Origin: Fodinibius salipaludis
Lineage (GTDB): Bacteria; Bacteroidota; Rhodothermia; Balneolales; Balneolaceae
Assembly (NCBI RefSeq): GCF_002287075.1
Contig: NZ_NSKE01000005.1
Coordinates: forward strand, 1-64,000
Direction of reading: 5' to 3'
Length of the DNA: 64,000 nt
Part shown: positions 1 through 64,000 of the stretch, one piece after another
How positions within the stretch are numbered: the stretch's first letter is position 1
Layout: every line of letters starts with the position of its first letter
Program-made: the position numbers and the translations under genes
The notes under the pieces: generated by a model
The model's database searches: none
The model's input: the letters and a program-made list of their open reading frames with translations, nothing else
Told to the model about the DNA's origin: nothing

Positions 1-453
<453 letters not shown>

Positions 454-515
454 GAGTAAATAAGTTTACAGTTAAATGTTCAGAATCACATCAATAATTA
501 TTTCTGCACTTGCAG

Positions 516-587
<72 letters not shown>

Positions 588-611
588 TTGTGCGTATCCC
601 GCATGGGGCTG

Positions 612-684
612 AGCGGGCGACCGGAGTCGAACCGGCAACATTCACCTTGGAAGGGTGACACTCTACCAATTGAGTTACGCCCGC
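612..684 (-). tRNA. tRNA-Gly (anticodon UCC)
   Basis: The acceptor stem is GCGGGCG/CGCCCGC, the anticodon stem TCACC/GGTGA closes the loop CTTCCAA (anticodon TCC), and the T-loop is GGTTCGACTCC. CCA is not encoded. It is the third member of the Thr-Tyr-Gly-Thr-tuf transcription unit. Confidence 0.96.
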
Positions 685-690
685 TTAGTG

Positions 691-773
691 TGGGGGGAGC
701 AGGATTCGAACCTACGAAGGCTCACGCCAACAGATTTACAGTCTGCCCCAGTTGGCCACTTTGGTATCCCCCC
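691..773 (-). tRNA. tRNA-Tyr (anticodon GUA)
   Basis: This is a class II tRNA of 83 nt with a long variable arm. The acceptor stem is GGGGGGA/TCCCCCC and the anticodon stem CAGA/TCTG encloses CTGTAAA (anticodon GTA). The T-arm is GGTTCGAATCC, the discriminator is A, and CCA is not encoded. It is the second tRNA of the tuf cluster. Confidence 0.96.
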
Positions 774-835
774 CGCGAAATCAGTATGTCAAATTTAATT
801 CGACCAAGCTTTCCAAACACCCGACAAACCAAGTG

Positions 836-907
836 AGCCAGCGACCGGATTCGAACCGATGACCGGCTGTTTACAAGACAGCTGCTCTACCCCTGAGCTA
901 CGCTGGC
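836..907 (-). tRNA. tRNA-Thr (anticodon UGU)
   Basis: The acceptor stem GCCAGCG/CGCTGGC and the anticodon stem GCTGT/ACAGC with loop CTTGTAA (anticodon TGT) fold cleanly. The T-arm is GGTTCGAATCC. This is the first tRNA of the tuf operon; together with the GGU isoacceptor the operon covers most Thr codons. Confidence 0.96.
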
Positions 908-922
908 TTATCGAGTCTTTTC

Positions 923-952
923 CATATTTAGGCCGACGTTCCAATGCAACAA
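923..952 (-). promoter_or_regulatory. Predicted promoter of the tRNA-tuf operon
   Basis: On the minus strand TTG (950-952) is followed after 19 nt by TAAATATG (923-930). This is close to the Bacteroidota-type consensus TTTG-N19..21-TAnnTTTG, with one mismatch in the -7 box. Transcription would begin near 916, a few bases before the first tRNA. Confidence 0.5.
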
Positions 953-1054
953 TCAGCCCTTGGCCGAAAGACTCCAAAACTAAGTACAGTTTTTATTTTT
1001 GTCAACACAAAATTACTAATTAAATCTTTTTTCTCAGTAACTCCCAAAAATCCA

Positions 1055-1687
1055 TCAATTCGGGCTCCGCTTGTTGTAGTAATAGACTATCAGCTTAATT
1101 ATTATAAATATAGCTATACCTGCTAAAATAATTCTTCCATAAATAGAGAGGTATTTTCCAATAAGTTGCCAATTCTCGTGCACGATCCACCCAAAGCCAA
1201 GCAAAATGCCATTCCATAAAAGAGAACTTATCGTTGAATAAATAATAGTACCACTAATATGGGTATGACTTAGCCCCGCTGTTAATGAAATAACGGATCG
1301 CGTTCCGGCTAAAAAACGATTTGCCAAAATTACACCCATTCCCCATCGTTGCATCCACGACCGAACCTTGTTGATATATTTTAACGGAATAAATCGAAGA
1401 AGCCAGAATTGTTTCTTCTTTTGCTGAATTAGCCTACCCCACCGGCTGCCAATCCAATACATACTCATAAAACCTATCACCGAAGCAATAGTGGTAAGCA
1501 GTAAAATCGGTACCAAACCGATAACTGATTCCGCAGCTAAATATCCGCCAAAAGCAACTAAGACGTCACCAGGTATAGGAGGCACGATATTTTCAACGTA
1601 GGCCACCATGAAAAAAACTAAGTAAATACTTAACGGGGGAAGCGTATTTATAAACTGAACGGCCTCTTGAATAAATTGGTCTACCAT
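1055..1687 (-). CDS. DedA/VTT-family membrane protein
   Basis: This is a 210-residue polytopic inner-membrane protein of the DedA (SNARE-associated/VTT) family. DedA proteins are linked to lipid flipping and membrane homeostasis. Family signs are the acidic/proline motif ENIVPPIPGD (about residues 32-41), the glycine-rich segment AFGGYLA, and the later motif NRFLAGTRSVISLTAG with the conserved Arg and Gly. About five hydrophobic segments are visible and the C-terminus is basic. It starts 2 nt after the ispF stop and is the last gene of the queA-ispD-ispF unit. The substrate cannot be read from the sequence. Confidence 0.88.
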   Translation of the reverse strand: MVDQFIQEAVQFINTLPPLSIYLVFFMVAYVENIVPPIPGDVLVAFGGYLAAESVIGLVPILLLTTIASVIGFMSMYWIGSRWGRLIQQKKKQFWLLRFIPLKYINKVRSWMQRWGMGVILANRFLAGTRSVISLTAGLSHTHISGTIIYSTISSLLWNGILLGFGWIVHENWQLIGKYLSIYGRIILAGIAIFIIIKLIVYYYNKRSPN

Positions 1688-1689
1688 GA

Positions 1690-2172
1690 TTAACTCCCTG
1701 TTAGCAATACCACGGCCCTTGCCGAGATACCTTTGCCCTTACCTTCAAATCCTAATCTTTCAGAGGTTGTTGCCTTTACCGATACCTGACCAACATCAAC
1801 TTTTAGATCCTTCGCAATAACTTGACGCATCTCATCTATATAAGATGATAGTTTAGGTTGTTCAGCTACCACTGTAGCGTCAATATTTCCAATGGAAAAC
1901 TCCTTTTCCTCAACGAGTGTTAAAGCATCTCGAAGCAGTACCCTACTATCTATATCTTTAAAATCTTCGGAAGTATCCGGAAAGTGACTCCCCAAATCCC
2001 CCAAGGCACAGGCGCCGAGCAAAGCATCCGTGATGGCATGTAGCAAGACATCGGCATCAGAATGGCCGGACAAACTTTTTTCAAACGGAATCTCTACGCC
2101 CCCTAAAATAAGCGGACCACCGTCTTCAAACCGGTGTACATCGTATCCATATCCGATGCGCATCTTATCCAT
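1690..2172 (-). CDS. ispF: 2-C-methyl-D-erythritol 2,4-cyclodiphosphate synthase
   Basis: The enzyme makes MEcPP in the MEP isoprenoid pathway. Zinc ligands are visible as D11 and H13 (YGYDVHRF) and H45 (DVLLHAITDA); the family motifs SGHSDADV and GDLGSHFPDT are intact. Its 160 residues are the usual length. The start used here (ATG at 2172) overlaps the end of ispD by 8 nt, implying translational coupling. An internal ATG three codons later (MRIGYGYDVH, 2163) is the start most like other family members and would remove the overlap. ispD and ispF are separate genes, not fused. Confidence 0.96.
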   Translation of the reverse strand: MDKMRIGYGYDVHRFEDGGPLILGGVEIPFEKSLSGHSDADVLLHAITDALLGACALGDLGSHFPDTSEDFKDIDSRVLLRDALTLVEEKEFSIGNIDATVVAEQPKLSSYIDEMRQVIAKDLKVDVGQVSVKATTSERLGFEGKGKGISARAVVLLTGS

Positions 2173-2854
2173 CTTTTTTAATTAGCAATTTTGCAAGCTG
2201 CAAATCCAACGGGTATGTAATCTTAAAATTGGATCGATCTCCCTTCACCATTTTTACCGTAGCTCCCAATCTTTCCACCAAAGAGGCATCATCTGTTCCA
2301 ACAAAATCATCTTGGATTGCCTGGTTATATGCCTGAACAAGCAGAGCTTTCTGAAAAATTTGTGGGGTTTGGGTCTGCCATAAAAATTTTCGCGATGGTG
2401 TTTCTTTAATTTGCTGCTGATCATCAATCCTCTTGATCGTATCTTTTGCCGGAACCCCCAATACAGCTCCTCCATATTCCTCGGCCGTATCACAGCATTT
2501 TTGGATATGCTGTAGCTTCACAAAAGGCCGAACGGCATCATGAACTATCACAAGGTCGGTCTCTGAAACTTTCTGCAAAGCATTATATATAGACTCCTGG
2601 CGTGTCTTTCCGCCTACCAGGCAACGGCCATTTATCTGTGGTGGAAGCATCTTTCCAAGAATACTTTCCGCTTTCTCCAAAAAAGATTCTGAAGTAGCAA
2701 CAAAAATCTGTTGCAATCCATCGAGCGGTAAAAAACAACGGATAGTCTGCTCCAGAATAGTACAGTTCTCCAGTTGCAAAAAAGGTTTGGGGGTATTCTT
2801 CTGCATACGACTTCCTACCCCCGCAGCCGGAATAATAAGTGCTTTCGTAGTCAC
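2165..2854 (-). CDS. ispD: 2-C-methyl-D-erythritol 4-phosphate cytidylyltransferase
   Basis: IspD transfers CMP from CTP to MEP, two steps before IspF. The nucleotide-binding loop AAGVGSRM (residues 10-17) and K23 of NTPKPF match the catalytic Arg/Lys pair. VHDAVRPF (about 104) and the late FKITYPLDL with its substrate-binding Lys are also present. The 229-residue length is normal. The start is GTG at 2854, four bases after the queA stop; no in-frame ATG fits the N-terminal MTTKALIIPAAG. The gene belongs to the queA-ispD-ispF-dedA operon. Confidence 0.96.
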   Translation of the reverse strand: MTTKALIIPAAGVGSRMQKNTPKPFLQLENCTILEQTIRCFLPLDGLQQIFVATSESFLEKAESILGKMLPPQINGRCLVGGKTRQESIYNALQKVSETDLVIVHDAVRPFVKLQHIQKCCDTAEEYGGAVLGVPAKDTIKRIDDQQQIKETPSRKFLWQTQTPQIFQKALLVQAYNQAIQDDFVGTDDASLVERLGATVKMVKGDRSNFKITYPLDLQLAKLLIKKDG

Positions 2855-2857
2855 AGC

Positions 2858-3904
2858 TTAGAGGATCAGTATTGAATCACCGAAAGCAAAGAAACGATAA
2901 TCCTTTTCCTGTGCTTCCTCATAAGCTTCCATCAGAAAATCATAGCCGGCAAAAGCAGCACCCAACATCAACATTGTAGACTCGGGACGATGGAAGTTAG
3001 TGATGACCCCTTCAGTTATTTTAAAATCGTAGGGTGGAAAGATAAATTTATCCGTCCAGCCTGTACCCGGTTTCGAAATACCGCTTGCGGTGATACTTGT
3101 CTCAATAGTTCGCACCGAAGTCGTGCCACAACCTACAACCTTGCGATCCTCATCGGCCAAAGCTTCATTAATTTTAGACGATGTTTCCTCGGATATATAA
3201 TAGTTTTCGGAATCTGTGCGATGTTTTGTCAAATCTTCCACTTCGCACGGGCGGAATGTCCCCCATCCGATATGCATGGTAATCGGCAGCATCTCAACAC
3301 CTTTATCCTCCAATTTCTCAACCAGCTCCTCAGTAAAGTGCATAGCCGCAAAAGGCGCTGCTACTGAACCACGCTCTTTGGCAAAAATTGTCTGGTATTG
3401 CTCCTTGTCTTCTTCCCTTGCTTCACGCTCAATATACGGGGGCAGCGGCATCTCACCGATATTATCTAAAATATGATACAACTCTTCGTTTGACCCCTCA
3501 AAAAGAAAACGAATCGTTCGGCCGCGAGAGGTCGTATTATCAATGACCTCGGCCATCAGGTTGGGTCCAAAGTACAATTTGTTGCCTATACGAATTTTAC
3601 GTGCAGGCTCAACCAACACATCCCAAAGCATATTTTCCGGCACAAGTTCCCGAAGCAAAAACACCTCAATGTCGGCATCCGTTTTCTCCTTCTTACCCTT
3701 CAGCCGTGCGGGAAAAACTTTTGTGTTATTATAAATTAGAACGTCTCCCTCGTCCAGATATTTGTGAATATCAGCAAATGTTTCATGTTTGATGGATTGA
3801 TCTTCTCGATTTAAAACCATCAGCTTAGCAGCATCACGAGGCTGCACAGGTTCGTCGGGGACATTAAAATCTTCTGTATCAAATTTAAAATCGGTAAGTT
3901 TCAT
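2858..3904 (-). CDS. queA: tRNA preQ1(34) S-adenosylmethionine ribosyltransferase-isomerase
   Basis: QueA moves the ribosyl part of SAM onto preQ1 at tRNA position 34, forming epoxyqueuosine. The 348-residue protein has the N-terminal motif with PRDAAKLMVLNRED, the segment DVLIYNNTKVFPARLKG, the central MPLPPYIEREA and the C-terminal GVITNFHRPESTMLMLGAAFAG, all typical of QueA. It is the first gene of the operon, with ispD following after 3 nt. No other queuosine gene is in the window. Confidence 0.96.
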   Translation of the reverse strand: MKLTDFKFDTEDFNVPDEPVQPRDAAKLMVLNREDQSIKHETFADIHKYLDEGDVLIYNNTKVFPARLKGKKEKTDADIEVFLLRELVPENMLWDVLVEPARKIRIGNKLYFGPNLMAEVIDNTTSRGRTIRFLFEGSNEELYHILDNIGEMPLPPYIEREAREEDKEQYQTIFAKERGSVAAPFAAMHFTEELVEKLEDKGVEMLPITMHIGWGTFRPCEVEDLTKHRTDSENYYISEETSSKINEALADEDRKVVGCGTTSVRTIETSITASGISKPGTGWTDKFIFPPYDFKITEGVITNFHRPESTMLMLGAAFAGYDFLMEAYEEAQEKDYRFFAFGDSILIL

Positions 3905-4015
3905 TATCGAACTATGGGCTTTTATTTGTTTTCCTTAACCGGTATTTTGGTCAGATTCAAAGCGTTCCAAATATACTCTATTTTATTCCGTTGGACAAAC
4001 GGCAATATTTAGCAT

Positions 4016-4100
4016 GGAGGTGTGCCAGAGCGGTCGAATGGGGCGGTCTCGAAAACCGTTGAACCTTTGGGTTCCGGGGGTTCGAATCCCTCCACCTCCG
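4016..4100 (+). tRNA. tRNA-Ser (anticodon CGA)
   Basis: This 85-nt class II tRNA has acceptor stem GGAGGTG/CACCTCC and discriminator G. The anticodon stem GCGGT/ACCGT closes loop CTCGAAA (anticodon CGA). A long variable arm and the T-arm GGTTCGAATCC follow. CCA is not encoded. It stands alone between queA (divergent) and the gene at 4294. Confidence 0.95.
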
Positions 4101-4293
4101 CTTACCCCACCAATCCTGTCGATTATTTGTCCGTCGACAAAACTTGTTTATTAGACTTTTCTGCAGTGTATGAAAATTGTCAATTATCATCCTCAGCTCT
4201 TTATCTTAGATGAAGACTTTATTATAATTATACTTTCTTTAAGAGGTAATCGTTATATTAGCTCTTAAGAGATTAAAAATAGATATCTGTCTT

Positions 4294-4830
4294 ATGATGA
4301 AAAAAACAGCATTTATATCAACGGTAAGTTTAGTCGTTTTATTTTTGATTGGGCTAAGTTCCGCATCTCATGCGCAATTAAGGTCAGACGCTAACAATAG
4401 TTCTGAACTAATGGGTCCCATTGTCAAACAAAATGATCCCAGCCAAGGAGCAGATCTGAGCAACCTATTTAACATGCAGATGGACCACTCCTATTCGATG
4501 ATGTTCTCGAGCGCTGGCGGACAGTTCCAAAACATGAACGCCTATACCAACACCATGCACTTCTTCTTTTCTGAAGATTTAACCGGACGAGTAGACCTAT
4601 CATTACTACATTCACCGTTTGGTAATAATATGATGTCTCCAAACTCCAACAACGGCATGGATACCCAGTTTTTAATCCGTAACGCTGAACTTAATTATCA
4701 AATCAGCGACCGGAGCAATATTAGCATTCAATTCCAGCAGGTGCCCAACTATGGATATGGAATGAACCCATGGTCTTCGGGTATGCGTCATAACCCTTTC
4801 GGATCACCATTCCACGATCGCAATTTTTGA
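4294..4830 (+). CDS. Secreted protein of unknown function
   Basis: I do not recognise this family. The 178-residue product begins with a clear signal peptide (basic MMKK, hydrophobic core, cleavage after SHAQ near residue 28). The mature part is rich in Met, Asn and Ser and has alternating hydrophobic stretches such as HFFFSEDLTGRVDLSLLHS and NAELNYQISDRSNISIQF, suggesting beta-strands of a periplasmic or outer-membrane protein. ATG at 4294 or 4297 may be the start. The next gene follows after 19 nt on the same strand, so this may be the first gene of the rsfS operon. Confidence 0.7.
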   Translation: MMKKTAFISTVSLVVLFLIGLSSASHAQLRSDANNSSELMGPIVKQNDPSQGADLSNLFNMQMDHSYSMMFSSAGGQFQNMNAYTNTMHFFFSEDLTGRVDLSLLHSPFGNNMMSPNSNNGMDTQFLIRNAELNYQISDRSNISIQFQQVPNYGYGMNPWSSGMRHNPFGSPFHDRNF

Positions 4831-4849
4831 GTTTCGGACATAATAATTA

Positions 4850-5299
4850 ATGACATCAAAGAATAGCGAAACGAATTCTTTTGCTTTAAATGCAACCATC
4901 GGCTTCTTAAGCCTCCTGCTGGCACTCCTCATCTTCGGATTATTTACACGTATTGTCTATCCGCGTATTGAAAATCAGCGAGCAACAAATAATCCGGAAT
5001 TAATTGGGGATATTATACAACTTGAGGTCTTGAACGGTTGCGGCGTTCCGGGCCTTGCCAATGATTTTACATCCGCTTTGCGTAAAAACGGTTTTGATGT
5101 AGTTGAAACCGGGAACTTTAAAAACTTTGACATGCAAAATACGGTTGTTATTGCCCGTACCTTTGATACAAAAAATGCTAAGCGCGTTGCCGACGCCCTT
5201 GGCATCGCAGAGGAACATGTTTTCATAGAAGCCTCAGAAGACTTTTATCTGGATGCCACCGTGGTAATCGGTTCTGATTACAAATCACTCAAATTATAA
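4850..5299 (+). CDS. LytR C-terminal domain protein, membrane-anchored
   Basis: This 149-residue protein has one N-terminal transmembrane segment (about 17-38, FLSLLLALLIFGLF) and then a single LytR_C domain. The domain is marked by LEVLNGCGVPGLANDFTSAL, VVETGNF, and the TVVIAR and DATVVIGSDY strands. It lacks the LCP catalytic domain of true LytR-CpsA-Psr proteins, so only a binding or accessory role in the envelope is inferred. It lies 10 nt upstream of rsfS and is probably co-transcribed with it. Confidence 0.85.
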   Translation: MTSKNSETNSFALNATIGFLSLLLALLIFGLFTRIVYPRIENQRATNNPELIGDIIQLEVLNGCGVPGLANDFTSALRKNGFDVVETGNFKNFDMQNTVVIARTFDTKNAKRVADALGIAEEHVFIEASEDFYLDATVVIGSDYKSLKL

Positions 5300-5309
5300 C
5301 AAATACTAT

Positions 5310-5723
5310 ATGACAAATACATCTCCTCAAACTAATCAACAGTTTAGCAGCTCCAATGACCAAAAAACGGTTGATTCTGATAAACTCATTGAAGTCATTG
5401 GTGAAGCCCTCCTTGACCGAAAGGCCGAAGATATCACTGTATTGGACGTGCATGAATTAACAACACTGGCCGATAAATTTGTTATCTGTCATGCTAACAC
5501 GGACGTGCAAATTAAAGCAATTGCCGATAACGTCAATAAAGAAACGAAAGAGCAGCTCAATGAAAAAGCCTGGAAAGAAGAGGGGCGAGAATCGCGCCGA
5601 TGGGTTATTCTTGATTACGTAAATGTTGTGGTTCATATCTTTAAAAAAGAACTGCGGGAATATTATGCTCTTGAACGAATGTGGAATGATGCTCCTATGC
5701 GAAAAATAGAAGATCATCAATAA
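5310..5723 (+). CDS. rsfS: Ribosome silencing factor RsfS
   Basis: RsfS (YbeB/Iojap) binds ribosomal protein L14 and blocks joining of the subunits when nutrients are scarce. The 137-residue protein has the family core: DITVLDVHELTTLADKFVIC, then the basic EGRESRRWVILDYVNVVVHIF ending in REYYALERMW. A 25-residue polar N-terminal extension precedes the core. It sits between the LytR-C gene and a short lipoprotein gene whose start is 1 nt after the rsfS stop. Confidence 0.95.
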   Translation: MTNTSPQTNQQFSSSNDQKTVDSDKLIEVIGEALLDRKAEDITVLDVHELTTLADKFVICHANTDVQIKAIADNVNKETKEQLNEKAWKEEGRESRRWVILDYVNVVVHIFKKELREYYALERMWNDAPMRKIEDHQ

Positions 5724-5724
5724 C

Positions 5725-6141
5725 GTGAGATTATTTCTTTACACTATAACGGCTTTTGCTTTAATAATCGGCTGTGCTTCATCATCACAAAAAAGTGATA
5801 ATGTGGAATCCTATGAAAATCTGGTGACCATCCAGAAACCTGATGATGAACCACATCAGCAATCAAAAGTGTATATCGATTCTGTTAAAAAGGTCACGAA
5901 TAACGATGAGCTGGCACTGGTGATCAACGGAACCTTTCCGGATGCCTGTACAAAGCTCCAACATGTTACTCATCGCACTGCCGGTGACTCGCTGTATTTG
6001 GACATAAAAGCCTGGCGCAATCCTGACATGATGTGCTCACAGGTGCTCACTCCTTTCTCCTATGTCTATGACAGCATCACAGAAAAAGAACTAAACAGTC
6101 ACGCAGAAGTAATTATTAACGGTAGCTCTTACAGTTTATAA
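5725..6141 (+). CDS. Small lipoprotein of unknown function
   Basis: The 138-residue product starts with GTG one base after the rsfS stop. It has a lipoprotein signal with lipobox LIIGC (Cys 17), so it is probably anchored in an envelope membrane. The mature part contains a region of the form NGTFPDACTKL...LDIKAWRNPDMMCSQ...PFSYVY, with two cysteines that could form a disulfide. The C-terminal EVIINGSSYSL resembles a pattern common in short Bacteroidota secreted proteins, but I cannot name the family. Tight spacing points to an operon with rsfS. Confidence 0.75.
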   Translation: MRLFLYTITAFALIIGCASSSQKSDNVESYENLVTIQKPDDEPHQQSKVYIDSVKKVTNNDELALVINGTFPDACTKLQHVTHRTAGDSLYLDIKAWRNPDMMCSQVLTPFSYVYDSITEKELNSHAEVIINGSSYSL

Positions 6142-6147
6142 TTTATT

Positions 6148-7122
6148 ATGGCTAAAAGCGTCCTCATTACCGAACCCATTATTCCATCCGTAATTGAAAA
6201 ACTTGAAAAACGGTATCAGGTAGATGTAGGAGAACCAGGCACTTATAATGACGAGCAAATCCTGGCTGATGATATCCCCGCTTATGATGCATTGCTTCCA
6301 ATGCTCTCCAATCCGGTCACTGAAAAAGTTATTGCCGCGGGTTCGAATCTTGAGATTATTGCTAATCATGCGGTAGGCTATAACAATATCGACCTTGAAG
6401 CTGCTCAAAAACACAACGTAGCCGTGGCAAATACGCCGGACGTACTTACCGATTCCTGCGCAGAATTTACGCTCGGACTCATGCTGGCCGTATCGCGTCG
6501 CCTGTTTGAAGCCCAAAAATACCTTTTAGAGGGAAAATTCAATAACTGGGAACCGCTCGGTTTTCTTGGAAAAGAACTCAACGACAGTACACTTGGCGTC
6601 ATTGGTATGGGACGTATCGGTACAGGGGTAGCTCGCAGGGCAAAAGCCCTGGGGATGGATATCATCTATCACAACCGTAGCAAAGTGGATCCTGACCTGG
6701 AACAAGAACTCGACGCTCAATACTGCTCAACTGTGCAAGAACTTGTCAAACAATCGGATATTGTAACGCTTCACTGCCCACTCACCGATGAAACACATCA
6801 TTTGATAAATGAGGAAATTCTCTCCTTAATGCCGGAAGACACAATTTTAATCAACACTTCACGGGGAGCTGTGGTTGACGAGGAGGCTCTTGCCCATGCC
6901 CTGCACAATGGATCTATTGGAGGCGCAGGTCTTGATGTCTTTGAAAACGAACCGGAATTACATCCCAAACTTAAAACAGCACCCAATTGCATTCGAACCC
7001 CCCATATAGCCAGTGCTAGCTTTCAAACCCGTAAAGCCATTGGCATGCTTGCCGCTGATGCCATCATTGGAATTTTAGAAGGCAAACCAACCTCAGAAAT
7101 TCCCAACTTGATTCAGCCTTAA
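6148..7122 (+). CDS. D-2-hydroxyacid dehydrogenase (glyoxylate/hydroxypyruvate reductase type)
   Basis: This is a 324-residue NAD(P)-dependent dehydrogenase. The Rossmann motif is GMGRIG at 153-158, followed by a basic pocket around HNRS (175-178) that hints at NADPH. The catalytic Arg is R239 (NTSRGAVVDE), Glu is E268 (ENEPELHP) and His is H286 (TPHIASAS). The overall pattern fits the glyoxylate/hydroxypyruvate reductase (GyaR/GhrB) branch; the exact substrate is an inference. It begins 6 nt after the lipoprotein gene and 43 nt before the large kinase gene. Confidence 0.9.
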   Translation: MAKSVLITEPIIPSVIEKLEKRYQVDVGEPGTYNDEQILADDIPAYDALLPMLSNPVTEKVIAAGSNLEIIANHAVGYNNIDLEAAQKHNVAVANTPDVLTDSCAEFTLGLMLAVSRRLFEAQKYLLEGKFNNWEPLGFLGKELNDSTLGVIGMGRIGTGVARRAKALGMDIIYHNRSKVDPDLEQELDAQYCSTVQELVKQSDIVTLHCPLTDETHHLINEEILSLMPEDTILINTSRGAVVDEEALAHALHNGSIGGAGLDVFENEPELHPKLKTAPNCIRTPHIASASFQTRKAIGMLAADAIIGILEGKPTSEIPNLIQP

Positions 7123-7164
7123 TTTCGGTTCATATTCCGTATCACGGAACCGATTGATGTGGTT

Positions 7165-10100
7165 ATGATGAACTTCTCGACAAAAAAACAACTATACCGC
7201 TGGCTTGGCTGGTCGCTGCTGGCTTTGCTTTTGACTCTACTGCTTCTTGAAGGGTGGCGGTATGGCGTAAAACCATCACCCACAACCAACAAAGAAGTCA
7301 TTGAAAGTAGCCTTGACAGGGCTTCCAGTTACTTTCTGGAAAAACAGAAGCAACTGTTGTCCGATTCGGAAAATCTTGCAAGCACCCTTCAAGCGCCTCT
7401 TCTTCAAAACAGATCCGACCAATATCTTTATAATACATTAAATCAGATTTCCAATCTGTGGAGTGCAGCACTATATCATGATAATGAACCTATCATATGG
7501 AGGGGATTTGCGCTTCAAAATATTACACACGTTCAAAATCGAGATCCATCTACTCCTGATCTCATCCTTAAGAGACATAACAATGCAATTTACTGGGAAT
7601 GCCATATCCCGTTTAGCATCCAAGACAGTTCGGGCACCATCAGCTACGATCTATTTACAACCTATCGCATCCAACAAAATAACCCACTTTCTATTGGGGG
7701 AGAAAGTGAATTCAACCTGTTTAATTCTGATAATTTCTCAACTTCGTATCCGCTTGATTTTAGCATTTTTAGTGATCCTCCTGCTCAAACCGTCCAAAGT
7801 AAGACCTTAACAAATTTGCAGGGCGATTCGGTTGGTGTGGTTTACGCTACCGCTGATGAATTTGAACAAACACAAGCAGAGTGGGAAGAGAACACTACCT
7901 TCTGGCGATCGATCTTTGCGATCCTCAGCTTTATACTCATAATTTCGATTCTCTTTGCAGCTGCCGAACATCTTTCGTTGTGGAAAGCCTTACTGGTACA
8001 ACTTTTGTTCGTCATTGCTGGATGGACAATTTTCTCGTATTCCGATTTATTATCCTACTGGATACTTTCTATATCTTCTTCGGGAAATACGGAGTGGATT
8101 AACTTAGTCACTAATTTAAGTGCTTCATTTACCAATGCTGCCTTTGCCCTTATTGCCTCTTGGGCAACAACACGAAAACTGCAGGAATACAAACACGAGC
8201 TCAAAGCCGACTGGTATTTAAGCGTCATCAGTTTAGCCAGTATTTTTGGCGTTGTTAATGCACTGGCCATTCTCAGTTTCTTTAAGATGCTTTTCCAGGC
8301 AGCCAATAATACAGCTGTTGCTACTCTTGACCTCCGTATCTTCCCTGAGCCCGGAACGATTATTTTATACTTGGTTCTTGGATTAGCCACCTTAGCTGCC
8401 GGTAATATACTCATCGTATTAAATCGTATGCTATTTCGATTTTCCCGGGAGCATCTCAAGCTAACTTCGTCCGTTCTATCAGCCAGTTTTTTCATTAGTC
8501 TATTTATTGCCCAGCTGTTTATTCCCGAACGATTTATTTTTAACTGGATGTTCTACAGCAGCATTATGGGATTTGCCATCGTGCTGATGACTGCTTTTGC
8601 CTATGAAAAAAATGTGAGTCAACTAACTCATAAGTCCCGATTAAGAAAATCAATTATCGGATCTTTTTTAATAGCTACTGTCTGTTTACCGGTATTATAT
8701 CAGGCAGCGCTCAATAGTACTGATCATAAACTTTGGCAACGCGCATCAAGCTATGCCCAGGAAGAAGATCATTTCGCAGAAAACCTTACCCGCAACTTGC
8801 TTATCAAGCTTGAAGAACGTTTTCGAGGCATTACTGCAAAAGATCTGCAAGAAAACAGATCCAATCTACAAACCCGATTTACCCAAACAATACAAAATTA
8901 TATCTCTCCCAGAAGTAACACATATTCGTTAAACCTTCAGTTTGTTAACTCATCAGGAGAGCTGATCGGTGATTATGCCACTGATCTTAACTCACCAAAC
9001 TGGGTAAACAGATATAATATATCTACGCTACAGGTCGTCACTGAAATTGAACAGATTACAAAATCCACCATCCGGCCGGTCGTCCAAATGCCGCAGCTCA
9101 TCAACCAACAAGAGTATCGTACCTTTTATCGCGGATGGATTCCTGTATTTGGAATTTCAGATCAAGAGCCTATTGCCTGGATTCTTTGCTCGGTATACCA
9201 GGAACGTCCGGAGTACAATAAGCCCATTCGTACGGTTATGTCCAGGCTTAGCTTTGATGATTTAAACACTCCTTATCTTTTGCAAAAATTCCAAGACGGA
9301 AAACTTGTAAACTCGGTACAGCAGGGCTTTACCAACTATTTTCCAAAGTATCGTACCTTAGAACAGAACCAACTTAACGCTTTGCAAAACGATACCCTCA
9401 TCCATGTAACAGAACAAACAGATACTTTTTCCTATCGTACCTTGTTTTGGAATGAGTCCCAAAATAATATCATCAAAGCAAGTACTACCCTCCCCGGTTA
9501 TCGAGTTATCTTATTTTCATTTTTCCGTTTCAGCTTTTTCTTACTGTTGATAAGTGGAGTGGTTTTAATAATAAAACAGGTACTCCCAAAATTTACTTTC
9601 CAGTTTCTCGGCTCTAACGTGCGTTTTCAGGATCGCCTTATCGACAGCTTTCTTTTGGCAACGCTAATCTTTCTGGGATTCTTGATTGCTTCATCACATT
9701 ACGCTATTAAACAGCAAAACCGTGATATCGTACGGCAAGAATTGGTTGATAAGCTTGAACGGCTATCCAGCTCCATCGAGTCGGACCAAGTAATTCGCAA
9801 CAAAAGCCAAGTTGGTTCTTCGTTTTCATTGGACTCTTTAACCACCCCACTTGATGTAGATGCCAGTTTTTACACGGGACAAACCGTTACCGAAACCACC
9901 ACTCCACAGATCTATCAGCAGCACCTTTTACCAGCCGCCCTACCCTACGACATCTATCATCAGCTAAATAATCGAAACCGTCAAGAAGCTTACTCAAACG
10001 TACAGCTGGCCGGACAGAACCTGCTTATAGGTTATCGCGCCATCCTAAATAATCAAAATGTACCGGTGGCTACTATCGCCATTCCTACATTTTTGGAATC

Positions 10101-11049
10101 TCCGAAATACGACCAGCAACTGCTCGAAACCATCAGCTATCTTATTCTGGTTTATCTGTTTGTATTTGGATTATTTATCCTTGCCTCGACCTTTATATCA
10201 AAACAACTCACACGCCCATTGGTTTATATCCAACGAGGTTTGAACAAAATATCAGGCGGTGATCTCGACACCACTATTCCCGTTACCAGCAACGATGAAA
10301 TCGGGAATCTGGCCAAAGCTTACAACAACATGGTTTCGCGACTTAAAAAACTTCAAAAAGAGTTGGCCACCGCCGAACGCGAAGCTGCCTGGAAAGAGAT
10401 GGCCCAGCAGGTAGCCCATGAGATTAAGAATCCGCTTACACCAATGAAGCTTAATGTTCAACACTTAGAACGACAGCTCAAAAGCGATAGCCAAAATCCT
10501 GAAGAGCTTAAAAAACGGGTACAACAAATTACCTCTAATTTGATTGAGCAAATTCAGTCACTCAGCAATATTGCCTCTGACTTTTCAAAGTTCTCTCAAC
10601 CTCTAACCGAGGATTTTAAAGAAGTTAATCTAAAAACTATTTTAGCTTCGGTCGCCAAACTCTATGAGCACGACGAAAAAGTTACTATTACTCTGAAAAC
10701 ACCCCAACATCCCGTACAGGTTCAAGGTATACCGGATGAGTTAAAGCGTATCATCATCAACCTCGTTAAAAATGCTTACGAAGCCATGCCCGATGAGAAC
10801 GGAGAAATTGTACTCCGCCTATATTACCATCAGAAAAATGCATTTATTGAGGTAGAAGACAACGGTAGCGGCATTGCCGAAGAAGATCGCCCCAATATTT
10901 TTGTCCCCAACTTCTCGACTAAATCCAGCGGTACCGGTCTGGGACTGGCAATCTGTAAAAAGATTATCGAAGCGCACGAAGGCAGCATCAGTTTTGCCTC
11001 AGTTGAAGGTGAAGGCACCACCTTTGTGATTAAGTTGCCCCAAAAATAA
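7165..11049 (+). CDS. NtrY-like sensor histidine kinase with three extracytoplasmic regions
   Basis: This protein of about 1294 residues is an unusually large membrane kinase. One TM near residue 15-31 is followed by an extracytoplasmic region to about 250, a block of about eight TMs (250-516), a second outer region (520-785), two TMs (788-806, 829-848) and a third outer region (850-990). A last TM (991-1013) leads into HAMP (about 1013-1070, ISGGDLDTTIPV). HisKA has the phospho-acceptor H1087 in VAHEIKNPLTPMK, and the HATPase has N (NLVKNAYEAM), G1 (DNGSGI) and G2 (GTGLGLAI) boxes. Residues are counted from the GTG at 7159; ATG at 7165 or 7168 is the more likely start. No response regulator is adjacent. 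Confidence 0.88.
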   Translation: MMNFSTKKQLYRWLGWSLLALLLTLLLLEGWRYGVKPSPTTNKEVIESSLDRASSYFLEKQKQLLSDSENLASTLQAPLLQNRSDQYLYNTLNQISNLWSAALYHDNEPIIWRGFALQNITHVQNRDPSTPDLILKRHNNAIYWECHIPFSIQDSSGTISYDLFTTYRIQQNNPLSIGGESEFNLFNSDNFSTSYPLDFSIFSDPPAQTVQSKTLTNLQGDSVGVVYATADEFEQTQAEWEENTTFWRSIFAILSFILIISILFAAAEHLSLWKALLVQLLFVIAGWTIFSYSDLLSYWILSISSSGNTEWINLVTNLSASFTNAAFALIASWATTRKLQEYKHELKADWYLSVISLASIFGVVNALAILSFFKMLFQAANNTAVATLDLRIFPEPGTIILYLVLGLATLAAGNILIVLNRMLFRFSREHLKLTSSVLSASFFISLFIAQLFIPERFIFNWMFYSSIMGFAIVLMTAFAYEKNVSQLTHKSRLRKSIIGSFLIATVCLPVLYQAALNSTDHKLWQRASSYAQEEDHFAENLTRNLLIKLEERFRGITAKDLQENRSNLQTRFTQTIQNYISPRSNTYSLNLQFVNSSGELIGDYATDLNSPNWVNRYNISTLQVVTEIEQITKSTIRPVVQMPQLINQQEYRTFYRGWIPVFGISDQEPIAWILCSVYQERPEYNKPIRTVMSRLSFDDLNTPYLLQKFQDGKLVNSVQQGFTNYFPKYRTLEQNQLNALQNDTLIHVTEQTDTFSYRTLFWNESQNNIIKASTTLPGYRVILFSFFRFSFFLLLISGVVLIIKQVLPKFTFQFLGSNVRFQDRLIDSFLLATLIFLGFLIASSHYAIKQQNRDIVRQELVDKLERLSSSIESDQVIRNKSQVGSSFSLDSLTTPLDVDASFYTGQTVTETTTPQIYQQHLLPAALPYDIYHQLNNRNRQEAYSNVQLAGQNLLIGYRAILNNQNVPVATIAIPTFLESPKYDQQLLETISYLILVYLFVFGLFILASTFISKQLTRPLVYIQRGLNKISGGDLDTTIPVTSNDEIGNLAKAYNNMVSRLKKLQKELATAEREAAWKEMAQQVAHEIKNPLTPMKLNVQHLERQLKSDSQNPEELKKRVQQITSNLIEQIQSLSNIASDFSKFSQPLTEDFKEVNLKTILASVAKLYEHDEKVTITLKTPQHPVQVQGIPDELKRIIINLVKNAYEAMPDENGEIVLRLYYHQKNAFIEVEDNGSGIAEEDRPNIFVPNFSTKSSGTGLGLAICKKIIEAHEGSISFASVEGEGTTFVIKLPQK

Positions 11050-11145
11050 CATCCGGCCTCTGCTTACTTTTCCCTCTCTTTTTTTGTACCATACGCGATT
11101 CCCTGAAATAAAAAATTTCGCTTTCCTGAAGCAGTATATTCTTCA

Positions 11146-12495
11146 ATGTTTGCTTATTTAAAGTCAGAAAAATATAACCTTCGCAAAGAAGCCGGTATTA
11201 CCCTCAAGATCGGGCTGCCGGTAATTATGGCTCAACTGCTGCAAATGTCGATGAACTTTGTAGATACAGTGATGGCGGGGAATTTATCTGCACAAGATCT
11301 GGCAGCGGTAGCTGTGGGAGGTGCGGTTTTCAATCCCTTTATGATGCTGGCGGCCGGCACCCTGATGGCTCTGACGCCCGTTGTAGCACAACACGTAGGG
11401 GGACGTAATTTTGAGGAAATTGGCGTTAACGTGCGACAAGGCCTCTGGCTCTCCCTCTTTCTTGCCATCCCCATTTTTTTTCTGATCCGTAACCTCGAAT
11501 TCGTAATGTATTTTCTGGACGTTACGCCAGAAATTATTCCGCTCTCACAGGGCTACTTGGATGCTATCTCCTGGGGTACTTTTGGAGTTTGCGGATATAT
11601 GGCTCTTCGTTTTTTCAACGAAGGCATGTCAGCAACACGTCCGGCCATGTATTTTGCTCTGATTGGTGTCTTTGTCAATATTGGAGCCAACTATGTACTA
11701 ATGTATGGCAAGCTGGGATTCCCCGAACTCGGAGCCGTCGGATGCGGATACGCCTCTTCAATTGTGGGATTTGTAATGTTTTTGGGGATGCTCCTTTTTA
11801 CTATGAAACATAAACCCTACGACCGATTTGAAATATTTTCAAAATGGAGGCTTCCGGAGTGGAAATACCTAAAAGAACTCCTGCACGTTGGCGTTCCTAT
11901 CGGGCTCAGCTCCACCATGGAAGTTACCATGTTCGCCTTGGTAAGCCTTTTCATGGGATCCCTAAGCGCTGTTGCCGTGGCCGGTCACCAGGTTGCGATC
12001 AACTTTTCGGCCATGACCTTTATGGTACCTTTCGGACTTTCAACTGCCATTACTACGCGCGTTGGGAATGCCATTGGTAAGGGATCTATGGTAGAAGCCC
12101 GTAAACGAGGCTATCTTGGTATTATTATGGCCACCTTTTTTATGAGTATTACTGCCATTATCATGTATCTCTTCCCGGAACTCATTACAAGCATGTATAC
12201 TCAGGATGCTGAAGTACAAAAAGTAGCGGTAAGCCTGTTGTATATGGCTGCCATTTTCCAGATTTCAGATGGATTACAGGTCAGCGGGTATGGTGCACTC
12301 CGAGGACTCAAAGACACTACCGTGCCGATGGCCGTTAATTTTGTCGCCTACTGGATGGTGGGCCTACCGCTCGGTTATTATTTAGGAATCATTCGCAATA
12401 TTGGCCCGCAGGGGCTCTGGATGGGACTTATTGCCGGTCTTACGATTGCAGCCATCTTGCATAACATTCGATTCTATCTGCTCACCAAAAAATAA
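11146..12495 (+). CDS. MATE family multidrug efflux transporter
   Basis: The 449-residue protein has about twelve membrane segments arranged as two homologous halves. The N-terminal half opens with GLPVIMAQLLQMSMNFVDTVMAG and continues with PFMMLAAGTLMALTPVVAQHVG; the second half repeats the pattern with GVPIGLSSTMEVTMFALVS and the VAGHQVAIN motif typical of NorM-type MATE exporters. It would expel cationic compounds using Na+ or H+. It sits directly upstream of the polyketide operon on the same strand, separated by 83 nt, so it could export a product of that operon, though this is only positional. Confidence 0.93.
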   Translation: MFAYLKSEKYNLRKEAGITLKIGLPVIMAQLLQMSMNFVDTVMAGNLSAQDLAAVAVGGAVFNPFMMLAAGTLMALTPVVAQHVGGRNFEEIGVNVRQGLWLSLFLAIPIFFLIRNLEFVMYFLDVTPEIIPLSQGYLDAISWGTFGVCGYMALRFFNEGMSATRPAMYFALIGVFVNIGANYVLMYGKLGFPELGAVGCGYASSIVGFVMFLGMLLFTMKHKPYDRFEIFSKWRLPEWKYLKELLHVGVPIGLSSTMEVTMFALVSLFMGSLSAVAVAGHQVAINFSAMTFMVPFGLSTAITTRVGNAIGKGSMVEARKRGYLGIIMATFFMSITAIIMYLFPELITSMYTQDAEVQKVAVSLLYMAAIFQISDGLQVSGYGALRGLKDTTVPMAVNFVAYWMVGLPLGYYLGIIRNIGPQGLWMGLIAGLTIAAILHNIRFYLLTKK

Positions 12496-12532
12496 CCTAC
12501 AATTAGGAATTCGGAATTTTTACCACAAAATT

Positions 12533-12563
12533 AGGGTATTAATAGAGTACATACTCTAACCCT
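12533..12563. promoter_or_regulatory. Imperfect palindrome in front of the polyketide operon
   Basis: AGGGT (12533-12537) and AGAGTA (12544-12549) are mirrored by TACTCT (12552-12557) and ACCCT (12559-12563). The inner arms are separated by only CA. It ends 15 nt before the first start codon of the type III PKS operon, so it could be an operator or a leader hairpin. No regulator gene is adjacent. Confidence 0.4.
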
Positions 12564-12578
12564 TTAATTTAATGGTAG

Positions 12579-13688
12579 ATGGCAGCTTACATCCAAAATA
12601 TTTCCACGGTGGTCCCGGAGCGCTCCTATGATCAGTCTTTTTTGCGCGACCGCATGAAAGAATACATCAGCGATAAAGAAATAACACAGCGAATCATCCA
12701 TCGTATTTACTCAAAATCAGGTATAAACAAGCGCCATACCGTTATTCCTGATTTTAACACCAACGGTGATCCTCGATTTTTCTTTCAGGAAGATGGCACT
12801 CTGAGCGTACCCTCTACCGGAACCCGCAACGAACTTTACACCCAAAAAGCCAAAGAGCTTTTTGTAGAAACAGCTCGGCAAACCATCGACGAGAATCAAT
12901 CGGTAGATCGTGAACACATCACGCACGTTATTACGGTATCCTGTACGGGATTTTTTGCTCCGGAACCCGGGTTCGAAATCATCCAACAACTGGGATTATC
13001 ACCGTCTACCCAACGTTTTCACCTTGGCTTTATGGGATGTTTTGCCGCCTTCCCCGCTATGAAAATGGCCAAAGCTTTCTGTGAGTCTCAACCTGATGCA
13101 AACGTACTCATTGTTTGCCTCGAACTCTGCTCTATTCACCTGCAACCTTCAGAAGTTACCGATAATTTAATTTCAGCATCCGTATTTGCCGACGGCGCTG
13201 CCGGTGTCATAATCAGTAAAGACAAACCCACAAAAACTAACAGTTTTGAACTGACACAGTTTGCCACATCCATCGCTCAAGAAAGTGAAAAAGATATGGC
13301 CTGGACAATTGGCGATACCGGCTTTGATATGGTATTATCTACCTACGTACCGGATATTATCGAGGCAAATCTCGATCAATCTATCCAGCCGCTGTTCACG
13401 GATTATCAGCTCACTGCTGATGATATCAATCACTGGGCACTCCATCCCGGCGGACGTGCAATTCTTGATAAAGTACAACAAAGCTTTGGGCTTTCAGAAG
13501 AGCAAATATCACCATCGCGAAAAGTATTGGCTGACTACGGAAACATGAGCAGCGCAACAATCCTGTTCGTACTGAAAGAATTATTAAGTCGGCCGGCTTC
13601 CAAAAAACAAGAAGCTGTTCTGGCGATGGCTTTTGGCCCGGGCTTAACTATCGAAAGCGGACTACTTCAAAAAAATCAGGTGAGCTGA
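12579..13688 (+). CDS. Type III polyketide synthase (chalcone synthase-like)
   Basis: This 369-residue thiolase-fold enzyme has the full type III PKS triad: C154 in GFMGCFAAFPA, H289 in WALHPGG and N322 in DYGNMSS. These synthases condense malonyl-CoA units onto an acyl-CoA starter, making alkylresorcinols or alkylpyrones in bacteria. Length and the Cys-containing VSCTGFFAPEPG segment fit the chalcone/stilbene synthase group rather than FabH. Its stop overlaps the methyltransferase start (TGATG), and a FAD monooxygenase follows. That order recalls srsABC of Streptomyces griseus, which makes phenolic lipids and quinones; the product here is inferred. Confidence 0.93.
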   Translation: MAAYIQNISTVVPERSYDQSFLRDRMKEYISDKEITQRIIHRIYSKSGINKRHTVIPDFNTNGDPRFFFQEDGTLSVPSTGTRNELYTQKAKELFVETARQTIDENQSVDREHITHVITVSCTGFFAPEPGFEIIQQLGLSPSTQRFHLGFMGCFAAFPAMKMAKAFCESQPDANVLIVCLELCSIHLQPSEVTDNLISASVFADGAAGVIISKDKPTKTNSFELTQFATSIAQESEKDMAWTIGDTGFDMVLSTYVPDIIEANLDQSIQPLFTDYQLTADDINHWALHPGGRAILDKVQQSFGLSEEQISPSRKVLADYGNMSSATILFVLKELLSRPASKKQEAVLAMAFGPGLTIESGLLQKNQVS

Positions 13689-14383
13689 TGCCTCTGTCCC
13701 TATCTCAACGAGATACCGACAGTAAAGAGCGCATGGATGATCCCCATTGCAATGTCGTAAAACTACAAAATACCTATCGGCAGTTTAGCCGGATCAATTC
13801 ATTGATATCGCGTTGGCGGCATATTTATGAGCAATTTATTCGTCCACATCTTGATCAATATTCGCAATTCACCTTTCTGGATATCGGCTTTGGCGGAGGG
13901 GATATCCCTATAGAGTTAGCCGAGTGGTTGAAAAAAGACGGAATAAACTTCAAAATTACAGCTATCGATCCCGATCCCCGGGCTATAGAATTTGTACAAA
14001 CCCTTGAACTGTCCACGAACATAGAATTCTTGCAATGCGGACTCTCAGAATTAAATCCAGATGCACAACAGTTCGACTTCGTTCTATCCAACCATTTGAT
14101 CCATCATCTGGATGAACAGAAACTTTTATCCATACTGCCGCAGGCAAAAAAGTTGTGCTCAAAATCGATCCTCTTTAATGATCTGCGCAGAAGCGATTGG
14201 GGCTACCTACTTTTCAACACCTTTTCTCGTCCCTTTTTTCGGAATTCTTTCATCACCGAGGATGGACTTACCTCCATTAAGCGAAGCTATACCCAAAAAG
14301 AATTGCAATCGATTATCCCGCCGGATTGGAATGTGCAGAACCTCTTTCCTTTTCGACTATTGATGACTTACAGACATGAATGA
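13688..14383 (+). CDS. Class I SAM-dependent methyltransferase
   Basis: The 231-residue protein has a Rossmann-type methyltransferase core. Motif I is FLDIGFGGGDIP (about 63-74), the acidic motif II is AIDPDPRA, and the motif IV region is FDFVLSNHLIHHL. It starts within the stop of the type III PKS gene (TGATG) and overlaps the next gene by 8 nt, so it must be translated with both. It probably O- or C-methylates the polyketide. Unlike SrsB of Streptomyces it has no membrane helices and is not of the isoprenylcysteine methyltransferase type. Confidence 0.9.
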   Translation: MPLSLSQRDTDSKERMDDPHCNVVKLQNTYRQFSRINSLISRWRHIYEQFIRPHLDQYSQFTFLDIGFGGGDIPIELAEWLKKDGINFKITAIDPDPRAIEFVQTLELSTNIEFLQCGLSELNPDAQQFDFVLSNHLIHHLDEQKLLSILPQAKKLCSKSILFNDLRRSDWGYLLFNTFSRPFFRNSFITEDGLTSIKRSYTQKELQSIIPPDWNVQNLFPFRLLMTYRHE

Positions 14384-15542
14384 GGTTTCTGACACATATC
14401 AAGTAACCATTGTTGGTGGAGGCCCGGTAGGACTCTACCTGGGCTTATGTCTCGAGCAAGCAGGCATTTCGTATATCATCCTTGAAAAAAGATCGGCACC
14501 TCGTCCCGGCTCTCGGTCACTGGGCATTCATCCGGTCTCGCTGGAGTTGTTTGAGAAGTTGAATATTGTCAGCAATTTTATTCGGGAGGGAGTAAAAATC
14601 CAAACGGGACACGCTTTTGTAAATACCCAGAAAATGGGCGCACTTTCTTTCGAGCATTGTCCGAAACCGTACAACTTTATTTTAGCGCTCCCACAACACC
14701 GAACCGAATCATTGCTCGAACAAGCCTTGACGAAAAGAAATCCCAATGCTCTGCTCCGTAATGCCGAGGTCAGCACCATCACAAAACATAGCGAACATGT
14801 TGAGGTTACGTTTGACCACAACGGAAAAAGTCATACGCTCCAATCAGAATACTTGGTGGGATGTGACGGTAAAAATAGCCTGGTTCGCAGGCAAAGCGAA
14901 ATCTCGTTTAAGGGCCATCACTATCCCGACACCTATATTATGGGCGATTTCACAGATAACACGCATTTTGATTCGGATGCAGCCATTTTTCTATGCGATG
15001 AGGGGCTTATTGAATCTTTCCCACTGCCCAATAACCGCCGCCGATGGGTGGTTAAAACAGCTGATTATATTGATTATGTTTCAAAAGAACAGCTGACATC
15101 AAGGGTTTTTAATAGAATTAGTCATTCATTAAGCAATACGGATCATACCATGCTTAGCAGCTTCGGCGTACAAAAATTGATAGCTCATCCTATAGTTAAA
15201 AATCGCACTATTTTAGTCGGTGATGCTGCTCATGTCATAAGCCCTATTGGCGGACAAGGTATGAATTTGGGCTGGCTTGATGCCCGTGATCTCGCAGATA
15301 CATTCCCCCAGGTATTGGGCAATACCTTCCAGAAAGATATGATCCTGAACCAGTATCAAAAAAGAAGAGAACATGCCGCTAACATTGCTATCCGAAGAGC
15401 AGAAATGAACATGAAATTAGGTAGAAAAACTGCCACTCAATTTGTTCGCAAACCATTACTTGCCCTAATGCTAAAACCCCCAATATCTCAACTCATGGCA
15501 AATATTTTTACAATGCGCGGTATTGAGCAGTGGCCATTCTAA
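14376..15542 (+). CDS. FAD-dependent aromatic monooxygenase
   Basis: This 388-residue flavoprotein belongs to the PHBH/UbiH group. The dinucleotide-binding GGGPVG lies at 14-19 with the acidic strand end LEKR. The middle region has a DG motif (GCDGKNSLVRR), and the second FAD motif VGDAAHVISPIGGQGMNLG lies near 286-304. It is the last gene of the PKS operon and overlaps the methyltransferase by 8 nt. In the comparable srs operon such an enzyme hydroxylates the resorcinol ring to give a quinone; the same step is likely here but not proven. Confidence 0.9.
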   Translation: MNEVSDTYQVTIVGGGPVGLYLGLCLEQAGISYIILEKRSAPRPGSRSLGIHPVSLELFEKLNIVSNFIREGVKIQTGHAFVNTQKMGALSFEHCPKPYNFILALPQHRTESLLEQALTKRNPNALLRNAEVSTITKHSEHVEVTFDHNGKSHTLQSEYLVGCDGKNSLVRRQSEISFKGHHYPDTYIMGDFTDNTHFDSDAAIFLCDEGLIESFPLPNNRRRWVVKTADYIDYVSKEQLTSRVFNRISHSLSNTDHTMLSSFGVQKLIAHPIVKNRTILVGDAAHVISPIGGQGMNLGWLDARDLADTFPQVLGNTFQKDMILNQYQKRREHAANIAIRRAEMNMKLGRKTATQFVRKPLLALMLKPPISQLMANIFTMRGIEQWPF

Positions 15543-15555
15543 CCTATTTTAAACC

Positions 15556-16728
15556 TTATTTATCAAAGCGAATCAAGAAAGTAGTTCCATCCCCTCGTTG
15601 AATATCTATATCTGCTTCGAGCCTGCGGATAAGTACATCAATAAGCCATCCCCCAACTGAACCCGACTCTGTAATAGAAAAATCCTCCCCGATCCCCGTT
15701 CCGTTATCCGAAACTTTAAACTCAATGGTTCCATTATCTACTTCAGCAAGCTCAATAAAAATTCTCGGATCATTAATTTCATCATCGAAAGCATGCTTAT
15801 AACAGTTCACCATCAGCTCATTAAGTAATAAACCACAACTCATAGCACGGTCGGTATCCAAAAACACATCCTCGGATCTTACTTTTATCTTAATATCTCG
15901 TGAGGCGTGGGATAGGATATTCGAAATCTCCCTGGATAAACGCTCAACATATAACTTCAGCTTAATCTCATTACCGGGCTTATTATTGTATAGAAAATCA
16001 TGTACTTCAGTCATCGATTTAATACGAGCCATCGTTTTCTGCAAGGTTTCTTTGGCCGTCTCATCTTTAATATCAGGCAGCTCCAATTCAATTAGAGCAG
16101 TTATGGTAGATAAATTATTCTTCAACCGATGGTGTATTTCCGTCAGCAACAGATCTCGCTCTTCCAGTTTACGTTGAACTTCCTGCAGTTCCCTGCTCCG
16201 TTCAATGGCCATTGCTACATGGTCCGCTAATGCCTCAAAAACAGGGATATTCCGATCGGAAAAATCACCATCACGCTTGTTTATTGCCTGTAAGACTCCG
16301 ATCATCTTGTTATCGCTGTTCCTGAGTGGTACACAGATGATATTTTTACTAGTGAAGGTCTCAGATATATCTCCGGCAAACAGATCGCTTTTTGATACAT
16401 CATTCGAATAGAATGGTTTTTTATTTTTAACAACCCAGCCACTTATTCCCTTACCCTTTTTAATTCTTTTCCCCTTAACCTCTTTCTTAACCGGCCCCGT
16501 GGGCATACTCACAATTAATTCACCGGTATTTTCATCCAAAAGCATTATTGAACTCGCTTCTGTATTCATCACGTTTTGCACAACTTCAATACTTTCCTGC
16601 AAGACGGTACGCAGTTTCACCGCCCTGTTTACGCTGCTGATATTTTTTAGCAGAATTTGAAGACTACTGCTTGTTTTTTCATCGTACGATATTTTACCGG
16701 CTATCTTATCTCTATTAGATGATGACAT
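15556..16728 (-). CDS. GAF-domain sensor histidine kinase (HisKA_2 type)
   Basis: The 390-residue soluble kinase has a GAF domain (about 40-178, with SSIMLLDENTGEL and GISGWVVKNKKPF), a short coiled linker, and a HisKA_2 dimerisation domain with EIHHRLKNN (His 199/200). A C-terminal ATPase domain has N-box LLNELMVNCYKHAF and G1-box SDNGTGIG. The G2 region SVGGWLIDVLI is divergent. No transmembrane segment is seen, so it probably senses a cytosolic ligand. It converges on the PKS operon (13 nt gap) and no response regulator is next to it. Confidence 0.9.
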   Translation of the reverse strand: MSSSNRDKIAGKISYDEKTSSSLQILLKNISSVNRAVKLRTVLQESIEVVQNVMNTEASSIMLLDENTGELIVSMPTGPVKKEVKGKRIKKGKGISGWVVKNKKPFYSNDVSKSDLFAGDISETFTSKNIICVPLRNSDNKMIGVLQAINKRDGDFSDRNIPVFEALADHVAMAIERSRELQEVQRKLEERDLLLTEIHHRLKNNLSTITALIELELPDIKDETAKETLQKTMARIKSMTEVHDFLYNNKPGNEIKLKLYVERLSREISNILSHASRDIKIKVRSEDVFLDTDRAMSCGLLLNELMVNCYKHAFDDEINDPRIFIELAEVDNGTIEFKVSDNGTGIGEDFSITESGSVGGWLIDVLIRRLEADIDIQRGDGTTFLIRFDK

Positions 16729-16840
16729 TTTAATCTTATACCCCAGTTAACCTAATTTATTTTGCTCTCTTATCTTTATCTATTTAATATTTTTTAAGCT
16801 TTTTTAAAAACTAATACAAGAATTACTAACTGATATCAAT

Positions 16841-16873
16841 AAAAAAAGCCCAGCCTCAAAAAAGAAGCCGGGC
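16841..16873 (-). terminator. Rho-independent terminator of aconitase
   Basis: On the minus strand GCCCGGCTTC pairs with GAGGCTGGGC (two G-U pairs) around TTTTTT, followed by a run of seven T. It lies about 35 nt after the acnA stop. Confidence 0.85.
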
Positions 16874-16906
16874 CTATGAACTACATTTAGTTATAGTTAC
16901 GCAATT

Positions 16907-19621
16907 CTACTGTTCCTGATCTGATCGATAATAATCTCGCAGAACATAATGGAGAATCCCGCCGTTGCGATAATAATCTATTTCAACGGGAGTATCCATT
17001 CGACAAATGGTTTCAAAAGAAATTGTTTCTCCATTTTCTTTCTTGGCATCTACCTTTACCATCTGCTGCGCCTCAAGCTCATCATCCAATTGGATGTTAA
17101 ACTCTTCAGAACCATCCAGCCCGAGTGAATCAGATGATTCTCCTTCCTTGAACTGAAGCGGAAGTACGCCCATTCCAACAAGGTTCGAACGGTGAATACG
17201 TTCGTACGATGTTGCAATAACCGCTTCAACCCCCAGTAGAATAGTCCCTTTGGCAGCCCAATCTCGGGAAGACCCGGTACCGTACTGATCACCAGCTAAT
17301 GCAACCAGCGGAGTATCGTTTTCTTTGTACCGCATGGCTGCATCATAGATAGTTGTGATTTCATCTTCCGGGAAGTATTTGGTGTAACCGCCCTCTTTGC
17401 CCGGCGCCAACTGATTTTTAAATCGTACATTGGCAAACGTTCCGCGTGTCATAACACGGTCGTTACCGCGACGCGATCCATAGGAGTTGAAATCTTTGGG
17501 TTCAACTCCGTGCTCAATCAGATACTCACCCGCCGGACTATCTTTGGGGATATTTCCCGCCGGAGAAATATGATCCGTAGTAATCGAATCGCCTACTTTC
17601 ACCAGCACTCGTGCACCATTGATTGAAGTAATCGGATCGGGCTCTTCTCCCATATCTATAAAGAATGGCGGCTCTTGAATATAAGTGGATTCATCCTTCC
17701 ACTCATAGAGTTCTCCTCCACCAACAGGAATTTCATCCCACTCTTCAGATTTGAAAATATCTCCATATTGCTCCTCAAACAGCTCGGGACGGATAGCATT
17801 ATCGAGATGCTCTGCAATTTCATCTGATGTTGGCCAGATATCTTTGAGATACACATCGTTGCCATCTTTGTCTTTGCCAAGCGGCTCGTGTTCCAAATCA
17901 ATATCTACTGTCCCGGCCAATGCATAAGCAACAACCAGCGGCGGTGAAGCCAGGTAATTTGCTTTCACATAAGGGTGGATCCGTCCCTCAAAATTTCGGT
18001 TCCCGGAAAGAACACCTGCTACAATCAGGTCGCCTTCTTTCACAGCATTTTCAACAGCCTGTGGCAGCGGGCCGGAGTTACCTATACAAGTTGTACATCC
18101 ATAGCCGACAAGGTTAAAACCGAGCTTGTCCATATAATTCGTAAGACCGGCCTCCTCAAGATATTCAGTAACAACTCGCGATCCGGGAGCCAGCGACGTT
18201 TTCACATATGGAGGTACTTCCAACCCTCTTTCAAGAGCCTTCTTTGCAACAATACCCGCCCCCAACATTACACTCGGATTAGAGGTATTGGTACAGGATG
18301 TAATAGCAGCAATGACAACATCACCATGCTCCATTTCAATTTCCTGTCCATTTTTAAAAGTACCTTTATTAGCCAGTTTCTCCTGGGCCAAGTTAAAGCC
18401 CATTGTCGGATCATTACTCGTCAAACTCCTCTCAAATGTTTCCTTCATATTTGGCAGTGAGATACGATCATGTGGCAACTTAGGACCGGCAAGCGATGTT
18501 TCTACATCACTCAGATCAAGTTCCAGCGTATCGGTATATTCAGGATCAGGCGTATCATCCGTATGGAAAAGTCCCTGTTCCTTCATATAGCGCTCAACCA
18601 TTTCAACATGCTCTTCGGAACGACCCGTACGACGCATATAGCGCATTGACTCTTCATCCATCGGGAAGAATCCCATCGTAGCACCGTATTCCGGAGACAT
18701 GTTTGCAATAGTTGCGCGATCGGGCAGACTCATATTTTTAAGCCCGTCGCCATAGAACTCAACAAATTTACCAACAACGCCATGCTTACGCAGCATCTGT
18801 GTTACCGTCAGCGTTAAATCAGTAGCCGTAATTCCCTCGCGGAGCTCACCGGTCAGCTTCATTCCTACCACTTCGGGCACCAACATATATATGGGTTGTC
18901 CCAGCATGGCTGCTTCGGCCTCGATACCGCCAACGCCCCAGCCCAGAATTCCAAGACCATTAATCATAGTTGTATGCGAATCAGTACCAACCAAAGTATC
19001 GGGATAAACAACCGTAGTACCATCTTCTTCCTCTCGGCTAAATGCTCCTTTGGCCAAATATTCAAGATTTACCTGGTGGACAATACCGCGCCCCGGAGGA
19101 ACAACTCTAAAATTATCAAACGAACTTTGTCCCCACTTCAAGAACTCATATCGCTCGCGATTTCGCTCAAATTCTTTTTCCACGTTATGCATAAAGGCGT
19201 ACTCCTGACCAAACTCATCTACCTGTACCGAGTGGTCAATAACCAGATCTACCGGTACCTGGGGATTAATAGACGTAGGATTACCGCCCATGCGTTCCAT
19301 GGCAGAACGAAGCGCCGCCAAATCCACGATAGCCGGAACCCCGGTAAAATCCTGAAGCACAACCCGCGAAGGTTTAAATGGTATCTCTCCCTGCGGATCT
19401 TTGGCATTATAATTAGCTAAAGCATCTACATCATCTTCCGAAAAGACATAGCCATCGTACTCTCTGAGCACAGCTTCCAATAATACACGAATGGTAAAGG
19501 GAAGCTTGCTGATATCTCCATACCCCATTTCTTCCAGTTTTTTCAAACTATACAGGTGCGCTTGGCCAGCTCCTGTATCAAAAGGGGTCTTCGTCTGCAA
19601 AAATTTATTTTCGTTACTCAT
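16907..19621 (-). CDS. acnA: Aconitate hydratase
   Basis: This TCA-cycle enzyme isomerises citrate to isocitrate. The 904-residue protein is the AcnA/IRP type in length and domain order. The three cluster ligands are C443 ([11 protein letters not shown]), C509 and C512 ([12 protein letters not shown]). The swivel domain in the C-terminal part carries [10 protein letters not shown] and other substrate-binding Arg/Ser residues. It is transcribed alone, with its own terminator, and diverges from rplM across a 266-nt AT-rich gap. Confidence 0.97.
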
Positions 19622-19887
19622 GGGTTCTCGATTGTCCTTTTTAAACTTGGCTTAACCTACATTAATAGGTCTTTTTTGTAGCTGAAAGATATAATTAATT
19701 TTTAAGAATATCTTATCTTAAACCCTATAAATTTTATCTATCATACCTCTAATTTGATTAAAAAAACCATCATAGATTCATATAAATGATGCTTAGAAAA
19801 TATTCATAACTTCACCGTTGCAAATGGATTTAAATAAGCCTATTTTTCGAGACTTCACATAAAAGCAATTATAAACAAGTTTTAACC

Positions 19888-20331
19888 GTGGATACTAACA
19901 GTTACAAGACCTACTCCCCAAAACCGAGTGATATCGAAAAGAATTGGGTTCTTGTTGATGCCGAAGATCAGGCGCTCGGAAGAGTTGCTTCCAAGGTAGC
20001 AAGCCTACTTAGAGGTAAGCACAAGCCTAACTTCGCACCGCATATGGACACCGGTGACAACGTTGTTGTAATTAATGCTAGCAAAGTTACACTGAGCGGC
20101 AATAAATTACAGCAGAAAGAATATTTTCGTTATTCCGGATACCCCGGCAGCGAACGTTTTACTTCGGCAGAAGAGATGCTGGACCACAATCCCGAATTGG
20201 TTATTGAAAAAGCTGTAAAAGGAATGTTGCCAAAGAATAAAATGGGCGACAAGCTTATGACCAACATTAGGATTTATGCCGGTCCGGTTCATGAACAAGA
20301 AGCACAACAACCAAAAAAAATCGAGCTTTAA
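19888..20331 (+). CDS. rplM: Large ribosomal subunit protein L13
   Basis: The 147-residue protein has the L13 core WVLVDAEDQALGRVASKVASL, the GD-containing MDTGDNVVVINA, and the KMLP-like VKGMLPKNKMGD. The start is GTG at 19888; the 15 residues before the core are typical for this lineage. It is followed by rpsI after 6 nt, the near-universal rplM-rpsI pair. Confidence 0.97.
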   Translation: MDTNSYKTYSPKPSDIEKNWVLVDAEDQALGRVASKVASLLRGKHKPNFAPHMDTGDNVVVINASKVTLSGNKLQQKEYFRYSGYPGSERFTSAEEMLDHNPELVIEKAVKGMLPKNKMGDKLMTNIRIYAGPVHEQEAQQPKKIEL

Positions 20332-20337
20332 TCACGA

Positions 20338-20724
20338 ATGGAACAAAAAAATTTCATCGGAAGAAGAAAAACTTCTACTGCGCGACTCTATATTCAACCT
20401 GGATCAGGTGAGTTTGTTGTAAACAAACGACCCCTGGATGAATATTTTTGCACTCAAGCACATCGCAATATCGCCAAGCTTCCGCTTGACGTTACCGAAT
20501 CAGACGGACAGTTTGATATTTTGGTAAATGTAAGCGGTGGTGGCATTACCGGACAATCCGGTGCCATCCAACATGCTTTGGCCCGCGCTCTTGACGATCA
20601 TAATGAAGAGTGGCACGATGTATTGAAAGCACATGATCTACTTACACGCGACGATCGTATGGTAGAACGTAAGAAGTACGGTCAACCTGGTGCTCGTAAG
20701 AAGTTCCAGTTTTCCAAGCGTTAA
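20338..20724 (+). CDS. rpsI: Small ribosomal subunit protein S9
   Basis: The 128-residue protein has the S9 pattern: the start FIGRRKTSTARLYI, then VSGGGITGQSGAIQHALARAL, and the basic C-terminal tail GQPGARKKFQFSKR that reaches the P-site tRNA. It is co-transcribed with rplM (6 nt gap). Confidence 0.98.
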   Translation: MEQKNFIGRRKTSTARLYIQPGSGEFVVNKRPLDEYFCTQAHRNIAKLPLDVTESDGQFDILVNVSGGGITGQSGAIQHALARALDDHNEEWHDVLKAHDLLTRDDRMVERKKYGQPGARKKFQFSKR

Positions 20725-20777
20725 TAGATCGCGCTTATACGTTTTCTTTTTCCACACGTACAACATTCAATCACACA

Positions 20778-20846
20778 TATGCAGCTACTCAGTGCGCCGA
20801 GTGTCCCATGCAGTTATTGGGATTAGCGCCGGGGATGATCTGCATA
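20778..20846 (+). ncRNA. Structured 5' leader of rpsB (candidate S2 autoregulatory RNA)
   Basis: TATGCAG (20778-20784) pairs with CTGCATA (20840-20846) to close a domain holding two hairpins: ACTC/GAGT (20787-20790/20799-20802) and TCCCA/TGGGA (20804-20808/20818-20822). The loop of the second hairpin has another TGCAG (20809-20813) that could compete for the same CTGCA. GCGC at 20794-20797 could also pair with GCGC at 20826-20829. It ends 29 nt before the rpsB start. Many r-protein operons have such leaders; binding of S2 here is inferred. Confidence 0.55.
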
Positions 20847-20875
20847 GAGGATTAACTCAAAAATAAATCTAACCT

Positions 20876-21721
20876 ATGCCTACTACACCTGACTTAGAAG
20901 AACTATTGAAATCCGGTGCCCACTTTGGACACCTTACCCGCCGATGGAATCCTAAAATGAAGGAATTTATCTTCATGGAGCGCAACGGGATTCACATCAT
21001 CGACCTCAAAAAGTCACAGAAATTTTTCCAAGAAGCACTGGACGAAGTTACCAAGCTTGCCCGTGCCGGAAAAGATATCCTTTTTGTAGGGACAAAAAAG
21101 CAAGCTCAAGATATTGTTAGAACGGAGGCTATCCGATGCGGTATGCCTTTTGTTACTCACCGTTGGTTAGGAGGAATGATGACCAACTTCAGTACTGTCA
21201 AAAAGAGCATCTCACGCATGGAAGAGATCGACCGCATGAGTAAGGACGGTACCTTTGAGGAACTCACAAAGAAAGAAGCTCTCATGCTTGAACGTGAGTA
21301 TGAAAAGCTCGAAGACACCTTGGGCGGTATTGCCAATATGGGACATCTTCCCGGCGCCATCTTTGTTGTCGATACAACCAAAGAGGACATCGCTGTAAAC
21401 GAAGCGGTTAAACTTAATATTCCCCTTATTGCAATGGTTGATACCAATAGTGATCCCGATACTCCGGATTACATTATCCCCTGCAATGATGATTCTGCTC
21501 GCAGCATTCAGCTTGTTACTTCTAAAATTGCCGATGCTATTATTGAAGGTAATGCTGAGCGCGAAGCTCAAAGTGAAGAGCAAATTATGGATCAAGCTAC
21601 TGAAGAAGCACGTAAAGCTGAAGAGCAGCAGGTAAAAGAAAAAACCAAAGCTACGGGCAAACGCCGTAAACGTCGCAAGAAGAAAGATTCCAGCGACGAC
21701 TCTTCGGACGAAGAAGAGTAA
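20876..21721 (+). CDS. rpsB: Small ribosomal subunit protein S2
   Basis: S2 (281 residues) has the family hallmarks: [19 protein letters not shown] at the start, [23 protein letters not shown], and [15 protein letters not shown] with [10 protein letters not shown]. The C-terminus extends by about 50 residues into an acidic stretch, then a Lys/Arg-rich run (about 262-271) and a Ser/Asp/Glu tail, longer than in E. coli. tsf follows after 60 nt, the usual rpsB-tsf pair. Confidence 0.98.
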
Positions 21722-21781
21722 AAAACGGCCGTACTATCCTTTTAAACTTAGAACAACAATTTAAATAGCGTAACTCAAACA

Positions 21782-22615
21782 ATGAGTATTTCTGCAAAAG
21801 ACGTAAAAGAACTACGCGAACAGACCGGGGCCGGCATGATGGATTGCAAAAAGGCCCTCCAAGAAGCTGACGGCGATTTTGAAAAAGCAACTGAAATCCT
21901 TCGCAAAAAGGGACAACAGCTTTCTGAAAAGCGTGCCGACCGTGAAGCCAACCAAGGCCTAATTGTTACACGCGTAAGCGACGACGGAAGTAAAGCCGCA
22001 GCACTCGAAATCAACTGCGAAACTGACTTTGTTGCTCGTAATGATGATTTTCAAGACCGTGCACAACAGTTTTTAGATATCGTATTTGAAAACCAAATCG
22101 AATCGGTTGATGAACTGCTTGAAACTGAACACAACGGGCTTTCTATTGCCGATCACGTAAAAGATATGGTTGGCAAAATCGGTGAAAAGATTAAAATAAA
22201 TCGTGTTGTCTTTGCTGAAACCGATGGATTCTTCATCTCATATATCCACCCTGGCAATCAGCTCGGGGTATTGGTAGAGTTTGAAGATGATGTAGAAGAT
22301 CCCGAAATCGGTAAAGATGTAGCCATGCAGATTGCAGCAATGAATCCGTTGGCGGTAACACGAGACGGTGTTGACAGCTCGATCGTTGAAAAGGAACTCG
22401 AAATCGCCAAAGACCAACTTCTTGAAGAAGGTAAATCTGAGGAAATTGCCGAGAAAGCTTCACAAGGTAAATTGCGGCGCTTTTATGAAGAACGCGTTCT
22501 CTTGGAACAGAAGTTTGTTAAGGACAACAGCCTCTCTGTTGAGGAGTATCTCAAAAACAATGACACTCCGCTGGTTAAGTCGTTCCATCGACTCCAGCTC
22601 GGCGATGATTCGTAA
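21782..22615 (+). CDS. tsf: Elongation factor Ts
   Basis: EF-Ts is the nucleotide exchange factor of EF-Tu. The 277-residue protein starts with the UBA-like segment VKELREQTGAGMMDCKKAL, followed by the core motif NCETDFVARN. The end has the LLEQKFVKDNSLSVEEYL dimer region. It follows rpsB and is closed by a strong terminator, so rpsB-tsf is one unit separate from pyrH. Confidence 0.98.
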   Translation: MSISAKDVKELREQTGAGMMDCKKALQEADGDFEKATEILRKKGQQLSEKRADREANQGLIVTRVSDDGSKAAALEINCETDFVARNDDFQDRAQQFLDIVFENQIESVDELLETEHNGLSIADHVKDMVGKIGEKIKINRVVFAETDGFFISYIHPGNQLGVLVEFEDDVEDPEIGKDVAMQIAAMNPLAVTRDGVDSSIVEKELEIAKDQLLEEGKSEEIAEKASQGKLRRFYEERVLLEQKFVKDNSLSVEEYLKNNDTPLVKSFHRLQLGDDS

Positions 22616-22635
22616 TCATTTTGATTCGCAAAAAA

Positions 22636-22662
22636 GGCTACCAATTCGGTAGCCTTTTTTTT
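22636..22662 (+). terminator. Rho-independent terminator after tsf
   Basis: GGCTACC (22636-22642) pairs perfectly with GGTAGCC (22648-22654) around AATTC, followed by eight T. The flanking A run makes it work in both directions. Confidence 0.92.
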
Positions 22663-22740
22663 ATGCTTAAGAGATTATAAGATTGATCAGATCGTATTAA
22701 AAATGACAATCAATTCAATAATTAACATAGGGTAAAAAAC

Positions 22741-23466
22741 GTGGACAGCAATTATCATCGAATTCTGTTAAAAGTAAGTGGAGAAGCACTGTTAGGTGAA
22801 CAGGGGCATGGCATTGACGGAGATATTCTTACCCAGTACTCCGAGGAAATCAAATCTATACATGACGAAGGTTTTGAGGTTTCTGTTGTTGTAGGAGGCG
22901 GAAATATCTTTAGAGGTGTAAAGGGTGCCACCGAAGGCATGGATCGCGTTCAAGGAGATTACATGGGCATGCTTGCTACCATGATCAATAGTATGGCTCT
23001 GCAAGATTCTCTGGAACGCATGGGCGTGCAGACCCGGCTGATGTCAGCCATCAGAATGGAAGAAATTGCCGAACCCTATATTCGCCGGCGTGCTACCCGA
23101 CACCTTGAAAAAGGACGCGTTGTTATTTTTGGCGCCGGTACCGGGAACCCTTACTTCACGACTGATACCGCTGCTTCGCTTCGTGCCATCGAAATCGAAG
23201 CGGATGTCATTCTCAAAGGGACCCGTGTTGACGGTATTTTCGATTCCGATCCTGAAATTAACCCGGATGCTGTCAAGTTTCCCACTATTACTGGTGAAGA
23301 AGTACTCAGTCGGCAGCTGGATATTATGGATTTAACGGCCTTTACCCTCTGCCGCGAAAACAAAACGCCTATCATTGTTTTTGACATGAATAAAGTTGGA
23401 AACCTGAAAAAAGTCTTACAGGAAGATGCATCCGTGGGATCAAAGGTAGTTTGGGAAGATTCTTAG
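22741..23466 (+). CDS. pyrH: UMP kinase
   Basis: PyrH phosphorylates UMP to UDP in pyrimidine synthesis. The 241-residue amino-acid-kinase-fold protein shows [11 protein letters not shown] at the N-terminus, [11 protein letters not shown], the UMP-binding [15 protein letters not shown] and the late [11 protein letters not shown]. The start is GTG at 22741. It is followed by frr after 66 nt, the usual tsf-pyrH-frr order. Confidence 0.97.
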
Positions 23467-23532
23467 ATTTCTTAAATTCATTTTGATTTAATAACAGCAT
23501 CATCAAAAAGAATTAAACAATCCGCGAATATT

Positions 23533-24102
23533 ATGATTCCTCCAAAGTTAGAACCCATTATCAACTCCGCGAAAAAGAACATGGATCAGGCTGTTGCCCA
23601 CTATAAAAAAGAGCTGTCTCATATTCGCGCAGGCAAAGCTCAGCCATCTATACTTGATGGTATAAAAGTAGATTATTACGGATCTCAAACACCATTAAAC
23701 CAGTTGGCTAACGTCAGTGCACCCGAAGCCCGTCTCTTAACCGTAGAACCATTTGACAAATCTGCTCTTGAAGAAATTGAAAAGGCTATTATGTCTGCAG
23801 GTTTAGGGTTGAATCCCAATAATGATGGAAATATTATACGAATTCCACTGCCTATTTTGTCAGAAGAGCGGCGTAAAGAACTGGTTAAACGCGTCAATGA
23901 ACTGGCTGAAGAAGCCCGCATTTCTATCCGAAACAGCCGCCGCGATGCCAATGATGAGGTAAAAAAGAAAGTACAGGAAGAATCATTACCCGAAGATTCT
24001 CGCTACGAGGCGGAAGATGAAATCCAACAATTAACTGATAAGCACACCGAAAGAGTTGAAGAGCTTTCTGAGAAGAAAGAAAAAGAGATTATGACCGTAT
24101 AA
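23533..24102 (+). CDS. frr: Ribosome recycling factor
   Basis: RRF splits post-termination ribosomes together with EF-G. The 189-residue protein contains IRAGKAQPSILDGIKVDYYG, the hinge-region LTVEPFDKSAL, IRIPLPILSEERRKEL and the helical SIRNSRRDANDEVKKK. The length matches the family. It ends the tsf-pyrH-frr block. Confidence 0.97.
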   Translation: MIPPKLEPIINSAKKNMDQAVAHYKKELSHIRAGKAQPSILDGIKVDYYGSQTPLNQLANVSAPEARLLTVEPFDKSALEEIEKAIMSAGLGLNPNNDGNIIRIPLPILSEERRKELVKRVNELAEEARISIRNSRRDANDEVKKKVQEESLPEDSRYEAEDEIQQLTDKHTERVEELSEKKEKEIMTV

Positions 24103-24176
24103 TCGGTTCATGGTTTGTTAGTTATTGGTTGTTAGCTACATATCAATAACAAATAACCTTACAACAGATCTTATAG

Positions 24177-27100
24177 ATGTATATTTCCGAACTTGAACTT
24201 CAGGGCTTCAAGAGTTTTGCCTACAAAACCAATGTATCTTTTGATAAAGGCATCACCGCTATAGTAGGGCCCAACGGCTGTGGCAAATCCAACATAGTTG
24301 ATGCCATGCGATGGGTCCTCGGCGAACAGCGCCCTACCCTTCTCCGTTCTTCAAGTATGTCGAACGTTATTTTTAACGGTACCGCCAAGAAAAATGCCCT
24401 GGGGATGGCGGAAGTTTATCTGACGTTTATTAATAATAAGGGTCTCCTCCCCACCGAATATAACGAAGTTACCATTGGGCGTCGCCTGTATCGATCAGGA
24501 GAAAGTGAGTATCTCATCAATGGTACTACCTGCCGGCTTAAGGATATTACCGACCTGTTTATGGATACCGGGATGAGCTCGGACGCCTACTCGGTGATTG
24601 AGCTGAAGATGGTCGAAGAAATTCTCAATGATAAAAATAACGACCGTCGTCGACTTTTTGAAGAAGCTGCCGGTGTTACTCGATATAAGGAAAAGCGAAA
24701 GAAAACATTTCGTAAACTCGACGAAACCCAAGCCGATCTCCAACGTGTTGAGGATATTCTGGTTGAGGTACGAAAAAAAACAAACTCCCTCGAAAAACAG
24801 GCTGAAAAAGCCCAAAAGGCGAAGAAATACAAAAAAGAGTTAGAACATCTCGACAAGGCACTAAACAAGCACGAATACAGTAAAATAAAAGAGGAGCTTG
24901 AGCCACTTGAAGAACGCATTGACAATGCGGACAAAGAAAAGAAGGAAATTATAGCCAAAGCGGAAAAACTTGAAGAGGAAGCTGAAGAAGCTCGCAAGGC
25001 ACTTAATGAAAAAGAAAAGCAACAATCTGAAGCTCAACGGCGGGTAAGCCAGCTTAATTCTAAAATTCGGGATACCGAAACAACACTCGAAATTACGCAG
25101 GAGAAGATCTCCAATGAAGAAAACGTAATTGAGCAGTACACCAACGATATTGAGCAGAGCGAAAAGGATCTGGAAGATCTCCGAGAAGCCTTTGAAAGCA
25201 GTAAAAAGAAACTGGCTACCTTCGACGATGATCTCGAAAAAGCGGAAACGAATCTTACTGAATCGAAGGAGCGTTACTCAGAAATTCAACAGCAGTACAA
25301 TAAAGAGCAAGAAGAGCTAAACCAGCTCGAGAAAGACTTTTCTCAGGCTAACCAGGATCTTAACGATCTGCAAACCAAGCGCATCAAAATTGAATCGCGG
25401 CTGGAGAATACCGAGGGTGATCTGGTTCGCATCCGTGAAGAAATTGAAGATCTCGAAGATGAGATCACAAACTTTCGCGGGGAGAAAAAGCTGGCAAAAG
25501 AAAAGCTTGAACAAGCAATAAAAGCACGGGACCAGCAGCAGGAAAAACTACAGTCTGCACGCGAGCAGCGCGAGGACCTTAGTGAAAAGAAGAATACGCT
25601 CAAAGATCAGATCCGCAGTCATCAAAGCAAACTTGATTCGGTACAATCTGAGATCGAACTCCTGCAGGATATTGCAAACTCTAACGAGGCCTTTCCAAGC
25701 AGCGTACAGTTTCTGTTGGAAAATTATGGTGGGCAGTTTAATCAGTTAGATGTTGTATCTAATCTGCTTTCTACGGATGAAAAACATGCTGTTGCCCTTG
25801 AGGCTGTATTAGCGGATGCGCTCAATTATGTAGTAGTCGATACATTAGATGACGCCCGAAAAGCCGCAACACTGCTTAAAGAAAACGACAAAGGCCGGGC
25901 AACTTTTATTCCGCTCGACCAACTTTCCGACTCCTATCAAACGGTTTCTGATTCCCTTGCCAACCAGGTTAAAACTGAATCAAAATTCAGTGCTTTAAAA
26001 GAATTATTGCTGGGCAATGTCCGTGTTTTCGACTCCGTTGAAAACGCCTATTCTTCGCTCAAAGATAACGGCCAGACGGGCGTAACACTTGACGGCGAAG
26101 TTATCACCAATACCCAATTTCTTAAGAGTGGAAGCAAAAGCAAAAATGCAGGTATTCGGGTTGGCTTAAAGGATAAAATTGACAAGCTGGAGGACAAAGC
26201 CGGGTCTATCAGCAGTAAGATCCAATCATCTGAAGAAGAGCTCGAGGAAGTCCAACAGCAATATGAAGCTATTGATCTGAACGAACTGGAGCAGGAGCTC
26301 AAAGAGAAAGAGCAGCAAGTGCGAAAGATCGAAAATAACATCAACAGCTTTGAGCACAAGATTGAGATCTATCAGAAAAATATTGGTGAGCTCGAAAATC
26401 GACGCGAATCACTCATCGATAACGAGGATTCCTCTCAACAACAGCTGGATGATCTGCAACCCAAGCAAAAGGCATTGCAGCAAAAGCTCAAGGATCTGCA
26501 CGAACAGCAGGAGGAGAAAAAGGAAACGCTGCAGGAACTTGATGAAGAACGATCCATTGCGCAAAGCCGATACAATGATGCACAGCTCAAGCATCAGGAT
26601 CTGAAGAATAAAGTTGAGAATCACGAGCGCGATATTAAACGGGCGCAAGAAGGAATTAAAAACCTGAAGAAAAGGCTTAAAATTCGCTCAGAGAAGACCG
26701 AAGAGGCTAAAGAGCGTATCACCAAGTACCGATCAACCATTGATCAGCTTGAAGACGAGCTCAGCACCCTTAAAGAGAAAAAGCAGGAAGCAGATAAGCA
26801 GCTGGAACAGGCCGAGGAGGCTTCGGGCAAGCAGCGCGGACGCATTAACGAGATTGAGAAAGATCTGAAGGAAGTCCGTCGACGAAAAGAAGTGAATATG
26901 GAGCTTGTTCACCACCTTGCCATGTCGAAGGAGAAGTACGAGATGCAGATAGAAAACTTATCTGATCACATCTGGGAAACCTACGGTGTTTTGATGGATC
27001 AGATTGACAAAGAATTGCCCGAAGATACCGAACCCGATGAGGCCAAAGAACGCATTTCCTGGCTGCGACAGAGACTCAACAAAATCGGTGAAGTGAATCC

Positions 27101-27698
27101 GTTGGCCATCGAAGAATACGAAGAGGAAAAAGAACGGCTCGATTTTTATGAGGAGCAGGTCGGTGATTTACACCAAGCTGCCGAAGAGCTTCAGGAAACA
27201 ATTAATGAGATCAATAAAACGGCTGTTGAGCGGTTTAATAAAACCTTTGAAAAAATCCGCGTAAATTTTCAGAAAGTATTCCACACACTGTTTAACGAGG
27301 ATGATTATTGCGATCTCGTAATTGATGAAGAAGCCGAGGATCCGCTTGATGCAAGTATCGAAATTAAGGCTAACCCCAAGGGTAAGCGCCCCTCTACTAT
27401 TAACCAACTTTCGGGTGGTGAGAAAACGCTCACAGCCATTGCTCTGCTCTTTGCCATCTATCTTGTTAAGCCCTCTCCCTTTTGTGTTCTTGACGAGGTT
27501 GATGCCCCATTGGATGACGCGAACATCGAGCGTTTTGCAGATATGATTCGCAATTTCAGCGAAGAGACCCAGTTCATCATTATTACCCACAATAAAAAGA
27601 CGATGAGCAAAGCCGAGATGATGTACGGCGTAACGATGCCGGAAACAGGTATCAGTCGCCTTGTTGGCGTTAAACTGGATGAAGTCGCTGAAGTTTAG
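24177..27698 (+). CDS. smc: Chromosome segregation ATPase SMC
   Basis: The 1173-residue SMC protein organises the chromosome as a homodimer with ScpA/ScpB. The N-terminal head has Walker A GPNGCGKSN (31-39). Two long heptad coiled coils rich in Glu, Lys and Gln flank a hinge (about 505-665, starting near FPSSVQFLLENYGG). The C-terminal head has signature LSGGEKTL and Walker B FCVLDEVDAPLDDAN. It stands 74 nt after frr. scpA and scpB are not in the window. Confidence 0.96.
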   Translation: MYISELELQGFKSFAYKTNVSFDKGITAIVGPNGCGKSNIVDAMRWVLGEQRPTLLRSSSMSNVIFNGTAKKNALGMAEVYLTFINNKGLLPTEYNEVTIGRRLYRSGESEYLINGTTCRLKDITDLFMDTGMSSDAYSVIELKMVEEILNDKNNDRRRLFEEAAGVTRYKEKRKKTFRKLDETQADLQRVEDILVEVRKKTNSLEKQAEKAQKAKKYKKELEHLDKALNKHEYSKIKEELEPLEERIDNADKEKKEIIAKAEKLEEEAEEARKALNEKEKQQSEAQRRVSQLNSKIRDTETTLEITQEKISNEENVIEQYTNDIEQSEKDLEDLREAFESSKKKLATFDDDLEKAETNLTESKERYSEIQQQYNKEQEELNQLEKDFSQANQDLNDLQTKRIKIESRLENTEGDLVRIREEIEDLEDEITNFRGEKKLAKEKLEQAIKARDQQQEKLQSAREQREDLSEKKNTLKDQIRSHQSKLDSVQSEIELLQDIANSNEAFPSSVQFLLENYGGQFNQLDVVSNLLSTDEKHAVALEAVLADALNYVVVDTLDDARKAATLLKENDKGRATFIPLDQLSDSYQTVSDSLANQVKTESKFSALKELLLGNVRVFDSVENAYSSLKDNGQTGVTLDGEVITNTQFLKSGSKSKNAGIRVGLKDKIDKLEDKAGSISSKIQSSEEELEEVQQQYEAIDLNELEQELKEKEQQVRKIENNINSFEHKIEIYQKNIGELENRRESLIDNEDSSQQQLDDLQPKQKALQQKLKDLHEQQEEKKETLQELDEERSIAQSRYNDAQLKHQDLKNKVENHERDIKRAQEGIKNLKKRLKIRSEKTEEAKERITKYRSTIDQLEDELSTLKEKKQEADKQLEQAEEASGKQRGRINEIEKDLKEVRRRKEVNMELVHHLAMSKEKYEMQIENLSDHIWETYGVLMDQIDKELPEDTEPDEAKERISWLRQRLNKIGEVNPLAIEEYEEEKERLDFYEEQVGDLHQAAEELQETINEINKTAVERFNKTFEKIRVNFQKVFHTLFNEDDYCDLVIDEEAEDPLDASIEIKANPKGKRPSTINQLSGGEKTLTAIALLFAIYLVKPSPFCVLDEVDAPLDDANIERFADMIRNFSEETQFIIITHNKKTMSKAEMMYGVTMPETGISRLVGVKLDEVAEV

Positions 27699-27858
27699 GG
27701 TTTTGTAGTAGTGAGTTATAAGCAGTACGAGCGGGCAACTAATCTTATTTGAACTCCCAATTTAGCTGGACATTTTCGGACTTTATCATCTTATTCTTCG
27801 TGATGTTTCGCGCTCAGATTCGTATATTTAGGAGCTAAATCAAATCCAGTAAATAGTT

Positions 27859-29109
27859 ATGGCTCGCAAGAAATTCAATATCCCGGATATTTATCAATCT
27901 CCCATCATCAGCAAGGTCAAAGATGCCAATAAGGTGATGGATCCAACCAAGAAGGATCTCGAGCCCAGTGTGCTCGACTTTGGTCCCGTTCGGTTTTTCG
28001 TACCTCGGCACTTTGGCTTTTGCTATGGCGTAGAAAATGCGATTGATATCGCCTATGATACCGTAAAAAAACATCCTGAGAAGGATATTTATCTGCTGAG
28101 CGAAATGATTCACAATCCAACGGTGAATGAAGACCTTCAGGCTCGGGGTGTTAAATTTCTTTTCGAGACGGATGGAACTGAACTCATTCCCATTGAGTCG
28201 CTGGACGAAGATGATATTGTGATTGTTCCCGCTTTTGGAACCACCATTGAAATACAAAAAAAGTTGAAGAAGCAGGGTATCGATCCCTACGAATACAATA
28301 CGACTTGTCCTTTTGTGGAGAAGGTTTGGCGGCGGGGAAAACAACTTGGAAAAAAGGGATATTCGCTGGTTATCCACGGCAAACACTATCACGAAGAAAC
28401 TCGTGCCACCTTTTCGCACAGTTCCGATCATTCGGAATGTGTTGTTGTGTTGAATCCTGAAGAAGCCCAGATATTAGCGGATATCATGACGGGTGATCGA
28501 CCGCAGTCGGATTTTGAAGAGTATTTTGGTCATAAAAGCACCGATGGGTTTGATCCGCAGAAAGACCTGGAGCACTTTGGCGTTATCAACCAGACAACTA
28601 TGCTGGCTACCGAAACGGAAGAGGTCATGGGGATTCTCAAAGAAGCGGCTATCGAAAAATATGGCGAGGCCAATATTCTCGATCACTTTGCTGATACTTC
28701 GGATACGCTTTGTTATGCCACAAACGAAAATCAATCGGCAACGCTGGCCCTGGCTGAAACGGATGCTGATCTTTCAATTGTGGTAGGCGGATACAATTCG
28801 TCGAACACTATGCACCTGGTCGAAATTTTGGAACAATCCTTCCCCACCTATCACGTCCGGGATGCTGAGGAAATCGAATCTCCGGACAAAATCCAGCACT
28901 TTAACCAGTGGGATAAAGAAATCAAACAAACCAAAAATTGGCTTCCATCTAAAGATCAGCCAATAAATATTGCTATCACTTCGGGGGCCTCATGTCCCGA
29001 TGTGCTGGTAGACGAGGTTATGCTGAAAATCCTCGATTATTTTGAAGATACTCTATCAATAGAAGAAGTGATCAAGCCATTCGAAGAAGAGATGGACGAA
29101 GTAGCTTAA
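27859..29109 (+). CDS. ispH: 4-hydroxy-3-methylbut-2-enyl diphosphate reductase
   Basis: IspH (LytB) is the last enzyme of the MEP pathway and makes IPP and DMAPP using a [4Fe-4S] cluster. The three cluster cysteines are C55 (GFCYGVENAI), C150 (NTTCPFVEKVW) and C379 (SGASCPDVLVDE). The catalytic region GGYNSSNTMHLVEI is present. At 416 residues it is about 100 longer than the E. coli enzyme, with an added N-terminal segment of about 40 residues and inserts, as in the long LytB forms of cyanobacteria and some Bacteroidota. It is separate from the ispD-ispF operon. Confidence 0.95.
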   Translation: MARKKFNIPDIYQSPIISKVKDANKVMDPTKKDLEPSVLDFGPVRFFVPRHFGFCYGVENAIDIAYDTVKKHPEKDIYLLSEMIHNPTVNEDLQARGVKFLFETDGTELIPIESLDEDDIVIVPAFGTTIEIQKKLKKQGIDPYEYNTTCPFVEKVWRRGKQLGKKGYSLVIHGKHYHEETRATFSHSSDHSECVVVLNPEEAQILADIMTGDRPQSDFEEYFGHKSTDGFDPQKDLEHFGVINQTTMLATETEEVMGILKEAAIEKYGEANILDHFADTSDTLCYATNENQSATLALAETDADLSIVVGGYNSSNTMHLVEILEQSFPTYHVRDAEEIESPDKIQHFNQWDKEIKQTKNWLPSKDQPINIAITSGASCPDVLVDEVMLKILDYFEDTLSIEEVIKPFEEEMDEVA

Positions 29110-29117
29110 ATAATTGG

Positions 29118-30125
29118 TCAATTATCGAGTACGATAAAGTACGCTACGCGCCGCGGTTGAAAGGATCGCAGCTTGATATGATACCGTTCATTGTTTTCTT
29201 CGATCTGCGGGGTTACAAAACCAGTAGAATCTTCTAAAACCTGCTGATAACTTACATACACCTCAAAAGGATTTTCGTCCTGAACATCAGCGTATTCTTC
29301 AATGGGCACATCGTATTTAATTCTAACAGCAAGCGGACTGTAACTAACCATACGTCCCGGTGGCAAATTACGAGTACTTATATTTGCCTGCATTTCCCCC
29401 TCGGTGTACTCGACAACATCAGCCTCAAAACTAACTTCATCCTGCGACAAATTTATAACCTCACTGGGTGACTCCAACGGTACGGTCCGAGCGATATCTT
29501 CCTTAACATTATCGATTTGTATGGATTTGGTAGACCATTCTTCAATATCTTCAAGTAGTGAAGCAGCTCCATCTATGGTAATACTGTCAGGCGTTATAAT
29601 CGGAGGATTTAAAAAGCCGTATTGCTCACTGAAACTGGTTTTTACAGCAGAACGAACCGGCACTTTTTTTGAAACCCGATCTCCCAGCTCCACTGTTAAA
29701 TTCTGGGGCTGCACACGCTGTATATTAATATTAAGCGTCGCATTCATCTGTTGCTGTACCTGATCAAATAAATTAACCTCTTGATCATTTACATCAATAT
29801 TTATGGTAGGGGGATTATTATATAAGTTTATAAGCTTCCATCCTTCTCCCGTAACGCTCACGGTTGCGGTAGTAGGGAGATCACTGACCAGCGCTCTTTC
29901 AGTGGGTACAGCCCCAAGCTGAATGGGTAACTCAATATTTAAGGTATAATCTCTGCTTAAATTAACCATCAGCCATAAAGCCATAGCTAAAATAAGCGCA
30001 ACTATAAAAACAATGATGCGTTCACGACCAAAGCCGGCAATCTCATCCTCATTTGATTTTTGTAGGAGCGATTTCCACCCCGTCAGCAACTTCTCTTTAT
30101 ATTCCTCAATTTTTGATGTATCCAT
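29118..30125 (-). CDS. CdaR/YbbR-domain membrane protein
   Basis: The 335-residue protein has one TM near residues 34-53 (IVFIVALILAMALWLMVN), preceded by a cytosolic segment and followed by repeated YbbR-like beta modules outside. Typical strands are the TATVSVTGEG and KVPVRSAV types. In Firmicutes YbbR (CdaR) controls the c-di-AMP cyclase CdaA; whether that holds here is unknown since no cdaA is in the window. It lies 57 nt downstream of the dciA-like gene, likely in the recF operon, and converges on ispH. Confidence 0.82.
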   Translation of the reverse strand: MDTSKIEEYKEKLLTGWKSLLQKSNEDEIAGFGRERIIVFIVALILAMALWLMVNLSRDYTLNIELPIQLGAVPTERALVSDLPTTATVSVTGEGWKLINLYNNPPTINIDVNDQEVNLFDQVQQQMNATLNINIQRVQPQNLTVELGDRVSKKVPVRSAVKTSFSEQYGFLNPPIITPDSITIDGAASLLEDIEEWSTKSIQIDNVKEDIARTVPLESPSEVINLSQDEVSFEADVVEYTEGEMQANISTRNLPPGRMVSYSPLAVRIKYDVPIEEYADVQDENPFEVYVSYQQVLEDSTGFVTPQIEENNERYHIKLRSFQPRRVAYFIVLDN

Positions 30126-30182
30126 AAATAGTTTTCAGATCAATCGATCATATTTGGACAGAAGTTAACGATCAAATATACA

Positions 30183-30485
30183 TTATGAACGCACAACAAT
30201 CTCTTTGATTATTTTCTCATCCACCTGATCATTTAACTTTTTGGCAATGCTATAGCGCTTCATGTGAATCTCTTGTCGCCAGGCAGGATTTTTTACGTGC
30301 ACTACCAAGTTTCCATGTTCAAAATGCAGATTCTCTGTCTGTTCGGCAATACGTTCACCCACCGTCTGTTCCCACAGTGATAAAATCATTCCCCGCTTCA
30401 ATCTTTTACGGTGAGGATAGGTATCCAAAAAATCCTTTAACGCCTCCTTCAAGGATTTTGGGGAGTTTGACTTATATCGTCCCAT
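30183..30485 (-). CDS. DUF721/DciA-like protein
   Basis: The 100-residue basic protein shows the DUF721 pattern: the helix SLKEALKDFLDTY, a WEQTVGERIAEQTENLHFEHGNLVVHV core, then the NPAWRQEIHMKR motif. DciA proteins, which contain this domain, load the replicative helicase DnaB in bacteria lacking DnaC. It follows recF after 12 nt, the context often seen for dciA. With dnaA about 5 kb away a replication role is likely. Confidence 0.85.
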   Translation of the reverse strand: MGRYKSNSPKSLKEALKDFLDTYPHRKRLKRGMILSLWEQTVGERIAEQTENLHFEHGNLVVHVKNPAWRQEIHMKRYSIAKKLNDQVDEKIIKEIVVRS

Positions 30486-30497
30486 AACTGCTAATAT

Positions 30498-31634
30498 TTA
30501 TTTCGTTTTAACAACAGAAATCTGTCCTTGATCCACTTTGTATTTTCTATTCCGTTCACCGTCAAAGGTTATGTACTCATCAAAAGGAATAGGATTAGCT
30601 GCCGTAACAAAAGTCTGTCCAGCATGTTCTATCAGCGCATTCAGCAATACCTCAGTACGCTGAGCATCGAGATCACCAAACACATCATCCAACAGGAATA
30701 TAGGCAGATCATCCAACTCATCCGAAAAATACAAAAGCTGGGCCAGTTTCAAAGCAAGAGCAAACAAGCGATGCTGCCCCTGTGACCCATACTTACGCAG
30801 CTCAAAGTCATCCAAATAAAAAACGATCTCGTCGCGGTGCGGTCCGATAAGCGTCAGCTCACGTTCCAGCTCGTGATCCTGTTCTTTCTCAAGCTCTGCC
30901 TGGTAACGCTCTCTCACTGTTTCTTCATCTTCGGAGGGTTCGCAAAACGTCTGATATTCCAGATGAGGTTCGTGCCGCATACCCGATATTACTTCGTACT
31001 CCTTAGCCAGATAATCCCGAAATTTATTCAACACCTCGGTACGTTTGGCGACAATACGTGATCCGTATTCCATCAGCTGCACATTCCAAGGCTCCAGGTA
31101 AGCCAAGAGCACCTCCCGGTTGCCCCGGAACTCCTGCAGCAATTTATTACGCTGCTTGCGGGCTTTTCGAAAATCAAGCAAATCCTGCAGGTAGGCCGGT
31201 GAAATTTGACTGATAAACGAATCAATAAATGATCGCCGCTGCTTGGGACCTTCGCTGGTTAACTTTTTATCGGATGGCGAAAGTACCACCACCGGCACCA
31301 TTCCAATGAGATCGGACAAACGATCGAGCGGACTTTCATTGACAAAAATCTTCTTCCCTTCTCCACGGGAGTAAGAGCATCCAACGTCAAAACTGGCCCG
31401 AATGTTTCCCTCAAAATGTCCCTTGATCATAAAGAAAGTGGCATCCTGATTTACCACGTACATATCACTACTTGATACAAAACTGCGGCTCATGCACAGG
31501 TAATGAATAGCATCAATGAGGTTGGTCTTACCCGCACCGTTTTGACCGACAATCACATTCATGTGGGGAGCCCATTCAACCACGGTTTCTTCGTGGTTCC
31601 GAAAATTCTGCAGTTTTAAATTCGTGATCTTCAT
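30498..31634 (-). CDS. recF: DNA replication and repair protein RecF
   Basis: RecF is an SMC-like ATPase that helps load RecA at gaps. The 378-residue protein has Walker A GQNGAGKTNL (30-39), the region SRSFVSSSDMYVVN, signature SQGQHRLFALALKLAQ and Walker B LPIFLLDDVFGDLD. Length is normal. It begins the recF-dciA-ybbR unit, downstream of the eno terminator. Confidence 0.96.
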   Translation of the reverse strand: MKITNLKLQNFRNHEETVVEWAPHMNVIVGQNGAGKTNLIDAIHYLCMSRSFVSSSDMYVVNQDATFFMIKGHFEGNIRASFDVGCSYSRGEGKKIFVNESPLDRLSDLIGMVPVVVLSPSDKKLTSEGPKQRRSFIDSFISQISPAYLQDLLDFRKARKQRNKLLQEFRGNREVLLAYLEPWNVQLMEYGSRIVAKRTEVLNKFRDYLAKEYEVISGMRHEPHLEYQTFCEPSEDEETVRERYQAELEKEQDHELERELTLIGPHRDEIVFYLDDFELRKYGSQGQHRLFALALKLAQLLYFSDELDDLPIFLLDDVFGDLDAQRTEVLLNALIEHAGQTFVTAANPIPFDEYITFDGERNRKYKVDQGQISVVKTK

Positions 31635-31653
31635 TGGCCCCTGCTCTCAACTA

Positions 31654-31685
31654 TAAAAATAGCGCGAGCTATGGCCCGCGCTATC
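31654..31685 (-). terminator. Rho-independent terminator of eno
   Basis: On the minus strand ATAGCGCGGGC pairs with GCTCGCGCTAT around CATA (11 bp with one G-U), followed by TTTTA. It sits between the eno stop and recF. Confidence 0.88.
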
Positions 31686-31713
31686 ATATCCTTGTTACAA
31701 AATTTGGAACTCC

Positions 31714-33009
<1,296 letters not shown>

Positions 33010-33169
33010 TTATTTATTGTCGTGGAAAATTGTTGATAAAGGTACAAGGTTTTTATCTACTGATAAAGAGAAAAGAACAAAGAATAGATTGGGAGAGTGG
33101 CGCTAAATAGACATAGATACATGTTCCTTAATGCGGGCTACTAATATTCCTATACCGTGATATTCTGTA

Positions 33170-34012
33170 CTACCACATGCCGCCAAAGGTGAATTTAATT
33201 TGCGGAGTTCCAAAGTATTTTTGAGCATCAAAGAATTTAACCCTCGATTCAAAAACAGGTTCGCCATCAGCATTATATTCGGTTGGTTTATACGGCTCCA
33301 TAATTTGAAGCCCCTCACTGAAATAGTAAAAGAAATACCCAAACTCGATAGTAGTTCTTGACTTGAATTTACTGCCTAAATCCACCCCTACTTTAATTGC
33401 ACCGCTGTATCCCCATTTGCTTTCTCCCTCACTCCACCCAGTAAAAAAGTCATTCACCCGCTCAACCGGATATAAATATCCATCGGGACCTACTTGAAAA
33501 TCTCGAAAACCATTGGGTTCCCCATATGCCGGAACTGTGGTATCACTAACATAGGGATAAGTAAATGCCAACGCCGGTCCACCGGCTGCACTTACAAAAA
33601 AGCGCATGTTATCCTCAATATGACGAGCAAAAAGACGCTGTTTTACCCCCAGCAGGAAGGGAAATCCCAAACCACGCTTATATTTATTTGGGATAATTTG
33701 CTGTCCTGTTAAAAAGCTCTGAAAGTTTTGTTCACTTACATCTCTAATCCCTGTTATTCCGGTACGGAATGTAATTTCTGTATAAGGAGTCACCGCACGA
33801 CCGTAGGTTCCTCCAATACCGAATCCAAAATTATTGACAAACAAATCAAAACCGAGACTATTTTGATATCCCTCTGACAATGGTGTTTTCGGATCAGCCT
33901 TTTCAATAACATCAGGCTCTTCGATCTGGGCAATGGAGGTATCGGCTAATACACTCAATAATAGTGTTAAAACAAGTACAGGAAATAAATATTTTATCAT
34001 CAATTTCTTCAT
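33170..34012 (-). CDS. Outer-membrane beta-barrel protein of unknown function
   Basis: The 280-residue protein has a signal peptide (MKKLMIKYLFPVLVLTLLL, cleavage near SIAQ, residue 29). The rest is a series of amphipathic strands such as GFGIGGTYGRAVTPYTEITF and TTIEFGYFFYYF, and the protein ends in FTFGGMW with a terminal aromatic, as barrels inserted by BamA do. I cannot name a family or substrate. It is a single-gene unit flanked by AT-rich gaps. Confidence 0.72.
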   Translation of the reverse strand: MKKLMIKYLFPVLVLTLLLSVLADTSIAQIEEPDVIEKADPKTPLSEGYQNSLGFDLFVNNFGFGIGGTYGRAVTPYTEITFRTGITGIRDVSEQNFQSFLTGQQIIPNKYKRGLGFPFLLGVKQRLFARHIEDNMRFFVSAAGGPALAFTYPYVSDTTVPAYGEPNGFRDFQVGPDGYLYPVERVNDFFTGWSEGESKWGYSGAIKVGVDLGSKFKSRTTIEFGYFFYYFSEGLQIMEPYKPTEYNADGEPVFESRVKFFDAQKYFGTPQIKFTFGGMW

Positions 34013-34215
34013 GTGTTACTGCCGCTATGTTGTACTTTCACTAATTTATAAACGTATTATAATAACAATCGTTCAACCAATAAATTATGTGAATACTTTT
34101 GGTTGTTATAAATAAATATATACGAACCTACAAACAAATTTGACTCTGAGTATATAAAAACTTTTATTCAGGCTCTTTACAACCTTTCAAATCTACCAAT
34201 AGAAGTTAACATATT

Positions 34216-34608
34216 ATGGCTACTGTAAGCAAGTATCTTGTTTTTGGGCCGGCAGGTACACTGCGGAGAATGCCCGAACAGCTCTTTAATGATATAGAGC
34301 CTAAGTATTTGTATAAATATCAATCATCAGACACTGGTGACGAAGTTCACGTTGCTGTTTATGAGGAGTACGAAAAACAAATAAACGCAAGCGTGACCCT
34401 TACCTGTATTATTGAATTTACCGGTAAACAAAATCGGTTTGAGCTCAAAAAAACCGGTGGACGCATGGGATTTCGTGGTAGCTCGCTGGATGAAGAAAAA
34501 CGCACTATCGATGATGAAGTAATCGATTTTATTTTAGATTTTGGCAAACGTTTTGGGCTTACCGTTCAGCAAGAAAAAGAGCAACAAGTCGAAGAAGACG
34601 AGTCGTAA
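34216..34608 (+). CDS. Conserved-looking cytosolic protein, function unknown
   Basis: I do not recognise this 130-residue protein. It has no signal peptide or TM. The middle part has strand-like SVTLTCIIEFTGKQNRFELKK, then MGFRGSSLDEEKRTIDDEVIDFILDFGKRFGL, and an acidic Glu/Gln-rich tail. It lies 21 nt before prmC on the same strand, so it is likely co-transcribed with it. Coding use looks normal for the window. Confidence 0.7.
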   Translation: MATVSKYLVFGPAGTLRRMPEQLFNDIEPKYLYKYQSSDTGDEVHVAVYEEYEKQINASVTLTCIIEFTGKQNRFELKKTGGRMGFRGSSLDEEKRTIDDEVIDFILDFGKRFGLTVQQEKEQQVEEDES

Positions 34609-34629
34609 TTACTACTTCTATACCGTAAT

Positions 34630-35493
34630 ATGAGTAAAAAGGTCGAGGAATGGACGGTCCTTTCTATGTTGGAATGGGCCACTGATTTTTTTGAGAATAA
34701 AGACATTCCCGATCCACGGCACAGTATTGAATGGCTGTTAGCCGAGACACTCGAAATTAAACGGTTGGATCTCTATCTCAAATTTGACCGCCCACTCTCC
34801 CCTCAAGAACTCGATACGTTACGACCGATGGTCAAGCGCAGGGCTCAACACGAGCCCCTGCAATACATTGTGGGATATACCGACTTTATCAATGCCCACA
34901 TCTCGGTCAATGAGCAGGTCCTTATCCCCCGCATTGAAACGGAACAGCTTGTTGAGATTATTCTTGATGAGCATCAATCGGAAGAAGACCTGTCTGTACT
35001 TGATATTGGGACCGGATCAGGATGTATCCCCATCGCATTAAAAATGGAGCAAACGAGCTGGGAAGTTTCTGGGATCGACATTTCTGAAGGTGCAATTCAC
35101 ACCGCTCGGAATAATGCTGAACAAAATGATGCCGATGTTTCCTTTACCAAGGGAGATATTTTAAATCCCAACAGTATTATCGAGAACGGTCCTTTTAATA
35201 TTATCGTTTCCAACCCTCCATATGTTAAGCCAGGGGAAAAAGATATCCTGCAACAACAGGTCAAGGACTATGAACCGGCTGAAGCATTATTCTTCGGTGA
35301 CCTCGAAAAAATGTATAACAGCATTATCGAATTTGCATCCCAAAAATTGACGGAAAACGGCTATTTATATTTGGAATTACACGAAAAATATAGTCAGGAA
35401 ATTTTAGCTATTTTCGATGAGCAAAACTGGTCAGCACGTATTGAAAATGACTACGATAAAAAACCTCGTTTTATTATAGCTCAGCAACGCTGA
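34630..35493 (+). CDS. prmC: Peptide chain release factor N5-glutamine methyltransferase
   Basis: PrmC methylates the Gln of the GGQ motif in RF1 and RF2. The 287-residue protein has the helical N-terminal domain (SIEWLLAETLEIKRLDLYL), the PLQYIVGYTDF linker, SAM motif VLDIGTGSGCIPIAL and the catalytic NPPY in IIVSNPPYVKPGE. Its length matches the family. The prfA gene often found with it is not adjacent. Confidence 0.95.
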   Translation: MSKKVEEWTVLSMLEWATDFFENKDIPDPRHSIEWLLAETLEIKRLDLYLKFDRPLSPQELDTLRPMVKRRAQHEPLQYIVGYTDFINAHISVNEQVLIPRIETEQLVEIILDEHQSEEDLSVLDIGTGSGCIPIALKMEQTSWEVSGIDISEGAIHTARNNAEQNDADVSFTKGDILNPNSIIENGPFNIIVSNPPYVKPGEKDILQQQVKDYEPAEALFFGDLEKMYNSIIEFASQKLTENGYLYLELHEKYSQEILAIFDEQNWSARIENDYDKKPRFIIAQQR

Positions 35494-35886
35494 TTAGCTA
35501 TTTCTCCCCCTCTTTAGCCGATTAATATCGGTTACATATTTTGGACTATTTACTCCACAATATTATTGTGGATAACTTGTGGAAAACTTTTTTGCGCCGG
35601 TGATATCCATATGTCTTTAAGGTAAAATCAATGTTAGCGCAATATTATGTACTGTCAAGTAAAATTTGATAGAAATGTAGATAAAAAACTAATCCATTGC
35701 GACGCATGTACTTACAATGTTTAGAGCAATGTGGATAACTTTTGCGAACACGGGGAATATTTTTTTGACATCTGTCTTCGAAATTATCATCTTCGTTTCA
35801 CACAAAAATGGGATCACACAGAAGTGTGTGGATAACTGAAGGGTATTCAGAGTAACAATTTTAAATTTAGAAGAGGTTAAGAGACG
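35494..35886. other. prmC-dnaA intergenic region with DnaA boxes, candidate oriC
   Basis: This 393-nt AT-rich gap holds three perfect DnaA boxes reading TGTGGATAA on the plus strand (35567-35575, 35730-35738, 35827-35835) and one near match TGTGGAAAA (35578-35586). TCCACAATA and TATTGTGGA around 35554-35572 form an inverted repeat with the first box. TTGACA occurs at about 35766. A gap with several DnaA boxes directly upstream of dnaA is a usual place for a bacterial oriC, but such boxes may also only autoregulate dnaA. Confidence 0.6.
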
Positions 35887-37341
35887 TTGAGTAATATTTC
35901 TTCCGAAGCTGCATGGGAGCAGTGTTTAGAAATTATTAAAGACAATATCAGCTACCAGAAGTTCAAGTCTTGGTTCCAACCTATCGAGCCGGTAAAGCTG
36001 GAAGAAAACACGCTTACCATACAAGTTCCCAGCCAGTTCTGGTACGAGTGGCTCGAGGAACATTATTATGGGATGTTGAGATCTACGCTGGCAAAAGTCT
36101 TGGGCGATGATGGCAAACTTGAGTACTCGGTAGTACTCGAAAAGTCTGATGATAATAATACTGATAACCGCTCGGTTCGACTTCCCCAGCGTCCCATGCC
36201 GCCAGAAAATAACCAGGGACAAGAGATGAAAGGATATTCAGAGTATAGTCCGGGAAAAATTGAAAATCCTTTCGTAATACCGGGCATCCAAAAAACGAAG
36301 ATCGACTCCAATCTCAATTCCAGCTATGTTTTTGACCGTTATATAGAAGGTGACTGTAACAGACTGGCACGCTCGGCGGCGATGGCCATTGGCGAAAATC
36401 CGGGAAGTAGTTCGTTCAATCCATTCTTTATTTATGGCGGCACCGGGCTTGGCAAAACACACCTTATCCAAAGTATTGGTAATAAGGTAAAACAGGAGCA
36501 CGGTAATGAACTTGCTGTCCTCTATATTTCTTCCGAAAGCTTTACCAACGAGTTTGTGCAAGCCATTCGAAATAACCGGGCCAGTGAATTTACGATGTTT
36601 TATCGGCAGATTGATGTGCTTATTGTCGATGACATCCAATTTTTCAGCGGCAAAGAAAAAACACAGGAAGAGTTTTTCCATATTTTTAATGCCCTTCACC
36701 AAGACGGTAAGCAGATTATTCTGAGCAGTGACCGCGCCCCCCGCGAAATTCCTGATATCGAAGAACGTCTTATTTCTCGATTCAGCTGGGGACTTAGTGC
36801 CGACCTGCAGATTCCGGAATACGAAACACGATATGCTATCCTGGAACGCAAAGCTTCCGATAACGGTATTGAGCTGTCGCACCAAGTGCTCGAATTTATC
36901 GCTCATAATTTTAAGTCGAATGTCCGTGATCTGGAAGGCGCCATTATTAAGCTACTTGCTTTTGCATCGCTACAGCATGTGGATGAAATTGAGCCACAGA
37001 TGGCCAAGCGGGTGCTCAAAGATATGATTCAAGAGTCACAGACGACTGTTTCTATCGAACAGATCCAAGATTATGTGTGTGACTACTTTGGGATTGATAC
37101 CAACAAGGTGCGCGAAAAAACGCGCAAGCAAGAAATTGTTGAAGCACGTCAGATAGCGATGTATCTGTCAAAGCAGTTTACCGATTCGAGCTTAAAAACC
37201 ATTGGGCTGCATTTTGGCGGACGCGACCACTCAACAGTCATTCATGCTATATCCACTGTTGAAGAACGCATGCAAACTACCGCCAAGCACAAACGCATTG
37301 TGGAAGAGTTACACCAGAAAATTGAAGTATCCACGCTTTAA
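35887..37341 (+). CDS. dnaA: Chromosomal replication initiator protein DnaA
   Basis: DnaA binds oriC and opens it. The 484-residue protein has domain I (AAWEQCLEIIKDNISYQKF), a polar linker (about 85-135), the AAA+ domain with Walker A GGTGLGKT (184-191), Walker B VLIVDDIQFF and sensor LISRFSWGL, and the DNA-binding domain with signature GGRDHSTVIHA. The start is TTG at 35887, which gives the expected MSNISSEAAWEQ. dnaN and gyrB are not next to it; folB follows after 3 nt instead. Confidence 0.97.
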   Translation: MSNISSEAAWEQCLEIIKDNISYQKFKSWFQPIEPVKLEENTLTIQVPSQFWYEWLEEHYYGMLRSTLAKVLGDDGKLEYSVVLEKSDDNNTDNRSVRLPQRPMPPENNQGQEMKGYSEYSPGKIENPFVIPGIQKTKIDSNLNSSYVFDRYIEGDCNRLARSAAMAIGENPGSSSFNPFFIYGGTGLGKTHLIQSIGNKVKQEHGNELAVLYISSESFTNEFVQAIRNNRASEFTMFYRQIDVLIVDDIQFFSGKEKTQEEFFHIFNALHQDGKQIILSSDRAPREIPDIEERLISRFSWGLSADLQIPEYETRYAILERKASDNGIELSHQVLEFIAHNFKSNVRDLEGAIIKLLAFASLQHVDEIEPQMAKRVLKDMIQESQTTVSIEQIQDYVCDYFGIDTNKVREKTRKQEIVEARQIAMYLSKQFTDSSLKTIGLHFGGRDHSTVIHAISTVEERMQTTAKHKRIVEELHQKIEVSTL

Positions 37342-37344
37342 TTT

Positions 37345-37704
37345 ATGGAAACCCTGACGCTTAAAAGTATCCGCTTAAAAGGGTATCACGGGTATTACGA
37401 AGAAGAGCGAGAGCAGGGAAATGATTTTGAAGTAGACATTATATTTTCGGCCGACTTGCGCAAGGCTGGAGAAACAGATCAACTTGAAGATACCATCGAT
37501 TACCAAGAAGTGCTTGCTATCATCAAAAAGGTAATGAACGGTCCATCTCTTAACCTGATTGAAACACTGGCTAAAAGAATTGGTGATCAGCTTTTTGAAC
37601 AATTTTCAGCAGTTTCATCCCTCAAAGTCTCCGTCCGCAAGCTACAGCCGCCCCTCGACGTAGAAACCGCATATTCTGAGATTACGATGCGATGGCAACG
37701 GTAG
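37345..37704 (+). CDS. folB: Dihydroneopterin aldolase
   Basis: FolB cleaves dihydroneopterin in folate synthesis. The 119-residue protein has the tunnelling-fold pattern: LKGYHGYYEEEREQGNDFEVDI with the substrate-binding Tyr, DTIDYQEVL, NLIETLAKRIGDQLF with the catalytic Glu, and VSVRKLQPP with the conserved Lys. It follows dnaA by 3 nt and overlaps folK by 13 nt. Confidence 0.95.
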   Translation: METLTLKSIRLKGYHGYYEEEREQGNDFEVDIIFSADLRKAGETDQLEDTIDYQEVLAIIKKVMNGPSLNLIETLAKRIGDQLFEQFSAVSSLKVSVRKLQPPLDVETAYSEITMRWQR

Positions 37705-38180
37705 TTGTAGCACTGGGATCAAATGTAGGTAATCGGCATCAACATCTGATGGATGCCGCTGAATTTTTAGAAGAATTATCTGTTCAGCCACTGCGCAAAT
37801 CATCCATCTTTATCACTGCGCCGGTCGGCCCTTCCACGCGTGACTTTTACAATGCCGTTGTAGTAATGACGACCAACAAAAACCCGAAGCCGTTGATCAA
37901 GAATTTTAAAGATTTTGAGCAACAACACGGGCGCAGTGCCAATCAGCCAAAATGGAGCGCACGCACGATTGATCTCGATATTATTTCGTATGGCGACTTG
38001 GTGATTCAAACGTATAATCTTATTATTCCGCACCCCGAATATCGGAAACGACTATTTGTATTAACGCCCTTAGCAGAAGTTATACCCGACTGGAACGATC
38101 CCCAAACCGGAACTTCCATAACAGAACTTACGTCTGAGGCACCAGAGCTGAGACTTGAAAAAACAGACCTACGTTGGTAA
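37692..38180 (+). CDS. folK: 6-hydroxymethyl-7,8-dihydropterin pyrophosphokinase
   Basis: HPPK acts right after FolB. The 162-residue protein shows VVVALGSNVGNR at the start, FYNAVVVM, and the catalytic region WSARTIDLDIISYGD with the two Mg-binding Asp, then IPHPEYRKRLFVLTPLAEV. It overlaps folB by 13 nt and the next gene starts 2 nt after its stop, so dnaA-folB-folK-dNK look like one unit. Confidence 0.96.
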   Translation: MATVVVALGSNVGNRHQHLMDAAEFLEELSVQPLRKSSIFITAPVGPSTRDFYNAVVVMTTNKNPKPLIKNFKDFEQQHGRSANQPKWSARTIDLDIISYGDLVIQTYNLIIPHPEYRKRLFVLTPLAEVIPDWNDPQTGTSITELTSEAPELRLEKTDLRW

Positions 38181-38182
38181 CT

Positions 38183-38824
38183 ATGAAAAACGAGTTCGAT
38201 TTTATTGCCATTGAAGGAGTCATTGGTGTAGGAAAGACATCTCTGGCAAAACTACTAACCGAACGTAATAATGCACGCCTTGTTCTTGAACAGTTTGAAG
38301 AAAATCCTTTTCTGCCCAAGTTTTATAAAGACCGTGAACGCTATGCCTTTCCTACCCAGATGTCGTTCTTAGCCAGTCGGTTTCAGCAGCAACAAGAAAT
38401 GCTCAGCAAAGATCTGTTTCAACAGATGACGATCTCGGATTACATCTTTGAAAAAGATCGCATTTTTGCACGGCTCAATCTTGAGGACGACGAGCTGGCG
38501 CTATACGATACCATTTTCAAGATAATGGCCGGCATTTCGGCACAGCCCGATCTGGTTATCTACCTGCAGTCTAACGTTGATCGACTGATGCAAAATATTA
38601 AAGAACGAGATCGGGACTACGAGCGCGATATTTCACGTTCATACCTAAAGGAACTCAGCGATGCCTACAATCATTTCTTCCATCATTACAATAAATCACC
38701 CCTGATGATCATTAATACATCAGAGATTGATTTCGTTAGTAACGAAAAACACTTAGATTACATAGAAGAACAAATTTTCAATCAGCCTATTCGCGGCAAC
38801 ACACATATTCACATCACAGATTAA
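38183..38824 (+). CDS. Deoxynucleoside kinase (dGK/dCK family)
   Basis: The protein of about 213 residues has P-loop EGVIGVGKTSLA near its N-terminus, the substrate segment LEQFEENPFLPKFY, the ERY/DRIFARL region with SDYIFEKDRIFA, PDLVIYLQSN and the Arg-rich lid RDRDYERDIS. It phosphorylates deoxynucleosides for salvage. The longer frame begins at a TTG inside folK (38174); the ATG at 38183 (MKNEFDFIAIEG) fits family starts better. Confidence 0.92.
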   Translation: MKNEFDFIAIEGVIGVGKTSLAKLLTERNNARLVLEQFEENPFLPKFYKDRERYAFPTQMSFLASRFQQQQEMLSKDLFQQMTISDYIFEKDRIFARLNLEDDELALYDTIFKIMAGISAQPDLVIYLQSNVDRLMQNIKERDRDYERDISRSYLKELSDAYNHFFHHYNKSPLMIINTSEIDFVSNEKHLDYIEEQIFNQPIRGNTHIHITD

Positions 38825-38829
38825 CAGTA

Positions 38830-39099
38830 ATGATTTTTCGCACCCTCTTATTTTTTTTGGTGATGTATCTTCTAATAAAGGTCATCAGTCGACTTTTTCT
38901 GCCTTCCAAATCAAAAAAGAAAAGCAGAAAGGGATCAAACTTTTTCTATCAGATGTATCAACAGCAGCAGCAACAAAACCAGCAGAATCGCGATTCGCGA
39001 TCTCAGAATTCATCTAAGCAAGACTTTGATCAAATTGAAGAGGCTGAATTTGAGGAAATTACCGACGAGGAAAAAACAACCTCAAAATCATCTGATTAA
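38830..39099 (+). CDS. Small membrane protein (DUF4834-like)
   Basis: The 89-residue protein has one N-terminal TM (about 3-22, LLFFLVMYLLIKVISRLF), a basic Ser/Lys stretch, a Gln-rich run (about 43-53) and an acidic tail with FDQIEEAEFEEITDEE. This layout resembles DUF4834 proteins found across Bacteroidota, whose role is unknown. It lies 5 nt after the deoxynucleoside kinase, likely in the dnaA operon. Confidence 0.7.
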   Translation: MIFRTLLFFLVMYLLIKVISRLFLPSKSKKKSRKGSNFFYQMYQQQQQQNQQNRDSRSQNSSKQDFDQIEEAEFEEITDEEKTTSKSSD

Positions 39100-39168
39100 C
39101 GCTTGAACATTCCTTATCTTTCGAAGCATTATTGAATTTATACTTAACCACGAAAGCAGCTATTTCTC

Positions 39169-39714
39169 ATGAACTACGAAGATCAGCTCGAAGAAGGATT
39201 ATCGCTACTGCACGAAGGCGACTTTGATCATGCGCTGGATATTGCCCATCAGCTACAAAAAAAGAAGCCGGAATATTCTGATGGTTTTCATTTAGAAGGG
39301 TTAGTATTTCAAAAGCTTAACCAGTGGGAAAAAAGTATTGAAGCACTGGAAAAAGCTATTGATCTGGAAGAGGAAAACAGCGGTTACTATAACTTGCGCG
39401 GTTTTGCGAACATGCAGCTTGAAAACCTCGACCAGGCCATAGAGGACTTTAATAAGGCCATCGACCTGGATGATTCTCCGGCCGCACACCGCAACAAGGT
39501 GCTGTATATGATTATGAATGGTGAAGCAAGCAAAGCAAATGAGTACCTGCTTGACCGCATCAAGAAAAATCCGAAGGATGTTGAGAACTGGATCTTGATG
39601 GGCGACCTTCTGCAGCGCGCCGGACAGGAGGAGAAAGCCAGAGGATTTTATCAGCAGGCCAGCAAAATGGATCCGGAAAATGAGTACGTCAACGAGCAGC
39701 TCGGCGAAATGTAG
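39169..39714 (+). CDS. Tetratricopeptide repeat protein
   Basis: The 181-residue soluble protein is made of about four to five TPR units. Examples are the repeat near 35-65 (GFHLEGLVFQKLNQWEKSIE) and the next near 70-100 (YNLRGFANMQLENLDQAIED), each with the W/L-G-Y/F-A-P spacing. It has no signal peptide and is acidic. TPR arrays serve as protein-binding scaffolds; no partner can be named from the context. Confidence 0.9.
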   Translation: MNYEDQLEEGLSLLHEGDFDHALDIAHQLQKKKPEYSDGFHLEGLVFQKLNQWEKSIEALEKAIDLEEENSGYYNLRGFANMQLENLDQAIEDFNKAIDLDDSPAAHRNKVLYMIMNGEASKANEYLLDRIKKNPKDVENWILMGDLLQRAGQEEKARGFYQQASKMDPENEYVNEQLGEM

Positions 39715-39763
39715 AAGGTCTTTTTCTGTATAAATTTTGTTTCTAGTTTTCGGGATTAACTCC

Positions 39764-39927
39764 TATATTTGAGGCCTTGAAAATCACTCTGTGAGATCAG
39801 CTTTCTATTTCAGTAGTGATTTCATTGTTCTTTCTAAAATAATAAGAAAGTGTCATCCTGGATTTATTTTAGTATGGCACTTTATATCTTTGCCCTGGTG
39901 ATCCGCCTGTACTAAAGTTTCGGCGGA
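39764..39927 (+). ncRNA. Hairpin-rich transcribed leader before tRNA-Leu
   Basis: A -7-like box TATATTTG (39764-39771) is followed by a run of hairpins: AAATCACT/AGTGATTT (39781-39788/39815-39822), CTTTCT/AGAAAG (39830-39835/39845-39850) overlapping AAAGTGTCA/TGGCACTTT (39847-39855/39875-39883), and TCCGCC/GGCGGA (39902-39907/39922-39927). No ORF is present. The segment may be a small RNA or a processed leader of the tRNA transcript. I cannot assign it to a known family. Confidence 0.45.
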
Positions 39928-39960
39928 CACAATAGGATTAGAAAGCTATTTAAGTTTATT

Positions 39961-40045
39961 GCCCTGGTGGCGGAATTGGTAGACGCGCTGGCTTGAGGGG
40001 TCAGTTCCCATTTTGGGAGTGCTAGTTCGACTCTAGTCCAGGGCA
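39961..40045 (+). tRNA. tRNA-Leu (anticodon GAG)
   Basis: This 85-nt class II tRNA has acceptor stem GCCCTGG/CCAGGGC, discriminator A, and anticodon stem CTGGC/GTCAG with loop TTGAGGG (anticodon GAG). The variable arm is TTCCCATTTTGGGAG-like and the T-arm AGTTCGACTCT. CCA is not encoded. Confidence 0.95.
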
Positions 40046-40047
40046 CA

Positions 40048-40082
40048 AAAACCCTTGTAAGTTCTTATCTTGCAAGGGTTTA
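40048..40082 (+). terminator. Terminator after tRNA-Leu
   Basis: AAACCCTTGTAAG pairs with CTTGCAAGGGTTT (13 bp, one G-U) around TTCTTAT, followed by ATTATTTTA. It begins 3 nt after the tRNA. Confidence 0.82.
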
Positions 40083-40089
40083 TTATTTT

Positions 40090-40773
40090 ATGTACAACCT
40101 TGAACAAAGAGTGCCCATTTGCAGTATAATGTCATCCTCCCATGATTCGTTGCTCATAGAGGGCACGAACGGCACACTGCAGATTGATGATATTCGATTT
40201 ATCGTTGCAGAATTTGAGCTGGATCCCTCCGAGGCTGATGATAACTCCACCGAGCTCGAAGAGTTTGAATCCGAACCTTTTTTCGTTGATCTGCCGTTCG
40301 TAGATGAGGCACTGAGCCTGGCAAATAATCAGATTCAGGCCGGCCTGTACGACGAATTAGAATTTGAGGTTGAGAACCTGGACTTCGAAGATGAGGAGGA
40401 AGGAGAAGACGAGGAGCATCAAACCCTGGCTGATTCCATCCGCTCCGAATTTGCGGATTGGCCAAATGAAGCAAGTATGGTCATAGTAGGTACCTTCACC
40501 CCTACTGATGGTGATCCGCAATCTTTTACCGTTTTTGCTGAAGCGGAAATAGAGATTGAGCGAGAATTTAATCCACCGCTTGAGGTTACGGAGAATAATA
40601 TTCAGCAAGTGGTTTCAGTACGTATCAACCCCACAACATGGTTTAAACAATCTGACGGGTCCGTCATCGACCTTACCCAGTAAGACTGGGATCAGCATCA
40701 GCAATTGCTTGAGTTTGAAGCCGAGTTTGAAAACGGCGTCGAAGAAATCGAAGTGGATGACGATGATGATTAA
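40090..40773 (+). pseudogene. Decayed gene for an acidic secreted/lipoprotein-like protein
   Basis: An open frame of 197 codons starts right after the tRNA terminator without any signal peptide, although the content (LLIEGTNGTLQIDDIRFIVAEFEL, then acidic beta-rich sequence) looks like the mature part of a secreted protein. It stops at TAA (40681-40683). The same frame then continues for 29 more sense codons to TAA at 40771-40773 with matching acidic character (LLEFEAEFENGVEEIEVDDDDD). A single change of that TAA would join the two parts. Both a lost 5' end and a nonsense codon point to a pseudogene. Family not identified. Confidence 0.6.
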
Positions 40774-40805
40774 TCCGCAGTATATAATTGTTGGAGAAAC
40801 TATAC

Positions 40806-40837
40806 AAAAGCTCGGAGCCTTGCTTCGGGCTTTTGTT
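40806..40837 (+). terminator. Terminator after the pseudogene
   Basis: AAAAGC-T-CGGAG pairs with CTTCG-G-GCTTTT (11 bp with one internal mismatch and a G-U) around CCTTG, then TGTTAT. It still marks the 3' end of the former gene. Confidence 0.7.
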
Positions 40838-40977
40838 ATATTACAGGTGGATTGGTTTACGATGAGTATCAAGTAATCTCAGTACCCCTCTTCTATAGAT
40901 AGGTTTTATTTGTTTCTGTTCTCCATCCTAACTATATATAAATAAACTTTTCAACAAATTAGTAGGGTAAATCTATT

Positions 40978-41457
40978 ATGGAACGCACCTATTCTTTTAC
41001 TGAGACGGTTATTTGCGGACTTATTGCTACGTTTATGATGTCCATGCTTTCATTTCTATCAAGCGGTATTGGCCTTCCCGTTATTGATGTGGGATACATG
41101 CTTAAAGAAATCTTCAATCATATTCATGAACAGGATCCTTACAACATTCTATGGGGCAATGCAGCCTATTATATTGGTGGAATATTATTGGCTTTAATCT
41201 GGGTCGTTTTTCTGGATGACCGCATCCCGGGCAATTGGCTGGTGCAAGGAATTATGTATGGTATTGGGATATCAATTATCGCGGCAGTCATTATATCCCC
41301 CGCAATTTCTATGGCCGGCGGCGAATCATTTGGCCTATTTTATCTTGATACCTGGTTCCCTGTACTCAATATAATAGCAGGATTGATTATGCACTTGGGC
41401 TATGGCATTACCTTGTTACTCTGTCTGGAATACTCCGATCACTTTAAATCAGATTAA
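40978..41457 (+). CDS. Four-TM membrane protein of unknown function
   Basis: The 159-residue protein has four hydrophobic segments (about 10-32, 60-82, 89-111, 125-152) and short loops, one with the HIHEQDPYNILWGN sequence. The C-terminus is CLEYSDHFKSD. It has no signal peptide and I cannot name a family. A degraded copy of its last 13 codons lies downstream at 42861-42899, beyond the beta-propeller lipoprotein gene. Confidence 0.75.
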   Translation: MERTYSFTETVICGLIATFMMSMLSFLSSGIGLPVIDVGYMLKEIFNHIHEQDPYNILWGNAAYYIGGILLALIWVVFLDDRIPGNWLVQGIMYGIGISIIAAVIISPAISMAGGESFGLFYLDTWFPVLNIIAGLIMHLGYGITLLLCLEYSDHFKSD

Positions 41458-41545
41458 TCCTTAAGAAGATTTTATTTGTCCTCTCTTTTCTTCCTGGTAC
41501 GCATATGCTATATACGGCAATTAAAATTGTAATTAATTCTATAAC

Positions 41546-42739
41546 ATGCGACGATTACCAAGTATTTTCAGTTTTTTATTTATAATACTCTTTATAATTA
41601 GCTGTGGCGGAGATGGCGGCACTGGACCTGATCCCAATCCTGAGCCGGAACCAGAGTCTACAACCGGTACTTTGGAAATAATCACTTCCACAAGTGGATC
41701 TGACAAGGATCCCGACGGGTATACGCTTACCGTGGACGGGGCTGACCATACCCTGGGTACCGACGAGACGGTAACCGTCGAAGATCTCGAAGAAGGCAAT
41801 TACGATGTCGAACTCTCTGGGCTTGCTGATAACTGCTCGGTGGATGGGGACAACCCACAGCAAGTAGATATTACTGCGGAGAATACTACCTCGGCTACTT
41901 TCGAAATTAGCTGCCAAGAAGTAGCCAATAACAAAATTACTTTCATAAGTAATCGCGATGGAGATTCTGAAATATTTATGATGAATGCCGATGGCTCTAA
42001 CCCAGAAAAAGTAACTGACAATACCACTGATGAAGGTCAAGTTGTTATATCTCCCGACGGCACCCAAATTGCTTTCACCAGTGATCGTAATGGAAACGAT
42101 AATTTGTTCGTAATGAATGTCGATGGGTCTGAAGTGAGACAGCTTACCCATACTTCGGATGTACCAGACTATCCCACTTGGTCAGCAAACGGTTCACAAA
42201 TTGCTTTTAGTAGTAGTAATAGCGGAAAGTTCGATTCGAATTGGGATATTTATACCATTAAGATCGATGGCAGTGAATTTACGCAACTTACAGATAATAA
42301 AGCACCGGACAGGTCCCCAAGTTGGTCACCTGAAGGTGATAAAATCATTTTCTACAGTGGCCGGGATGGAGATGACGAACTCTTTATGATGAATCCCGAT
42401 GGATCAGGGGTCGAGAAGATAACTGATAATTCTTCCGAAGATGCTGTTCCTCGATGGTCGCCCGATGGTAGAAAAATTTCTTTTACCAGTAATCGATCCG
42501 GTGACTACCAAATTTATACGATGAATCCCAACGGCACAGATGTACAACAGGTTTCAAATAATAATGCTATGGAACTTTTTTCCAGCTGGTCGCCCGATGG
42601 GTCGGAAATTATTTTCGAAACGAGTCGTGACGGTAATAGCGAAATCTATAAAATTAATGCAGATGGCAGTGGAATTCCGGATAACTTAACGAATCATTCT
42701 AAATATGATGGCCTTCCATTTTGGAGTCCGATTGAATAG
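41546..42739 (+). CDS. TolB-like beta-propeller lipoprotein
   Basis: The 397-residue lipoprotein has lipobox IISC (Cys 20) followed by a Gly/Asp/Pro-rich linker. A carbohydrate-binding or PEGA-like beta domain follows (about 40-130, LEIITSTSGSDKDPDGYTLT). Then come six to seven PD40 (WD40-like) blades of the form ITFISNRDGDSEIFMMNADG and SPDGTQIAFTSDRNG. PD40 propellers bind proteins or peptides; TolB proper lacks the extra N-terminal domain and is periplasmic, not lipidated. A strong terminator follows. No pal or tol genes are near. Confidence 0.88.
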   Translation: MRRLPSIFSFLFIILFIISCGGDGGTGPDPNPEPEPESTTGTLEIITSTSGSDKDPDGYTLTVDGADHTLGTDETVTVEDLEEGNYDVELSGLADNCSVDGDNPQQVDITAENTTSATFEISCQEVANNKITFISNRDGDSEIFMMNADGSNPEKVTDNTTDEGQVVISPDGTQIAFTSDRNGNDNLFVMNVDGSEVRQLTHTSDVPDYPTWSANGSQIAFSSSNSGKFDSNWDIYTIKIDGSEFTQLTDNKAPDRSPSWSPEGDKIIFYSGRDGDDELFMMNPDGSGVEKITDNSSEDAVPRWSPDGRKISFTSNRSGDYQIYTMNPNGTDVQQVSNNNAMELFSSWSPDGSEIIFETSRDGNSEIYKINADGSGIPDNLTNHSKYDGLPFWSPIE

Positions 42740-42762
42740 AAAACGATAACTCTTCCAATTTG

Positions 42763-42794
42763 AACCTGCAGTGGACAACAACACTGCAGGTTTT
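42763..42794 (+). terminator. Terminator after the propeller lipoprotein
   Basis: AACCTGCAGTG (42763-42773) pairs perfectly with CACTGCAGGTT (42782-42792), followed by TT. An 11-bp stem is unusually long here. Confidence 0.8.
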
Positions 42795-42860
42795 ATCGAT
42801 CACATCATAATTTTAAGGTCATGCACCGAAAGCACGATAGGTTGGTATATTTTATCTATC

Positions 42861-42899
42861 ACTCTGTCTGGAACACTCTGATCGACTTAAATCAGGTTA
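42861..42899 (+). pseudogene. Remnant copy of the 3' end of the four-TM gene
   Basis: This stretch matches the last 39 bases of the gene at 40978 (ending 41457) at 33 positions. It reads LCLEHSDRLKSG-stop against LCLEYSDHFKSD-stop in the intact gene. The homology fades upstream within about 15 nt. It shows that a second copy once existed after the lipoprotein gene. The rest of the 42740-43051 gap has only two terminators and no ORF. Confidence 0.65.
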
Positions 42900-42990
42900 A
42901 CGCTGCAAGGAGGGGGGGCTGAGGGAACCAGCATGATCAGAATTCCAAGCAAGCTATCAACGCACTGAATTTATTTGTAGATAGACAACA

Positions 42991-43024
42991 AAAAGGAGGA
43001 TGTTAAGATACATCCTCCTTTTTT
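42991..43024. terminator. Bidirectional terminator between 42.9 and 43.05 kb
   Basis: AAAAGGAGGATGT (42991-43003) pairs perfectly over 13 bp with ACATCCTCCTTTT (43010-43022) and is flanked by A and T runs on both sides. It ends the VWA lipoprotein transcript on the minus strand. Confidence 0.88.
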
Positions 43025-43051
43025 ATTTCCCGGCATGAGTAAGTTGACATT

Positions 43052-44089
43052 TTAATCGACGGAACATCCACCGGTAAAGCCTTCGGCCGAAAATTCAGTT
43101 TGAAAACTTCCGAACTTATCCTCGTAAATTGCACGCAATTCCAGCGTGTGTTGGCCACTACGTTTCGGAGAACAATACTCTAAGACATAATAAGAATTTG
43201 ATTCTGCTTCCAACCGTTCTGCAACAGCAAGAAACGTTTCATTGAGTGCCAGTGAATCTTCGGCTAATTCAAATCCATCTTTACCAAAACTTTCCAACAC
43301 CTCTTGATCAATTTCTCCTCCGAGACCTATGCTAAACAGCGAATACTCATCGCTGGCGGCATTAACCGAATCAAGAGCAGTAGAAGTACTTACCCTTCCG
43401 GCCTGATCAGTTCCATCAGTAAAAAGGACCATGGACCCGGCTGTAGCAATATCAGAATCTTCCCTTATTTCCTTTACGCGACCATCCATGATTGACAAGC
43501 CCTGAATTACAGCTCCATTCAAGTTTGTGGATACATCATTACTTATATCTTCATTAATCGATTCTATTCCACTGATCAAGCTGTCACCTTCATGGGTATA
43601 CGATACCAAGGGATGGACGTTTTTCTCACCATCAAACCAATATACAGCCATTTCCTGGGTTCCGTAGAGACTTTCCCCTTCTTCGGGCATTGTACGATCA
43701 ATAAAAGTCGTAGCGGCCTCCTTTAATTTGGGCAGATCGGCATTATTCAATATGCTTCCGCTAAGATCCAGCATCAAAATAGAAGAATACAAGAAATCCC
43801 CGCTCTCCCTTTGAATATCAGCCTGCGATTCGAGACGTGATATCTGGGAGCCATCTTCATATATCTCAAAATCTGAAGGCTCAAGAGTAGTAAACTGATG
43901 CGCTTCCCCCAGATCTACTTTAAAAAATAATCTGATTTTCGAAGGCACCTCTGTTTTCGCCTCAATGAGATTTATCTCAACTTCTTCCCCACCGTTATTT
44001 TTACTACTGTCACAACCGGTGAATATCATCATTAAAAAAATGGAAAGAATAATTAGCGAGAAGGGAAAATATCTTTGGGATAACATCAT
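43052..44089 (-). CDS. VWA-domain lipoprotein
   Basis: The 345-residue lipoprotein has lipobox FTGC (Cys 26), a beta domain up to about 100 (RLFFKVDLGEAHQF...PSDFEIYEDG) and a von Willebrand factor A domain. The metal-binding MIDAS is DLSGS (108-112) with the later Thr in SNDVSTNLNGAV and Asp in LFTDGTD. A C-terminal domain ends CSPKRSGQHTLELRAIY. Such proteins bind other proteins through the metal site. Either of two adjacent ATG codons can be the start. An inverted repeat lies just upstream (44107-44140). Confidence 0.85.
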   Translation of the reverse strand: MMLSQRYFPFSLIILSIFLMMIFTGCDSSKNNGGEEVEINLIEAKTEVPSKIRLFFKVDLGEAHQFTTLEPSDFEIYEDGSQISRLESQADIQRESGDFLYSSILMLDLSGSILNNADLPKLKEAATTFIDRTMPEEGESLYGTQEMAVYWFDGEKNVHPLVSYTHEGDSLISGIESINEDISNDVSTNLNGAVIQGLSIMDGRVKEIREDSDIATAGSMVLFTDGTDQAGRVSTSTALDSVNAASDEYSLFSIGLGGEIDQEVLESFGKDGFELAEDSLALNETFLAVAERLEAESNSYYVLEYCSPKRSGQHTLELRAIYEDKFGSFQTEFSAEGFTGGCSVD

Positions 44090-44395
44090 TACTTGGTATT
44101 CGATTTAATGCTTTTATGTGTTCATACTATTAAAAGCATTCGTTTATCATTTGTTCCCTCCTTTTAACAAACTAAAACCTAAAAAATTATATTAAATGAC
44201 AAATAGATCGCATTCAGTTCTTGCGGTTGACTTGTTCTATTTCAACATTCGATATCGATAACAGTGTGTATGGAACATGAGATGACTATAGTGAGCCTAT
44301 GCTCATTGTTTTACTACAAAATGCAACAAGACGTAATACATTATTTTGGTCAACTCATATATCCTTCGTAATCTGATTACTTAAAAAATAAGAGC
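44090..44395. other. Gap between VWA lipoprotein and csaA
   Basis: This 306-nt AT-rich gap separates divergent genes. It holds an inverted repeat AATGCTTTTA (44107-44116) and TAAAAGCATT (44131-44140), 10 bp each and 14 nt apart, located 17 nt upstream of the VWA lipoprotein start. No ORF or known RNA is seen in the rest. Confidence 0.5.
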
Positions 44396-44740
44396 ATGTC
44401 ATTACAAACAATCAGCTGGGAGCAATTTGAGCAAGTCGAACTTCGGGTCGGAACCATCACAAGAGCAGAGAAATTTCCTAAAGCAAACAAACCTGCCTAT
44501 AAACTTTGGGTAGACTTCGGAGATGATATAGGAATCAAGAAGAGCAGTGCCCAAATTACTGACCTGTATTCAACAACTGATTTAATTGACAAACAAGTCG
44601 TTGGCGTTGTAAATTTTCCGCCTAAAAAAATTGGTCCTTTTATCTCTGAATGTCTCATTACCGGATTCCACAGAAATGATGGCAATGTAGTACTGGCGGT
44701 ACCCGATAAAAATATCCCAAATGGAAGTAAACTTAGCTAA
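44396..44740 (+). CDS. csaA: CsaA-like tRNA-binding/chaperone protein
   Basis: The 114-residue protein is a single EMAP/Trbp111-type tRNA-binding OB fold. The pattern WEQFEQVELRVGTITRAEKF, YKLWVDFG, SSAQITDLY, VVGVVNFPPKKIG and the final VVLAVPDKNIPNGSKL is that of CsaA. In Bacillus CsaA binds precursor proteins and SecA. It stands alone with no visible operon partner. Confidence 0.92.
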   Translation: MSLQTISWEQFEQVELRVGTITRAEKFPKANKPAYKLWVDFGDDIGIKKSSAQITDLYSTTDLIDKQVVGVVNFPPKKIGPFISECLITGFHRNDGNVVLAVPDKNIPNGSKLS

Positions 44741-44823
44741 TACACAAATTCCGTAATATATAATACTGTTATATAGTCTATAATTGGATAAAAAGGGTTG
44801 TTTAAAATCAACGCAATGATTCT

Positions 44824-45618
44824 ATGCGAATACTCAGCGTACTCTTTACTTTTCTTCTAATAGTAGGGATTGGACAAGAGTCCAGCGCCCAGGCGGTCTT
44901 TATTTGGGATGATATATCGGAGGAGGATTTCACACTTTGGGCTCAAAATAACCTACCCTGCCCTGTTTACTTGAAAGCCAAACCCGACTCTATGGATATA
45001 GAATTTGATCGTTTTATTCCCAAAGGTGCTAAAGACAAGCTTGGTCAACTGCCCATCGATTCTTTAGATTCTCCAAAAAAATTTAAAGGTCAGTTACGCT
45101 ATCACCTCACCCTCGGCAACCCCCATGCTATTCACGATCCAAGTTATAAATATTTACTACCCTATCCCCGGGAAAAATCACATATCCTTATCCAGGGAAA
45201 CAACTCGACTTTCACCCATAACTTACCAAACTCGAAATATGCCTTCGATTTTTATATGCCCGAAAACAGTCTAATAAGTGCTGCCCGCGGTGGTACTGTC
45301 GGATTTGTAAGCCAGAATAACAAAAGGGGCGGCAACAATGAAGATTACCTACAGCAAGCTAATAAGATTATGATTTGTCATGACGACGGAACCGTAGCTG
45401 TCTATGCTCATCTGCGGCACAAAGGAACTCTCATTAATATGGGTGAACAAGTGTATGCCGGAGAAATTATTGGTTTTAGTGGTAATACCGGATATTCCAC
45501 CACTCCACATCTGCACTTCGGTGTTCTGGCTGGGCCAAAGTCGGTACATGTAAAATTCAGAGAGCTCCCCGATACACTTAAAAGTGGATTTTCATACAAA
45601 CAAAAATTGGATTTTTAA
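44824..45618 (+). CDS. M23 family metallopeptidase, exported
   Basis: The 264-residue protein has a signal peptide (cleavage near SSAQA, residue 23), an N-terminal domain to about 120, and an M23 (LytM) peptidase domain. Zinc ligands are visible in the SKYAFDFYMP segment (Asp) and in TPHLHFGVL, with the catalytic His in VYAHLRHKG. It probably cuts peptidoglycan cross-links in the periplasm. It is not next to cell-division genes. Confidence 0.88.
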   Translation: MRILSVLFTFLLIVGIGQESSAQAVFIWDDISEEDFTLWAQNNLPCPVYLKAKPDSMDIEFDRFIPKGAKDKLGQLPIDSLDSPKKFKGQLRYHLTLGNPHAIHDPSYKYLLPYPREKSHILIQGNNSTFTHNLPNSKYAFDFYMPENSLISAARGGTVGFVSQNNKRGGNNEDYLQQANKIMICHDDGTVAVYAHLRHKGTLINMGEQVYAGEIIGFSGNTGYSTTPHLHFGVLAGPKSVHVKFRELPDTLKSGFSYKQKLDF

Positions 45619-45779
45619 CTTGATTTATCTCCTGCTTTCAAAATATTACCAAATCTCATAATCCCATTTTTAAGATATTCACCAAAAGCACTCCCCTATA
45701 AATTTAATACCTCCCATTCGCTCATCTTTTCATATTATCATATATTTACCCTCAATAAAATTCATCAAAACCAACCTAT

Positions 45780-48026
45780 ATGACCGGTCCAATTTTGAAT
45801 AAATTCGATATACAAAGGACCTTACTGCTGATATTCTTTTTGTGCATCCCGTTTTTAGGAATTGCCCAACAAAACGAGACGAAAAACGAAAAAAGCACCG
45901 AAAACGAAGAAATAAAGCTGGGGCTTGCATTAAGTGGAGGGGGAGCCAAGGGGTTTGCCCATATTGGAGTACTCAAAGTGCTTCAGGAAGAAGGTATTCC
46001 CGTGCATATGGTCAGTGGTACCAGTATGGGTTCAATCGTAGGATCATTGTATGCCATTGGCTATTCCCCTCAAGAGATCGAAGAGATAGCACAAACTTCA
46101 AACTGGAATATTCTTTTAAATGACAGCTATCAGATTAATCCACAGCAAATATCAAACAGCATCCTGAAGAAGGATACGTACCTTGTTACTTTTCCCTTTA
46201 CTGACAACCAACTTACGCTTCCCGTCGGCCTTGTTGATGGACAAAACATCTCCATGATGCTCTACCGGCTTATGCTTCCCTTTCATGATGTAAGAGATTT
46301 TACCGAGCTCCCAATCCCCTTTGCGGCGGTGGCAACCAACTTAGCTACTGGAGAACCCAAATCTTTTTCCAGCGGTTACCTGCCAGATGTTGTTCGAGCC
46401 AGTATTGCTATTCCCAGCATTTTTAAGCCGGTTAAAATTGACGGAGAATCATATATCGACGGTGGTGTTGCCCGAAACATACCAGTCGAGGATGTACAAA
46501 ATATCGGGGCTGATTTTGTAATTGCATCCGATGTGGGCGAACCCATAAGAAAGGTTGATAGTCTTAAAACATTCGTGGATATACTTTTTCAGTCGGTAGG
46601 ATTTCATCAACAGGAATCAGATGTCATCCAAAAAGAAAAAACAGATATCTATATCCGGCCGGATATTAGTGATTTCTCCACATTCAGCTATGACCAAGTA
46701 GACGCAATTATTCGTCGTGGAGAACAGGCAGCCCGGAAAGCACTGCCAAAAATTAAAGAAGCGCTGGCAAAGTACGAAACAGCCCCCTCAACTTTTAAGC
46801 CCATTCAATCAACACGACAAGATACCATCCTTGTCTCAGATATTTCATTCAATAATCTAAGTGGATTAATCCAACAAGAACAGGTACTCCTTGCTCTTGA
46901 TATACAACTACCCGAAAAGCTTACCCTCTCACAGATCGAACAGAAAATAAACCAGCTTTACGATTCGGGACTTTTTAGCCAAATATCATACCGCCTGCAA
47001 AAAGACCAAAATCCCGAGGGAAATCAGCTTGTCTTGGAATTTCAGCACAAAGAACAGGAATATGCCGGCTTTAGCATGCGATACGACAGTCAATACAAAG
47101 CGGCATTGCTATTCGGTGCTTCATTTACCGATAATATCTTTTTAAATGACCGGATCACCATGCAGCTAAGAGCCGGTGAAATATTAGAACTTACCTCGGA
47201 TTACAGCATCCCAATCAGCCTTGCTCCACTAACGCATATCAAAACAGGATTAAGCTTGCAGCGTTCTCCCATTAATTACTATAACCAGAATCAAGCCTTA
47301 TCAAGCATAGATGTGGAAAAGCTGACGTTTAAACCGTCGATCGCTACCCAATTATGGCAACAGGCTGATTTTGAAATTGGTCTCGAAACAGAATTATACA
47401 ACTTGAATGAAGCTATCGGAAATACGCTTGTGCTGGGCAATAACACTTTTCTGCTCAAACCCTTTTTGACCGTAGATTTTAATACGCTTAATCGCAGCTA
47501 TTTCCCGACGAGAGGACAATCCCTGAATTTAAAAACTGAATTTTCTGAACCCGGATGGGGAAGCTCGGCAAGCTTTATTCAAACCTCCGGCAAGTGGTTC
47601 TCTACCATTCAACTCATTAGTGGAGTAAACATTTCCAACGAAATTTTTGCCGGATATTCATCTTCTTCGGACCTGCCCTTCCATTACTATTACTATGCGG
47701 GGGGGTTATCACAAAATCCTGTTTTTGAACTTAAACAGCTACCATTTATGGGGCATCCCACCCAGCAGCTTCGCGCCGCGAATATGAAAGCACTCCGTTC
47801 AAAGTTACAGGTTAGAATAAACAAGAATATCTATATTGGCGGGGGCATGAACGTTGCTCATCTTGCCGATCAGTGGACCTTTAATATGGATCAAGAACGT
47901 CTGGAAACGGGATATTCCCTTTCATTTGGAGCAACATCAATTGTGGGGCCCATCGAAGTTGCCCTTTCAACTCCCGACTTTACCAGCGGTTATGCTGTAA
48001 AACTCAATATGGGATATCATTTTTAA
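45780..48026 (+). CDS. Patatin-like phospholipase with Omp85-type barrel
   Basis: The 748-residue protein has a signal peptide (cleavage near IAQQ, residue 30) and a patatin domain with oxyanion loop SGGGAKGFAHIG (52-63), nucleophile S82 in GTSMG and D227 in YIDGGVARN. Next is a POTRA-like domain (about 345-425), and then a C-terminal 16-strand-type barrel of about 320 residues ending KLNMGYHF. This is the PlpD group, where the lipase is carried to the surface or periplasm by its own barrel. It converges with the aldo-keto reductase gene. Confidence 0.92.
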   Translation: MTGPILNKFDIQRTLLLIFFLCIPFLGIAQQNETKNEKSTENEEIKLGLALSGGGAKGFAHIGVLKVLQEEGIPVHMVSGTSMGSIVGSLYAIGYSPQEIEEIAQTSNWNILLNDSYQINPQQISNSILKKDTYLVTFPFTDNQLTLPVGLVDGQNISMMLYRLMLPFHDVRDFTELPIPFAAVATNLATGEPKSFSSGYLPDVVRASIAIPSIFKPVKIDGESYIDGGVARNIPVEDVQNIGADFVIASDVGEPIRKVDSLKTFVDILFQSVGFHQQESDVIQKEKTDIYIRPDISDFSTFSYDQVDAIIRRGEQAARKALPKIKEALAKYETAPSTFKPIQSTRQDTILVSDISFNNLSGLIQQEQVLLALDIQLPEKLTLSQIEQKINQLYDSGLFSQISYRLQKDQNPEGNQLVLEFQHKEQEYAGFSMRYDSQYKAALLFGASFTDNIFLNDRITMQLRAGEILELTSDYSIPISLAPLTHIKTGLSLQRSPINYYNQNQALSSIDVEKLTFKPSIATQLWQQADFEIGLETELYNLNEAIGNTLVLGNNTFLLKPFLTVDFNTLNRSYFPTRGQSLNLKTEFSEPGWGSSASFIQTSGKWFSTIQLISGVNISNEIFAGYSSSSDLPFHYYYYAGGLSQNPVFELKQLPFMGHPTQQLRAANMKALRSKLQVRINKNIYIGGGMNVAHLADQWTFNMDQERLETGYSLSFGATSIVGPIEVALSTPDFTSGYAVKLNMGYHF

Positions 48027-48033
48027 AAATAAT

Positions 48034-48057
48034 GCCCGGAGTACTATCCCCGGGCAC
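48034..48057 (-). terminator. Terminator of the aldo-keto reductase
   Basis: TGCCCGG (48034-48040) pairs with CCGGGCA (48051-48057). On the minus strand it is followed by TTATTTTTA. It separates the two convergent genes. Confidence 0.7.
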
Positions 48058-48086
48058 AGATTCAGTAGTAATAAGACAACTAAATA

Positions 48087-49088
48087 TCAGTCGCTTCGAA
48101 AATTGGCCTCCGGTTCCGGTTTATTATCAAGGATTTCTTCAATTCGCTCCATAATGTCCGGTGTCATTTGATCAACAACATCAACTGCTTTCATGTTTTG
48201 CTGAACCTGTTCTGGCTTTGAAGCTCCGGTAATTACGGTACTTACATCTTTATTTTTCAGGCACCACGCCAGTGCAAATTGAGGCATAGGTATTCCTGCG
48301 TCATCAGCCACTTCGGCCAGCTTCTTCACTTTGTTAAGCTTTTGACGACCACTCTCGGTCTCGAGTAGTTTTTCGCGCAGCCAGTCGTATTTTTCAAGTG
48401 ATAGGCGACTCCCCTCCGGGACACCATCATTATACTTGCCCGTTAGTAATCCACTGGCCAGCGGACTCCAAATTGTTGTACCCAAACCGATTTCATCATA
48501 CAGTGGAGCAAACTCCTTTTCCACCTTTTCGCGCCGGAACATGTTGTACTGGGGCTGATCCATCAGCGGTGGACGCAAATGCTCCTGTCGGGCAAAATCA
48601 TATGCCTGACGAATTTGCCGCGCCGACCACTCACTGGTTCCCCAGTATAGCGCCTTTCCCTCTTTTATCATCTGATTCATACCCCAGACCGTTTCCTCTA
48701 TAGGAGTATGCCTATCCGGACGGTGACAAAAAATAAGATCCACATAATCGGTTTGCAGGCGTTGTAGTGCTGCCTCGGTGCCCTCCTTTATATGCTTGAA
48801 GGAAAGTCCCTGATCGTTGGGACCTTCTCCGCCCCAAAATATTTTGGTGGACAGCACCAGGTCGGTACGCTTCCACCCGGCTTTTTGGATAATATTTCCC
48901 ATCATTACTTCTGACTGTCCCTCGGCATACACCTCAGCATTGTCAAAGAAATTGACCCCCGCATCATGGGCTTCTTTCATCGAATCATAAGCTTTATCCT
49001 CATCAATTTGATCACCAAATGTAACCCATGATCCGAATGAAAGAGCAGAAACTTTAAGTCCTGATCGTCCCAAAAATCGGTATTCCAT
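48087..49088 (-). CDS. Aldo/keto reductase (Kv-beta/AKR6-like)
   Basis: The 333-residue NADPH-dependent reductase has the catalytic tetrad D49, Y54, K82 and H122 (FFDNAEVYAEG, STKIFW, FCHRPD). The pattern with GWKRTDLVLSTKIFW and WGTSEWSARQI puts it among the potassium-channel beta-subunit-like AKRs. Such enzymes reduce aldehydes such as methylglyoxal. The gene is a single unit with its own terminator. Confidence 0.93.
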   Translation of the reverse strand: MEYRFLGRSGLKVSALSFGSWVTFGDQIDEDKAYDSMKEAHDAGVNFFDNAEVYAEGQSEVMMGNIIQKAGWKRTDLVLSTKIFWGGEGPNDQGLSFKHIKEGTEAALQRLQTDYVDLIFCHRPDRHTPIEETVWGMNQMIKEGKALYWGTSEWSARQIRQAYDFARQEHLRPPLMDQPQYNMFRREKVEKEFAPLYDEIGLGTTIWSPLASGLLTGKYNDGVPEGSRLSLEKYDWLREKLLETESGRQKLNKVKKLAEVADDAGIPMPQFALAWCLKNKDVSTVITGASKPEQVQQNMKAVDVVDQMTPDIMERIEEILDNKPEPEANFRSD

Positions 49089-49384
49089 AATAATGCATTA
49101 GCTCTTTAATAGTTAGATTAATAGTGTATCGTCAAGGCATAATTACAAGGTTTTTCAAAGTAAAATCGTTTAATGATGGCGCAATTGAATAAGAACAGTT
49201 TAGGGGCAGAAATTGGTATTAATAGCACTTATATTATGGTTGATTAAAATGGGTTTCTACTTGATAGAGAGCCAGTTTAAATATGATCGTAAGAACAGTA
49301 CTATTACCAGCAGTAGTAATTTGCTGAGCTCAATTATTTTTCGATACTATTTAATTTTCAAAAATTAACTAACGAATTTCTGTC
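49089..49384. other. Gap between aldo-keto reductase and DUF1801 gene
   Basis: This 296-nt AT-rich gap between divergent genes must hold both promoters. I see no ORF, hairpin or clear consensus box in it. Confidence 0.5.
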
Positions 49385-49828
49385 ATGGCAAAGAGTATGG
49401 CTCAAACTGTAGAAGAATATATTGAAGACCTTCCTGAATATCGCAGAGAACCGATTGAGGAAATACGAGAGTTGATTCTCGATAATATTCCCGAAGGCTA
49501 TGAAGAAACAATCAGTTGGGGAATGATCAGCTATGAGATTCCTCTTGAAAAATATCCTGACACCTACAATAACCAGCCTCTTAACTACATCGGTCTGGCC
49601 GCACAGGAAAATCATAATTCTCTTTACCTGATGTCGGTATATCAGGACGAGGAACTGCAAGATTGGTTGGAAGAAGAGTTTGAAAAGGCCGGTAAAAAAA
49701 TGGATATGGGACGTTCCTGTATCCGCTTTAATATGGTTACTGATCTACCGCTGGAGGCCATTTCAACCATAATCGGCAAACATACACCGGATGAGTTTAT
49801 TGAAGCCTACGAAGAGATCCGTAAGTAG
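49385..49828 (+). CDS. DUF1801 domain protein
   Basis: The 147-residue cytosolic protein has the DUF1801 (YdhG-like) pattern: TVEEYIEDLPEYRREPIEEI, EETISWGMISYEIP, YIGLAAQENHNSLYL and the basic CIRFNMVTDLPLEAI. The fold is related to frataxin-like proteins; its function is unknown. It lies 77 nt before msrA on the same strand. Confidence 0.88.
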   Translation: MAKSMAQTVEEYIEDLPEYRREPIEEIRELILDNIPEGYEETISWGMISYEIPLEKYPDTYNNQPLNYIGLAAQENHNSLYLMSVYQDEELQDWLEEEFEKAGKKMDMGRSCIRFNMVTDLPLEAISTIIGKHTPDEFIEAYEEIRK

Positions 49829-49905
49829 CCACTCTGGAGTTCATTTTTTTGGTAAACGGTTGCCCCTGCTTTTGTGTTACTATGTGTACCTAAAAGAGAA
49901 CATTT

Positions 49906-50580
49906 ATGATTACACGTATAATACAAGTTAATAATATATCGGGTTTACTGTTTGCAGCTATTACTTTCGTAATACTTTCATCAGCTGTAGTACACGCTCA
50001 AACCAATAATACCACTGACACCATGAGTTCAAAAACTATGGAAGAAGCTACGTTTGGGGCTGGCTGTTTCTGGTGCGTCGAGGCCGTTTTTGAAGAGTTA
50101 AAGGGCGTACAATCAGCTGTTGCCGGTTATGCCGGTGGCAAGTTACCCAATCCCACATATCGACAGGTCTCATCGGGACAAACCGGTCACGCTGAAGTGG
50201 CACGCATCACTTTTGATCCTTCTGCTATCTCGTACGAACAGCTGCTCGAAGTTTTTTGGCACACACACAATCCTACTACCAAAAATCGACAGGGAGCTGA
50301 TGTAGGGCCCCAATATCGATCAGCTATTTTCTACCATAATGAAAAACAGAAAGAAATTGCTGAAAAATCACTCGAGAAAACCGACCAATCTGACCTTTGG
50401 GAAGACCCCATTGTTACTGAAATAGAACCATTGACAAACTATTCGGTGGCTGAGAACTATCATCAGAACTATTACGAAAATAATCCCAATGCAGGATATT
50501 GCCAGGTAGTAATTGCTCCCAAGCTTAAAAAGTTTCGGAAGGACTTTCCTCACCTGCTTAAAGACAAGGTAAAAGAGTAA
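49906..50580 (+). CDS. msrA: Peptide methionine sulfoxide reductase MsrA, exported
   Basis: MsrA repairs S-methionine sulfoxide. The catalytic cysteine is C54 in GAGCFWCVEAVF, followed by GYAGGK and WHTHNPTTKNRQGADVGPQYRS. A later Cys in GYCQVVIAPKL can act as the resolving residue. Unlike cytosolic MsrA, the protein starts with a hydrophobic signal sequence (about 8-31, cleavage near VHAQ), so it is likely periplasmic. Confidence 0.94.
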   Translation: MITRIIQVNNISGLLFAAITFVILSSAVVHAQTNNTTDTMSSKTMEEATFGAGCFWCVEAVFEELKGVQSAVAGYAGGKLPNPTYRQVSSGQTGHAEVARITFDPSAISYEQLLEVFWHTHNPTTKNRQGADVGPQYRSAIFYHNEKQKEIAEKSLEKTDQSDLWEDPIVTEIEPLTNYSVAENYHQNYYENNPNAGYCQVVIAPKLKKFRKDFPHLLKDKVKE

Positions 50581-50609
50581 ATCTATAGCTTATATCTCTA
50601 TAAAGAGAT

Positions 50610-53345
50610 TTACGCTGAACTCTTCTCGGCATTAATATTAAACTGTAATTTAATATAAGTCCCATTATCACTGCCCATTTCCCACTTCGCTTCTAACTGT
50701 TGGGCAAAGTTATCAATCAGACTCATCCCCAGCGTATCACTCATTTCGGGGTCCAGATCATCGGGCAGACCTTTGCCATTATCACTTAACCGAGCATGGA
50801 CCTGTCCTTTTTCCTCCGTTATCCGAATAGTGATAACATTATCCCTATCTCCATCAAAAGCATGCTTAAATGAGTTGGTAACCACTTCGTTTACTAAAAG
50901 TGCAAAGGGCACTGCCTGTTCAATATTCAACTCTATACTTTCGATATCAGTAGTCACATCAACTTCTCGATTCGAACCAATAGTATTTCGAATAGTCTCT
51001 ACGAGATCACCGATATAGGTATCGCAGGAGATACTTCCCAGGCTTTCGGAACTGTAGAGCTGCTCATGAATAAGCGCCATCGTTTGAATACGGCGCTCAC
51101 TTTCCTCCAGTGTATCACGGAGTAGTGGGTTATCTGTCTCATACATTTGTAGCTGAAGTAAACCGGACACAATAGCCAGATTATTTTTTACCCGATGATG
51201 AATTTCTTTCAGCATCACTTTCTTTTCTTTAAGTGAGCTGGAAATTTCCTTTTCATACTGCTTTTCTTCCGTAATATCGATATACATTCCAAAACCGGCA
51301 ATGGGCTCATCATCAATATAAACCGGTATCACCGCAATAAATACGTCGATAAGATCTCCGTCTTTATTCAAACGCTTGGCCTCCCTGTGAAAACTTTCAG
51401 AAGCATACTTCTTTAATGGCATTCGGGGGACTTCTTCACGCTCTTCTTCTGGCACAATAAACTCATCAACATCTTTACCCTTGAGCTCTTCCTTATTGAA
51501 CCCAAACATATTTTCAAAGCTCCTATTTACATCCAGCACTTCATTTTCGGGTCCAACCATTACAATGCCAGCCGGTGCATTCAAAAACAGATTACGAAAA
51601 AGCTTCTCACTTTTACGTAATTTTTCCCGCGCTTTGACTTGCTCCGACATATCATGACCAACGCCAATCAAATAGTTATTACCATCTCGCTCAAATAATT
51701 TACCCGTTAAATAATATGGTACCTTTTTGCCATTTTTTGTCTTAAGCTTCGTTTCCACCTCTGAATGTCCATCTTCAAACACTCTCTCGATTGCTCTTTG
51801 TGCGACCCCTAATTCTTCTTCACCTAAGAAATCATCCGGTGTAACCTGCTGCATATCTTCCTCTGAATAACCTATTTGATCAAGAAAATTTTGATTCCAG
51901 CGGTGAAATTCTCCTTCCTCATCAAACATATAGAAGATACCCGGCAGGCTTTCTAACAAGGCTTCGTTAAATCGTTTTTCATGTCGCAACTCCACCTCGG
52001 TTTCTTTTTGCTGCGTAATATCAATACCAACACACAAGAAATACTGCTCATTATCAAGTTCTATAAAGTAGCCATGCCAGAAAAAGGGGATCGTTTCACC
52101 CGATTTTGTCCGAATATCTAATTCAGTGCCCCTTCCCTGTTGTTCTCGTGCCTGATCTACTGCTTCCTTCAGCAAATCATGATGCCCGGGTTTAATAAGA
52201 TCAAAAACCGTTTTTGTTTTAAGTTCATCCCCTCCAAATCCGCTATACTGCTCGGCAGAATCATTCCACTGTACAAACTCCAAGTCCTCATCCAACAGCA
52301 GATAAATACTCGGAAGATTATTTAAAATAGTATTGGTATAGTTCCGCTGTTCAACCAGCGACTCCTCAATAATTTTCCGTTTCTCAAAAGCGGCTATAAG
52401 CCGTGATGTTGTCTCCAGCAATGAAATTTCTTCATCATCCCATTTTCTTTTCTTCCGCGTATCGGCAAATCCAACATACCCCTTCCATTCATCTTCTATA
52501 GTAAAGGGGACAATCAAAATTGACTGCACCTGCTGATCTTGTAAAATAGATCGTTCAGGCTCCGGCAGTTCATCAATTTGGGCATGCACTTTTTGCAATG
52601 ATGACAACCTTTTATACAACCACGGAACATCGGAGTATTTAAATTTGCGGTCTAATTGATCTACAATGGGCTCAACTCCGGTTTTGGTCACTTCTAATAC
52701 CGGATCCAAGTACAAATCGGGCTCAATCTCTTTATTTTTGTATATAAAAACACGGTCGGTTTCAGTAACCTCCTGAAGCAATTCCAAGCTTTTTTTCAGA
52801 GCTTCAGTAGAGTTACTTTTCAACAACAGTTTTGAACATTTTGAGATTACTTTCTCATATGCGAGCCGTTTCTGCAATTCTTCTTCTGCCTGGGTTCGGC
52901 GAGCGATTTCCTGCTTTAGTTCCTCGGTTTTATTCTCTTTGAGGGTTATTTCTGCTTTCTTTCGTCCGGTAATATCTATTGAGGAACCATAAATAAGTTC
53001 ATCACCATCTTCATTCTCAATAACTTTTATTTCATCGCGCAGCCAAATATAATCTCCTCGTTTTGTCTTAAAACGATACTCGTTAATTGCTCCCCCTCCC
53101 TCCTCAATTACTTTGGAAAACTGATCGAAAACTTCTTCTTTGTCATCTGGATGAATCCGACCAGACCATCCGTTTTCGTGTTCAATAAAATAGGAAGGCG
53201 TAAACCCTAAAATCTTCTTTGAGTTCTGACTAACCGATAGGATTGGAAAATCTGAAGTAGCAGCACAAGTAAACAGGATAACGGTTCCACTACTAAAGAG
53301 AGCTTCTATACCTTTAGAAAAACGGAACCCTGAATTTTCTTGCAT
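50610..53345 (-). CDS. Multi-PAS sensor histidine kinase (HisKA_2 type)
   Basis: The 911-residue protein has no TM. It carries PAS 1 (about 25-130), a GAF-like domain (165-325), then PAS 2 (335-450), PAS 3 (455-570) and PAS 4 (578-695), each ending with the DIT motif. A HisKA_2 domain has EIHHRVKNN (His 716/717), and the ATPase has N-box VNEVVTNSFKHAF and G1-box DNGKGLPDD. A coiled linker lies near 130-160. It is an orphan kinase; the kinase end resembles that of the gene at 15556. It converges on msrA. Confidence 0.92.
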   Translation of the reverse strand: MQENSGFRFSKGIEALFSSGTVILFTCAATSDFPILSVSQNSKKILGFTPSYFIEHENGWSGRIHPDDKEEVFDQFSKVIEEGGGAINEYRFKTKRGDYIWLRDEIKVIENEDGDELIYGSSIDITGRKKAEITLKENKTEELKQEIARRTQAEEELQKRLAYEKVISKCSKLLLKSNSTEALKKSLELLQEVTETDRVFIYKNKEIEPDLYLDPVLEVTKTGVEPIVDQLDRKFKYSDVPWLYKRLSSLQKVHAQIDELPEPERSILQDQQVQSILIVPFTIEDEWKGYVGFADTRKKRKWDDEEISLLETTSRLIAAFEKRKIIEESLVEQRNYTNTILNNLPSIYLLLDEDLEFVQWNDSAEQYSGFGGDELKTKTVFDLIKPGHHDLLKEAVDQAREQQGRGTELDIRTKSGETIPFFWHGYFIELDNEQYFLCVGIDITQQKETEVELRHEKRFNEALLESLPGIFYMFDEEGEFHRWNQNFLDQIGYSEEDMQQVTPDDFLGEEELGVAQRAIERVFEDGHSEVETKLKTKNGKKVPYYLTGKLFERDGNNYLIGVGHDMSEQVKAREKLRKSEKLFRNLFLNAPAGIVMVGPENEVLDVNRSFENMFGFNKEELKGKDVDEFIVPEEEREEVPRMPLKKYASESFHREAKRLNKDGDLIDVFIAVIPVYIDDEPIAGFGMYIDITEEKQYEKEISSSLKEKKVMLKEIHHRVKNNLAIVSGLLQLQMYETDNPLLRDTLEESERRIQTMALIHEQLYSSESLGSISCDTYIGDLVETIRNTIGSNREVDVTTDIESIELNIEQAVPFALLVNEVVTNSFKHAFDGDRDNVITIRITEEKGQVHARLSDNGKGLPDDLDPEMSDTLGMSLIDNFAQQLEAKWEMGSDNGTYIKLQFNINAEKSSA

Positions 53346-53587
53346 CTGCTATCTGATCCTAATTCTCTAATTTATTTCTACCACCAAAACCATTTATTCA
53401 TACATATATAAGCAATTAACAGCTTTTAATAAAACAATCCATTTATTAATTAATGGTCACAATAGGTGAGGGGCTTCATTTTAAAAGCTTGTATAAGCAT
53501 CGTACTTTAGCTAACTATATAGAAACGATCTACTATCATTTTAAGTTAAAAGAATGCATCGCCAATTCTTAACCAACCAAAATTATT

Positions 53588-54133
53588 ATGAAAACTATTC
53601 CATCTTTTTTACTTAAGACTTCGCTTGTTGTCTTGATGAGCTTTTCCATAACTATTGGCACCTTAGCACAAGACCGTGCCAATGATGAACCCCGAACAAG
53701 TCCCAATGCAACGGTGAGCCAAACTATTGGCACCACCGATATCACCATAACCTATGGACGGCCCGCTGTCAATGATCGAACGATCTTTGGGGATTTGGTC
53801 CCCTATGGTGAGGTTTGGAGAACAGGAGCTAATGAATCTACAGCTTTAGTCGTTTCTGATGACGTAACCATTGAGGGAAATGAGCTGGAAGCCGGAACCT
53901 ATTCACTCTATACCGTACCCGGAAAAGATAAATGGACAATAATCATAAATTCGAAACTCTCCTGGGGTACGCAATATGATAAATCCAAAGATGTACTAAG
54001 GTTTACTGTAGAACCACAGGATACCGACTTTATAGAGCGCTTACTGTTCTATTTTGAGGATGTTACAAATGAATCAGCAACGGTTGTATTGCGGTGGGAT
54101 ACTACTAAAGTACCCTTTACAATTAATATATAG
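53588..54133 (+). CDS. DUF2911 secreted protein
   Basis: The 181-residue protein has a signal peptide (cleavage near TLAQ, residue 28) and a DUF2911 domain. Family marks are DITITYGRPAVNDRTIFGDLVPYGEVWRTG, EAGTYSLYTVPG and WGTQYDKSKD. DUF2911 proteins are common secreted proteins of Bacteroidota with unknown role. It is a single gene. Confidence 0.9.
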   Translation: MKTIPSFLLKTSLVVLMSFSITIGTLAQDRANDEPRTSPNATVSQTIGTTDITITYGRPAVNDRTIFGDLVPYGEVWRTGANESTALVVSDDVTIEGNELEAGTYSLYTVPGKDKWTIIINSKLSWGTQYDKSKDVLRFTVEPQDTDFIERLLFYFEDVTNESATVVLRWDTTKVPFTINI

Positions 54134-54141
54134 AGTGCATT

Positions 54142-55164
54142 ATTTCGATTCCTAATCCTCTTAAACCATCGGTACACGGGGAAGCTTTACCCCATCACGG
54201 TCTACTCGTATTATTCGTCTTTTTTTGGGGCGCTAATTTTATACTGGCAGAAATAGCCCTTGCCGAAATGTCTCCCATCTCATTTAGCGTATCACGCTTT
54301 GCGATGGGAGGCATTGCTATGTTTTTGGTAATGTACCTGCAATACCGAACCGAATGCAACAATACCCCGGGCAAAGTCGCCTTTTTACCCAAAATAAAAA
54401 GAGATCACTGGCCCCGGCTCCTTTTTGTTTCGGTAATTGGTGCTACACTGGCGCCTTGGCTGGGAATTGAAGGATTAGGATTAACCCATGGTGCACGTGC
54501 TTCGCTCTGGCTGGCTCTTGGACCAGCTATCAGTACGGGCATAGGATACCTGTTTCGAACCGAAAAAATGGGGAACTTTGGATATATCGGAGTTCTGCTT
54601 GCTGTTATAGGTACTGTTATTTTAGCTTGGGATGGCTTACGTCCGGAACAGGGATACTGGCTGGGCGACCTCATCCTTATCATAGCATTGGCACTTACGG
54701 TTATTGAATTGCACGCCATAAAACCTCTGGCACGCGAATACGGATCTGTTTCTATCGTAGCGTTACGTACTGCTATTGGCGGTTCGTTATACATCCTCAT
54801 AGCTACCCCTGATTTAATTGAAGTAACTTGGATGTCGTTAGGTCTTTGGACCTGGATCGCTATTTTAGCCGGTGGAGCTATCGGCGTAGGAGTTGGACAA
54901 TGGGTGAAGGTACGAGCGCTAAAAATACTGGGACCCACCCAAGTAGTGCTCTACGGTAATATGGTGCCAATTGCTGCTTTGGTTATCGCCTGGCTTAGTA
55001 TTGGTGAAAATCCAAGCCTAATGGAAATAATTTCAGCGATATTTATTATCACCGGTGCAATATTTATTCAGGTTATAGACAACGAGGCGGGAACTACATC
55101 CACAACACCTACACAAAAAGAAGAAGACTTGACGTTTTTTACTGAAACCAAGCAGGAAAACTAA
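54142..55164 (+). CDS. EamA/DMT-family transporter with non-canonical start
   Basis: This is a ten-TM drug/metabolite exporter of two EamA halves. The first ATG (54268, MSPISFSVSRFAMGG) would drop the first TM. The frame upstream encodes that helix clearly (HHGLLVLFVFFWGANFILAE, 54193-54252), but contains no ATG, GTG or TTG back to the stop at 54124. Possible starts are ATT at 54139, 54142 or 54148; I list 54142 as a guess. Either a rare ATT start or a lost start codon explains this. The second half has the usual GGAIGVGVGQWVKVRALK and ITGAIFI motifs. Substrate unknown. Confidence 0.78.
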   Translation: MSIPNPLKPSVHGEALPHHGLLVLFVFFWGANFILAEIALAEMSPISFSVSRFAMGGIAMFLVMYLQYRTECNNTPGKVAFLPKIKRDHWPRLLFVSVIGATLAPWLGIEGLGLTHGARASLWLALGPAISTGIGYLFRTEKMGNFGYIGVLLAVIGTVILAWDGLRPEQGYWLGDLILIIALALTVIELHAIKPLAREYGSVSIVALRTAIGGSLYILIATPDLIEVTWMSLGLWTWIAILAGGAIGVGVGQWVKVRALKILGPTQVVLYGNMVPIAALVIAWLSIGENPSLMEIISAIFIITGAIFIQVIDNEAGTTSTTPTQKEEDLTFFTETKQEN

Positions 55165-55172
55165 TTTTATAA

Positions 55173-55202
55173 TAAAAAAAAGACGGACCTTTCGGCCCGC
55201 CT
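55173..55202 (-). terminator. Terminator of the TonB-dependent receptor
   Basis: On the minus strand GGCGGGCC pairs with GGTCCGTC around a GAAA tetraloop, followed by eight T. It lies about 30 nt after the receptor stop and can also stop the EamA transcript. Confidence 0.9.
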
Positions 55203-55232
55203 TTCAACTAATCATCTAAACATAACTATCTT

Positions 55233-57659
55233 CTAAAATTTAAACGATAGCTGCAATAGAATATTGCGTCCCGCCTGAGGATAATAAAAATTAAAGAACT
55301 GCTGCTCCCCCCCGGCTATGTATCCATAGGTATAACCGTTGGATTCATACATCTCATTGAAAATATTATTTACCTTCAAGGTTGCCGCGAGACTATTCAG
55401 TAGCGGAGTGGTGCTCCAGTCATAACTCAACTGCAAATCGTTCACCAGATAGGGGTCTAACGTTCTGCTTTCGGTCTGGGTGTTATCCAAATATTGTTTA
55501 GAAACATATTTGGTATTCAGCGATGTCGAAAATCCCCTATGAGTAAAACGCAACGAGGAATTACCTACAAATCCCGGAGAAAAGGCAATATCAGTATCCG
55601 TATAGGTGGTTTCTTCCTGACTACCGGTGTCATAATTGTCCAGATAATAAGTATACTCCTGAATCTTATTGCGGCTAAACGTAGCATTCCCAGACCATTC
55701 AAGGTTTTCAAGAAGTTGGATACCAGCCTGTAATTCAATTCCGGCTCGGTAACTATCGGGAACATTTTGGCGGATGTTAGCTCCTACGTCGTTAATCTCA
55801 CCAGTTAGAATTAGCTGGTTCTTATAATCCATATAATACAGATTAGCTTTTACGAAAAAGCGATCAAACTCTCCTTTATACCCAGCTTCCCAATCATAGA
55901 GCGTTTCATGCTTCGGACGATTTTCGGGTGAAGAGTTCACATACTCATCACGCGTCGGCTCCTTATTGCCAACACTCATTGAGGCATATACTCGCTGGTT
56001 ATCTTGAAAGCTATATGTTAGCCCTGCCTTGGGATTGAAAAATGTCAGGCGATCGGTTTGCTGTACATTCACCACTTGTTGTCCACCACCCGGGGCCGCC
56101 TGACGATCTTTACCTAAAAACTCATAGGTAATATGACGAATCTGAGCATCAGCAAAAGCACTTAAATCATCAGTGATACTATAATTTGCTTTAACATAAC
56201 TGTTAAAGTCTGTTTTAAAGGCATTATTTTTGTAATAACGATTTTCAACGTCCGTACTTCCGGCAAATTCGGCCCAGACAACTTCACCGAAATGATCACC
56301 GTCGTACTCATTATATCCACCTCCGATAGTTAGCGACCAGCGATCCCCCTTGTTGTACTGCGTTGAAAATACTCCTCCATAGAAATGATTATCGAGCCAG
56401 AGTTGGCGAACCAAATCGCTCTGTGAGATGGTTGTATCCGGCAGTTGAATAGGATCAAAATCATACTCCGGCAATGCCTGATCCGCTTTGTATTCTTCAT
56501 AATAACCGCGTCCATAGGTGTAATGCAGCGAAGCATTCGCATTCCAATTATTGCTCAACTGATATGAGTAGTGCAGCTGGTAGTGATCCTGCTGATAGTT
56601 ATCAGTCTGATTATCGTAAGGTTGACCCGGTTTTTCAGTGCCTGCAGAATTGTATGTTCGATCTCCACTTTCAATCCTACTTTCCGGCACTCCATTCCAA
56701 GCGTGATAGGTTTCCTCTGCTCCCGAAAATACATCAACACGCAGCAAACTATTTTCGCCGTGTTTTGCTCCGGACAGGTAGAACGACTTCAAGTCTGAAA
56801 AAGCACGGTCTATATATCCGTCAGAATCAATTTTTGAGAGTCGACCCTCAAACTGCCAGCCATTTTCCATCAGGCCTGAACCGAGCATCACATTTGCTTT
56901 TCGGGTGTTAAAAGAACCCACAGCCGTATTCACTTCTCCGTAGGCATCCGGTCTCATCTGCGAAGTTTGGATATTCATGGTTGCACCAAAAGCGGCAGCA
57001 CCTTGAGTAGAAGTACCCACGCCTCGCTGAATCTGAATATTTTCTACCGATGAGGCCAAGTCGGGCATATTAACCCAAAAGACACCATGAGATTCCGCAT
57101 CATTAATGGGAATACCGTTTACCGTCACATTTATACGAGCCTGGTCCACTCCCCGAATGCGCAGGCCCGTATATCCGATCCCGGCTCCGGCATCCGATGT
57201 TGTGGTTACCGACGGCGTACTGCTAATCAGATAGGGCATATCTTGTCCCAAATTTTGCTGCTCGATATCCTCTCGACTGATATTTTCGAATGCCATCGGT
57301 GAGGCTTCATCAACACGTAGCGCGTTTACAAAAACCTCATTACTCATAATGGTCTTTGGTGCCAGTGCAATATTAATCGAGGTTTCCTCTTCGATAAGAT
57401 CAACGGTTTGGGTTTTATATCCCACAAATGAAACCGAAATCTTTTGAGCTTCATCTTCGATCAAATCCAATGAAAACTGACCATCGGCTTCTGCTGAAAC
57501 TCCATTTGACGTACCAACCTGCACAATATTTGCACCGGCCAGCGGTTCCCCGCTTTGAGCATCAGTTACCGTTCCAGTTATTGTTTGGGCAAAAAGAGAT
57601 GAGCTATAAAAAACAATCAAGCACAGAAATATTGTGCTTTTAATTAATTTGAAAAACAT
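55233..57659 (-). CDS. TonB-dependent receptor, probably for thiamine
   Basis: The receptor of about 808 residues has a signal peptide, a carboxypeptidase-like regulatory domain (TITGTVTDAQSGEPLAGANI), a plug with the sequence GLRIRGVDQARINVTVNGIPIND, and a 22-strand-type barrel ending LLQLSFKF. The start ATG at 57659 is chosen because GGAGG lies 7 nt upstream; a longer frame starts at 57686. A TPP riboswitch in the leader (57759-57835) makes thiamine or a precursor its likely cargo. A tonB gene lies just upstream. No thiamine pyrophosphokinase or inner-membrane permease is next to it. Confidence 0.93.
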   Translation of the reverse strand: MFFKLIKSTIFLCLIVFYSSSLFAQTITGTVTDAQSGEPLAGANIVQVGTSNGVSAEADGQFSLDLIEDEAQKISVSFVGYKTQTVDLIEEETSINIALAPKTIMSNEVFVNALRVDEASPMAFENISREDIEQQNLGQDMPYLISSTPSVTTTSDAGAGIGYTGLRIRGVDQARINVTVNGIPINDAESHGVFWVNMPDLASSVENIQIQRGVGTSTQGAAAFGATMNIQTSQMRPDAYGEVNTAVGSFNTRKANVMLGSGLMENGWQFEGRLSKIDSDGYIDRAFSDLKSFYLSGAKHGENSLLRVDVFSGAEETYHAWNGVPESRIESGDRTYNSAGTEKPGQPYDNQTDNYQQDHYQLHYSYQLSNNWNANASLHYTYGRGYYEEYKADQALPEYDFDPIQLPDTTISQSDLVRQLWLDNHFYGGVFSTQYNKGDRWSLTIGGGYNEYDGDHFGEVVWAEFAGSTDVENRYYKNNAFKTDFNSYVKANYSITDDLSAFADAQIRHITYEFLGKDRQAAPGGGQQVVNVQQTDRLTFFNPKAGLTYSFQDNQRVYASMSVGNKEPTRDEYVNSSPENRPKHETLYDWEAGYKGEFDRFFVKANLYYMDYKNQLILTGEINDVGANIRQNVPDSYRAGIELQAGIQLLENLEWSGNATFSRNKIQEYTYYLDNYDTGSQEETTYTDTDIAFSPGFVGNSSLRFTHRGFSTSLNTKYVSKQYLDNTQTESRTLDPYLVNDLQLSYDWSTTPLLNSLAATLKVNNIFNEMYESNGYTYGYIAGGEQQFFNFYYPQAGRNILLQLSFKF

Positions 57660-57728
57660 AAAGTTCCTCCGTCTTATTAGGTTCATAAGAGCGGGAGATG
57701 AACTTGCAAGAAATGCTGATCAATTGGG

Positions 57729-57754
57729 CAGATGAATAGAACTCTATTCACCTG
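57729..57754 (-). other. Hairpin directly after the TPP aptamer
   Basis: CAGATGAATA (57729-57738) pairs with TATTCACCTG (57745-57754) over 10 bp with one G-T type pair, only 4 nt from the riboswitch. It lacks a T run, so it is not a simple terminator. It may form part of the expression platform. Confidence 0.5.
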
Positions 57755-57758
57755 CTCT

Positions 57759-57835
57759 GGTTTCCCTACGCCGGTGTTAACCGGTTCAGGTTCTCAGGGT
57801 ATGATCTCAGCCTGCTGTTGCAAGCACCCCCAACC
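57759..57835 (-). promoter_or_regulatory. TPP (thiamine pyrophosphate) riboswitch
   Basis: On the minus strand the conserved THI-box elements appear in order: GGGGGTGCTTG, GGCTGAGATCATACCC, TGAGAACCTGA, then ACACCGGCGTAGGGA. P1 forms from GGTT (57832-57835) and AACC (57759-57762). It lies in the leader of the TonB-dependent receptor, about 100 nt before the start codon. Confidence 0.95.
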
Positions 57836-57856
57836 TTGGGTGATTTTAATTCAGTC

Positions 57857-57888
57857 CAAAGATAAGGGCCTTGCCTCGTATCTTCAAA
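57857..57888 (-). promoter_or_regulatory. Bacteroidota-type promoter of the riboswitch-receptor unit
   Basis: On the minus strand TTTG (57885-57888) is followed after 20 nt by TATCTTTG (57857-57864). This is a perfect TTTG-N20-TAnnTTTG. Transcription would start near 57850, just before the TPP aptamer. Confidence 0.75.
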
Positions 57889-58033
57889 CTAAGTTTGAAA
57901 AATAAAATAGTTGTGATAGACATCTACCTCCTTCACTTGCAAACTAAGCATCTATGCTTGATCGAGCGGTTTATTCCTATTAAGCAATCAATGGAATTAA
58001 TATCATAAACAATCTCCAGTTACTTTGGGCTCT

Positions 58034-58678
58034 CTAATTTTGTAGCTCGAAGGTGATTTTCTGAGCCATCTGAACCGGTACGGCATTTCCACGCTGTCGC
58101 CCAGGCTCAAATTCTGCTTTCTTAATAACTGAAATCGCAGCCTTATCACAACCGCCCCCAATACCACGCAATACTTTAATATCTTTGGATTGACCATCTT
58201 TATCCACTATAAACTGCACAATAACGCGACCTTCAATACCGGCTTTGCGAGCCATTCCAGGATAGTTGATATTATCGTAGAGCCACTCCTGACCACCTTT
58301 CATTTTTGGCATCTGTTCCACTGCAACAAAGAATTCTTCTTCCTCTTCGCCTTCAGGCTCTTCGGGTTCTGGAAGTGGATCATCCATATTGATATCCGCG
58401 TCAATATTTATATCCTGATCTTCGATAATTTCATCGTTCGGAACTTCTACCGGAACCTGGGGACGAGGCGGTGGGGGCGGCTTTTCTTCTTGTTTCGTTT
58501 GCGTCACCTCTTCCATTTCGATCACCTCTTGCTCTTGAGTTAAATCCACCTCTTTTTCTTCAGAAATAAGTTGAACTTTACTGGCACCAATAAAGATCCC
58601 CAACACAACAATCAGCGATAACTGTAAGATCAAACTGTAGTAATTCCGTAAGTCATACGACGGCTTTTTGTAATCCAT
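58034..58678 (-). CDS. Energy transducer TonB
   Basis: The 214-residue protein has a short cytosolic start (MDYKKPSYDLRNYY), one TM (about 15-37, SLILQLSLIVVLGIFIGA), a Pro/Glu-rich periplasmic linker with PPPPPRPQ, and a TonB C-terminal domain (GIEGRVIVQFIVDKDG...AEFEPGRQRGNAVPV). I start at the ATG at 58678; a longer frame to 58765 adds a second hydrophobic stretch not expected in TonB. exbB and exbD are not in the window. It lies 346 nt upstream of the receptor and is separated from it by the receptor's own promoter. Confidence 0.9.
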   Translation of the reverse strand: MDYKKPSYDLRNYYSLILQLSLIVVLGIFIGASKVQLISEEKEVDLTQEQEVIEMEEVTQTKQEEKPPPPPRPQVPVEVPNDEIIEDQDINIDADINMDDPLPEPEEPEGEEEEEFFVAVEQMPKMKGGQEWLYDNINYPGMARKAGIEGRVIVQFIVDKDGQSKDIKVLRGIGGGCDKAAISVIKKAEFEPGRQRGNAVPVQMAQKITFELQN

Positions 58679-58807
58679 ATAACTATTATATTTTAATACT
58701 AAATATATAGTATTATATAGATAAGATGGGCATATTTCAACTAATAAAAAGCTGAATCCAATCAATTATAGATTCGGACGAGCCAGAAGAAATGCAATAA
58801 TAATAAA

Positions 58808-58838
58808 GGGAGGCTGATTCGATGAGGTTCAGCCTCCC
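58808..58838 (-). terminator. Terminator of the M14 peptidase
   Basis: GGGAGGCTGA (58808-58817) pairs perfectly with TCAGCCTCCC (58829-58838). On the minus strand a T-rich CTTTATTATT follows. Confidence 0.82.
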
Positions 58839-58898
58839 TGCTTTTATAACAATCAAGCATTACACCTTAATCCATCATAGCCATACGATGGGGTGAGA

Positions 58899-61433
58899 TT
58901 ACTGCCCTACCATAAATACCGCATTACCAAATAGGAGCTTCCCATTATACCAAAAAGCACGAAACAGGGGGTTATCAACCATATAAACCACCGAACCTTG
59001 TCCCATATTCTGCACGCCAAATGTTAACGTATTTTCGAGCTCTTCTTCCGCTTTATATCCCACAAACCCACTCATATGGGCATCTTCTTTGGCAACACCA
59101 ACATTCCATCCATTATCCAGATAGCTATAGGCATCAGCGTCAAGTTTCAGGGAGAAGTAACTATCCTCATAACCAAAAGCCAGCGGGTGGCTCGTATCCA
59201 TTGATATCTCATAAACAGATCCCGAATTACTGCCGGAGATATATTCGCGCTGCTGATCTCCATAACGGTCCAGTTTATCATCAGAAGCTTTGGCAGTAGA
59301 GTCCGCTTTGTCTTCTTTCCACTTGAGCCCAAAACCATCTTTATCAACAAGCATATTGTTAGCATCTTTTACGGCAATAAGCTTACCCCCTGATGCTATC
59401 CATTCCCGAACTTCCTGGAATCGCTCATCATCAAGTACATCTCCGTCAAACGCGGATGGCAAAATAAGCACATCATAGTTATCCAGGTCCACCTCATCAA
59501 AATAGCCGGTATCCAGCAGTGTGATGGGATAATTGATCTGCCGATCAAAATAGTGCCAAACCTCACCAACCCTGTTTAAGCTTGTCCCCTCACCGGCCAG
59601 CAAAGCTACGCGCGGTTTCTTGAGATAACGAACCGAAGAAGATCCAAAATCTGGTCCTGACTGCACAAAACCAGTTTCGGCTCCATAAATCTGCTGGTTA
59701 TTTTTGGAGGCAAGTTTTTGAACTAAGTTGTCAAACCGTTCCCCCATTTTTTTATTATCAGCACGTGTGATGATCAATGTACCCCGACCATACATACGAT
59801 CATCAATCTTAAACTCCTCACTGGCAAAACGAACTTTTATATCATTTTTTAGCAGATCAGTCAACAATTGAACATCCGCCAAGCCTTCCCAACGAGCCAA
59901 ATAGGCATACGGCTTATCATCAAACGCATTATCTATATCTTCTTTTGAAAAACTCGTCTCATTTACCTCCAATTGTTGCTTCAGGGCATATCCCTCAATT
60001 CCGTAGGCGTAATGCTGCTCCCAGGCCGTAATATCGTAGGTCACCGAATCAGTCAACTCAGGACGAGGTTCAAATAAAATACGAGCCATTACTCCCTTTG
60101 GTTGATGCACGCTCACCAAATAATCATCCTCAGTAACCCGGATACGTTCTGTTCCACCCGTTCGATAGTTATATCCTCCCATTGTTCGCTCTCGAGTTGC
60201 TTTTCCATAATCAATCTGGTGTTCGTCCAACAGGTCAAAAAGCGCCTGCAGTTTATCGGGATTATTATCAGCCTTAATCACGAATGTTTTGTATTCCCCC
60301 TGAGGATTACTCCGGGCCGTCCGGTAGTAGTCCGAAAACTCGCTTACCAATCTATCTGCATTCTGGGAACTAATCTCTATTGTAGAAAGTCCGGTCGTGA
60401 AATGATGGGTCAATCGATCATCAAGTGTTAACGTGTCTCCTTCTGCCTGGATGACTCCCAAACCCGCCATACTGTGGCCGGCCTGCTCGTAGGTCATTCC
60501 AATGGCTCCGTTAAAAGTGGGATAGGTATCCCCGTAGCTGGGATAGAAAAGATCAAACACTTCGCGTGTAAAGTAGAGCCAGCTATTTTCATCAAAATAC
60601 TTTGCATTATTTTTGCCTATAGCGTATTGAAAATCGGACTGCCAATCAGTTATAGCATTGTGGAAGGGCTTAGCAGCGGGTGCAAAATAGTAGGGTGAAT
60701 CGTACCCTTGCTCATGAAAGTCAACGTGAACATGCGGCATCCATTCCTGATACTCCTCTACGCGCTGACGACTCTCCTTTTGCGTTAGCCAAGCCCAATC
60801 ACGATTCAGATCAAAATAATAATGATTCGTTCGTCCATTGGGCCACGGCTCATGATGTTCGCGAGCTTCTACCTGGGCATTAAACTCTTCGCCCACCGTC
60901 TGTTGAAACCAATTCACATAACGTTCCCGCCCGTCAGGATTCAGCATCGGATCCATAATCACAACGGTATTCTGCAACCACGATTTGGTCTCTGCATTCT
61001 CGGGGTGAACCAGTTCATAAATCGTCTTCATAGCCGCCTCACTGCTGGAGGTTTCATTACCATGCACATTATAGCTGAGCCAGACGATTGCCGTTGTATC
61101 TGCCGAAGGCTCACCATCCAATAATCCCGTACGTTTCAAGTTATTCGTACGGATCTCTTCGAGCTGATTCATATTTTCGGTATTCGAAACAAAAGCCAGC
61201 ATTAACTGCCGTCCTTCATATGATTCTCCATATTCTTTGGCTTCCACCATGGATGATGTTTCAGCAACATGCCAAAAGTAATCCATCACCTTATGATGGG
61301 GCGTCCACTGGCTACCTAATTCATATCCCAGGAATTCGGATGGCGACTGGATATCACCTTGCGCTTGTACCGTAACGCTTAACGTTGCAAAAAGAAAAAA
61401 ACATGCAAATGTGCGGGACAATAATTTCATCAT
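58899..61433 (-). CDS. M14 family zinc carboxypeptidase, exported
   Basis: The 844-residue protein has a signal peptide (cleavage near VQAQ, residue 25). The M14 domain has zinc ligands H124 and E127 (NVHGNETSSS), NPDGRERYVN with the substrate-binding Asn/Arg, H240 in HVDFHEQG and a late catalytic Glu in MTYEQAGHSMAG. A middle region of unknown type follows. Near 620-730 a class I glutamine-amidotransferase-like fold is suggested by RVALLAGEGTSLNRVGEVW and NYDVLILPSAFDGD. Such proteins probably degrade extracellular peptides. It has its own terminator. Confidence 0.9.
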   Translation of the reverse strand: MMKLLSRTFACFFLFATLSVTVQAQGDIQSPSEFLGYELGSQWTPHHKVMDYFWHVAETSSMVEAKEYGESYEGRQLMLAFVSNTENMNQLEEIRTNNLKRTGLLDGEPSADTTAIVWLSYNVHGNETSSSEAAMKTIYELVHPENAETKSWLQNTVVIMDPMLNPDGRERYVNWFQQTVGEEFNAQVEAREHHEPWPNGRTNHYYFDLNRDWAWLTQKESRQRVEEYQEWMPHVHVDFHEQGYDSPYYFAPAAKPFHNAITDWQSDFQYAIGKNNAKYFDENSWLYFTREVFDLFYPSYGDTYPTFNGAIGMTYEQAGHSMAGLGVIQAEGDTLTLDDRLTHHFTTGLSTIEISSQNADRLVSEFSDYYRTARSNPQGEYKTFVIKADNNPDKLQALFDLLDEHQIDYGKATRERTMGGYNYRTGGTERIRVTEDDYLVSVHQPKGVMARILFEPRPELTDSVTYDITAWEQHYAYGIEGYALKQQLEVNETSFSKEDIDNAFDDKPYAYLARWEGLADVQLLTDLLKNDIKVRFASEEFKIDDRMYGRGTLIITRADNKKMGERFDNLVQKLASKNNQQIYGAETGFVQSGPDFGSSSVRYLKKPRVALLAGEGTSLNRVGEVWHYFDRQINYPITLLDTGYFDEVDLDNYDVLILPSAFDGDVLDDERFQEVREWIASGGKLIAVKDANNMLVDKDGFGLKWKEDKADSTAKASDDKLDRYGDQQREYISGSNSGSVYEISMDTSHPLAFGYEDSYFSLKLDADAYSYLDNGWNVGVAKEDAHMSGFVGYKAEEELENTLTFGVQNMGQGSVVYMVDNPLFRAFWYNGKLLFGNAVFMVGQ

Positions 61434-61513
61434 AGGTTTAATAGATTAATAACAAGAAATGAGTAAAAGAAACTCTCTTACTCATTATCTGTGATAAAAA
61501 TTGATTAAAGAAT

Positions 61514-62041
61514 TCAGTTTGTTTGTTCGGTAGAATCATTCAGTGCCCGATCAATTTGTTTCACCACCGTATCTACAATGGCATTGGGAACAGGAATCGA
61601 CAAATTATAGTGAGCAATCTTCCAGGACTCCTCCTGCCTAACGAGTACTCCTGATCCACGCACCGGACCTAAATTGGGGGTATCCAACGATTCATCAAAC
61701 CATGCTGTTTGCTCGTTATCCGAAAGATAAACGTGACGTTCAACAGGCGTAAAATCCCAGGCCTGATCGTCGTCAAAATGCGGTTTTGCCCACGGTTTAA
61801 ATTCAGCAACAGTCCACCGTTCGGTGGCATCCGTCCCCATAAAAATGGCACTGTCACCTGTAAAGTGCATGAAATAGCGCTCAAAATTAGCTTCAGATGC
61901 AGCCAAATGCCAGTCATCCAAAATGGTGTTAATAGCTTTTTTCTGTACTTGCCGAGATTGATCATTCCCCGACGAGCAACCGGCTACCAGCATAAAAAGA
62001 ACAGGAATGATTACAATATAAATGAGCGTTTTATTTGTCAT
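61514..62041 (-). CDS. SnoaL/NTF2-like lipoprotein
   Basis: The 175-residue lipoprotein has lipobox LVAGC (Cys 22) and an NTF2-like domain (about 35-155) with DDWHLAASEANFERYFMHF, the GTDATERWTVAEF motif and RGSGVLVRQEESWKIAHYNLS. This matches SnoaL_3/DUF4440-type proteins. The function is unknown. It lies 80 nt before the M14 gene on the same strand and may share its transcript. Confidence 0.85.
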   Translation of the reverse strand: MTNKTLIYIVIIPVLFMLVAGCSSGNDQSRQVQKKAINTILDDWHLAASEANFERYFMHFTGDSAIFMGTDATERWTVAEFKPWAKPHFDDDQAWDFTPVERHVYLSDNEQTAWFDESLDTPNLGPVRGSGVLVRQEESWKIAHYNLSIPVPNAIVDTVVKQIDRALNDSTEQTN

Positions 62042-62183
62042 AGTAAAGAGTAAATTTGTTTTGTGGAATGTATAAAAAATTAAAGGCCAAAAGGAATAAT
62101 TAATCCAGTAAAATACTGCTAAAGAAGAATGCTATTTATTACCTTTATCCATCAAAAATTAGGAATAAAACTACCTGCTTTTT

Positions 62184-63947
62184 ATGTCTGTAACAAATGA
62201 TGAAATTGCCGAACGCCTGCGTGAAATTTATCAACTAATGCAGCTTGCCGGTGAAAATAGATTCCGTGCCATTGCTTTTGACCGCGCTGCACAAACCATC
62301 GAATCGCTAAACGAAGATATTGATGACTACATCGAAAATGATTCGCTGACTGACATTAAGGGTATTGGTAACTCAATTGCCGAAGATATAAAGTCGTACG
62401 CACAAACAGGAACCATCGAAGTACTCGATAGCCTGCGCGACCGTATCCCCGAGGGCATTATAAAATGGCTGGATATTTCGGGATTGGGTCCCAAAAGTAT
62501 CGCTAAAATTCACGATCAGCTGGGTATTTCTGAACTCGACGAACTCAAAGAAGCCTGTCAAGACGGCCGGGTAGCATCCCTCGACGGACTGGGAGAGAAA
62601 TCGGCCCAGAAAATTTTAAAGTCTATTGAGTGGATGGAACAGTTCGACGAACGTTGTCGCCTGGATGAGGCCACCGAGATTGCAGAACCTATGTATGATT
62701 TTCTCAAAGATCGAGAAGGCGTTGAGTCCATTGAAATTGCGGGCTCGCTCCGTCGATCAAAAGAAACTATTGGCGATGTAGATATTCTCATTGGGGCCGA
62801 TGAAAAACATATTACGAATCTATTTGATGCTTTTGTAAATCACGATTTGGTCGTTGAAGTGCTGGGTCGCGGTGAAACAAAGAGCTCCATCAGAACCGAA
62901 AACGGGCGTCAGGCTGATCTACGTATCGTTAAATCCAAGCAGTTTCCCGCTGCTCTGATGTACTTTACTGGCAGCAAAGAGCATAACGTTGTGCTACGTC
63001 AACGTGCCCGGGAACGAGGTCTCTCACTCAATGAATACGGGCTCTTCAAGCTTGACGACGATGGTAACACCGATTTTGATCAACCTATAGGCTATAGCTC
63101 TGAAACAGACATTTACGAACACCTGGATCTTCATTTTGTACCCCCGGAACTGCGCGAAGATCGCGGAGAGATCGAATTCTATGAATCGCACAAATCCATG
63201 GATTTGGTGACCAATGACGATATTCGCGGCGTTCTTCATGCGCACAGTACCTACAGCGACGGCAAATTTTCGATTAGAGAGATGGCCGAAGCCTGTATAG
63301 ATCGTGGCTATGAATATTTAGGGTTAACTGACCACTCTCAAACGGCCGCTTATGCGGGCGGACTATCAGTTGATGAGATAAAAAAGCAGTGGAAAGAAAT
63401 CGATGAGCTCAATAAAGAGCTCGCCGATAACGGTATCGACTTCAAAATATTTAAGGGTATCGAATCGGATATTTTAAACGACGGAAGCCTGGATTATGAG
63501 GATGATATCCTTGAAGGTTTTGATTTTGTAATCGCCAGCGTACATAACGGATTGGGGATGTCGCGCGAAAAGATGATGACCCGTTTCCGTAATGCCATCG
63601 AAAATCCCTATACCGATATTGTGGGACACCCTACCGGGCGACTTTTACTACAACGCGACAGCAGCGACCTGGATATGAATAAACTTGTCGAACTGGCCGC
63701 AGAATATGACACTGCCATTGAAATCAACGCTAATCCCCGCCGCCTCGATTTGGATTGGCGACACGGTAATAAAGCCAAAGAGATTGGATTGATGTCCGCT
63801 ATTAATCCCGATGCCCACAGTAAAAAAGGCATCGATTACATTCCCTATGGCGTGCGTATTGCCCGTAAAGCCAAGTTTGAGAAAGAGCGTATCCTAAACA
63901 CTAAAAGTGCTGATGAACTTATGGAGTGGTTTCAAAGCCACCGGTAA
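62184..63947 (+). CDS. polX: DNA polymerase X family with PHP domain
   Basis: PolX fills short gaps in base excision repair. The 587-residue protein has helix-hairpin-helix motifs near 57-70 and 97-110 (LDISGLGPKSIAKIH). The nucleotidyltransferase site is GSLRRSKETIGDVDILIG with D198 and D200 and a third acid D245 in ADLRIVK. A C-terminal PHP domain (about 348-587) has HAHSTYSDG, LTDHSQ, ESDI, SVHNG and NPDAH, the metal-binding motifs of a 3'-5' exonuclease. This is the usual bacterial length. A divergent neighbour is the NTF2-like gene. Confidence 0.96.
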   Translation: MSVTNDEIAERLREIYQLMQLAGENRFRAIAFDRAAQTIESLNEDIDDYIENDSLTDIKGIGNSIAEDIKSYAQTGTIEVLDSLRDRIPEGIIKWLDISGLGPKSIAKIHDQLGISELDELKEACQDGRVASLDGLGEKSAQKILKSIEWMEQFDERCRLDEATEIAEPMYDFLKDREGVESIEIAGSLRRSKETIGDVDILIGADEKHITNLFDAFVNHDLVVEVLGRGETKSSIRTENGRQADLRIVKSKQFPAALMYFTGSKEHNVVLRQRARERGLSLNEYGLFKLDDDGNTDFDQPIGYSSETDIYEHLDLHFVPPELREDRGEIEFYESHKSMDLVTNDDIRGVLHAHSTYSDGKFSIREMAEACIDRGYEYLGLTDHSQTAAYAGGLSVDEIKKQWKEIDELNKELADNGIDFKIFKGIESDILNDGSLDYEDDILEGFDFVIASVHNGLGMSREKMMTRFRNAIENPYTDIVGHPTGRLLLQRDSSDLDMNKLVELAAEYDTAIEINANPRRLDLDWRHGNKAKEIGLMSAINPDAHSKKGIDYIPYGVRIARKAKFEKERILNTKSADELMEWFQSHR

Positions 63948-64000
63948 CCATTACAACTTTTTCTCCGTCGAGCCACGTTTAACTAATATAGGATCAGAAA

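Follow-up and report, generated by a model that had tools for sequence, protein, structure and literature searches.

A conserved Balneolales operon for a type III polyketide synthase, a methyltransferase and a group A FAD monooxygenase, probably a pathway to a modified fatty phenol

The window, a stretch of 64,000 nucleotides of Fodinibius salipaludis DNA analysed as a whole, carries three tightly coupled genes, for a type III polyketide synthase (PKS), a methyltransferase and an FAD monooxygenase, which probably form a co-translated biosynthetic set for a methylated, hydroxylated fatty phenol. The genes, their domains, catalytic motifs, overlaps and conservation were observed directly. The cassette appears to be a lipid or quinone pathway of wide distribution, since it is found in nearly all Balneolales examined, in Deinococcus and in soil actinobacteria. 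Both the ORF list and the sequence place the genes on one strand in the order PKS, methyltransferase, FAD monooxygenase, with the following features:

11146..12495, + strand: MATE transporter gene (Pfam MatE)
12579..13688, + strand: type III PKS, 369 aa (ORF with ATG start at 12579; Pfam)
13686..13690, + strand: TGATG stop-start junction of PKS and methyltransferase, one base shared (sequence)
13688..14383, + strand: class I SAM-dependent methyltransferase, 231 aa (ORF; Pfam; NF004851/PRK06202)
14376..14383, + strand: overlap of methyltransferase and monooxygenase, 8 nt (sequence)
14376..15542, + strand: FAD monooxygenase of group A (hydroxybenzoate-hydroxylase type), 388 aa (ORF; FAD_binding_3; motifs)

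The coupling of the three genes by the TGATG junction and the 8-nt overlap, first proposed in a sequence-only reading of this DNA, is seen in the ORF coordinates as well as in the sequence. The MATE exporter that had been placed just upstream is likewise present as a MatE gene, with its stop at 12495, 83 bases upstream of the PKS. A leader of 46 bases lies between position 12533, the left edge of the segment first noted, and the PKS ATG. A palindromic operator was sought 5' of the PKS and dropped, as the best palindrome there, with arms of 7 bp, had an equal or better counterpart in 8% of shuffles; in the leaders of 16 relatives (two pairs identical) this happened in 6% to 99% of shuffles.

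The first protein has Chal_sti_synt_N and Chal_sti_synt_C domains above the Pfam cut-off together with a Cys-His-Asn triad, which makes it a type III polyketide synthase. The triad C154, H289 and N322, earlier called intact, proved invariant among aligned relatives, both in 12 and in 40 aligned PKSs. The nearest folds to its AlphaFold2 model (pLDDT 93.3) were PKS18 and Ectocarpus PKS1 (Z about 49), and pyrone and chalcone synthases fell within about 2 Z of these top matches; on its own, such a fold match does not decide for a long-chain acyl starter or for resorcinol cyclisation. The acyl tunnel of PKS18 is described in PMC6274091. We also looked for the cyclisation switch of ArsB Trp281 and ArsC Gly284; no ArsB or ArsC entry was among the matches listed, and the PKS has W242 and W286.

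The second protein contains Methyltransf_25/11 above the Pfam cut-off and scores 267 bits against NF004851/PRK06202, whose curated cut-off is 243, and thus belongs to that family. This agrees with its earlier description as a soluble Rossmann methyltransferase, not one of the isoprenylcysteine type. VIA-align of its AlphaFold2 model (pLDDT 95.5) gave scores that are all level for the aromatic-ring C-methyltransferases NovO (Z 18.8) and CouO (18.4) and for plantazolicin methyltransferases (17.6-18.6), and both Foldseek with the model and a PDB profile search (best E 1.9e-9) returned generic class I methyltransferases only. As modelled, the fold cannot tell methylation of carbon from that of oxygen or nitrogen. 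In CouO, the key residues are His117, His120 and Arg121 (PMC5289526). H136, H139 and H140 of the window protein resemble these by spacing only, and His motifs of this sort occur in many class I methyltransferases.

Group A flavoprotein aromatic hydroxylases are marked by GxGxxG, DG and GD motifs. The FAD monooxygenase, which matches FAD_binding_3 with 196 bits (above the Pfam cut-off), has all three of them, as GGGPVG, CDGKNSLVR and GDAAHVISPIGGQGMN, and so falls in group A; NAD(P)H-dependent ring hydroxylation itself is predicted. When motifs were counted on the matched pieces of each flavoenzyme, the GD motif was present in 91 of 102 cassettes, as was the DG motif (91/102), and GD was not seen in the matched pieces of L089, L100, L105 and L112. 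No product was found for any member with a group A hydroxylase of this type.

We found the PKS in 114 of 123 Balneolales genomes, with all three genes adjacent in 98 of those 114, so that the gene order is indeed strongly conserved in Balneolales. In the other 16, the three genes were not all adjacent at the thresholds used; few of these were looked at, and in L047 and L049 the FAD position holds a diverged gene (31-34%). Among genomes of the class outside the order, the PKS was present in 10 of 23 and the full set in only 3, and four class genomes with a weak methyltransferase match (L101, L102, L103 and L106) showed no PKS match alongside. The association of the three genes is far beyond chance, because of this adjacency in Balneolales and the same order in other phyla. 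The trees of the three genes give correlated distances (Spearman 0.87-0.90, at most 0.23 in permutations) over the 102 of 147 loci kept (45 dropped; near-duplicate pairs L108/L125 and L033/L141, each from one contig, included), and this correlation owes part to shared species history. A tree rooted on the srs-like loci is no test of the side on which these fall; among its tags, L161 is wrongly given as Actinomycetota, and L118 and L120, tagged Balneolales, are known only as Bacteroidetes. In Balneolaceae, the cassette usually occupies one constant chromosomal address, which together with its near-universal presence in Balneolales suggests a role in core physiology and not that of an occasional antibiotic.

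Among 80 loci from named organisms, 61 had all three genes within 4 kb. No FAD gene was detected within this distance in 4 of them, no methyltransferase in 5 (among them Sinomonas, Prosthecobacter and Desulfuromonas), and neither in 10, which include several Verrucomicrobia and L126, a locus with an upstream flavoprotein (Pfam); the three-gene set is not indivisible. Deinococcus cassettes have the same order, with identities to the window proteins of 47-50% (PKS), 37-45% (methyltransferase) and 39-40% (FAD), and 46 of 51 actinobacterial loci, mostly Micrococcales, have all three genes within 4 kb. Both groups share the hydroxylase motif of the window flavoenzyme but have no MATE match alongside, and the Deinococcus cassettes seen also differ in lying on plasmid records. 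Over all organisms, 164 plasmid records had a PKS match, and 13 of the 40 listed were examined, the survey leaving aside the 56 Streptomyces and 45 Rhizobium records. The one-base overlap of PKS and methyltransferase occurs in Deinococcus sp. QL22 and is absent from the other three Deinococcus loci; by coordinates, the 8-nt overlap of methyltransferase and FAD gene is found in D. radiodurans, D. psychrotolerans and Deinococcus sp. QL22, and measures 7 nt in D. radiophilus. Literature searches yielded no characterised Deinococcus or actinobacterial cassette and no paper on the Deinococcus cassette; a search for T3PKS in Balneolaceae found both terms in one paper, a salt-mine metagenome study. 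A Sphingomonas PKS (L116) lies beside an isoprenylcysteine-type methyltransferase, and Alphaproteobacteria therefore hold both methyltransferase kinds.

By analogy with characterised pathways, a phenolic lipid or quinone product is plausible (PMC10896814, PMC9927152), and the most likely product is a membrane alkylresorcinol, methylated and hydroxylated and perhaps oxidised to a quinone. The type III PKS would load a long-chain acyl thioester, extend it with malonyl units and cyclise it to a 5-alkylresorcinol; the PRK06202-type methyltransferase would methylate the ring, at carbon or at a phenolic oxygen; and the group A FAD monooxygenase would hydroxylate the ring to a hydroquinone that may be oxidised to an alkylbenzoquinone, the product being located in the membrane. 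We infer the chain length, the resorcinol over pyrone cyclisation, the methylation site, the quinone formation and the role. For actinobacteria, it has been proposed that polyketide quinones act as alternate electron carriers (PMC9927152); no role is known for the alkylresorcinols of planctomycetes (PMC10896814). The genome has menA for menaquinone, and any quinone from the cassette would therefore be an additional one. It is a tentative and rather unlikely thought that an undescribed alkylbenzoquinone serves constitutively alongside menaquinone as a second quinone of the membrane, belonging to the core of Balneolales and occurring in Deinococcus and Micrococcales too. If this were true, polyketide quinones would be far wider than actinobacterial srs/pkq, with a second enzyme set having evolved. 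As cassettes of like logic occur in nearly all Balneolales examined, in Deinococcus radiodurans and in Arthrobacter, tractable hosts exist for studying phenolic lipid or quinone function.

Other products were weighed against the fatty phenol. PKS18, which we take to be a pyrone maker, tops the fold matches, and the PKS might thus make alkyl alpha-pyrones that the other two enzymes decorate; we think this unlikely, as a group A ring hydroxylase would suit a phenol better than a pyrone. Azotobacter ArsC makes pyrones while being 71% identical to the resorcinol-making ArsB (PMC6274091), but planctomycetal PKSs whose partner methyltransferase is related to that of the window produce resorcinols (PMC10896814). 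An aromatic built from a short starter (phloroglucinol or chalcone-like), not a lipid, would fit the best PDB sequence match, again an Ectocarpus PKS (4b0n), and a brown-alga phloroglucinol synthase structure is listed in PMC6274091. This appears improbable, given that the characterised PKSs of related operons make C15/C17 alkylresorcinols (PMC10896814) and that lipid-linked genes neighbour the cassette in other phyla (YceI in L128, L181 and L155; MMPL in L122 and L126). We also consider it quite unlikely that the product is a diffusible specialised metabolite for competition, exported by the neighbouring MATE pump. A MATE gene lies less than 500 bases upstream of the PKS in 21 of 27 Balneolales loci, and in Methylobacterium and Sphingobium other T3PKS sets are bordered by efflux genes. 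However, MATE was near the PKS in Balneolales only among the loci examined (0/8 class loci outside the order; 6 of 80 loci from named organisms; kilobases distant in L036 and L038), and near-universal retention would be unusual for a competition metabolite. MATE as part of a wider cassette was rejected on this distribution; it is a conserved Balneolales neighbour, not judged a cassette member.

The arrangement of PKS first, methyltransferase second and flavin enzyme third is, as the sequence-only reading had remarked, that of Streptomyces srsABC (known from S. griseus), and also that of Mycobacterium smegmatis pkqABC, both of which perform alkylresorcinol to quinone chemistry (PMC9927152, PMC6669644). 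Enzyme classes and order would fit a genuine srsABC/pkqABC orthologue in which the methyltransferase has been exchanged, but this is highly improbable and was rejected: in the srsABC-like locus of Streptomyces sp. NBC_01237 (L114), which stood in for S. griseus and M. smegmatis, the PKS is 27% identical to that of the window (35-53% for PKSs outside the family in sets with the PRK06202-type methyltransferase), and the srsC-like protein is 23% identical to the window flavoenzyme over 151 columns and differs from it in the GD motif. SrsB belongs to the isoprenylcysteine-type methyltransferases (PMC6669644), whereas that of the window is Methyltransf_25/11 and NF004851. PRK06202-type methyltransferases adjoin PKSs in Deinococcus and actinobacteria, in other Bacteroidota, in some proteobacteria and in one planctomycete, so that the earlier description of an srsABC-like set with a different methyltransferase holds for the layout and the soluble methyltransferase, but not for the idea that an srs-type set has undergone an unusual exchange; the enzyme accompanies PKSs repeatedly, across several phyla. 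Judged from its proteins, the operon probably resembles srsABC in how it works without being an srs operon, because of the low PKS identity and the NF004851/PRK06202 methyltransferase.

T3PKS clusters of Acetobacteraceae all contain a methyltransferase and an FAD monooxygenase (PMC8776678), but in Roseomonas the PKS is 37% identical, the methyltransferase reaches 136 bits against NF004851, below the cut-off, and no group A GD motif was found in the flavoenzyme. Two kinds of characterised operon serve as precedents, planctomycetal mtr-fdo-t3pks and cyanobacterial hidABC (hierridin); enzymes of the planctomycetal kind act on alkylresorcinols (PMC10896814). In Gimesia maris only methylation was seen, and the same paper leaves the part played by the flavoenzyme to be clarified. 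These operons differ from the window in their order, methyltransferase-oxidoreductase-PKS vs PKS-methyltransferase-FAD, and the flavoenzyme of Paludisphaera, the only planctomycetal set compared and here a stand-in for HidB/Fdo, shows 18% identity and has GDATGYVEPFTGEGM where the window protein has the group A motif GDAAHVISPIGGQGMN. Like the window, they combine a T3PKS, a methyltransferase (in their case probably PRK06202-related) and a flavin oxidoreductase; the Paludisphaera PKS is 36% identical to the window PKS, and its methyltransferase is related by profile (hhalign probability 99.7, E 3e-27) and has the same best NCBIfam model.

The operon formed by the three genes is real and highly conserved. 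It is a variant of the known kind that joins a type III polyketide synthase (PKS), a methyltransferase and a flavoenzyme, here with a group A hydroxylase. They lie in the window as follows:

12579-13688, + strand, type III PKS (Pfam Chal_sti_synt)
13688-14383, + strand, methyltransferase (Pfam Methyltransf_25)
14376-15542, + strand, FAD monooxygenase (Pfam FAD_binding_3)

The coupling of these + strand genes by a TGATG junction and an 8-nt overlap, as described by the sequence-only reading, is seen in the window sequence, and the PKS triad that it named (C154, H289, N322) is right: these residues do not vary in either of two alignments, of 12 and 40 sequences. A search of the organism's own genome gave the window PKS as the sole PKS match. 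In the leader between the MATE transporter gene and the PKS (12515-12555), a GGAATTTTTACC-C-AAATTAGGGTAT-like stretch is kept in several genomes of the same genus and is a possible promoter or operator. One same-genus genome, G001 (L012), shares an identical PKS leader with Fodinibius sediminis DSM 21194 (L117), with matching coordinates, in line with Fodinibius as the probable genus.

We surveyed 146 genomes, including its own, for the PKS; 126 gave a match, and two (G127 and G138) were discarded as weak (E about 7e-4), leaving 124. The PKS is present in 82 of the 87 genomes of the family (Balneolaceae), in 114 of the 123 of the order (Balneolales, family included) and in 10 of the 23 other members of the class (Rhodothermia). 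By match coordinates, all three genes lie next to each other in 78/82, 98/114 and 3/10 of these PKS-bearing genomes, respectively, and the synteny proposed as a check on the operon is thus conserved in Balneolales. This near-universal presence across one order is more notable than the gene list of the cassette. Among single genomes, G087 (same order, 100% complete, its family's sole representative in the sample) has no type III PKS match; G093 carries, besides its full cassette (L047), a second PKS copy (L048, 42% identical) near which no methyltransferase or FAD match was found; and in G065 the FAD match (C12:311348-312484) has internal stops and lies on a different contig from the PKS and methyltransferase.

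Neighbourhoods were compared using regions from 34 genomes (35 loci). In the family, the usual arrangement among the fetched loci is a single block of dehydrogenase, histidine kinase, MATE, cassette, GAF kinase and aconitase, followed by rplM wherever the stretch extends that far, with insertions or missing parts at some loci. The MATE gene, noted earlier just upstream of the PKS, also lies within 500 bases upstream in 21/27 order loci and in 0/8 class loci outside the order; of the best 80 named loci listed, 6 gave a MATE match.

In the phylum outside the class, a type III PKS (E 1e-30 or better, identity 28-44%) occurs in 79 of about 222 genomes, the 79 being a hand count and the denominator assuming that genomes without a listed match all come from outside the class. 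At six such loci picked for an NF004851 match (the PRK06202 model; L098, L099, L100, L104, L105, L107), the PKS adjoins the methyltransferase in 6/6, and two Pontibacter loci (L194, L196) show the same pairing; at four class loci picked likewise (L101, L102, L103, L106), no PKS match was found beside the methyltransferase. Farther away, Deinococcus radiodurans, D. radiophilus, D. psychrotolerans and, by annotation, Deinococcus sp. QL22 keep the order PKS, methyltransferase, flavoenzyme. All three genes fall within 4 kb in 61 of the best 80 named loci listed, a figure that includes 46 of the 51 loci from actinobacteria. Sets that have diverged further are present in Microbacterium, Roseomonas, Methylobacterium, Sphingobium, Psychrobacter, Paenibacillus and the planctomycete Paludisphaera. 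On a Microbacterium plasmid (L093) each of the three matches is in two pieces and the PKS is unannotated, perhaps a decayed or frameshifted copy, and in Kocuria coralli (L163, 8885-10060) a nitroreductase-family protein replaces the FAD enzyme as third gene.

Our literature searches, with most subscription journals outside their reach, found no published account of the Balneolales or Deinococcus cassette. PMC8776678 describes a set of PKS, methyltransferase and FAD monooxygenase in Acetobacteraceae, its metabolite unknown there, and the related operon appears in PMC10896814 and PMC8086630 for Planctomycetota and cyanobacteria.

The window FAD monooxygenase carries GGGPVG, CDGKNSLVR and GDAAHVISPIGGQGMN, the three motifs that mark group A hydroxylases. 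The GD and DG patterns each match 91/102 cassettes, L041 being a near miss for GD; the Paludisphaera, srs-like and most Bacteroidota flavoenzymes have other GD motifs, and the srs-like one does match DG. One PKS-tree group (support 0.88) unites 35 Balneolales-labelled, 3 Deinococcus and 44 actinobacterial leaves, every one with a flavoenzyme matching the group A pattern as defined for that tree. Between the trees of the three genes, distances are correlated (Spearman 0.873, 0.891 and 0.899; permutation maxima 0.167, 0.14 and 0.231), as one would expect if the genes are for the most part passed on as a unit, shared species history contributing.

The group A hydroxylase here is well suited to a step of ring hydroxylation. 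The closest folds to the methyltransferase model are the NovO, CouO and plantazolicin methyltransferases, the best entries within one Z unit, so that methylation of the ring on carbon is possible but unproven. For the PKS model, PKS18 and Ectocarpus PKS1 are closest (Z 49); pyrone and chalcone synthases follow at 47-48, and the fold therefore leaves the starter unsettled. YceI proteins bind isoprenoid lipids. YceI-like (L128, L181, L155) or MMPL proteins (L122, L126) beside PKSs of this group suggest lipid handling and, with a putative lipid/isoprenoid-binding protein in one planctomycetal operon (PMC10896814), point to a lipid product. The same paper reports that, in C. glutamicum, three PKSs taken from planctomycetal operons of this kind or from a variant of them yielded pentadecyl- and/or heptadecylresorcinols, that adding Gimesia maris mtr and fdo gave one extra methyl, probably on carbon, the role of fdo being open, and that hidABC yields hierridin B, hydroxylated and O-methylated. 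In Streptomyces and mycobacteria, three-gene operons laid out like the one in the window make alkyl quinones, proposed electron carriers (PMC9927152). Since menA is present, the organism can presumably also make menaquinone.

The sequence-only reading had likened the operon to Streptomyces srsABC with a different, soluble methyltransferase. That SrsB is an isoprenylcysteine carboxyl methyltransferase agrees with PMC6669644, and the difference from the soluble enzyme stands, but not as a one-off exception: NF004851 is the best NCBIfam model for 10/10 methyltransferases tested from other-phylum loci (D. radiodurans 334.5 bits, the only one above the cut-off of 243; Paludisphaera 232.4; the other eight 107.6-160.2), making the PRK06202 type a recurrent PKS partner. 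At an srsABC-like locus found via its isoprenylcysteine-type methyltransferase (L114, Streptomyces sp. NBC_01237), the PKS is 27% identical to that of the window and the flavoenzyme 23% over 151 columns. Together with the type of SrsB, these values indicate that the window operon resembles srsABC in layout, but not in its tailoring enzymes.
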